Source of the DNA: a virus
DNA: 22,816 nucleotides
Reading direction: 5' to 3' (one strand)
IMG/VR virus record: IMGVR_UViG_3300031980_000006
Span: 1 to 22,816 of that record
Part shown: piece after piece, positions 1 through 22,816 of the stretch
How positions within the stretch are numbered: position 1 is the first letter of the stretch
How the letters are laid out: each line of letters opens with the position of its first letter
Notes under the pieces: generated by a model
Database searches by the model: none
What the model saw: only the letters and a program-made list of their open reading frames with translations
What the model was told of the DNA's origin: nothing
Translations under genes and position numbers: made by a program

Positions 1-1
1 A

Positions 2-181
2 CATAATCCACGTCTTTTCGTACCGTTCTCAGGGACGGGGTCGGAGGTTATCGGCGCGGCGCTTGCCGGTTGGCAGTCCATTGACGCAGTCGAGATAGAC
101 TCAAGTTACGTCTCTATAGCGAAAGAACGCCTATCTTTTTGGTTAGGGATGCCTATTCAACTGGAGCTGTTCTACGAATGA
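2..181 (+). CDS. DNA methyltransferase, C-terminal end only (N4/N6 amino-methyltransferase type)
   Basis: The 5' end lies outside the window and 59 residues remain. They contain PFSGTGSEVIGAAL followed by AVEIDSSYVSIAKERL, which is methyltransferase motif I (the S-adenosylmethionine-binding loop, usually DPFxGSGTT) and the following acidic strand (usually GxExxxxYxxxAxxRL). In the beta class of DNA amino-methyltransferases (N6_N4_Mtase family) these motifs lie at the C-terminus after the DPPY motif and the target-recognition domain, and the protein stops soon after, as seen here. The likely role is modification of phage DNA to evade host restriction, or regulation; the target cannot be read. 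The stop TGA overlaps the next start (ATGA at 178-181), so the two genes are probably translationally coupled. Confidence 0.8.
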   Translation, partial: HNPRLFVPFSGTGSEVIGAALAGWQSIDAVEIDSSYVSIAKERLSFWLGMPIQLELFYE

Positions 182-1059
182 GCGACAATCCGATCACGCC
201 TAACGCAACGCTTGTTACACCGCCTCCGCTCACCCGCTCACAATGGCTTGATTGTGAGGACAAAGCGCGGAGCGCAGTGATCGCCTCTATACCTAAGCCT
301 GAAAAGGCGCAATTCGAAGTCGAGAATTTCGCCGCTTACCCGCGTTGGCTGACCCTAGCCTTGACAATCGGGTTACTTATCGTTGCCGCCGGAGCGTTGT
401 ATGTGAGCGCGGGCAAGCAACTCGCGGCGGGCGATATCGTGTTAAAATCCGTGCTAACCCACACGGATCGCGTGAACGAGTTCTGGGTATCAACGGGTCT
501 TATCGTCCTTGTCGTGATGGGCGAGATTGGCGCGTTGACTTTTGGGCTTAGCGCGGGCTTGTTAGCCCAAACGCGGACGGCTAAGCGCGTATTCCGCGCT
601 TTCATGGTGATGAGCGCGGCGATCGCCTTGCTTGCCAACATATCCATGACGGCGTCTTACCCTCAAAACGAGGTGATCGTGTTTCAATGGTTCATCACGA
701 TCCTAGCGCCGTCGCTTGTGTTAGGAGTTGGCTTCGTTTTCGAAAACTTGCTCATGCAAGAGCTTGAAAAGCGGGCGGCGCGCATCAAAGCGTTCAACGA
801 TGCTGTTCAGTTTTATCACGCCGTGTTGCGCGACCCTAAGACCGCGCTGCCTGAGCGCTATCAAAACGAGCTTGTGTACGCCGTCGGCGAGGCGTTGCGC
901 GACAATTGCAAGACGGCGGACGGCAAGAAAGGCGCGCTTTACAAGCGGTATCTAGAGCAGATTGAAGCCGATCCGCGCTTTGAATACCAATGCATAGCAG
1001 CGGAATTCGATCGCCACATGGTCTCGTTTAAGGATTTTATGCGGGCGCGCCCTATTTGA
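178..1059 (+). CDS. Four-helix membrane protein of unknown function
   Basis: This is a 293-residue protein when started at ATG 178, which overlaps the methyltransferase stop by four bases. An in-frame TTG at 139 would lie inside the methyltransferase and is less likely. After a hydrophilic, proline-rich N-terminus there are four hydrophobic segments at about residues 57-79, 102-130, 141-160 and 168-189. A charged soluble tail of about 100 residues rich in Arg, Lys, Asp and Glu follows (LMQELEKRAARIKAF and on). The arrangement suggests an integral inner-membrane protein with a cytoplasmic C-terminal domain. I recognise no family. The position between a methyltransferase and a DNA-binding protein gives no clear role. 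It is too large and too hydrophilic at the C-terminus for an ordinary holin. Membrane anchoring of a phage process or superinfection exclusion are guesses only. Confidence 0.8.
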   Translation: MSDNPITPNATLVTPPPLTRSQWLDCEDKARSAVIASIPKPEKAQFEVENFAAYPRWLTLALTIGLLIVAAGALYVSAGKQLAAGDIVLKSVLTHTDRVNEFWVSTGLIVLVVMGEIGALTFGLSAGLLAQTRTAKRVFRAFMVMSAAIALLANISMTASYPQNEVIVFQWFITILAPSLVLGVGFVFENLLMQELEKRAARIKAFNDAVQFYHAVLRDPKTALPERYQNELVYAVGEALRDNCKTADGKKGALYKRYLEQIEADPRFEYQCIAAEFDRHMVSFKDFMRARPI

Positions 1060-1091
1060 CGCCGGGCGCGCATGAGGCAGGGCTCGGCGAT

Positions 1092-1580
1092 ATGGACGGT
1101 CAAGCGGTAGTGAAGTCGGTGGTCAAGGCGGTGGAAGAGGTCTTACATGAAATCAAGCAAGCCTTACGGGATGAAATTTCACTGGCTACAAATGAAATTT
1201 CAAAGTCACGAAATGAAATTTCACAGGGCGACGATGAAATTTCAAGGCGTGAAATTGAAATTTCATCAGCTGCGATTGAAATTTCATCCGATGAAATTGA
1301 AATTTCAGGGCGCGACAAGCGCGGCAAGGGCTCGCGCTATAGCGGTCGAGAGACTGTTAGACAAGGCGTGGCTGAAATTTCAAGTGAAATTTCATCCGTT
1401 GCAATTGAAATTTCACCTGAAATCGCCGGTCAACCTAAGCCGCTCAACGCTAAGGCTGTCGCGGCTATCCTACGCCGCAATCCTGAGCTGCTCAAAATGC
1501 GCGGCAAGGATTTGGCGGCAAAGTTTGGCGTTACGCCGGTCGTCATCACTAGGGCGAGGAAGTTAGTGGAGCATGGCTAA
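1092..1580 (+). CDS. Heptad-repeat protein with C-terminal helix-turn-helix; gene carries an embedded palindrome array
   Basis: The product has 162 residues from ATG 1092. An alternative TTG start at 1056 overlaps the upstream stop as TTGA and would add 12 residues, so the start is uncertain. The middle is built of seven-residue units, each with Glu-Ile-Ser at the same place (seven in a row, then three more after a basic linker). With the N-terminal VVKAVEEVLHEIKQAL this could form a coiled coil or amphipathic helix. The last 50 residues (KAVAAILRRNPELLKM, then LAAKFGVTPVVITRARKL) look like a helix-turn-helix DNA-binding domain. Every Glu-Ile-Ser is encoded GAA ATT TCA and is preceded by T, so each makes the palindrome TGAAATTTCA. 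I infer a DNA-binding protein that acts on sites inside its own gene, as lambda O does, but no family assignment is possible by eye. Confidence 0.75.
   Translation: MDGQAVVKSVVKAVEEVLHEIKQALRDEISLATNEISKSRNEISQGDDEISRREIEISSAAIEISSDEIEISGRDKRGKGSRYSGRETVRQGVAEISSEISSVAIEISPEIAGQPKPLNAKAVAAILRRNPELLKMRGKDLAAKFGVTPVVITRARKLVEHG
1172..1415. repeat. Array of ten perfect TGAAATTTCA palindromes, seven at an exact 21-bp period
   Basis: Perfect copies of the 10-bp palindrome TGAAATTTCA begin at 1172, 1193, 1214, 1235, 1256, 1277 and 1298 (six consecutive steps of 21 bp), then at 1373, 1385 and 1406 (steps 12 and 21). Degenerate copies TGAAATCA at 1148 and TGAAATCG at 1418 flank the array. The period of 21 bp is two turns of B-DNA, so all seven sites face the same side of the helix. 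The bases between sites vary. All ten copies lie in the same reading frame of the HTH gene. This is typical of iterons, operator clusters or partition sites. It is not a CRISPR array, because the spacers are only 11 bp. Confidence 0.95.
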
Positions 1581-2277
1581 GCGTCTGTTTGAAAGCCCGT
1601 CCCTTTTCCAAGAATTCATGGATAAACCCTTCAATAGGGACGAACAACCGCTCGAATTCTATCTTGAGCGGTTTAAGGCGCTTATCAAAAGCGTCGCCAA
1701 TCAATACTTGGATTTGGCTGAGAAGGCGGCTTATAGCTTTGAAGATTTGACGCAGATCGGTTACGAGACCCTTCAAAGGGCTTATTGGCGGTTCGATCCC
1801 GATCGAAAACGCCGCAACCGGGCGAGCGGCTCGATCGGGCATTTCTTCTCATATGTGAAACAATCAATCATACGCTCGATTGAACGGGAGGTGTTTGCAG
1901 CCGTCGGGTTGCCTAGTAGCTACCGAGCGAACCGCTCACCTGAAATCATCCCGATCGCTCAGATGAGCCTTGAGCGGCTCGATGATGACGGCTTTATCCC
2001 CGCCCAGTTGATTGACAATACATCGTTAGAAAATGAGATAATTAAACTAGAAACAAACCAAGAGCGACTTGCAATCATCCGCGAGAACCTGTACACTCTA
2101 AACAACGCTGAGCGGTTCATCGTCGAGAGCATGATGCGGGGGATATCGCTTGAGGAGATCGAGAGCGAATTCCCAGACGGGCAAGCCGAGACCGTCAAAG
2201 CCGTGTTCAGACGAGCGGTCGCCAAACTGAGAAGAACAACCCGAAAGAAAGGTCGAGACAATGCTGATCTCAAATGA
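1573..2277 (+). CDS. Phage-encoded sigma-70 family RNA polymerase sigma factor
   Basis: This 234-residue protein has the sigma-70 layout. A region 2-like segment at about residues 55-105 carries FEDLTQIGYETLQRA, RFDP and HFFSYVKQSIIRSIERE, matching the usual core-polymerase-binding and -10-recognition helices (DLxQxGxxGLxxAxxxFDP, then FxxYAxxxIRxxIxR). A region 4-like helix-turn-helix follows at about 176-225 (LNNAERFIVESMMRGISLEEIE, then AVFRRAVAKLRR). It has no region 1.1 and a short linker, so it is a small alternative-type factor. It should redirect host RNA polymerase to phage promoters. The start ATG 1573 overlaps the preceding gene by eight bases, with AGGAAG ten bases upstream. Its position just before a second sigma-like gene and the terminase genes fits late-gene control. 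Confidence 0.85.
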   Translation: MAKRLFESPSLFQEFMDKPFNRDEQPLEFYLERFKALIKSVANQYLDLAEKAAYSFEDLTQIGYETLQRAYWRFDPDRKRRNRASGSIGHFFSYVKQSIIRSIEREVFAAVGLPSSYRANRSPEIIPIAQMSLERLDDDGFIPAQLIDNTSLENEIIKLETNQERLAIIRENLYTLNNAERFIVESMMRGISLEEIESEFPDGQAETVKAVFRRAVAKLRRTTRKKGRDNADLK

Positions 2278-2998
2278 GCGCTTCAACGCGCGCTACAACC
2301 CTCGTGATGGTAAAACCTCACCTATCGCCGACCTCGAATTCAAGTGCATTCAATCGGCGGCACGGAACTCGTACGGCGACCCCGATCTTTTTGAAGACCT
2401 GCTACAGACTGCATACGAAACCGTGCTGGTCTGCGCTAAGCGGTTCGATCCGTCTAAAGCGGGCGGCGATACCTATCGGCATTTCTTTAACTACACCTCC
2501 GCCGCCATTGACCATAACGTCCGCGACACGGCGATCCGATTCAGTAGCAATCCTAAGCCGATTCTCAAGCAGACCTCAAAAGAGGGGTTAGCCCAACAGC
2601 CAGCGAAAGTTACCGGCAAGCCCGCCAAACAACGCGGCAAGCGGCGTGTTGAGTTCATATCTGATGAGGTCTTAGACCTGCACCCCGATCCCGCCCCTAC
2701 CCCAGAAGCAGCGCTTGAAATCAAAAATCGTGAAGAGAAAATCAAGGCGCTGCTCAAGATCGCTCTCGACGCCTTAGACGAGCGGCTGCGCTTTCTAGTC
2801 GTGACCCGATTCGGGCTTGAAACGGGCGAGCCTGTTGACGGCGCAGCTTTGATAGCGCGCTATGAAGCTCGTTTCGGCGAAAAGCCGACTAAGTTGAATA
2901 CAATGTACAAAAGCGCTTTTCGCAAGATGCGTGCTGCATTAGAGAGGGTAGGCTATGCCGCGAAGTCGGAGGCGATCGCCGAGCTTTTCGGAATCTGA
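2261..2998 (+). CDS. Second sigma-70-like factor, diverged paralogue of the preceding gene
   Basis: This 245-residue protein shares the region 2 pattern of its upstream neighbour: LFEDLLQTAYETVLVCAKRFDP followed by YRHFFNYTSAAIDHNVRD, with the same E-D-L-x-Q-x-x-Y-E-T, RFDP and HFFxY positions. A basic, Pro- and Lys-rich linker at about residues 105-130 separates it from a region 4-like C-terminus (ALDERLRFLVVTRFGLETG, then KLNTMYKSAFRKMRAAL). The putative helix-turn-helix is longer and less typical than in the first factor, so promoter specificity may differ or the protein may act as a sigma-like accessory factor. The start ATG 2261 has AAAGG eight bases upstream and overlaps the first sigma gene by 17 bases, which suggests translational coupling. 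An ancient tandem duplication is my inference. Confidence 0.72.
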   Translation: MLISNERFNARYNPRDGKTSPIADLEFKCIQSAARNSYGDPDLFEDLLQTAYETVLVCAKRFDPSKAGGDTYRHFFNYTSAAIDHNVRDTAIRFSSNPKPILKQTSKEGLAQQPAKVTGKPAKQRGKRRVEFISDEVLDLHPDPAPTPEAALEIKNREEKIKALLKIALDALDERLRFLVVTRFGLETGEPVDGAALIARYEARFGEKPTKLNTMYKSAFRKMRAALERVGYAAKSEAIAELFGI

Positions 2999-3485
2999 GC
3001 CTGTCGAGATCGTTTTCGAGACCGAACTCGACGTTTCGAAAAAACTGCCCGCTTACGTGAGCCTTGCCGACCGAGCCGTTGATGACGAGACGGCTCGGCG
3101 GCTCGGTGTTTTTCTAGTCAAGGTCACAGAAGGGCTGCCGCTTTCAAACGCGGCAAGCGGGAGCGGACTGCCCGTCAAATTCGTCAAGGGGTTGCTCAAG
3201 GAGAGCGCGCAGTTCAGCGATTTGTATGAGCGCGCCGTGTCCATATTCGTTGAAAAGACGCTCCACGCGCTCAAGACGGATAACAAGGCATGGCAACGTT
3301 TCGCTTGGATTCTAGAGCGTCGTTTTCCTGAGGAATTCGGCAATGGCGCGCTGTTGCGGATATCTGATGAGGATCAGCTGCTGCTCCGTAAGCTGGGCAT
3401 GACCCCGCAAAGCGCATGGCGCGCGTTGATGAGCGCTCTAGAGCGCAAAATGGTTGAACAGGATGAGCAAAGCAGCCAATCCTAA
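2955..3485 (+). CDS. Putative small terminase subunit
   Basis: The product has 176 residues from ATG 2955 and overlaps the second sigma gene by 44 bases in another frame. AGAGAGGGTAGG upstream provides a ribosome binding site, and no usable later start occurs near the N-terminus. A helix-turn-helix-like stretch (LGVFLVKVTEGLPLSNAASGSGLPVKFV) precedes a helix with Trp-Ala-Trp and Phe-Pro-Glu-Glu-Phe-Gly in KAWQRFAWILERRFPEEFG. Small terminase subunits often carry a similar phrase, with W, LERR and P at like places. The location directly upstream of the large terminase gene supports the call. The expected role is recognition of the packaging site and regulation of the large subunit as a ring oligomer. 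Confidence rests on both context and this motif. Confidence 0.7.
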   Translation: MPRSRRRSPSFSESEPVEIVFETELDVSKKLPAYVSLADRAVDDETARRLGVFLVKVTEGLPLSNAASGSGLPVKFVKGLLKESAQFSDLYERAVSIFVEKTLHALKTDNKAWQRFAWILERRFPEEFGNGALLRISDEDQLLLRKLGMTPQSAWRALMSALERKMVEQDEQSSQS

Positions 3486-4797
3486 ACGGACGACGCGGCG
3501 GCAAAAGCAGGCGAAAGCCGACAAAGGGCAAGATTTGCTGAACGCCGCCCTTGCCGAGCTGACGCCTGTCATTACAAGCCGTGTCACGCCCGTCCCCTTC
3601 AAATTCAATATGACGCCGATGCAACGCCTTATCTATGAAAACAAGGCGCGTTTTAGAGTCGTCGCTTGTGGGAGGCGAGCGGGGAAAACCTATCTAGGGG
3701 CGATCGTCGCTATCGAGACCGCCTTGAAAGGCAAGGATGTTTGGTGGGTCGCCCCGACTTATGAGATCGGATTGATAGGCTTGCACACTATCAAGCGCTT
3801 AGCAGCGCCTGTCGGCTTCACTGAGAATCGCACACGACGCCTGATCCAATTCAGCAAAGGGTTCATACAAGTGAAAAGCGCCGACAAGCCTGACAATCTG
3901 CGAGGAGCAGGGCTTGATTTGGCGATCTTCGATGAGGCTGCCCTTATGCCGCCTGAAATTTGGAATGAAATCCTGCGCCCGACTTTGATGGATAGGCAAG
4001 GGCAAGCGCTGTTCCTCAGCACGCCTAAAGGCTTGAATTGGTTTCATGAGATTTTCAGGAAAGGCTTGGAAGGAGAGACTGACTGGGCTTCTTTCAATTT
4101 CCCGACATCCGCCAATACATTCTTGCCTAAGATTGAAGCTGAAATCGAAGCGGCGAAAGCGGCAATGCCCGACGTGCTGTTCAAACAAGAAATTTTAGCT
4201 GAGTTCATAGATGATGTCGGCGGCGTGTTCAGCGCCGTGCTGGACAACGCGACCTTGTCCCCTGAACCGCCCGTCGCCGGTGCGCTCTATAGCGCAGGCA
4301 TTGACCTCGCTCGCCTTAACGATTACACGGTCGTGTCCATTTTGCGCACGGATGTATCGCCTGCGCGTCAAGTCTTCATTGACCGATTCCATCAAATGGC
4401 ATGGCAAGACCAAATCGTGCGAATCGCTAATACGATTAGCCGTTACAAGCCGCAAACCGTTAGGGTAGACCAAACAGGCGTCGGCGACGCCGTCTTGCAA
4501 TTCGCCCGTTCGCAATGGGCTGCGCATGGCGCGTCGGTAATCGGCGTGACCTTGACTAACGAGGTCAAGACTTCAATCATCCAAAATTTGGCGCTCGCCC
4601 TTGAAAAGGGCAACTTGCTACTGCTGAACGATCCTGTTCAGAAGATTGAATTGGTTTCGTTTGAGATGGAACGGCTTAGCAGCGGCAGGTTTAGATACGG
4701 CGCGCCTTCAAATAAGCATGACGATACCGTGATCGCCCTCGCCCTAGCCGCCCAATCCATCACGTCGCCAAACGACGTATGGTGTGCAGTTTGGTAA
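3463..4797 (+). CDS. terL: Terminase large subunit (DNA packaging ATPase and nuclease)
   Basis: The product has 444 residues from ATG 3463, which I prefer to an in-frame TTG at 3454. The gene overlaps the small subunit gene by 23 bases. The ATPase domain shows a Walker A motif GRRAGKT at residues 70-76 and a Walker B LAIFDEA with the Asp-Glu pair at 157-158, followed by the coupling segment FLSTPKG. The C-terminal RNase H-like nuclease shows Asp 281 in GIDLARLNDYTV, Asp 336 in RVDQTGVGD and Asp 420/421 in HDDTVIALALA, the expected metal-binding acidic residues. All key residues are present, so the protein should be active. It pumps DNA into the prohead through the portal and cuts the concatemer. 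This ends the rightward block, and a hairpin follows the stop. Confidence 0.96.
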   Translation: MSKAANPKRTTRRQKQAKADKGQDLLNAALAELTPVITSRVTPVPFKFNMTPMQRLIYENKARFRVVACGRRAGKTYLGAIVAIETALKGKDVWWVAPTYEIGLIGLHTIKRLAAPVGFTENRTRRLIQFSKGFIQVKSADKPDNLRGAGLDLAIFDEAALMPPEIWNEILRPTLMDRQGQALFLSTPKGLNWFHEIFRKGLEGETDWASFNFPTSANTFLPKIEAEIEAAKAAMPDVLFKQEILAEFIDDVGGVFSAVLDNATLSPEPPVAGALYSAGIDLARLNDYTVVSILRTDVSPARQVFIDRFHQMAWQDQIVRIANTISRYKPQTVRVDQTGVGDAVLQFARSQWAAHGASVIGVTLTNEVKTSIIQNLALALEKGNLLLLNDPVQKIELVSFEMERLSSGRFRYGAPSNKHDDTVIALALAAQSITSPNDVWCAVW

Positions 4798-4802
4798 AAC
4801 AC

Positions 4803-4830
4803 AAGCGCGCAGCTTGTTCGCCGCGCGCTT
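4803..4830. terminator. Hairpin between convergent genes, possible terminator
   Basis: A perfect 8-bp inverted repeat AAGCGCGC / GCGCGCTT (4803-4810 and 4823-4830) with a 12-base loop lies between the terminase stop and the end of the leftward gene. Downstream on the plus strand there is no T-run. On the minus strand the hairpin is followed by GTGTTTTAC, a weak U-tract. It could end the leftward transcript or act in both directions, but it is not a textbook intrinsic terminator. Confidence 0.4.
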
Positions 4831-4855
4831 GAGCGCATTGTCTGTTTGGGCGGGA

Positions 4856-5179
4856 TTAGCTTTGGCTATCCTCCGGGATTTCCCCCGTCTCTAGAATACG
4901 CTTCAATACGCCCGCAATGTAGGCAACGACCTGCTCGGCGGCGTAGTTGAACTCGTCACGATAATGCTCTAAGATCGCCTTGCTACCCCGAATTCGAAGC
5001 GCGTCCGGCGAAATGCGGTGCTTGTCGATCGCCAAATCAATGAAAGCATCGTACTTCTCATCAATGATTGACTTGACCGATCTAGAGACGCCTAAGTCGT
5101 GCATGAGAGTAGAGGTGGTCACCGAAACCAACAGACGACGCTCTTCATCGCTTAGCTGCTCGAATTTACGCTTGCTCAT
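4856..5179 (-). CDS. Small helical protein of unknown function, the only leftward gene
   Basis: The product has 107 residues starting at the minus-strand ATG whose first base is 5179. A strong AGGAGG lies eight bases before this ATG. An ATG two codons earlier is only two bases from the AGGAGG and is less likely. The sequence is hydrophilic and probably helical (KFEQLSDEERRLLVSV, then KSIIDEKYDAFIDLAIDKH), without cysteines or membrane segments. I recognise no domain. It is transcribed against all other genes, convergent with the terminase gene, and its upstream side is the 680-bp control region. That position is common for phage regulators, but the sequence itself has no clear helix-turn-helix. 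A dyad AGGCTAACGCCT lies 27 bases upstream of the start. Confidence 0.7.
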   Translation of the reverse strand: MSKRKFEQLSDEERRLLVSVTTSTLMHDLGVSRSVKSIIDEKYDAFIDLAIDKHRISPDALRIRGSKAILEHYRDEFNYAAEQVVAYIAGVLKRILETGEIPEDSQS

Positions 5180-5258
5180 AAGCATACCCTCCTACACACA
5201 AAATTAGGCTAACGCCTCCAATCGAGACATTTGCTGAAAACGCGATTTTTGAGGCTTT

Positions 5259-5298
5259 CTGAAGGTTTTTGGAGCTAGGGGTATAATCACTAGGGGTA
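5259..5298 (+). promoter_or_regulatory. Promoter-like site with perfect TATAAT flanked by 9-bp direct repeats
   Basis: A perfect -10 box TATAAT lies at 5282-5287. The best -35 at 17-bp spacing is only CTGAAG (5259-5264). The 9-bp repeat CTAGGGGTA occurs at 5275-5283 and 5290-5298, a 15-bp period that overlaps and follows the -10. Such placement fits an activator- or repressor-controlled promoter, or one read by a phage sigma factor. It would fire rightward toward the gene at 5862. Confidence 0.4.
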
Positions 5299-5310
5299 AG
5301 GTAGTTCGTA

Positions 5311-5330
5311 GGGCTTGTAGCCCGATTTTT
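5311..5330 (+). terminator. Short hairpin followed by a T-run
   Basis: GGGCT-tgt-AGCCC (5311-5323) is followed by GATTTTT. The stem is only 5 bp, so it is a weak intrinsic terminator or attenuator. It lies about 25 bases past the likely start site of the TATAAT promoter at 5282 and could limit readthrough from it. Confidence 0.3.
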
Positions 5331-5364
5331 GAGGCATTTTGATACGCTACGCAACTAAAAGCCA

Positions 5365-5404
5365 CCCCCGAAAAAAGAGAGACCGATCCCCCCGCCCCGC
5401 CCCC
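5365..5404 (-). other. C-rich tract; G-runs on the minus strand with G-quadruplex potential
   Basis: The plus strand has C-runs of 5 (5365-5369), 6 (5388-5393), 4 (5395-5398) and 5 (5400-5404). The minus strand therefore has four G-runs of at least four, with loops of 1, 1 and 18 bases. That satisfies a loose G-quadruplex pattern with one long loop. Formation is not shown by the sequence alone. Confidence 0.4.
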
Positions 5405-5581
5405 TCAATACAGCCCGATTAGAACAGTTGAGCGCGACAGTCAACGCTAAGCGTGAGCATTGCGATAACCCGCTCAAGCGCTGCCGATCGCCGGCGGGCG
5501 CGATTGGCGGGACTAGCGAAGCCTATCCCCGCTAAGGCGCGTAAGGGCGTTGGCAATTTAGGAGGGAAGCGATAGGCGAGG

Positions 5582-5629
5582 TAATTAGCTAATTAAGGGG
5601 GGTTGACCGAATTTAGGGTATTATATAAC
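5582..5629 (+). promoter_or_regulatory. Promoter-like site with upstream 14-bp palindrome
   Basis: TTGACC (5603-5608) and TATAAC (5624-5629) are separated by 15 bp, shorter than the usual 16-18. A perfect palindrome TAATTAGCTAATTA (5582-5595) lies directly upstream and could be an operator or an AT-rich UP-like element. It would drive the gene at 5862 with a leader of more than 200 bases that contains the large inverted repeat. Confidence 0.35.
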
Positions 5630-5681
5630 TTAGCAGGTTTTGGCGATAGCCCAAAAATGCCGATCAGAGCTAGGGCGGCGG

Positions 5682-5747
5682 ATTTTCAATTTCACTGCAA
5701 ACTCACCATTAAATATTTAATGATGGCTTTGTAGTGAAATTGAAAAT
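5682..5747. repeat. 66-bp imperfect inverted repeat with AT-rich palindromic centre
   Basis: The arms are 33 bp each, centred between 5714 and 5715. The outer 15 bp (ATTTTCAATTTCACT and its complement) match perfectly, then one mismatch, then CAAA, then a partly mismatched stretch, and the centre is the perfect 14-bp palindrome ATTAAATATTTAAT (5708-5721). As DNA it could extrude a cruciform; as RNA it forms a long hairpin without a U-tract, so it is not a simple terminator. Each arm holds TGAAATTGAAA (right arm 5735-5745, complement 5684-5694). The same 11-mer occurs in the palindrome array at 1250-1260 and 1292-1302. This makes it a candidate second binding locus. Confidence 0.85.
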
Positions 5748-5861
5748 GCGTTGGCTGCTGCCTCCTCTGCTTGTCGTTTTCTTGTCCGGCGGCTTTGGTT
5801 GAGTTACTAGGCTGCTCTAGCGTTCGGCAGCGCTGCTAAGTTGCTTTAGAGGAGATAGCGT

Positions 5862-6704
5862 ATGGTCTTGCCAATTTTCAGTTTGGCGCGGCAATTCAAC
5901 TTTAGAGTCGTGATAAAAGACGGCGCTTACTTGTTAGGCGGCGCGGGTTTTGCATTCATCCCGATCGAGGGCGCTTTCAAGACGGCGCGCAAAATCCTGC
6001 GCATTCCACCTGAGGACGGGCGACTTCGCTTTGAAAGCGGCGTGGTTATCGTCGAGCGCGATAATGGGCTGAGCCTTGCTGAGGAGGCTTTGGCGACCGA
6101 GCCTTATAAGCACAAGCTACCGCGCCGCAATCGGGAGCGCATATTGCGCGGGTTCACTATCCCTAACAACATGCTCCCCGAATGGATAGGCGGTCTTAGC
6201 TTACCCGCCGCCATAAGCGATCATTTGGTTTGTTTACCCGCCCGCCGCGTTAGCTTTTCGGATGGATATGCAACGGTTTTGACGCCTGACTGCCATATCT
6301 CGACGCCTATCAATCCTGAAATTGATATCGGCAAGGCGTTCGATATGGGCTTGATACTCACGGCGCGGGCGTTATCCTTCTATAGCTGCGCGGTTGTTGA
6401 AAGCGGTTTGCGATATTCCGATAACACACGCGGAGTGTACGTATTTGCGCAAGCGCTCAAGCCGCTCAAGCCTTGTCGCTTTGAAGGCGGCGATGTGATT
6501 CCAGCGCATATGCTGAGCTACCGTGTCTTGGGTGAAGAGGCTGTGGTTGATTTAAGTTGTATTGATCGCGAGCCGATTCGTGTCTCGCGCAGTCCGTTTG
6601 TGGCTATGATGCAAACTGCTAAGACGATCCGCATCAAAGTGGTTCGGAATTTCGCAATGATTGAAACCGAGAGCGGGATCGGTAGCCTCAGGCTGAGGAG
6701 TTGA
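5862..6704 (+). CDS. Unrecognised protein between terminase and portal genes
   Basis: The product has 280 residues from ATG 5862, with AGAGGAG seven bases upstream. It is mostly predicted beta-strand with alternating hydrophobic residues, no membrane segment and no cysteine cluster. Repeated strand-turn-strand units such as LRFESGVVIVERDNG and IRIKVVRNFAMIETESGIG loosely resemble the strands of DNA polymerase sliding clamps, which have short glycine turns at similar places. I could not find a clamp signature, so this is only a thought; a clamp used in late transcription, as in phage T4, would fit the sigma factors nearby. It is the first gene after the control region and ends two bases before the portal start, so it is co-transcribed with the head genes. 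A structural role is equally possible. Confidence 0.75.
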   Translation: MVLPIFSLARQFNFRVVIKDGAYLLGGAGFAFIPIEGAFKTARKILRIPPEDGRLRFESGVVIVERDNGLSLAEEALATEPYKHKLPRRNRERILRGFTIPNNMLPEWIGGLSLPAAISDHLVCLPARRVSFSDGYATVLTPDCHISTPINPEIDIGKAFDMGLILTARALSFYSCAVVESGLRYSDNTRGVYVFAQALKPLKPCRFEGGDVIPAHMLSYRVLGEEAVVDLSCIDREPIRVSRSPFVAMMQTAKTIRIKVVRNFAMIETESGIGSLRLRS

Positions 6705-6706
6705 GC

Positions 6707-9175
6707 ATGGCGAAACGGGCGTCTATCCGCCGCAAATTGGCGCGGCGTTTTCAGGTAAGCCAACAGTTCAGTAGGGCGTGGTATGTCGGCGACGCGACCC
6801 GCTCCGATAAATTGCCGCCCGCTGAGATGAGCGTCGGCAATGCAGGTCTGTTCAATCGCGATGAACAGGCGGCGATCTACGCCGCTTCAATAACGGCGTG
6901 GGCTTGTGTGAAGTTCAGAGCGGACGCTATCTCTAACATTGATTTGGTCGCGCAAAGCGACCTTGATTCGCAATTAGAGTACTCCCCCGCCCGCGATTTC
7001 GTTGAGAATTCGCGAGAGCTGCTATGGTTGCTATCGGCATCTCTTTTGGTTTTTGGCGGCGCTTTCCTGTATAAGGTTCGCAATGAATACGGCTTGCCGA
7101 CGGCGGTTACTTTCATATCGCCGATGGACATAACGGTTCAGAGCGATTTAGTGACAGGCGAGCCGTCTCGGTTTCTGCTAACGCATTCTTTTCAGGAAAT
7201 CCCGCAACGCGACTTGATTTTCCTACGCTTGCCAACGCCGCTAGGCACGCGGTATGGCAACGCTCCTTCCGATATTATCCGTTATCGGGCGGTAGCGGAG
7301 CGCAACTTAGGCGAATGGTCACGCCAATTCTTTGCTAACTCCGCGCGCCCGGACGGGCTGCTCATCTTTGAAGGCATGATTACGCCTGAACAGCTTGAGC
7401 GGCAAAGGGAGGCTTGGCAACAAATGCGAAGCCCAAGCAATGCGTGGAAAACGTTTGTCGCTGGGTCAACACAAGGCGGCAAATGGACATGGCAACCTAT
7501 CACACCGCCTCCGACCGATTTGGCGATGCGGGATTTCTTGGATCAAATTCGTTTTGATATCTGCGCCGCCTATCAAGTGCATCCTACCCTGTTAGGCGGT
7601 AGCCCGTCCGACCCGCTCGGCGCTTCAAACACTTACAACGATGTTTGGTTGAACCACATCAGGCACGTCGCCTTGCCGATGCTACGCATGATTTTGGAGG
7701 GCGTGAATCGGCAATGGTTACAACGCGATTTCTCCGATATCGGTTATGAGCTGCGCGTTGAAATTGACCTTCACAAACTGAACCGTCTTATTTTGGCGAC
7801 GCCAGAGCGCTTTAGTATGGCTTCCGCCGCCTTTGGTAGCGGCATCATGACTTTGGACGAAGCGCGCCAATTCATTGGTTTGCAGCCTTCGCCGCTGGGC
7901 TTGCAAACGGACGCCGCTCGCGTCTTGCCGTTCTATCAAGGCGGCGTCTTGACCCTGAACGAGGCGCGCGCCGCGCTCGGCTTAGATAGGTTGCCAACAG
8001 GCGATGTTGTATTGGTCAACGGCGTCCCGACTCCCGTCGTTGAGATCGGCAAGCCTGTTCAGCAGCCGTTGTTGGCGCCCCCGCCTGTTCCAACACAATT
8101 GCCTTTGATTACCGAATCGCCCGCTCAGGATGATGAGGATTCGGCGGGTGAAGAGCGCGCGCCGCTAAGCGCCGAACAAATCGCCGAGCTGCGCAGTTGG
8201 CATTCGGCGGTTTTAAGCCATGCTATCCAACAGGGGGACTTTAATGCTCCGTTCAAACCCGTCAAATTGCCTCAAAAATTGGCGAATTGGATAGCCGAAC
8301 AGCTGCGAGGCTACTGGAATCCCGACTTGATTTTTGAGCGGGCTGAAAGGCTTGAAATTGAAGCGCCTATTGAGGCCGCGGACGGTAGCGCTTTTTGGCG
8401 GCAGTTGGAAAGCGATCCTTCGCTAAACTCGCTTTTCGCCGACTTGTTTGTTGAATCACAGCGGCTTAGCGAGGATGATTTGGCTCAACTCGACGCGCTT
8501 GTGAGCGACACGCCTGCATCGGAATTGGAAAGCGCGCTGTTGGCATGGTTCAGCGAATGGTTAGAGCGCCATGCGCCTGATTATGAGCAGCGTTTTGCAA
8601 AGCATTACGCGGGCGCGTTTGTGAGCGGGGTCAAGGCGGCTGATGAGCAGTTGCGAAGCGCGGTCGCCAAACGCGATTTGACTTTCACAATTGATTGGAA
8701 TCTAGTCGCGGACGAGGCGGTCGCTTACGCGCTTAATCAATCGGCGCGGCTAGTCAAGCAAATCAACCAAACGACTTTGCTGCAATTACAACAAGCGATT
8801 GCAGACGCGGTTAAAGAGGACGCTTCAATAGCGCGGTTGCGCGACGCCATTGCGGGGGTGTTTGCAGTACAGGGATACCCGCTTTCACAACAATTGCTCA
8901 ATCGCGCGCAGTTGATCGCGGAAACCGAGCTGACTCGCGTTTACACGGAAGGCGCTTTTGAGCGTTACAAGACCGCCGGCGTGAAACGCGCAATTTGGCA
9001 GACCGCTCAGGACAAGGACGTTTGCTCAACTTGCCGCTCCCGACATAACGCGGTAAGCGATTTTCAGCGCGGGTGGCGATCGGCGTTAGACGGTCAATAC
9101 TTGACGCCGCCCGCTCATCCACGCTGCCGTTGTTTCACCATTCCTGTTATAGAGGATGTTACCAATGGCGTTTGA
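6707..9175 (+). CDS. Portal protein fused to a Mu gpF/SPP1 gp7-like head morphogenesis domain
   Basis: The product has 822 residues. GAGGAG lies six bases before ATG 6707, so I reject an in-frame TTG at 6701 that directly abuts it. The N-terminal half, to about residue 400, is a phage portal: AIYAASITAWACVKFRADAI, FGGAFLYKVRN, GLLIFEGMITPEQLE, CAAYQVHPTLLGGSPSDPLG and a helix ending in MLRMILEGVNRQWLQ. A Pro-rich then acidic linker follows (about 440-490). The last 110 residues (AQLIAETELTRVYTEGAFERY, then DVCSTCRSRH and PPAHPRCRC) are the minor head protein domain found as separate genes gpF in Mu and gp7 in SPP1, including its typical Cys pairs. The portal is the DNA channel at one head vertex and the gp7-type domain is packed with it. 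The fusion ties their ratio to 1:1. Confidence 0.93.
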   Translation: MAKRASIRRKLARRFQVSQQFSRAWYVGDATRSDKLPPAEMSVGNAGLFNRDEQAAIYAASITAWACVKFRADAISNIDLVAQSDLDSQLEYSPARDFVENSRELLWLLSASLLVFGGAFLYKVRNEYGLPTAVTFISPMDITVQSDLVTGEPSRFLLTHSFQEIPQRDLIFLRLPTPLGTRYGNAPSDIIRYRAVAERNLGEWSRQFFANSARPDGLLIFEGMITPEQLERQREAWQQMRSPSNAWKTFVAGSTQGGKWTWQPITPPPTDLAMRDFLDQIRFDICAAYQVHPTLLGGSPSDPLGASNTYNDVWLNHIRHVALPMLRMILEGVNRQWLQRDFSDIGYELRVEIDLHKLNRLILATPERFSMASAAFGSGIMTLDEARQFIGLQPSPLGLQTDAARVLPFYQGGVLTLNEARAALGLDRLPTGDVVLVNGVPTPVVEIGKPVQQPLLAPPPVPTQLPLITESPAQDDEDSAGEERAPLSAEQIAELRSWHSAVLSHAIQQGDFNAPFKPVKLPQKLANWIAEQLRGYWNPDLIFERAERLEIEAPIEAADGSAFWRQLESDPSLNSLFADLFVESQRLSEDDLAQLDALVSDTPASELESALLAWFSEWLERHAPDYEQRFAKHYAGAFVSGVKAADEQLRSAVAKRDLTFTIDWNLVADEAVAYALNQSARLVKQINQTTLLQLQQAIADAVKEDASIARLRDAIAGVFAVQGYPLSQQLLNRAQLIAETELTRVYTEGAFERYKTAGVKRAIWQTAQDKDVCSTCRSRHNAVSDFQRGWRSALDGQYLTPPAHPRCRCFTIPVIEDVTNGV

Positions 9176-9701
9176 TGATTTGGAGCGGTTCACAGCCTTC
9201 ATTTCACGGCGCGTTTCGCAACAGGCGCTCGAAGCCGCCTTATTGCAGGCGGCGCGCAAAACAGGCGTCGCGATGGAAAGCCTTGTCTTGCCAATTCCGC
9301 CTCCGCCTAATCGCCCGTTAGCGCCTGTTTATACGCTCGACGGTAAGCCCAGCAAATTCAAGACTGAAAAGCAACGGCGTTACGTGCTATGGGCAATACG
9401 GACGGGCGCGATTCGTGTACCCTATCGCCGAACCAATTCGCTGTACAGGAGCTTGACAAGCAAGGTTGAATTGACAGGTGGTAGAGTCTACATCACAGTC
9501 GGGTCGAACAAGTCTTACGCGCCGTATGTGATAGGCTTCCCTAGACAAGCGAGCTTGGTCTATCCACGAGGCTCGAATCAGCAGAGCTTCTATCATCGCC
9601 AAACAGGGCATAAGAGCTTACCTGAGCAGATTAACCTTCAATTGCCGCGCCTAATGCGCGTTTTCCTAAACGAGTTGCAACAAAACTTTTCTAATCCGTA
9701 A
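9165..9701 (+). CDS. Putative tail-completion or minor head protein (gpG/gp10-like position)
   Basis: The product has 178 residues from ATG 9165. AGAGG lies nine bases upstream, and an ATG at 9156 directly touches it. The gene overlaps the portal-gpF fusion by 11 bases. The C-terminal half contains PYRRTNSLYRSLTSKVEL, VGSNKSYAPYVIG and FYHRQTGHKSL. This follows the pattern 'R-T-x-x-L-x-x-S ... V-G-S/N ... Y-A-x-x-x-x-G ... H' found in HK97 gp10-like and Mu gpG-like tail-completion proteins. In Mu, gpG also follows gpF, which supports the comparison. The expected role is at the head-tail joint or the top of the tail. The similarity is in pattern only, so other neck proteins are possible. Confidence 0.6.
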   Translation: MAFDDLERFTAFISRRVSQQALEAALLQAARKTGVAMESLVLPIPPPPNRPLAPVYTLDGKPSKFKTEKQRRYVLWAIRTGAIRVPYRRTNSLYRSLTSKVELTGGRVYITVGSNKSYAPYVIGFPRQASLVYPRGSNQQSFYHRQTGHKSLPEQINLQLPRLMRVFLNELQQNFSNP

Positions 9702-9733
9702 AACGGCTTTAATCATTCGTTAATCTGCTCCGC

Positions 9734-9761
9734 TTGACAACGGCTTGAGGCGTGCTATCCT
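9734..9761 (+). promoter_or_regulatory. Sigma-70-type promoter of the single-gene unit
   Basis: A perfect -35 TTGACA (9734-9739) and a -10 TATCCT (9756-9761) are separated by 16 bp, in the 105-bp gap between the tail-completion-like gene and the small gene at 9816. It looks like a host housekeeping-type promoter and is the best one in the window. Confidence 0.65.
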
Positions 9762-9765
9762 TTGC

Positions 9766-9792
9766 ATAGCTAACGCTTCTATAGCTAACGCT
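9766..9792. promoter_or_regulatory. Doubled 12-bp repeat just after the promoter, likely operator
   Basis: ATAGCTAACGCT occurs at 9766-9777 and again at 9781-9792, a 15-bp period. Each copy contains the dyad AGC-TAAC-GCT. The first copy begins four bases after the -10 box, so it covers the start site, where a bound repressor would block initiation. A related dyad AGGC-TAAC-GCCT lies upstream of the leftward gene at 5206-5217. Confidence 0.6.
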
Positions 9793-9815
9793 AGTAACTG
9801 TGAAGGATGTACGAA

Positions 9816-10205
9816 ATGATTGATCTCAACCGCTTCGGCTTGTATTCCGCGCTGTACGCATTTGATTTCAAAACACACGCCCTCCTCACCTTTAACGGTG
9901 AAGAGGTTACGGGGCTTGACCAGCCCATTCGTAAGACGTGGAATGCTCAACCGACCGCCTCATTTCTAGCGACAGTCAAACCGCTTGTCTGTTGGTCGCC
10001 GACGCCTGAGGAGGCGGCGTCGCCTTTTATCTTCACCCGCGACGGTGTTTGGATTTACCGCTTTTCGCGGGTTGACTACACGCTTAGCAAGAGAAAAGGG
10101 CTTAAGGGCGCTTTCGGGGATTCCAAGTTTGTAGACCCCGCTTCGCTTGTTAATTTAGCCGCCCGTTGGTACACAACTGTTCTTGAGGCGTGGAAAGCAT
10201 CGTAA
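9816..10205 (+). CDS. Small protein of unknown function in its own transcription unit (moron candidate)
   Basis: The product has 129 residues from ATG 9816, with GAAGGA eight bases upstream. An ATG at 9807 overlaps that ribosome binding site and is less likely. The sequence is soluble and rich in aromatic residues (seven or more Trp and Tyr, for example RDGVWIYRFSRVDYTL and NLAARWYTTVLEAWKAS), with no signal peptide, membrane segment or motif I know. It is flanked by its own promoter and operator-like repeat (9734-9792) and a strong intrinsic terminator (10240-10263), in the middle of the head genes. This is the signature of a moron, a gene expressed independently of the lytic programme that often protects or changes the host. 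Function is unknown; an anti-defence or superinfection role is inference from layout only. Confidence 0.8.
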   Translation: MIDLNRFGLYSALYAFDFKTHALLTFNGEEVTGLDQPIRKTWNAQPTASFLATVKPLVCWSPTPEEAASPFIFTRDGVWIYRFSRVDYTLSKRKGLKGAFGDSKFVDPASLVNLAARWYTTVLEAWKAS

Positions 10206-10239
10206 GCCGTTGACCTGGACGGGTTTGATTCGACCTCAC

Positions 10240-10263
10240 AAGACCGCTTCGGCGGTCTTTTTT
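10240..10263 (+). terminator. Intrinsic terminator with UUCG tetraloop
   Basis: The perfect 8-bp stem AAGACCGC / GCGGTCTT closes a TTCG loop and continues into a six-base T-run (10258-10263). This is the best terminator in the window. It ends the small gene at 9816-10205 and separates it from the capsid gene. Confidence 0.92.
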
Positions 10264-10308
10264 CTCCTTAACAAGCGCCTTGCTAAGTTCCCTATAGAGG
10301 TGAGCGTT

Positions 10309-12447
10309 ATGAGTTGCAAGTATGCTTTTGTCCGCTCAATAGACGGCGATCGTATTCAAGGCTATTTGGCGCTCTGGGGAACGCCCGATCAGCCCGATTG
10401 TTTCGGGACGTGGTTCGACCGCGACGAGCCGCCTGACTTCGGCTTGATTGACGGCGCGCCAATCCGCCTGATGTATGAGCATGGGCAAGACCCTGAAGTC
10501 GGCAAGACGGTAATCGGCAAGGTTGTGCGCACATGGCATGACGATATCGGCGTCGCCTTTGAAGCGGTCTTGTTTTCAGATAATCCTTATTATCGGAAGA
10601 TACGGGATGAAATCAAGCTCGGCTTGTTAGGCGTGAGCAGTGCGTCCGCTGAACATCTTGCCGAGTTTGATGAGGATGGGCGGTTCAGGACATGGTTGCT
10701 ATCTGAGGTTAGCCTTACAAAACGACCGTGCGAACCGCGCATGAAAGTATTGCATGTCGAGTTAACGCGTGATGCGATTCCTGTCTACCGCGCTAAGTTG
10801 ATTGAAGACGATACAACGAGGAGAGATGAAATGGCTACTACACGGTCTTTTGAGGAAATGGGCATTCCGCCCGATGTTGACGCGACTCAGCTCCTGTCTT
10901 CATTGATTGAGCGGGACGGTGTTGAGAGCGTCGTCGCGCTTGTGAAGGCTATGGTGGGCGTTGATTCTATGCCTAGCAACATGGCTGAGATTGCAGAATC
11001 CGTCGAGCAATCGGCGGAGGAGGACGCATCTGTTAGCGACGCGGACGACGCGCCTGAGGATGATATGGCTGAGGAGGACGAGGACGAAACCGAAACCGCT
11101 AAACCCGCCCGCCCGCGCCAAAAGGTCGTCGCCGATCCGAAAGCGGTCGCTAAAGAGATGCTGCGCATGGTTATGCAGCAACCAAAGGAGCGTAAGCCCG
11201 TGATTACTGACGTCCGCGATCGTTTTTATGACGCTCACACGCCCGGTCAATTGGCTTTCGGATATCAGACAGTGCAGCATCTGGTCAAGGCGGGGCGCTT
11301 GGAAAGCTCAGCGCTGCGCGGCGACTTTTTGGCTCGTTTGGCGGCTAAGACCCGTTCTGAGGTGGCTCGCGGCGCATACGCGCGGCTCATGCCGCCCTAC
11401 CGCGCCAATGAAGTCGTGCATACGGGGCAAGCGGGATTCGGCGCGGAATGGATGCAGACCTTGCCCGGCACGGAGCTGTGGGAAAAGGTCTATAGCGAAG
11501 CTCGCCTTTTCAACGCGCTTGTCGAGCGCGGGCTGAACTATGGTGAAATCCCGCGCGGTCACAATCAAGAGACTATTTTGGTCGAGGGCGCTAGTCCGAC
11601 TTTCTATGTCGCGGGTGAGGTCACTGACGTGGCTTCTAACAGCGCTATCCCGACTCCTACATTCGCGACTTCAAAGTTCGCCACAGCTAAGCGCACGCTG
11701 AGCATCAAGAAGCTCGGCGCGGCTGTTGTCTTGTCACGCGAGATGCAAGAAGACACGATCTTTGACGTCCTTACCCAGACCTATACGCAATTGCAGCGTA
11801 AGGCGGCTGAGGAGATCGAGTTCGTCTTGATTAACGGAGATGAGGCGACTGCGGCTAACACGAACATCAATCTGATCGACGGCACGCCGAGCGCAGCCCC
11901 GACGCGCCCGTCTTACCTGCTCTTCAACGGCATTTTGAAGCTGCCGTTGGTCACGAATACGGCGCTCGCCTATGATGCAGGTAACACGCTGACGCCTGCC
12001 GTGTTCCTTGAGCTGCTCAAGCGCTTGCCCGCCGCCGATCAAATCCCTAGCGACCGCCTGTTGTATGTGATGGACATGGACACGGCGATCAAGACGATGT
12101 CGCTTGCCGAAGTGCAGACGCGCGATGTTTTCAGTTTGGCGACTCTTGAGAACGGCATGTTGCCCTTCCTGTACAAGATCGGCGTCTTGCCGAGCGCTTT
12201 CATGTTCAAAGGACGGGCTTCAGACGGTAAGCGGTCGGGTACTGACTCGAATAACAATCGCGGTCGTATCGCGCTAGTCCGCGCCGATCGCTGGGCTTTC
12301 CGTTACAAGCGCCAAATTGAGATCGAGACGGATCGCAACGTTTACACCGATAGCACGACCGTCGTGTGCTTCCTCCGTTGCGGCTTCACTAACTTTGCAG
12401 ACACGACGGGCGCGACGGCAGCCTACAATGTGAGCGTGTCGATCTAA
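10309..12447 (+). CDS. Prohead protease fused to HK97-fold major capsid protein
   Basis: The product has 712 residues from ATG 10309, with AGAGGTGA about six bases upstream. An in-frame TTG at 10183 lies before the terminator and is rejected. Residues 1-160 form an S78-type prohead protease: His 58 in RLMYEHGQDPEVGKTVIGKV, a serine at 110-113 in GVSSAS, and Glu 133 in LSEVSLTKRP, the expected catalytic triad. An acidic segment (about 235-270) resembles the HK97 delta domain used as internal scaffold. The remainder is the capsid fold, with VLSREMQEDTIFDVLTQTY, EEIEFVLINGDEA and VRADRWAFRYKRQIEIETDRN near the C-terminus. The protease should cleave the scaffold and itself during head maturation. 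A strong internal start at 10831 probably yields capsid protein without protease. Confidence 0.93.
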   Translation: MSCKYAFVRSIDGDRIQGYLALWGTPDQPDCFGTWFDRDEPPDFGLIDGAPIRLMYEHGQDPEVGKTVIGKVVRTWHDDIGVAFEAVLFSDNPYYRKIRDEIKLGLLGVSSASAEHLAEFDEDGRFRTWLLSEVSLTKRPCEPRMKVLHVELTRDAIPVYRAKLIEDDTTRRDEMATTRSFEEMGIPPDVDATQLLSSLIERDGVESVVALVKAMVGVDSMPSNMAEIAESVEQSAEEDASVSDADDAPEDDMAEEDEDETETAKPARPRQKVVADPKAVAKEMLRMVMQQPKERKPVITDVRDRFYDAHTPGQLAFGYQTVQHLVKAGRLESSALRGDFLARLAAKTRSEVARGAYARLMPPYRANEVVHTGQAGFGAEWMQTLPGTELWEKVYSEARLFNALVERGLNYGEIPRGHNQETILVEGASPTFYVAGEVTDVASNSAIPTPTFATSKFATAKRTLSIKKLGAAVVLSREMQEDTIFDVLTQTYTQLQRKAAEEIEFVLINGDEATAANTNINLIDGTPSAAPTRPSYLLFNGILKLPLVTNTALAYDAGNTLTPAVFLELLKRLPAADQIPSDRLLYVMDMDTAIKTMSLAEVQTRDVFSLATLENGMLPFLYKIGVLPSAFMFKGRASDGKRSGTDSNNNRGRIALVRADRWAFRYKRQIEIETDRNVYTDSTTVVCFLRCGFTNFADTTGATAAYNVSVSI
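10818..10833 (+). promoter_or_regulatory. Internal ribosome binding site inside the protease-capsid gene
   Basis: GAGGAGAG (10818-10825) precedes an in-frame ATG at 10831 by an ideal distance. It sits exactly at the boundary between the protease domain and the scaffold-capsid part, which argues that it is used. Confidence 0.75.
10831..12447 (+). CDS. Major capsid protein from internal start (nested in the fusion gene)
   Basis: This nested product has 538 residues and begins MATTRSFEEMGIPPD. It has its own near-perfect ribosome binding site and lacks the protease domain. It contains the acidic delta-like segment (about residues 60-95) and the whole HK97 capsid fold. A head needs hundreds of capsid subunits but few proteases, so separate initiation would supply the excess. 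Nested head genes sharing a C-terminus are known in lambda (C and Nu3), where the short product is the scaffold. Here the short product would be the capsid itself, with the full-length fusion as a minor component. Use of this start is inferred from sequence, not shown. Confidence 0.75.
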   Translation: MATTRSFEEMGIPPDVDATQLLSSLIERDGVESVVALVKAMVGVDSMPSNMAEIAESVEQSAEEDASVSDADDAPEDDMAEEDEDETETAKPARPRQKVVADPKAVAKEMLRMVMQQPKERKPVITDVRDRFYDAHTPGQLAFGYQTVQHLVKAGRLESSALRGDFLARLAAKTRSEVARGAYARLMPPYRANEVVHTGQAGFGAEWMQTLPGTELWEKVYSEARLFNALVERGLNYGEIPRGHNQETILVEGASPTFYVAGEVTDVASNSAIPTPTFATSKFATAKRTLSIKKLGAAVVLSREMQEDTIFDVLTQTYTQLQRKAAEEIEFVLINGDEATAANTNINLIDGTPSAAPTRPSYLLFNGILKLPLVTNTALAYDAGNTLTPAVFLELLKRLPAADQIPSDRLLYVMDMDTAIKTMSLAEVQTRDVFSLATLENGMLPFLYKIGVLPSAFMFKGRASDGKRSGTDSNNNRGRIALVRADRWAFRYKRQIEIETDRNVYTDSTTVVCFLRCGFTNFADTTGATAAYNVSVSI

Positions 12448-12457
12448 GGGGGCTACC

Positions 12458-12805
12458 ATGCTGCTGAACATTAAGCAAGGGCAAATCGGGAGCGTGTTGC
12501 GTAAGGTTGTCAGTGCCTCAGGCGCTGACAGCCTAAGCCTCTCTGAAGGCGGCGTTTTGAGATTGACGGGCTCGACCGCTTATGACGTGACTTTGCGTCG
12601 CCCGCGTGTTGGAGCGGAGCTAATCGTGGTCAATCGCGGTAGCGCGGCAATCACGGTAACTTTTCCAAGCGGTTTCACGTGGGACGGCACTAATCGCCGC
12701 GCTAGTTTGCCTGCTAACGCTGTAATCTATGCAGTCGCGGAATCCGATGCTCGGATGATCGTCATCTCGACTGTCGGCGCGATTACCTACTCGAATCCGT
12801 CATGA
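12458..12805 (+). CDS. Small beta-rich virion protein, possible head decoration protein
   Basis: The product has 115 residues from ATG 12458, with AAGGGGG upstream, 10 bases after the capsid stop. It is nearly all alternating strand and turn (LRLTGSTAYDVTLRRPRVG, then AITVTFPSGFTW and AVIYAVAESDARMIVIS), with few charges and no cysteine. Position directly after the capsid gene and the small size fit a decoration or head-fibre protein on the capsid surface. I do not recognise the exact family. Its stop overlaps the next start (ATGA). Confidence 0.65.
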   Translation: MLLNIKQGQIGSVLRKVVSASGADSLSLSEGGVLRLTGSTAYDVTLRRPRVGAELIVVNRGSAAITVTFPSGFTWDGTNRRASLPANAVIYAVAESDARMIVISTVGAITYSNPS

Positions 12806-13629
12806 CGACTAAGCCACTGTTGCGAGTCGGCGAATTCAAGACGCTCGCCAATATCACTTCAAACAGCGCCGATTCGCAACTTTTGACGCTAATCGAGGCT
12901 GAGAGCGAATTCGTCACGGCGCGTTGCCAAAGGCGATTCGATCCGCATGTCGTGACGTTACGTTACACCGCCACGCCGACTTATCGCGGCGGTAACGTAT
13001 CGTCATCAAATCGCCTAGTTCTATTGTTAGACTACGATGTTCAAAAGCTCATCAGCGTGACGAACGGCGATTCGGCGCAGACGGCTATCGCGCTCGCCGA
13101 TGTTGAGCTTGACAAGACGTTGCGCACATTGCGCCTGTTGAGCGACACGCTCATATGGCAAAGCGATGTTGCGGACGGCAAGTTCATCGAAGTCAAGGCG
13201 GAATGCGGGTATGGCTACCGATTTGAGAATAAGGGTAAGACGCTCAGCGCTGCGCTGAACAATACCGCGACGACCTTTCAAAGCGCAGGCGCTTTTGAGC
13301 GCGGTCAACTCGTCAAAATAGATGATGAGTTTCTGTACATTACCGCTGTGAACGCGCCGACTTACACGGTCGAACGCGGCGCTAACGGGACGACGGCTGC
13401 CGCGCACGCGAATGGCGCGGCTATTCTAGAGTTCGACGCTCACCCGTCTATCAAGGATTATGTGAAGCGCGGCGTTCAGCTCCGCTTATCTCAGACGGGC
13501 GCGGTCGTGATCGGGACTAACGCGGCAGGCGACCCGATCCTTCAAAGCATCGGATCGGCGCGCGCTGCGCTTGTGCAGAGCCTTGCTTTAGAAGGCTTAG
13601 TAGATTTGAAAGGTTTTGGCGGCGTATGA
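12802..13629 (+). CDS. Head-tail connector protein with an inserted beta domain
   Basis: The product has 275 residues from ATG 12802, which overlaps the preceding stop. The N-terminal part (LLRVGEFKTLANIT, then LLTLIEAESEFVTARCQRRFD) is typical of HK97 gp6-like connectors, which form a ring under the portal. Residues about 145-213 are an extra module with QLVKIDDEFLYITAV and TVERGANGTTAAAHANGA. This 'D-x-E-x-x-x-V/I-T-x-V ... V-x-R-G-x-x-G-T-x-A-x-x-H' pattern recurs in diverse phage virion proteins as a small beta domain. The C-terminus returns to connector-like helices (HPSIKDYVKRGVQLRLSQ, then SARAALVQSLALEGL). The family assignment is from pattern and position. Confidence 0.7.
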   Translation: MTTKPLLRVGEFKTLANITSNSADSQLLTLIEAESEFVTARCQRRFDPHVVTLRYTATPTYRGGNVSSSNRLVLLLDYDVQKLISVTNGDSAQTAIALADVELDKTLRTLRLLSDTLIWQSDVADGKFIEVKAECGYGYRFENKGKTLSAALNNTATTFQSAGAFERGQLVKIDDEFLYITAVNAPTYTVERGANGTTAAAHANGAAILEFDAHPSIKDYVKRGVQLRLSQTGAVVIGTNAAGDPILQSIGSARAALVQSLALEGLVDLKGFGGV

Positions 13630-14129
13630 CGATAACCGTCGAGTTGTGCGAACGCATTGCCGAGTGCATACGGCAAATTCAGGGCGTCAAGCGTTGTTTT
13701 GAGCTGCCGCCGACGGTAGCGCCAAATGACATTGAAGCGCCATTGGCGTATATCGTCCCTCAAGACGTGGCGAATGCCTTACCGTTTGGGCAGGCGGGGG
13801 CGCAAATCGTAACGCGCAATTTTCAGGTCGTTTTCCTAATCGCCGAGCTTACATCTTCGCTAGGCATTGACGACGGCGATAAGGGCGTTACGGCGGCGAG
13901 GACGGCGCTCAACATTTGCGATCGCGCCATTCGGTATTTCTTAGACAACCCGCGTTTGCAAGTTCGCTCGAATGGCGTGCTATTGCAAGACGCTTTTGCT
14001 AAGTTGAGTGGGGACGTGAGCATCACGGCGACCGGGCTGCTCACAACGAATTACGCGGAGCGCGACTTTCTAGGCTTCAATTTGAACATGGCGGTCGCGT
14101 ATCGTCTAATCACGGATCAGGTCAATTGA
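13626..14129 (+). CDS. Putative tail terminator or head-tail joining protein
   Basis: The product has 167 residues from ATG 13626, again overlapping the preceding stop as ATGA. It contains an N-terminal helix (ELCERIAECIRQIQGVKRCF), then strands with IEAPLAYIVPQDVANALPFG and NFQVVFLI, and a late AERDFLGFNLNMAVAYRL. The alternation and length fit tail terminator proteins such as lambda gpU and relatives, which cap the tail tube. The position just before the major tail protein gene supports this. No diagnostic motif is present. Confidence 0.6.
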   Translation: MTITVELCERIAECIRQIQGVKRCFELPPTVAPNDIEAPLAYIVPQDVANALPFGQAGAQIVTRNFQVVFLIAELTSSLGIDDGDKGVTAARTALNICDRAIRYFLDNPRLQVRSNGVLLQDAFAKLSGDVSITATGLLTTNYAERDFLGFNLNMAVAYRLITDQVN

Positions 14130-14142
14130 CGGAGGGACGGAA

Positions 14143-14991
14143 ATGCCTAAGGGTTACGGAGCAGGACTTCAAACAGCTCTCATTTATCTTGTGAACGATG
14201 AAGGCTACCCGACGGGTCAAACCGCGACCCTGAACAACGGTAGTTCATCGAATGCTTATTACTTGCCCGATGTTCGCGCGGCGCAGATCGCTTTTGCGGA
14301 CGCTACCGTTGTTGACGTTACGGGCGGCGATAAACCGCGTTTGGCGAGCTTCAATTTCGGCGGGCGGCAGCTGAGCCAATTTGACATGGTATGCCCGTTG
14401 ATTGACCCCGCGCTTGTCGCGCTTTTATCGAGCTCAACCGTTGACACGACGAACCAAAAGTTTGAACAGTACAGCACAAACACCAATCGCGACCTGCCTC
14501 GTGTCGGCGGCGTCATTTTGCAACAGCGCTTCCAAGAGAAGGACGGCGGCGCGTCAAAGATTCGGTCGCTTGTGATTCCGCGCGCGGAGTTGACGATCAA
14601 GACGGGCGGCTTTGAGTTTCAAGCTCCTGCCGACGTGACCATAACGGTTAACCCGCTCATGGCAACTCGCTCAGCCAACGGTATTCCGTTCAGCAGCTTG
14701 GGCATGGGTTTAGAGGACAATAGGGTTGACCATTACGAGATCATAAGCGGCAAGCGGCTGCATTTGGTGGTGTTGCGCGGCAATGGTACGGCGACGACCG
14801 TGACAGGCGCGTATCGCCCGACATCAGCGGACACGAGCCATACTAACGGATCGAACTGGCTCGCCATCAACGGTGTCGGCACGGCGTTGAGCAGCGTTAA
14901 CACGACGACCGCCGTTTTCACTTTCAGCACACCCCCGTCGGCGGGTTCATACGCCGCGATCTTGTACGAGACGGACTTTGTAACGCCGTAA
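14143..14991 (+). CDS. Major tail tube protein
   Basis: The product has 282 residues, with GGAGGG upstream of ATG 14143. It is strand-rich with many Thr, Ser and Gly residues, for example VVDVTGGDKPRLASFNFGG, then RAELTIKTGGFEFQAPADVT. The C-terminal 70 residues (TTVTGAYRPTSADTSH to the end) look like an added Ig-like or surface domain, common on siphovirus tail tube proteins. Location between the tail terminator-like gene and the chaperone pair, followed at once by a terminator, is the standard place for the highly expressed tube protein. The exact family is not certain. Confidence 0.75.
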   Translation: MPKGYGAGLQTALIYLVNDEGYPTGQTATLNNGSSSNAYYLPDVRAAQIAFADATVVDVTGGDKPRLASFNFGGRQLSQFDMVCPLIDPALVALLSSSTVDTTNQKFEQYSTNTNRDLPRVGGVILQQRFQEKDGGASKIRSLVIPRAELTIKTGGFEFQAPADVTITVNPLMATRSANGIPFSSLGMGLEDNRVDHYEIISGKRLHLVVLRGNGTATTVTGAYRPTSADTSHTNGSNWLAINGVGTALSSVNTTTAVFTFSTPPSAGSYAAILYETDFVTP

Positions 14992-14994
14992 TCT

Positions 14995-15030
14995 TTAGCG
15001 CGCTAAGGGGCGGCGGTAAGCCGCCCTTTT
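14995..15030 (+). terminator. Terminator-like hairpin after the major tail protein gene
   Basis: The 7-bp stem GGGCGGC / GCCGCCC (15008-15014 and 15020-15026) with a GGTAA loop is followed by TTTT. A 12-bp palindrome TTAGCGCGCTAA (14995-15006) precedes it. The short T-run suggests partial termination, which would lower expression of the chaperone and tape measure genes relative to the tube protein. Confidence 0.7.
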
Positions 15031-15046
15031 GGATTCGGAGGTGGGT

Positions 15047-15526
15047 ATGGGCAGATTTCTCAAGTCAAAAACAATCGAGGCGTTTGACGGGCGTCTGCAA
15101 ATTACTTTCAAGCCGCAAACGCTAGGCTTGCTTGTCGAGGCTGATGAATTCTTGACGGAATTCGAAGCCTTGCTCGACGATTACCGTATCAAAACCGAGA
15201 CCCGAAAGGCGTTGAGCGATATTGCGGCTGAATACGCGACCCTGCTCGTCGCCACTGAATCCGTTGCGGTTAAAGCCTCCGTTAGCTTGGATGATGCGGT
15301 CGTCGCGGCTTTTGTGGCGTGGTTTACCGCGCTTGATTTAGACGATACCGATTTCGCGGATTTGTGGGAAGCGCGGCTTGAAATGCCCGATTGGATCGTC
15401 TCGGAATGGAGTCGGGCGTATTTGGAAGCGCAACGGCTGAACCATGACAAGGCAAGCGCGCCGACCGAAACGCTTAGCGCGGCTGAACAGGAGTCGCTCA
15501 AAAGCGAAGATAGCCCTTTAGCTTGA
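15047..15526 (+). CDS. Tail assembly chaperone, short form (G)
   Basis: The product has 159 residues from ATG 15047, with GGAGGT four bases upstream. A TTG at 15029 lies inside the terminator and is rejected. The sequence is acidic and helical (GLLVEADEFLTEFEALLDDY, DLDDTDFADLWEARLEMPDW), ending in a flexible Glu/Ser-rich tail. Size and position between the tube protein and tape measure genes match siphovirus tail assembly chaperones such as lambda gpG. These coat the tape measure during tail assembly and are absent from the virion. The slippery heptamer CCCTTTA at 15514-15520, two codons before the stop, allows some ribosomes to continue into the next frame. Confidence 0.85.
   Translation: MGRFLKSKTIEAFDGRLQITFKPQTLGLLVEADEFLTEFEALLDDYRIKTETRKALSDIAAEYATLLVATESVAVKASVSLDDAVVAAFVAWFTALDLDDTDFADLWEARLEMPDWIVSEWSRAYLEAQRLNHDKASAPTETLSAAEQESLKSEDSPLA
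15514..15520 (+). promoter_or_regulatory. -1 ribosomal frameshift site CCCTTTA
   Basis: CCCTTTA fits the X-XXY-YYZ rule in the frame of G: C CCT TTA, codons 15515-15517 and 15518-15520. After a -1 slip both tRNAs can re-pair at CCC and TTT, and reading goes on as AGC TTG AGG CGT into the downstream frame, which is open to 15816. An AGGAG at 15489-15493, 20 bases upstream, might act as a stimulatory Shine-Dalgarno, though the spacing is longer than in dnaX. Confidence 0.85.
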
Positions 15527-15816
15527 GGCGTTCAGCATGGCGCGCGCAGTTCAGGCAAGCCATGATTGAACGCGCGCGCAACGCCGTAATTCCGGAGTCA
15601 ATCACATGCGAGCCAGATGATTGGGCTTTCAACTACCCGCCAATCATGGTCTTGCTTGGCTTTGATTTATGGCGTATGACCGATTTCACACGCCTGCCGA
15701 CGCCTGAGGAGGTCGCTCAAGTCGACCGGCGATGGATTGAAGATTTGAGCGTGTGCTACGCGCTTTATCAGCACAAGGTGGAATGGTATAGGTGGCATGT
15801 TCAAAGCAACGCTTGA
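15520..15816 (+). CDS. Tail assembly chaperone, frameshift extension (T part of G-T)
   Basis: This 98-codon extension is in the -1 frame relative to G and has no good independent start: TTG 15523 and ATG 15562 both lack a ribosome binding site. Joined at CCCTTTA it would give a G-T fusion of about 256 residues. It contains WRAQFRQAMIERARNAVIP and a Trp-rich segment (DDWAFNYPPIMVLLGFDLWR). G-T proteins in lambda and most siphoviruses bind the tape measure through G and recruit tube subunits through T. Its stop overlaps the tape measure start by 20 bases, which fits coupled expression. Confidence 0.85.
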   Translation, partial: SLRRSAWRAQFRQAMIERARNAVIPESITCEPDDWAFNYPPIMVLLGFDLWRMTDFTRLPTPEEVAQVDRRWIEDLSVCYALYQHKVEWYRWHVQSNA

Positions 15817-18529
15817 AATCATCCTCAAAGGCGCTAAAGAAAGCGCGCGGTCGGCTGAATCGCTGACTGCGTCGCTCAATCGCGCTAAGAAAAGCGCAGA
15901 AGCCTTGCAAGGCGCGGGCTTGAGCGGGCTTGAGCGGCAAGCGCGTTCGGCGGCGAGCGCGACCGAATCGTATGCACAGCGGATTAAGCGCGCTCAGCTT
16001 GAAATGCGCGCGTTAGGCGAATCGGCGCAACAAGCCTCTCGATCCGATTTCCGCCCATTGCTCAGCCAATTAGACGAAGTCGAGCAGAAAGCAAAACGCG
16101 CCTCAAGCGCCTTTTCGAGTTCGGCGACAGGCGCGGCGGAATCTTATACGCAGCAAATTAAGCGCGCGCGGCTCGAAATGCGAGCGTTAGGCGAATCAGC
16201 GCAACAAGCCTCGCAATCCGATTTCAGTCCGTTGCTTAGCCAATTAGACGATGTCGAACAGAAAGCAAAGCGCGTTTCAAGCGCCTTTCCTTCTAATCTC
16301 GCCAATCGTTTTGGCGGTGTGGTTGGCGGGTTAGTAGGGGGGCTTGGCACGACGATTGGCGGCGCGTTTGGCGGGGGCGGCGGCGTTGCACTCAGCGCGG
16401 CTTCGAGCGCTGTTGGCGCGGGGGTCGCGACGGGTGTAGGGAAAGCTGGGTTCGGTAAGTTAGCGTTTTTGGTTGGCGCGGTCAGCGCAGCGATAGGAGC
16501 TGTGGAGGGCGTTTTTTCAGAACTCGAAAAAACGATTGAGCGGCAAGTGGAGCGCTTCAAGGCGATTCAACAGAATCTCACTAATGTGGCGGCTTTCACT
16601 GCAACAGCGACGCGCAGTCAAATAGAAGCAGAGCTTACCTCTTTACAAGCAGAGGAGAAACAAAATGCGGCTCGGCGTGAAGCCATTAAGAGACAGATTG
16701 ATCAAGTTAATGCAGCGGCGGACGAGGTCGCTAGAAACAACCCGTTTCATCCGATCATCCGAGTTGCGGCTGAGGCTGCACGGTCGCGCTATGTCGGTGA
16801 GTTAACCAAACAATTAGATGATTTGGAGATTGCATCTAATAAAAACAAGGACGCTCAAGCGAATCTAAGAAAAGCGCTTGAGGACGGCACGGTCGCCGCT
16901 AACAATGCAGCGCGCCTTGAGCAGGTATTGAAGGAGACGCGCCTCGCTCAAAACGTGCAGGCGGAGCGCACGACCGTTCAGCTTTACCAAGATTTGGCTA
17001 GAGCGCAACGCGAGGGCGGCGCTAAAGCGATCCGCGCGCGGCTTGATAGCTTGCGTGATGAGGAGGCGGCGATTAAGGCGGCTCTTGAGCGCTTGAACCG
17101 TATTCCAAAAGATCAATTGCGTGAGGACGAAATTCAACTAATTGCCCAGTACACTTTACGCCTTGCTGAAATTCAACAGATTATTGCCAACACAGAACGC
17201 GATATCTTACCCGCAGCTGAGGCTCGCGATCGCGAAATTGAGGCGATGGAAAGGCAGCGCCGTGTGCAGGAGGCGCTCACAAGGCAACGTGAGCGCGATG
17301 TTCAGCGGGCTATCCAAATCGTGGAGCAATTGAAACAACTTGACGCGGATTTCCAAGAAAAACAACGTTTGAAGGCGGAAGAGGCTGCTATACAGGCTCG
17401 ACGGGATTCAGAGGCGGCGGAATTTCAGGCGCGGATTGAGCGCGCAAAAGAGGCGGAGCGGGCGGCGGCTGTTCAGGCGCGCATTGCCGATATTGAGCGG
17501 GACACGGCGCGGCGTATCGCCGATTCGCGCGCTAAATTTGCTCAGGAGTCGCTTAAAGCCGCGCGCCGCTTTAACGAGCAACGGGCGCAAATTGAGCGCG
17601 ATTTCATGCGCAGAGAGCTTGACGCGCTTGAAAAATTCCGCTTGAGCGAAGCGCGACGGACTGAGGACTACTACCGCGACCGCAATCGCCGTTTAGAGGA
17701 CTTGCAAGCGCAATTGACGGAATTGGCGGCGGAAGGCGATGTGGCGGGCTTTATTGCCGCGCAACGGGCGGGCGAGCGCGATTTGCGGCGCACGGCTGAG
17801 GATTTCGATGTTGCGGGGCGGCGCGCTAGTGAAGACTTTTTGCGGGAGCGGGAAGAGGCGCGGCGCGCTTTTGAAGAGCGGCTCGCCGATTTGCGCAACA
17901 ATTACGCTCAGGAGCGCGCTGAACGGCAACGCGCTTTGCAGGATCAGATTGCCGATATCAAGCGCGCTAGTCAAGAGCGTATTGCTCAAGAGCGCGAGTC
18001 GCTTGTGAAGCGGATTAGCGAATCACAGCGGATTGAGCAAGAATTCGCGGCGCGTCGTTTACAATGGCAAGCGGAGGATCAGGCTCGCCGGGAGCGGCTT
18101 GAGCGCGAGGGGTATGAAAAGCAACGCGCCGCCCTAATTGAAGAGCAAAAGCGGCTATTGCCTGTTGTTAGACAGGCTTTCAAACCCGTCGAGCAGTTAC
18201 TGAATCAGGTGGGTCAAACCGCTCTGCGGGTCTTAAACCTGTTCAGCGGGGGGCGATCGAGCGGGGGTAGGGTTGTAGCGAACGCAACAGGGGGTATCTA
18301 CACAAGCCCTACAATCGGCTTGCTCGGCGAGCGGCGCGGATTCGGCGATATCGTGATACCTTTCAAGAAAAGCGAAGGCATTGAAAACGCCTTGAATCGC
18401 TTCTCAGCTAAGGCGGGCAATAAGACGGTCGTGGTCAATATCGGGCAAATTGGCGGCGATCCGCAATTTGTAAGGGCTGAAATTGATAAGTTAGGATCGA
18501 GGATAATCGAGGCGCTGATGAGCGAGTGA
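15797..18529 (+). CDS. Tail tape measure protein
   Basis: The product has 910 residues from ATG 15797, by far the longest complete structural gene after the protease-capsid and portal fusions. It has an Ala/Ser/Lys-rich helical N-terminus, a Gly- and Ala-rich hydrophobic stretch at about residues 171-241 (GGVVGGLVGGLGTTIGGAFG and on) that could insert into the host membrane, and about 450 residues of charged coiled coil. The C-terminus has a glycine turn and NATGGIYTSPTIGLLGERRG, a motif common near the end of tape measures. At roughly 1.5 angstroms per residue the tail would be near 135 nm. It sets tail length and probably helps DNA entry. A 58-residue tandem duplication lies in the N-terminal part. 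Confidence 0.95.
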   Translation: MFKATLEIILKGAKESARSAESLTASLNRAKKSAEALQGAGLSGLERQARSAASATESYAQRIKRAQLEMRALGESAQQASRSDFRPLLSQLDEVEQKAKRASSAFSSSATGAAESYTQQIKRARLEMRALGESAQQASQSDFSPLLSQLDDVEQKAKRVSSAFPSNLANRFGGVVGGLVGGLGTTIGGAFGGGGGVALSAASSAVGAGVATGVGKAGFGKLAFLVGAVSAAIGAVEGVFSELEKTIERQVERFKAIQQNLTNVAAFTATATRSQIEAELTSLQAEEKQNAARREAIKRQIDQVNAAADEVARNNPFHPIIRVAAEAARSRYVGELTKQLDDLEIASNKNKDAQANLRKALEDGTVAANNAARLEQVLKETRLAQNVQAERTTVQLYQDLARAQREGGAKAIRARLDSLRDEEAAIKAALERLNRIPKDQLREDEIQLIAQYTLRLAEIQQIIANTERDILPAAEARDREIEAMERQRRVQEALTRQRERDVQRAIQIVEQLKQLDADFQEKQRLKAEEAAIQARRDSEAAEFQARIERAKEAERAAAVQARIADIERDTARRIADSRAKFAQESLKAARRFNEQRAQIERDFMRRELDALEKFRLSEARRTEDYYRDRNRRLEDLQAQLTELAAEGDVAGFIAAQRAGERDLRRTAEDFDVAGRRASEDFLREREEARRAFEERLADLRNNYAQERAERQRALQDQIADIKRASQERIAQERESLVKRISESQRIEQEFAARRLQWQAEDQARRERLEREGYEKQRAALIEEQKRLLPVVRQAFKPVEQLLNQVGQTALRVLNLFSGGRSSGGRVVANATGGIYTSPTIGLLGERRGFGDIVIPFKKSEGIENALNRFSAKAGNKTVVVNIGQIGGDPQFVRAEIDKLGSRIIEALMSE
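15965..16291 (+). repeat. In-frame tandem duplication (174-bp unit) in the tape measure gene
   Basis: The unit begins at 15965 and again at 16139, exactly 58 codons apart. Both copies encode ESYxQxIKRAxLEMRALGES followed by AQQAS, SDFxPLLSQLD, VEQKAKR and SSAF. The DNA of the copies is still closely similar, with differences mostly at third positions. The last seven residues of the unit are not repeated. Confidence 0.93.
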
Positions 18530-18536
18530 GGGGGCG

Positions 18537-19475
18537 ATGGGAGAGGGGTTGCTAGACGCTTTGAAACGCCGATCTGAGACGGGCGAGACGTTTCGTGAAA
18601 TCGCCGCCAGATTCGGAGTCAACCCTAACACGCTCCGCCGTCGCGCGCAGCGCCTGAACCTTTCCAATCCTCGACCTCCTGCTAAGACCCGTCGTGTCGT
18701 TGTCTTGAGCGATATCCACGCTCGACCGAGCTGGGAAATCCTAGACAAGGCAATCGCCCTCAACCCCGATATCGTCGTTTTGGCGGGCGACCTGTTCGAC
18801 GGGCAACAGGCGAATCCGCATGAGAGCGATTTGAAGTTCAAGGCGCGGACTTTGGCGGATGAAAGCAAGGTTCTAGAACGCTTCATTCGTAAGTTGTTAG
18901 TAGAGACGGACGCGGTTATCAAGATCATCAGGGGCAATCATGACGATTGGTTCAGCCGCCTTGTGAGTAAACAGGTCGATCGCGCTTTTCATCCGTATGT
19001 GATTGACCCTTTAGAGGCGCTTCTAAAAAGCCTTAACAACGATCGCCTTACGCTAGTAAGCCAACCGCTACGTCATAGGCAAGGCGATTGGGTTGAGGAG
19101 CTCGCCGAATCGCGTTACTGTTTGGTCGAGGGCGACGCTTTCATCAGCCATATGAACTTTAGCGGTAAATGGGCGGGTGACGCCGTCAAGAAACTTTACG
19201 AGTTCTATTTGAAATGGCAACACACGCTTGGCTTGTCTTTACGCCTTTTCATACAAGCGCATGGGCACAAGCAAGCGCTGCTCTACCATGACGGCGGTAA
19301 TGTGTTGTTAGCGGAGATCGGGGCGTGTGCAAAGCCAAGCGTTGAATCGTACAAATTAGCGCAACGGGCAAGCGGCTCGCCGATGGTACAGGGCGGCTGC
19401 ACTTTTGAGCAGGAGCTCGTCAACGGCAAATGGCGTACCTTTTTAGGGACGTTTAGATTTCTAGACTTGTTATAG
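18537..19475 (+). CDS. Metallophosphoesterase with N-terminal helix-turn-helix
   Basis: The product has 312 residues from ATG 18537, seven bases after the tape measure stop, with GAGGGGG upstream. Residues 1-48 form a helix-turn-helix of the Hin/IS-like type (ETFREIAARFGVNPNTLRRR). The rest is a calcineurin-like phosphoesterase with all metal ligands visible: Asp 59 and His 61 in LSDIHA, Asp 85 in LAGDLFDG, Asn 134, His 135 and Asp 136 in RGNHDDW, His 205 in ISHMN, and His 242 and His 244 in QAHGHK. It should therefore be active. Related enzymes cut nucleic acids, nucleotides or phosphoproteins; the HTH suggests a DNA-linked substrate. It is not a tail protein although it sits in the tail module. 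It is the only gene in the window clearly ending in TAG. Confidence 0.9.
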   Translation: MGEGLLDALKRRSETGETFREIAARFGVNPNTLRRRAQRLNLSNPRPPAKTRRVVVLSDIHARPSWEILDKAIALNPDIVVLAGDLFDGQQANPHESDLKFKARTLADESKVLERFIRKLLVETDAVIKIIRGNHDDWFSRLVSKQVDRAFHPYVIDPLEALLKSLNNDRLTLVSQPLRHRQGDWVEELAESRYCLVEGDAFISHMNFSGKWAGDAVKKLYEFYLKWQHTLGLSLRLFIQAHGHKQALLYHDGGNVLLAEIGACAKPSVESYKLAQRASGSPMVQGGCTFEQELVNGKWRTFLGTFRFLDLL

Positions 19476-19489
19476 CGGGGTGTTCGGAT

Positions 19490-19693
19490 ATGGACAAGCT
19501 AATGGTGAAGCTAGTCTTAGCGTAGGCGTTGGGCGTAAGCGTATGCTTTTCATTAGTAATGGCTGCAGGGTATTTGTGTTTCGGCTTAGGTCTTAGAGAC
19601 GGGTTTAGCAAAGGCGTGTTTTGGCTTGTCGTGACCGTCATTTTAGGCATTGTTTGGCTTTTGACTACCGATGAAAGGTACTGGAAGGTCTAG
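19490..19693 (+). pseudogene. Small two-helix membrane ORF interrupted by an in-frame amber codon
   Basis: From ATG 19490 (GCGGGGTG upstream) the frame reads MDKLMVKLVLA, then TAG at 19523-19525. It continues without another stop for 55 codons, ALGVSVCFSLVMAAGYLCFG and FWLVVTVILGIVWLLTTDE among them, to a TAG at 19691. The whole would be 67 codons with two strong transmembrane segments and a short charged tail, a holin-like shape. A single C-to-T change from CAG would create the amber. No start with a ribosome binding site exists after the TAG; ATG 19559 cuts the first helix. It is either a recent pseudogene, a gene read through by a suppressor tRNA, or a chance frame. The end overlaps the ThyX ribosome binding site. 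Confidence 0.55.
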
Positions 19694-19697
19694 CGCC

Positions 19698-20480
19698 ATG
19701 TTGATTGAAAACGTTTTGGATCGCGGCTTCGTTGAGCTTCAAAGCGTAACGCCCGCCTTCGATCCTGTCGTTGAGCGAGAGCGCGTCCAGCGCGGGCTGT
19801 TAACATCCGCCGATTTAGCGGTCGTTAACGCGGCTAGGGTAAGTCGGCTAGGGGCGAGCGTGTCAACGGAGTCAGACAAGCGTCTTATTCAATATTTGGC
19901 AAGCCATAAACACACTACACCTTTTGAGCATGTAGTGTTCACTTTTCGTGTCAAAGCGCCAGTAATTGTATGGTGGCAATGGATTCGCCATCGCTGGGCT
20001 TCATACAACCTTCAAAGCGGGAGATATACCGCTTATGAAGAAAACGATTGGTATATCCCTATCGAATGGCGTAAGCAAAGCAAAAGCAACAAGCAAGCCA
20101 GCGCGGGCGTCTTGCCTGAAGATCAGTGTACTATACTCACCGAATCTTTGATAGAATTGTACGAACAAGCCTACACCCTTTACAAGGAGGCTCTTGATAT
20201 GGGCGTTGCGCGAGAGCAAGCGCGTCTTTTCTTACCCGCCTTTGGCGTGTATTACATAGGCTATGTCACAGCTAACTTGTGGTCTCTACTGAACTTCATC
20301 AGGCTGCGCGACTCGGACGAAGCGCAGGCTGAAATACGGCAATACGCCGTCGCTATCGGGTCGTTAATCAATCGCGTTGCTCCGGTGAGTTACGCGGCAT
20401 GGCTTGAGCGCGGCATGTCTATTGCCGGTAACGACGGTATACCTAAACAGATGCAATCGGATTTGGCACACGGGGAGTGA
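19698..20480 (+). CDS. thyX: Flavin-dependent thymidylate synthase ThyX
   Basis: The product has 260 residues from ATG 19698, with GGAAGG nine bases upstream; an ATG at 19671 has no ribosome binding site. The family signature RHRxxSxNxxSxRY is complete as RHRWASYNLQSGRY at residues 97-110. Other ThyX features are the early helix KHTTPFEHVVFTFRVKAP and the C-terminal LFLPAFGVYYIGYVTANLWS with the FAD- and dUMP-binding helices. ThyX makes dTMP from dUMP with methylene-tetrahydrofolate, using NAD(P)H and FAD, and it is common in phages as a nucleotide supply gene. Its place in the tail module, away from any other replication gene in the window, suggests insertion together with the metallophosphoesterase. 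Confidence 0.95.
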   Translation: MLIENVLDRGFVELQSVTPAFDPVVERERVQRGLLTSADLAVVNAARVSRLGASVSTESDKRLIQYLASHKHTTPFEHVVFTFRVKAPVIVWWQWIRHRWASYNLQSGRYTAYEENDWYIPIEWRKQSKSNKQASAGVLPEDQCTILTESLIELYEQAYTLYKEALDMGVAREQARLFLPAFGVYYIGYVTANLWSLLNFIRLRDSDEAQAEIRQYAVAIGSLINRVAPVSYAAWLERGMSIAGNDGIPKQMQSDLAHGE

Positions 20481-20488
20481 GGTGTTAG

Positions 20489-20929
20489 ATGCCAACTAAT
20501 CGTAAAACCAATCACAAGATCGCGGCGGGCGCTTTGACCATAGCTCAAATGGCTTCGCAACCGCTCATTAAGGATTTCCCTAAGCAAGCCGATCAAGGTG
20601 CTGTTGATTGGATTGTGGATAGCGCTAAATCCGATTTGCCAACACGCGCCCGTCAAACCGCATTATCGGGTCGGCAATATGAAGGCGGCTTTTGGTCATG
20701 CTCGCTTGTGTTTCCTTACCTTACTTTCGGTATGTGGTCTTACCTAATAAATTTACTGAACTTGACGAACTCGCTTTTTGCCAGCGCGACGGTTCAGGTT
20801 TATGACGAGTCGGACTCGCTTGTCACGATTCAAGGCATTGTCATCAAGCCCGAATTCGGCGACTTGCAACCCGTTTTCGGCGGTTACCGTGATGTTCGCT
20901 TTAGAATCGTCAACGGGACGAAGCTATGA
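20489..20929 (+). CDS. Probable distal tail protein, family not recognised
   Basis: The product has 146 residues from ATG 20489, with GAGGTG upstream. The C-terminal 70 residues are strand-rich (LFASATVQVYDESDSLVTIQ, then FGGYRDVRFRIVNGTKL) and the middle has an aromatic cluster (GGFWSCSLVFPYLTFGMWSY). The stop overlaps the next start (ATGA), linking it to a large tail protein. The position after the tape measure module suggests a distal tail or baseplate component. No motif confirms this. Confidence 0.65.
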   Translation: MPTNRKTNHKIAAGALTIAQMASQPLIKDFPKQADQGAVDWIVDSAKSDLPTRARQTALSGRQYEGGFWSCSLVFPYLTFGMWSYLINLLNLTNSLFASATVQVYDESDSLVTIQGIVIKPEFGDLQPVFGGYRDVRFRIVNGTKL

Positions 20930-22816
20930 AGCCTACTAGCGCGCTCACAACAGCGCAACGCGACTCGCTCAAGACGGCTAGGGCGACCGCTTGGTTTTAT
21001 GCGCGCCCAGATACGGTCGTCGCCACTCTTACCGTGACAAGCGCCCTGAACACGCTAGAGGGGCGCGTCAATGTGAGCGGATCGCTCTCAAACGTGACAG
21101 CCGACATGACGGCTAAGGTCAAGCGCGGATCGAACCTTGTCGGTTACTACCGAATCCGCAAAGTGGGCGGCTCTGAACTCTACTTAGGCGCGGATGTAAA
21201 TGACAAGGGCTTGTTTCAATTCGGGCAAGCGCTGCCACCAATCGCCGCTAACGACACGATTGAAGTCTTAAACCGCTACGATTTGACGGCAAAAATCCCG
21301 CGCATTGATACGGGCGCGTCCGTCATTTATGAGGACTACGATATCGCCTATAGCGACCAAAACACGACGCCTGCACCTTACGGGCGCATTTGGATTCGCG
21401 AGGCGGCAAGCGGCGCTTGGAGTACGCATTACGGAGGCTTCACAAGCGGCTCGACAATAGACCTTGACATTCGCGTCGAGGCGTACTCTTTTGTGAGCGG
21501 CGCTTACAGCTTCAACTTCACGTTTCCATCATCGTGGGTTGTGCTATCCTCAAACACGACCGCGCTTGTCGCCGAGCGGCAAGTCCGCGTGCCAATCGGC
21601 GCGTTCAGCTTCACTTGCACCATCACACAAAACGCCAAAACGCGCACTTTGACGCGCTACGTCGTGGTTGACGACCGCGCCAATCCTACGCTTTTCAAGG
21701 AGCTGCTTGATTTCAACGCCGAATTCACAACAGAAGGCGTCCGCTTATCGGGACGCCTGCGCGCTCAAGACGCGCAGACCTATCTCAGCGGTATCTCTCA
21801 AGGCGCGTTCAGCCTGATCGCTCTCGACACTGAACAAAATGCCGCATTTTCGAGGGTTTACGCGGGATTTTTTGACGGGGGTAGTTATACCTCACGAGAG
21901 GCGGAAAGGGCGGCTCAAATCGCCATTTTTGACGTATCCGAAACGCTCAGGCGAGTCTATTGCGCCTCTCAACTTTTCGAGCGCAAATCAACAGTTGATA
22001 CATGGCAAAAATTGCCTCAGGCGCTCAGTCATCCCGCTTTTGCCGTCTATTGGCTTTTGGATTGGCGCGTCGCCAATTACCATCGCCTGTTCAATTTTGA
22101 AGTACACGGAACGGCAGCGGATTACAAGGCGATTGCATTGAAGTCGGATCGCGGCTCGGTTTGGCAGGCGATTCAAGCCATGACAGGTCGCTTGCCGACT
22201 GCGATTTTATGCGCAAGCGCGGACGGGCTTCGCATTGATGTACGCCCTGAACTGTTGAGCGCAACAGCGCGCAACGCAATCATCACACGCCACACGATCA
22301 CGGAAGATGATGTTTCAAGCCTGAACATATCGGTAGCGCAACGCGCGCGTTACCGGCGCGTTAGGCTTGCTGCCTTTTTGCCCGTCGCGGCGGATGATGA
22401 AAAGCCGATTCCGATTAGATCGGGCGCGACGGCGATCAACGGCGAGCAAGAGCAGGACATAGACGGCTTGTTAGCGTTCAGTCAAGCCGAGCTGAATCGC
22501 GTTGCGGGCGACACGCTTGCCGCGCTCAACGCGCCGTATGAGCGGATTCAATATGAGCTGATCGGCGCGCTCGGCATGGCTTTCATGCCGTATCACCAAC
22601 AATTCGTAGGCAACAACATCGCGCAAGCCTATCACGAGCTTTTCAGCGCGGCTTTCACGCAACGCTGCATTCCGGTAAGCCTCAGCTTGACTGTAGAGGC
22701 AGGCGGCGTTGCGCGGACGAGCTTGACTGTCAAGCCCGAAACGGACGGCGCGGACGGCGTCACCTTGCCGATACCTATTGAGGGCGAACACAGCATCGTC
22801 GAGCCGTTTGAATTAC
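20926..22816 (+). CDS. Large distal tail protein, baseplate hub-like, 3' end outside the window
   Basis: The frame opens at ATG 20926, overlapping the preceding stop, and stays open for 630 codons to the window end. The N-terminal 250 residues are Thr/Ser/Val-rich beta structure, perhaps Ig-like (LTVTSALNTLEGRVNVSGS, RTLTRYVVVDDRANPTL). From about residue 330 it has DVSETLRRVYCASQLFER, GSVWQAIQAMTGRLPTAIL, ADGLRIDVRPELLS and ITEDDVSSLNISVAQRARY. This order (a helix before a small domain, 'D-G-x-x-x-I-x-P', then a line with S-L-N-I-S) resembles tail hub and tip proteins of the gp27/Tal group. I infer a hub or tip protein for host attachment. The missing C-terminus could hold a lysin or fibre domain. 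Confidence 0.75.
   Translation, partial: MKPTSALTTAQRDSLKTARATAWFYARPDTVVATLTVTSALNTLEGRVNVSGSLSNVTADMTAKVKRGSNLVGYYRIRKVGGSELYLGADVNDKGLFQFGQALPPIAANDTIEVLNRYDLTAKIPRIDTGASVIYEDYDIAYSDQNTTPAPYGRIWIREAASGAWSTHYGGFTSGSTIDLDIRVEAYSFVSGAYSFNFTFPSSWVVLSSNTTALVAERQVRVPIGAFSFTCTITQNAKTRTLTRYVVVDDRANPTLFKELLDFNAEFTTEGVRLSGRLRAQDAQTYLSGISQGAFSLIALDTEQNAAFSRVYAGFFDGGSYTSREAERAAQIAIFDVSETLRRVYCASQLFERKSTVDTWQKLPQALSHPAFAVYWLLDWRVANYHRLFNFEVHGTAADYKAIALKSDRGSVWQAIQAMTGRLPTAILCASADGLRIDVRPELLSATARNAIITRHTITEDDVSSLNISVAQRARYRRVRLAAFLPVAADDEKPIPIRSGATAINGEQEQDIDGLLAFSQAELNRVAGDTLAALNAPYERIQYELIGALGMAFMPYHQQFVGNNIAQAYHELFSAAFTQRCIPVSLSLTVEAGGVARTSLTVKPETDGADGVTLPIPIEGEHSIVEPFEL

Follow-up and report, generated by a model that had tools for sequence, protein, structure and literature searches.

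An array of exact palindromes inside the gene of a predicted helix-turn-helix protein: a candidate DNA recognition site in an uncultured phage lineage

In-gene recognition sites in P1 and lambda and a candidate in an uncultured phage lineage

In phages P1 and lambda, packaging and replication sites are hidden inside genes. The pac site of P1 lies in pacA, where four TGATCA elements are followed by central cleavage sites and then by more TGATCA/G elements (PMC10028697); direct sequence comparison places the two clusters 96 bp apart, start to start, with a spacing of 12/11 bp in the right cluster. With the aim of weakening pacase binding and lowering the packaging of P1 DNA, these repeats were altered by synonymous changes (PMC10028697). 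The lambda origin comprises four 18-bp iterons in gene O, whose starts lie 20, 24 and 23 bp apart and in different frames, with an adjoining AT-rich tract. Compared to the four iterons of lambda, Stx phages possess six, together with 13 extra residues in O, a variation that occurs by in-frame insertion (PMC7466680).

The window, i.e. the whole stretch of DNA analyzed here, is a 22,816-base IMG/VR virus record in which the ten-base palindrome TGAAATTTCA is present in 10 exact copies at 1172-1415 and absent elsewhere. The copies start at 1172, 1193, 1214, 1235, 1256, 1277, 1298, 1373, 1385 and 1406, with six intervals of 21 bp followed by intervals of 75, 12 and 21 bp, which bears out the ten exact sites and seven 21-bp intervals described in the first-pass annotation and adds the intervals of 75 and 12 bp. 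All ten are in the same reading frame of the gene at 1092-1580 and are read as xEIS. One of the three frames of TGAAATTTCA contains a TGA stop, so that only intervals divisible by three are allowed while the present frame is in use. Copies with one mismatch were found nowhere in the window. In 100 shuffled controls, for which sites with zero or one mismatch were counted, the mean was 0.86 sites and ten was never reached. Apart from the nested 8-mer GAAATTTC, no other clustered palindromic 8-, 10- or 12-mers were detected in the window and its two relatives.

These relatives, two viral contigs of approximately 43 kb (A, IMGVR_UViG_3300031878_000002, and B, IMGVR_UViG_3300002920_000041), were obtained in a search with the large terminase (TerL) and were recovered again by an independent search with a spaced palindrome pair, which also returned two viral contigs with a single TGAAATTTCA pair at 21 bp (L010 and L011) and no array. 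The window, A and B contain 10, 7 and 14 copies, respectively, and all 31 are exact, in a sample of three genomes from one lineage in which the copies within one array are not independent. Their layout is the same, with a first block of 21-bp period (7, 5 and 9 copies in the window, A and B), a start-to-start gap that measures 75 bp in each phage, and a second block (3, 2 and 5 copies) that opens with a 12-bp pair in all three phages, so that the copy number varies on both sides of a constant gap. The array-gene homologues in A and B are 65 to 76% identical. An assembly artefact was rejected in view of the distinct IMG/VR datasets, the differing copy numbers and the diverged spacers. Scans of viral contigs with the array protein, the helix-turn-helix (HTH) domain, TerL and the portal protein yielded A and B as the only array-bearing relatives, and none of 80 more distant phages found with a broad TerL profile had a comparable palindrome array or an array-gene homologue. 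The contig of B carries a 77-base direct terminal repeat, which is typical of circular assemblies. Similar leftward genes are located at both contig ends of A (L022:175-726 and L024:2999-3367), overlapping the circularisation region of B, and these ends may hold tandem paralogues. No Rfam families were detected in the window and no tRNA in A and B.

Similar to P1 pac, the array consists of two in-gene clusters of a short palindromic motif around a centre of fixed length, with a 12-bp step within one cluster and terminase genes close by. Methylation is known in P1 (PMC10028697), and a methyltransferase gene is situated near the array. In contrast to the 6-bp motif of P1 pac, however, the array motif is 10 bp long and occurs in more copies and in variable number, its first block has a 21-bp period, and the array gene, unlike pacA, is not a recognised terminase subunit. 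With the lambda origin the array has in common in-gene repeats about two helical turns apart whose number differs between relatives by in-frame insertion, but its exact 10-mers in one frame, lacking an AT-rich tract, differ from the imperfect 18-mers of lambda, which are spaced by 20-24 bp in mixed frames and accompanied by such a tract. Lambda O had initially been considered the nearest precedent; P1 pac in pacA, which was overlooked, is equally close.

Selection on the palindrome as DNA

When five position-matched copies were compared among the three phages, none of 50 columns in the palindromes was variable compared to 61 of 100 in the spacers, and at third codon positions the respective numbers were 0 of 20 and 21 of 30; Fisher tests on these variable columns treat the columns as independent and are in this respect generous. 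In neighbouring genes synonymous differences mostly affect 0.3-0.5 of the sites, with the exception of TerL in the comparison of the window with A (0.07). In addition, at residue-invariant positions of eight other shared genes all three phages agreed in the codon at 44 of 95 positions for GAA, 35 of 58 for ATT and 8 of 21 for TCA, and with these rates the chance that the EIS codons at the five shared copies stay identical is approximately 1e-5. Codon usage elsewhere in these phages (GAA 45% of Glu, ATT 39% of Ile, TCA 14% of Ser) gives a product over all copies that corresponds to a probability below ~1e-5, which was not relied upon because the copies arise by duplication.

The codon preceding GAA ends in T in 10 of 10 copies of the window, although the residue changes (D, N, N, D, I, I, I, A, S, I), in agreement with the first-pass annotation. 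Its further claim that Ser is always TCA and Ile always ATT applies inside the EIS triplets, whereas the serines of the spacers vary in codon and an ATC codon for Ile follows the array. The two homologues were also searched for EIS heptads written in other codons, and none were found.

Moreover, TGAAATTTCA is equally exact in the predicted helix of block 1 and in the predicted disordered linker of block 2, where the spacings are 12, 18 and 21 bp and the 12- and 18-bp steps break the heptad. The preservation of exact copies in the linker at non-heptad spacing thus indicates that the palindrome is selected without dependence on the heptad. The proposed locking of DNA and protein repeats holds for block 1 with its predicted continuous helix and does not extend to block 2. 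The palindrome positions cluster on the 10.5-bp helix beyond random in-frame spacings (p 0.001, 0.006 and 0.00005), but the heptad predicts the same for block 1, so that the 21-bp period alone cannot separate DNA from protein constraint and may reflect DNA, protein or both. In summary, the exactness of every copy, the divergence of spacers and neighbouring genes and the persistence of the linker copies provide good support for selection at the DNA level, as had been proposed from the window alone. Judged from these sequence comparisons, the repeats very probably form an array of DNA recognition sites within protein-coding sequence.

The array gene and its neighbourhood

The array gene starts at the ATG at 1092 or at an upstream TTG, and its stop overlaps the next gene (Table 1). 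The AlphaFold model built from three sequences shows one helix at residues 3-66, a stretch predicted with low confidence (68-114) and, at the C-terminus, a helical domain; with a pTM of 0.29, the arrangement of the domains is not informative. When the C-terminal domain was modelled alone, a confident fold of 3-4 helices was obtained (pLDDT 87), whose PDB neighbours were overwhelmingly HTH DNA-binding domains, each match being weak with no E-value <0.4. These results support the C-terminal HTH that had been recognized in the translation. No convincing homologue of the C-terminal region was found in phage and plasmid collections. The array product also matched PHROG 57 (TerS) weakly over the helix (E 0.003 to 0.02), which is likely a coiled-coil effect.

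Table 1. Positions of the array, its gene and neighbouring features (window coordinates unless A or B is given)
Feature	Position	Strand	Basis or remark
DNA methyltransferase gene, 3' end	1..181	+	Pfam N6_N4_Mtase above cut-off; PHROG 67 E 8e-20
Array gene; predicted parts: long helix (N-terminal), disordered linker, HTH (C-terminal)	1092..1580	+	ORF, homologues, AlphaFold model
Block 1: seven TGAAATTTCA, 21-bp period, inside predicted helix	1172..1307	+	relative A 5 copies, B 9
Inter-block spacer	1308..1372	.	65 bp, GC 0.66; constant length in three phages, sequence strongly diverged
Block 2: three TGAAATTTCA at 12 and 21 bp, inside predicted disordered linker	1373..1415	+	relative A 2 copies, B 5
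Predicted C-terminal HTH domain	1428..1577	+	best conserved protein part, 84-90% identity
Sigma-70-like gene 1, overlaps array-gene stop	1573..2277	+	Pfam Sigma70_r2 E 2e-4, below cut-off; PHROG 351 E 1.6e-9
Sigma-70-like gene 2	2261..2998	+	Pfam Sigma70_r2 E 6e-4, below cut-off; PHROG 351 E 1.4e-3
Probable small terminase (TerS)	2955..3485	+	PHROG 4102 E 8e-6; homologue in B 8e-7
Large terminase (TerL)	3466..4797	+	Pfam Terminase_6N/6C above cut-off
~62-bp inverted repeat	5683-5746; A 5443-5506, 21426-21490; B 5595-5659, 21668-21733

The gene order, taken from A, begins with leftward genes and a divergent region at ~5.4 kb, followed in rightward orientation by genes for a primase-like protein, a helicase, PolA, a DNA methyltransferase (complete in A, L022:14940-16004) and a putative membrane protein, the array gene, two sigma-like genes, the probable TerS gene, the TerL gene and structural genes. 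The array lies downstream of the replication genes and of the DNA methyltransferase gene, and upstream of the sigma/TerS/TerL genes. Directly 3' of the array gene, the two sigma-70-like genes form an overlapping tandem pair (1573-2998). A and B each carry, in their two divergent intergenic regions, an imperfect inverted repeat of ~62 bp with an A+T-rich centre, of which the window contains one copy; the repeat has TGAAATTGAAA in common with some array spacers and may be an origin or a divergent promoter or operator. At 19671-20480 the window encodes what we take to be a ThyX-type thymidylate synthase, based on its RHR...S motif.

Candidate functions of the array

On balance, we favour the view that the array is a cis-acting site bound cooperatively by a two-fold symmetric HTH protein, most likely the one that this gene encodes; the process that it would serve is the least certain part. 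That the gene's own product is the binding partner appears somewhat more probable than the opposite, given its predicted HTH domain and the two phage precedents. Each 10-bp palindrome would hold one HTH dimer, the dimers of block 1 would be aligned along one face of the helix, and the two blocks would flank the fixed-length centre. The resulting complex might then tag the phage DNA so that its packaging can begin, similar to P1 pac inside pacA. Packaging, suggested by this analogy, is our tentative choice of process, with replication and operator roles ranking as close rivals. These rankings (packaging, operator, origin, partition and titration), like our confidence in the recognition array and in its binding by an HTH protein, represent judgements rather than computed values. 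As a separate probable TerS gene adjoins that of TerL, the array gene need not encode the packaging recognition subunit, and, with this better TerS candidate, a terminase gene as the carrier of a pac site is not established here. It is also conceivable, though not probable, that one 21-bp unit serves both as a coiled-coil heptad and as a binding site of that same protein, in which case each added unit would extend both the coil of the protein and its DNA target.

Alternatively, the HTH product could bind within its own gene as an operator or roadblock and repress or time the transcription of the sigma, terminase and structural genes. Palindromes are the usual targets of HTH dimers, there is an overlap between the array gene and the sigma-like gene that follows it, and the presence of TGAAATTGAAA in the 62-bp inverted repeats of both divergent intergenic regions as well as in array spacers is consistent with such a role. 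However, 7-14 sites within a coding region far exceed what an operator needs, and no exact TGAAATTTCA was found near the promoter regions, and we consider this explanation doubtful.

Rather doubtful, too, is an origin of the lambda type, in which the palindromes would be iterons in the gene of their own initiator, whose product opens the DNA and loads replication proteins. This reading, the one given in the first-pass annotation, agrees with the 21-bp helical phasing of tandem repeats, about two turns apart, in the gene of a predicted DNA-binding protein, with the change of copy number via in-frame insertions, as between lambda and Stx phages, and with the primase-like protein, helicase and PolA encoded upstream of the array. 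In contrast, the array has no A+T-rich flank; the 40-bp windows with the most A+T coincide for the most part with the palindromes, and the GC content of the gap is 66%. A DnaA box is absent near the array, and the product of its gene has no match to initiators among Pfam, PHROG or PDB sequences. Cumulative GC skew, a check proposed together with the origin reading, reaches its minimum not at the array but at ~5 kb, where the divergent intergenic region lies; the skew follows the coding strand and is confounded by transcription direction.

A centromere-like or anchoring array for partition, or the titration of a host DNA-binding protein, is an unlikely explanation overall, with partition or anchoring taken singly appearing improbable and titration slightly more so. 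Tandem repeats are employed by phage parS arrays and by plasmid systems that rely on a single HTH/coiled-coil protein, and the weak fold matches include the HTH domains of KorB and VirB; on the other hand, no integrase, ParA or other lysogeny or partition genes were recognised among the subset of proteins scanned. StbA of plasmid R388, an HTH protein (PMC3098194), and KfrA, a plasmid protein with a long helix (PMC7783346), are reported to be DNA-binding proteins paired with an array of short repeats, and KfrA resembles the array protein in its long helix. The phage RedRock ParB/parS system likewise relies on tandem parS repeats (PMC7157519). In all three systems the arrays lie outside the coding region, and domain order and sequence differ from those of the array gene described here.

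AAATTT-centred palindrome arrays with a 21-bp period, apparently intergenic, were also observed at L014 and L016 (Flavobacterium hydrocarbonoxydans), L015 and L017. The genome of F. hydrocarbonoxydans contains 93 TGAAATTTCA sites versus 10 for a reversed control, and its arrays share the identical 10-mer and the identical 21-bp period with the phage array. However, these copies lie inside longer palindromes, apparently between genes, on the chromosome of another phylum, and a spaced TGAAATTTCA pair was found in only 1 of 296 sampled genomes of that phylum. A link to these Bacteroidota arrays, which are probably unrelated, was set aside.

The weakest alternative, that protein-level selection maintains only the EIS heptads and their codons are shared through recent tandem duplication, is already contradicted and highly improbable. 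In its favour, the predicted helix includes block 1, and this block is similar to designed coiled coils. Against it, the synonymous palindrome bases are invariant next to strongly diverged spacers, GAA is preceded by T whichever of nine residues is encoded there, and the palindrome is kept in the linker at non-heptad spacing.

The array offers a natural case in which DNA-level and protein-level constraint on the same bases can be told apart, with a 10-bp site that remains exact despite strong divergence around it and in parts of the protein predicted to be helical as well as disordered. Should the array be bound by the protein that its gene encodes, one slippage event would alter the number of sites and the length of the protein jointly, and the co-evolution of a DNA-binding protein with its array would become directly testable. 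For this uncultured phage lineage, the array provides a defined candidate for a packaging, replication or switch site.

Follow-up and report, generated by a model that had tools for sequence, protein, structure and literature searches.

A conserved inverted repeat marks the two apparent control regions in a group of uncultured phages

The 22,816-nucleotide stretch of viral DNA analysed here (IMG/VR record IMGVR_UViG_3300031980_000006, hereafter 'the window') carries a 66-bp inverted repeat (IR) at positions 5682-5747. This IR is a genuine, conserved control element that is not a terminator. It belongs to an undescribed small family of phages that carry it twice per genome, once in each of two divergent intergenic gaps, in a fixed orientation to a downstream box and to the motif GMTAAGTTG. 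The IR probably serves as a switch for the two principal gene blocks of these phages. The explanation ranked first, tentatively and from sequence comparison, is that it regulates both rightward operons in cis from duplicated copies, and does so most likely as a DNA operator.

Distribution of the inverted repeat

Two close relatives of the window phage, both phage contigs, are IMGVR_UViG_3300031878_000002 (43,370 bp; G1) and IMGVR_UViG_3300002920_000041 (43,140 bp; G2). The latter is probably complete because it has a 77-bp direct terminal repeat. Each relative carries two copies of the IR. Copy 1 (21425-21494 in G1 and 21667-21734 in G2) occupies the same place as the IR of the window, and copy 2 (5443-5509 and 5594-5662, respectively) lies 16 kb upstream. 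The window is a 22.8-kb fragment and the second site is beyond its reach, so that five IR copies are available in total. Profile searches revealed no third copy, and pattern scans of viral and genome collections added no further member.

Within the phage collection that was searched, nothing is closely related to the group that carries the IR. Searches with the large terminase subunit (TerL), the 280-aa protein encoded next to the IR, the portal protein and the primase recovered only G1 and G2, plus one remote portal match. Named phages are distant: the best TerL matches mostly show approximately 30-34% identity (Thermus, Meiothermus and Halorubrum phages, many of the best being phages of thermophiles), portal matches stay below 30% identity, and the primase has no match among them.

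Two other origins for the repeat were considered and rejected. It is not a mobile element or MITE, as copies 1 and 2 reside at fixed syntenic places and the single-arm matches seen in further viral contigs do not form inverted repeats. Nor is it an element of host genomes, where an inner-arm scan of genome contigs returned only unrelated hairpins that lack the outer arms. Inverted repeats with TTCACTACAAA...TTTGTAGTGAA arms, unrelated to the IR, are present on three contigs of the Ruminococcaceae MAG RUG12602 (L034 2989, L035 6019 and L040 1332), and these seem to constitute a separate dispersed repeat.

Sequence and structure

The arms of the IR (5679-5714 and 5715-5750) are 36 nt each and 86% complementary, and they enclose the 66 bp that an earlier note on this DNA had described as an inverted repeat with a palindromic AT-rich centre. 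That description proved accurate in its coordinates and in placing ATTAAATATTTAAT at the middle. The layout consists of 21-bp outer arms, a mismatch, a 5-bp inner stem and a 12-nt AT-rich loop. Its predicted folding energy (-39.6 kcal/mol, compared to -14.1 +/- 2.8 for shuffled sequences; z = -9.0) is far beyond chance. Each of the five copies forms one hairpin only, with 26 pairs, which is strong on the + strand in every case (z between -9.0 and -10.2). The - strand folds about equally well, so that energies favour neither strand.

Intrinsic terminators have a G+C-rich stem followed by a T-run. No T-run is found 3' of the IR and the terminator scan does not list it, which bears out the earlier statement that it is not a normal terminator. 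The IR has no match in Rfam, and a known RNA family was ruled out on this ground.

When the five copies are aligned, the sequence of the 21-bp outer arms is near-constant and the loop varies freely. The flanks of copies 1 and 2, unlike the outer arms, can scarcely be aligned. Standard pairs fill 94.6% of the base-pair cells, a value for which the shuffle control is not decisive with only five sequences. Three pairs are altered in both partners, chiefly within the inner stem, where the variants CAC/GTG, CAT/ATG and CGC/GCG all retain pairing. One-sided changes that keep a G-U pair were counted by hand in five alignment columns for the + strand versus three for the - strand, and a comparison of G-U with C-A changes gave no clear bias as to the strand on which the IR might act.

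Architecture of the control regions

In these phages leftward genes precede each rightward gene block, creating two divergent gaps. Those of G1 measure 427 and 668 bp and hold one IR each; the gene map shows no other divergent gap. The corresponding region of the window (5186-5861, 676 bp) lies between a single leftward gene of 109 aa (4856-5185, - strand) and the first gene of rightward operon B (5862-6704, + strand), which encodes a 280-aa protein with no family match. Operon B, which follows copy 1, continues with portal, capsid/head and further structural genes. Block A, which follows copy 2, encodes a primase-like protein, a DNA helicase, a family-A DNA polymerase (PolA), a methyltransferase, the array open reading frame (ORF) discussed below, two sigma-70 region 2-like proteins, a TerS-like protein and TerL. 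None of the neighbouring genes tested matched a regulator family.

The IR is followed in the same orientation by the box TGTCAGSCGSYTTWG, at a spacing of 34-35 nt in four of the five copies and of 46 nt in the other. This box is confined to the two IR regions in G1 and G2 and has one mismatch in the window, where the sequence 34 nt past the IR reads TTGTCCGGCGGCTTTG (5779-5797, + strand; TTGTCAGSCGSYTTWG in the relatives). At both junctions GMTAAGTTG comes after TGTCAGSCGSYTTWG and ahead of the first gene. In the window the motif takes the form TGCTAAGTTG (5834-5843, + strand), immediately 5' of the ribosome binding site that precedes the ATG of operon B's first gene. At copy 2, GMTAAGTTR is located ahead of the leftward gene as well as the rightward operon.

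Further elements recur to the left of the IR. The motif GCTAAGTT (5627-5634, - strand) is part of a block, TATATAACTTAGCAGG, that is conserved in all three phages; it is also found 5' of the leftward operon at copy 2, and again 5' of the capsid gene, right after intrinsic terminators. The block TTTTTGAGGC (5246-5255, with a second copy at 5326-5335) stands to the left of the window's IR and of the IR at each G1 site. On the basis of these similarities, the two IR regions look like control regions made of the same parts. A BoxA-like sequence between the IR and the box, YGCTCTTTA, was dropped from the comparison as only YGCT is common. Sigma-70 scans identified no promoter in the window region and no convincing promoter in those of the relatives' divergent gaps that the scans covered.

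Intrinsic terminators occur directly 5' of the capsid gene at 10239-10310 and, as a tandem pair, in G2 (L032 6206-6313). A sequence, TTGCTAAGTT, found 20-30 nt 5' of the capsid start and likewise at both IR regions, is a candidate phage promoter motif. Two adjacent proteins encoded at 1573-2277 and 2261-2998 weakly match sigma-70 region 2, with Pfam E values of 2e-4 and 6e-4 that do not reach the curated cut-off, and the PHROG sigma factor family with E values of 1.6e-9 and 1.4e-3. They are possible phage sigma factors that could recognize GMTAAGTTR.

Possible mechanisms of gene control

The IR lies ahead of the gene that opens each rightward operon, with replication and packaging genes following copy 2 and structural genes following copy 1, and would act on the transcription of both. 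A putative phage regulator might bind the sequence-constant 21-bp arms as an operator or upstream site, so that a single signal would reach the two operons together and perhaps the leftward genes too. This DNA operator is our first choice, albeit at a confidence that falls somewhat short of an even call. The presence of one IR in each divergent gap, with the box in fixed orientation, argues for it, and the near-constancy of the outer arms where the flanks of the two copies diverge favours recognition by a protein. The high proportion of standard pairs, the three two-sided changes, and the placement of replication genes after one copy and portal and head genes after the other are further points in its favour. 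On the other side, arms of 21 bp are long for a simple dimer operator, and the sigma-70 scans found no convincing promoter in the regions covered, so that the IR may lie either upstream of a promoter or inside a transcript. The inner stem, which continues to pair despite base changes, is better suited to a hairpin, although quasi-palindrome template switching or correction could be an alternative source of this covariation. Ranked second, as possible but clearly less probable, is a leader RNA: promoters would lie upstream of the IR, and its hairpin in the 5' leader would act on RNA polymerase by antitermination or serve as an RNase III site for processing or stability. The strength of the + strand hairpin in all five copies and the inner-stem covariation speak for this, as do the two copies placed 5' of two operons in operon orientation, like putL and putR (PMC9378689). 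So do two tandem intrinsic terminators within operon B, 5' of the capsid gene (G2, L032 6206-6262), beyond which transcription would have to read through or start from a new promoter. Against an RNA are the lack of strand preference in folding or in G-U columns, arm sequence that is conserved rather than pairing alone, a possibly promoter-like GCTAAGTT downstream of the IR, and the empty Rfam search. The substitution pattern does not separate operator from leader. A more specific version, in which a new RNA hairpin heading both rightward operons controls operon read-through, by itself or together with a phage factor, in the manner of put or nut sites but with a single hairpin, is unlikely.

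The earlier note had seen in the IR the typical layout of a replication origin or recombination site, which would then exist in two copies per genome. This is quite improbable. The AT-rich palindromic centre would suit such a role, one copy adjoins the replication operon, and near copy 2 the GC skew reverses its sign. However, the skew shows no switch at copy 1, and the switch at copy 2 coincides with a change in gene direction. An origin would be expected to show a skew switch and initiator-binding repeats, but iterons are absent beside the IR, where the only repeats are its own arms. The location of the IR in divergent promoter-type gaps, before operons and with an oriented box, points instead to the control of transcription.

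Relation to the palindrome array

Block A harbours a second unusual element within ORF 1056-1580. Here ten copies of the 10-bp palindrome TGAAATTTCA, mostly spaced 21 bp apart, form an array at 1172-1415. This palindrome is the conserved unit of the array in all three phages, which carry 10, 7 and 14 copies, respectively, and none elsewhere. The EIS triplets of the encoded repeat are spelled GAA ATT TCA in 31 of 31 cases (10, 7 and 14), even though TCA is a minor serine codon in the window (13.6%). Under window codon usage the nominal probability of this spelling is approximately 2e-17, a value that presumes independent repeats, an assumption that duplication violates. The spacers between units have diverged, making a DNA-level constraint on the palindrome likely. 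These patterns strongly suggest selection at the DNA level, for an iteron, operator or pac-like array, within a coding gene. By eye, the C-terminal end of the ORF 1056-1580 product resembles a helix-turn-helix, and the search of the array protein against solved structures gave nothing significant.

The earlier note had proposed that the array and the IR, 4 kb apart, bind one protein. As it had noted, the word TGAAATTGAAA occurs exactly four times in the window, at 1250-1260(+) and 1292-1302(+) in the array and at 5684-5694(-) and 5735-5745(+) in the IR. As one arm duplicates the other, their occurrences amount to a single one. Simulated first-order Markov sequences gave one or more 11-mers common to an IR arm and the array in 1.9% of trials, and common to the 676-bp intergenic region and the array in 6.4%; across the whole window 4.6 shared 11-mers are expected. 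Within the array the word forms solely at units that have GAA ATT codons in front of them (two of the ten units in the window), and it has been lost from three of the four IR arms in G1.

Other comparisons gave similarly faint signals. Local alignment of each IR to the array of its own genome, with shuffled IRs as the null, yielded p = 0.03 in the window, 0.06 and 0.12 for the two copies in G1, and 0.10 and 0.08 for those in G2. A structure-aware IR profile ranked the arrays of all three phages next, as non-significant matches (E 0.17-2.2), an echo attributable to the palindromic nature of both elements, and a 12-mer, GTGAAATTGAAA, is common to the IR and one array position. These observations would favour two sites of one protein, the ORF 1056-1580 product, perhaps with DNA looping. 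This is the least probable reading of all: the sharing of TGAAATTGAAA is weak, with shared 11-mers expected by chance elsewhere in the window, TGAAATTTCA is absent from the IR, and a sequence-only IR profile does not find the array, leaving the proposed link unsupported. The resemblance is probably due to chance, and we judge the array to be an element separate from the IR, with its own strong DNA-level constraint. The expectation that the two occur together in related phages held, in that all three carry both and the array was never found without the IR, among three near-identical layouts only.

Comparison with known phage control elements

Among known systems, the IR may work most like a duplicated phage control site, such as the paired operators of lambda or putL and putR of phage HK022. 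The kind of element is already known; the IR family is new. The operators of phage lambda are clusters of 17-bp sites that adjoin the repressor gene and overlap promoters. The IR resembles OL and OR in that the same palindromic site is found at two divergent control regions, and differs in having one 66-bp palindrome per region and no recognized repressor gene nearby.

The put RNA of HK022 is transcribed and suppresses termination without protein factors. The IR is like putL and putR in its length of approximately 70 nt, its two similar copies per genome, its stable pairing, and its position before major operons in fixed orientation. The two HK022 elements, each approximately 70 nt, are located downstream of early promoters, and each folds as RNA into two stem-loops that contain internal non-canonical pairs (PMC9378689). 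In contrast to these two consecutive stem-loops, the IR is one long, near-perfect hairpin whose transcription is putative; because of this difference in fold it is not classed as a put RNA.

Phage RNase III sites, such as the T7 R sites and lambda sib, are transcribed stems of approximately 20 bp or longer, near operon boundaries, that are cleaved in vivo. The IR likewise has a stem exceeding 20 bp at such a position, but its arm sequence is conserved beyond pairing. The lambda O gene provides an example of an iteron origin inside a phage replication gene. The array at 1172-1415 shares with it the regularly spaced DNA words within a coding gene, whereas the IR is free of iterons and located outside the array gene, for which an initiator role is only putative. 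The combination of IR, box and GMTAAGTTG is compact, and this cis element may explain the co-regulation of replication and structural operons.

Additional observations

A 173-bp direct tandem duplication with 84% identity (15942-16288) is located near the start of a 910-aa ORF (15797-18529), a possible tape-measure gene. Two viral contigs and Parabacteroides gordonii (L043 3219, L045 3101 and L037 5739) have in common a conserved TTCACTACAAA-armed stem-loop that has no relation to the phage. The protein encoded at 19671-20480 contains RHRWASYNLQSGRYT, which by eye is like the motif of the flavin-dependent thymidylate synthase ThyX.

Follow-up and report, generated by a model that had tools for sequence, protein, structure and literature searches.

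The window, the whole 22,816-base stretch of DNA analyzed here (IMG/VR virus record IMGVR_UViG_3300031980_000006, positions 1–22,816), belongs to a phage family that is represented solely by metagenome records. Its gene order begins with two sigma70-region-2-like proteins, encoded by tandem and mutually related genes (1573–2277 and 2261–2998) whose weak matches to sigma70 region 2 fall below the Pfam cut-off. These are followed by the small and large terminase, a portal fused to a Mu-F-like domain, an HK97-gp10-like gene (20.6 bits against a Pfam cut-off of 21.4), a one-gene unit, a protease–capsid fusion, and connector and tail genes. A phosphoesterase and a thyX-looking gene complete the series (the thyX and tail labels are putative and were given without a family search).

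The one-gene unit at positions 9734–10263 is a complete transcription unit flanked by the HK97-gp10-like gene and the protease–capsid fusion. The first-pass annotation had described a gene among the head genes that is served by a separate promoter and terminator, and the promoter, the 129-codon gene, the terminator and both flanks are all borne out (Table 1). These features support the view that the segment is an autonomous transcription unit, as predicted from its signals, within late head genes.

Table 1. Features of the one-gene unit and its flanks (window coordinates)
Feature	Position	Strand	Basis or remark
HK97-gp10-like gene (upstream flank)	9156..9701	+	E 9e-4, slightly below Pfam cut-off
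Extended −10 sigma70-type promoter	9734..9761	+	Strict scan; kept in 4/4 genomes
Doubled 12-bp repeat ATAGCTAACGCT	9766..9792	+	Copies at 9766–9777 and 9781–9792, exact
Shine-Dalgarno-like GAAGGA	9802..9807	+	8 nt ahead of ATG 9816
Accessory gene, 129 aa, exchangeable alleles, matching no described family	9816..10205	+	ATG 9816, stop 10205
Intrinsic terminator, UUCG tetraloop	10240..10263	+	Fold and conservation
GCTAAGTT-n-AGAGG element ahead of capsid gene	10282..10300	+	Conserved
Head maturation protease fused to major capsid protein (downstream flank)	10309..12447	+	PHROGs

Relatives of the window were located through the capsid gene (n=3). They are IMGVR_UViG_3300002920_000041 (G1; 43,140 bp), 3300031878_000002 (G2; 43,370 bp; its loci include L003), and a fragment of 4,295 bp (L004). 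G1 is very likely complete because it carries a 77-bp terminal repeat. These three are the only relatives found, and all are close to the window phage. A homologous gene of 126–130 codons occupies the corresponding place in each of them, and the expectation that the unit would be missing from related phages therefore fails. When distant relatives were sought with terminase, portal and capsid profiles, terminase-level similarity of 20–37% and short portal or connector pieces were recovered, but no common head cluster. A terminase-based search for the host among GTDB genomes gave no match, and no tRNA was found around the unit.

The promoter consists of TTGACA (9734–9739), a 16-bp spacer and TATCCT (9756–9761), with TGC ahead of the −10 box. 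In a strict scan, which tolerates at most one mismatch in TTGACA and demands TGN plus TANNNT, this site is the single match in the window, compared with an average of 0.07 in Markov-shuffled sequence. The promoter is also kept in 3/3 relatives, and its earlier description as a good promoter is well founded.

The ATAGCTAACGCT pair overlaps the predicted transcription start and then extends past it. There are four places in the window where 12-mers recur within about 40 nt, versus 0.15 in shuffles. The exact doubling, described at first as operator-like, is real; however, it is private to the window genome, and the operator role does not hold up. The relatives have at most one copy, and an operator is disfavored because their leaders carry other repeats instead. 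We rejected the operator reading, since genomes that lack the doubling nevertheless keep the promoter and the gene. The same observation weighs on the hypothesis that the gene encodes a transcription regulator or timing factor that lies inside the late operon, controls it, and uses the repeats as its own operator. Such a role would fit the doubled repeat over the predicted start site, the position of the gene ahead of the capsid gene, and a protein that is basic in 2/4 relatives. Nevertheless, the repeat is missing where promoter and gene are retained and no DNA-binding domain was detected in the 129-residue protein, and we consider this explanation very improbable. An Rfam search of the leader and terminator returned sub-threshold matches only.

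The terminator comprises AAGACCGC-UUCG-GCGGUCUU and a T run, with a predicted folding energy of −13.1 kcal/mol (z −4.5). Terminator-like sites are not in excess over shuffles in a simple pattern scan alone, and therefore the case rests on the fold and on conservation in all relatives, which keep the UUCG terminator and have a second terminator just upstream of it. On these grounds the label of textbook UUCG terminator is justified. Between the terminator and the capsid gene lies the GCTAAGTT-n-AGAGG element. It also occurs at 5835–5852, ahead of gene 5862, and at the corresponding places in G1 and G2. The best GCTAAGTT matches in the window and both 43-kb relatives are found only before the capsid gene and gene 5862. 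The element is a candidate for a promoter at which late transcription restarts or for a leader of late transcripts, and the two phage sigma-like genes could serve late promoters of this type.

The accessory gene encodes a small protein of ∼14.6 kDa. An alternative in-frame ATG at 9807 is possible, and the starts in the relatives correspond to 9816. Its pI of 7.8–9.2 ranges from neutral to basic. We propose that the protein is soluble; its composition has no membrane-type hydrophobicity. Searches of Pfam, PHROGs, NCBIfam, PADLOC and the PDB gave no match, in agreement with the first-pass description of one 129-residue gene of unknown type. Likewise, no relation to a described counter-defense family was detectable in sources that cover counter-defense to a limited extent. 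PADLOC lists mainly defense proteins, so a missing match there says little. AlphaFold was run twice, each time with a different first sequence, and both models were poor (pLDDT 49 and 52); a Foldseek comparison of these with the PDB and BFVD yielded nothing at E ≤ 0.001. The gene was found only in the window and the three IMG/VR records; no homolog was found in the phage collection, nor among GTDB genomes at the sensitivity of a pattern scan.

The divergence of the accessory gene sets it apart from its neighbors. Its protein is 51–53% identical between the window and the 43-kb relatives, versus 83–91% for the products of the two flanking genes. Most other window genes are 72–99% identical to those of the relatives, with low-identity exceptions at 4856–5185 on the minus strand (52–54%) and at 1056–1580 (54–62%). 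Synonymous sites in the accessory gene are saturated (pS 0.73–0.78, compared with 0.22–0.49 in the two flanking genes), and dS is ∼2.6–3.0 or not computable, compared with 0.26–0.79. The dN/dS ratio is 0.14–0.19. Saturated synonymous sites together with a low dN/dS indicate old alleles that are under purifying selection and are moved by recombination. In view of this saturation and a dN/dS of ∼0.15, we rejected rapid positive selection on the protein as a cause of the divergence.

The boundaries of the divergent segment lie close to the transcription signals. Nucleotide identity is ∼0.5 from about 9789 to 10213 and mostly 0.75–1.0 on either side, declining at about 9744–9789 and recovering at about 10261. 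Similarly, homology between G1 and G2 ends 2 bp past the −10 box (G1 position 25750) and restarts at 26200, adjoining the terminator. These patterns indicate that the interior of the unit has been exchanged as a cassette of old alleles. When the G2 and L004 alleles are compared over successive alignment columns, the first 120/120 match, identity drops to 67% across the next 60, and it then returns to 30/30. As judged from this alignment, the 60-bp foreign patch at codons 41–60 of the L004 allele shows that exchange has also occurred inside the gene. The GC content of the window gene is 52.6% (51.8% and 56.2% in the flanking genes); in the relatives the gene has 46.2% and 49.4%, compared with 53.2% and 53.6% genome-wide.

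The first-pass annotation held that a conserved virion protein in all relatives would count against its reading of the unit. The gene is indeed fixed in place in all relatives, but its divergence is quite unlike that of virion genes. That the gene encodes a component of the virion or of head assembly, for example a decoration protein or head-completion factor, and has an extra promoter only incidentally, would be consistent with a location between head genes, with its retention under purifying selection in every relative, and with a size typical of decoration proteins. However, divergence of this kind is absent from the flanking virion genes, and a strong host-type promoter and a terminator separate the gene from the late transcript. 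Moreover, the location and length of the 115-aa gene right behind the capsid gene (12458–12805) would suit a decoration protein more naturally. A virion role is therefore unlikely, and the data suggest an exchangeable gene that acts on the host and is not a particle component.

Similar behavior is seen elsewhere in the complete relative. A strict promoter scan of G1 finds four sites, three of which have a perfect TTGACA (10872+, 25721+ and 1057−). Homology between G1 and G2 stops at 10898 and 25750, at most 2 bp from the ends of the 10872+ and 25721+ promoters, and restarts 29 bp upstream of the third promoter. The top 6 of 40 comparable G1 ORFs by synonymous divergence all lie within the units behind these three promoters; four belong to the leftward operon that 1057 heads, one is a helicase-like gene downstream of 10872, and one is the accessory gene. 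That divergence goes with promoter class was spotted post hoc in one genome pair, and for that reason we treat it as a well-supported hypothesis and not as a rule. A bolder extension, which we regard as doubtful, is that strong host-type promoters are exchange points and that the unit represents a new early counter-defense or host-take-over family within the late cluster. If this were true, each such promoter would head a unit swapped with distant alleles, whereas the remaining genome would stay collinear and similar.

Other genes and repeats of these genomes also deserve description. The G1 leftward operon behind 1057 (−) and an operon in G2 (42137–43367 and 175–726, minus strand) consist of orphan genes with the same promoter class and very high synonymous divergence, and these genes are candidates for host-directed functions. 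Kinship between them and the accessory gene, noticed by eye from an ANG-KP-R motif, was rejected because profile-comparison probabilities were <1%. The minus-strand gene 4856–5185, which follows the terminase, has the second highest synonymous divergence against G2 (pS 0.60) and perhaps is exchanged as well. A 66-bp near-perfect palindrome (TTTTCAATTTCACTACAAAG...CTTTGTAGTGAAATTGAAAA) is present once in the window (5682–5747) and twice in each 43-kb relative (5595–5659 and 21668–21733 in G1; 5443–5510 and 21422–21490 in G2), in non-coding gaps adjoining minus-strand genes. Gene 1056–1580 encodes repeated EIS-rich units and varies in length between relatives; within it, 12-mers with GAAATTTC recur at a spacing of 21 bp.

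The original sense of the term moron is a complete transcription unit added to a phage genome (as cited in PMC6316719). By sequence evidence, the unit has both its own promoter and its own terminator. However, no collinear phage without the unit was found, and the insertion that the strict sense calls for is not seen. A recent insertion is unsupported because all three relatives carry the unit in the matching place, and the insertion event itself is out of view because the relatives are only three and close. Neither the window nor the two 43-kb relatives, of which G1 is complete as judged from its terminal repeat, yielded an integrase, a resolvase or an HTH_3 repressor, and a prophage setting is thus not supported. 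Therefore, the moron reading of the first-pass annotation survives in part: the autonomous unit, the conserved promoter and terminator, and the exchanged interior stand, whereas absence in relatives, the operator and the prophage setting do not. In the wide sense used for SPP1, a moron is an added gene or unit that is unique to, or limited to, few genomes (PMC6316719), and the distribution of the unit is restricted in this way. On its sequence features, the unit works like a moron, though it falls outside the strict definition.

The closest parallel is found in SPP1, a virulent 44-kb siphophage of Bacillus subtilis. A segment ‘bracketed between transcriptional signals’, with three moron genes, 8–10, interrupts the late region of SPP1 and separates the portal and packaging modules from the capsid module (PMC6316719). 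In both phages, genes annotated without a function are bracketed by transcriptional signals in this position; the SPP1 segment has three genes and the replication origin oriR, whereas the window unit has one gene. Lambdoid-type morons are also complete units with their own promoter and terminator among late genes. Unlike them, the window unit is present in all relatives, lysogeny genes are undetected, and alleles are exchanged rather than gained and lost. The early accessory operons that virulent phages express with host sigma70 resemble the unit in promoter class and high divergence, as seen for the units at G1 1057 (−) and G2 796 (−), but the unit lies inside the late head cluster and not in an early region.

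The explanation that we favor, with modest confidence, is that the unit carries an exchangeable accessory gene, transcribed autonomously and probably early, with a host-directed role, and not a virion part. Computation shows the unit itself, its retention at one place, the exchange of alleles and the action of purifying selection, whereas we infer the timing of expression and the role. A lineage in which lysogeny genes are undetected keeps a single-gene cassette at a fixed site among its late head genes. The cassette is most likely transcribed from the extended −10 promoter by the host RNA polymerase and its housekeeping sigma factor, probably beginning once phage DNA enters the cell and independently of the late program. 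The terminator would shield the capsid gene from the cassette transcript, and capsid transcription might restart at the conserved GCTAAGTT element or reach it by read-through. Related phages swap old alleles through recombination at the conserved promoter and terminator as well as within the gene.

The role of the protein would most likely be early and host-directed, in host take-over, exclusion or counter-defense. A host-directed role is likelier than a virion role because the gene belongs to a class that is exchanged and driven by host-type promoters. That every known relative has the gene would equally fit a required function. The narrower proposal that the protein acts in counter-defense or superinfection exclusion, and varies through an arms race with the host, draws on the allele swapping and the intragenic foreign patch, the early-type promoter, and a promoter class and divergence common to the leftward-operon orphan genes. 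On the other hand, there is no match in PADLOC, which counts for little, or in other families; the sequence hints at no target; the pI is unlike that of an acidic DNA mimic; and dN/dS is low. We judge this more specific role to be conceivable but not probable. An anti-defense function as such is possible.

These findings suggest a sequence-only route to host-interaction genes in phages without an identified host, whereby a gene is selected if it lies behind a host-type promoter and its synonymous sites are saturated while those of its neighbors are not. Should additional genomes bear out the association of promoter class with allele exchange, this would mean that whole transcription units, and not just genes, are exchanged in lytic phages, and it would mark both the orphan family and the leftward-operon genes as counter-defense candidates.
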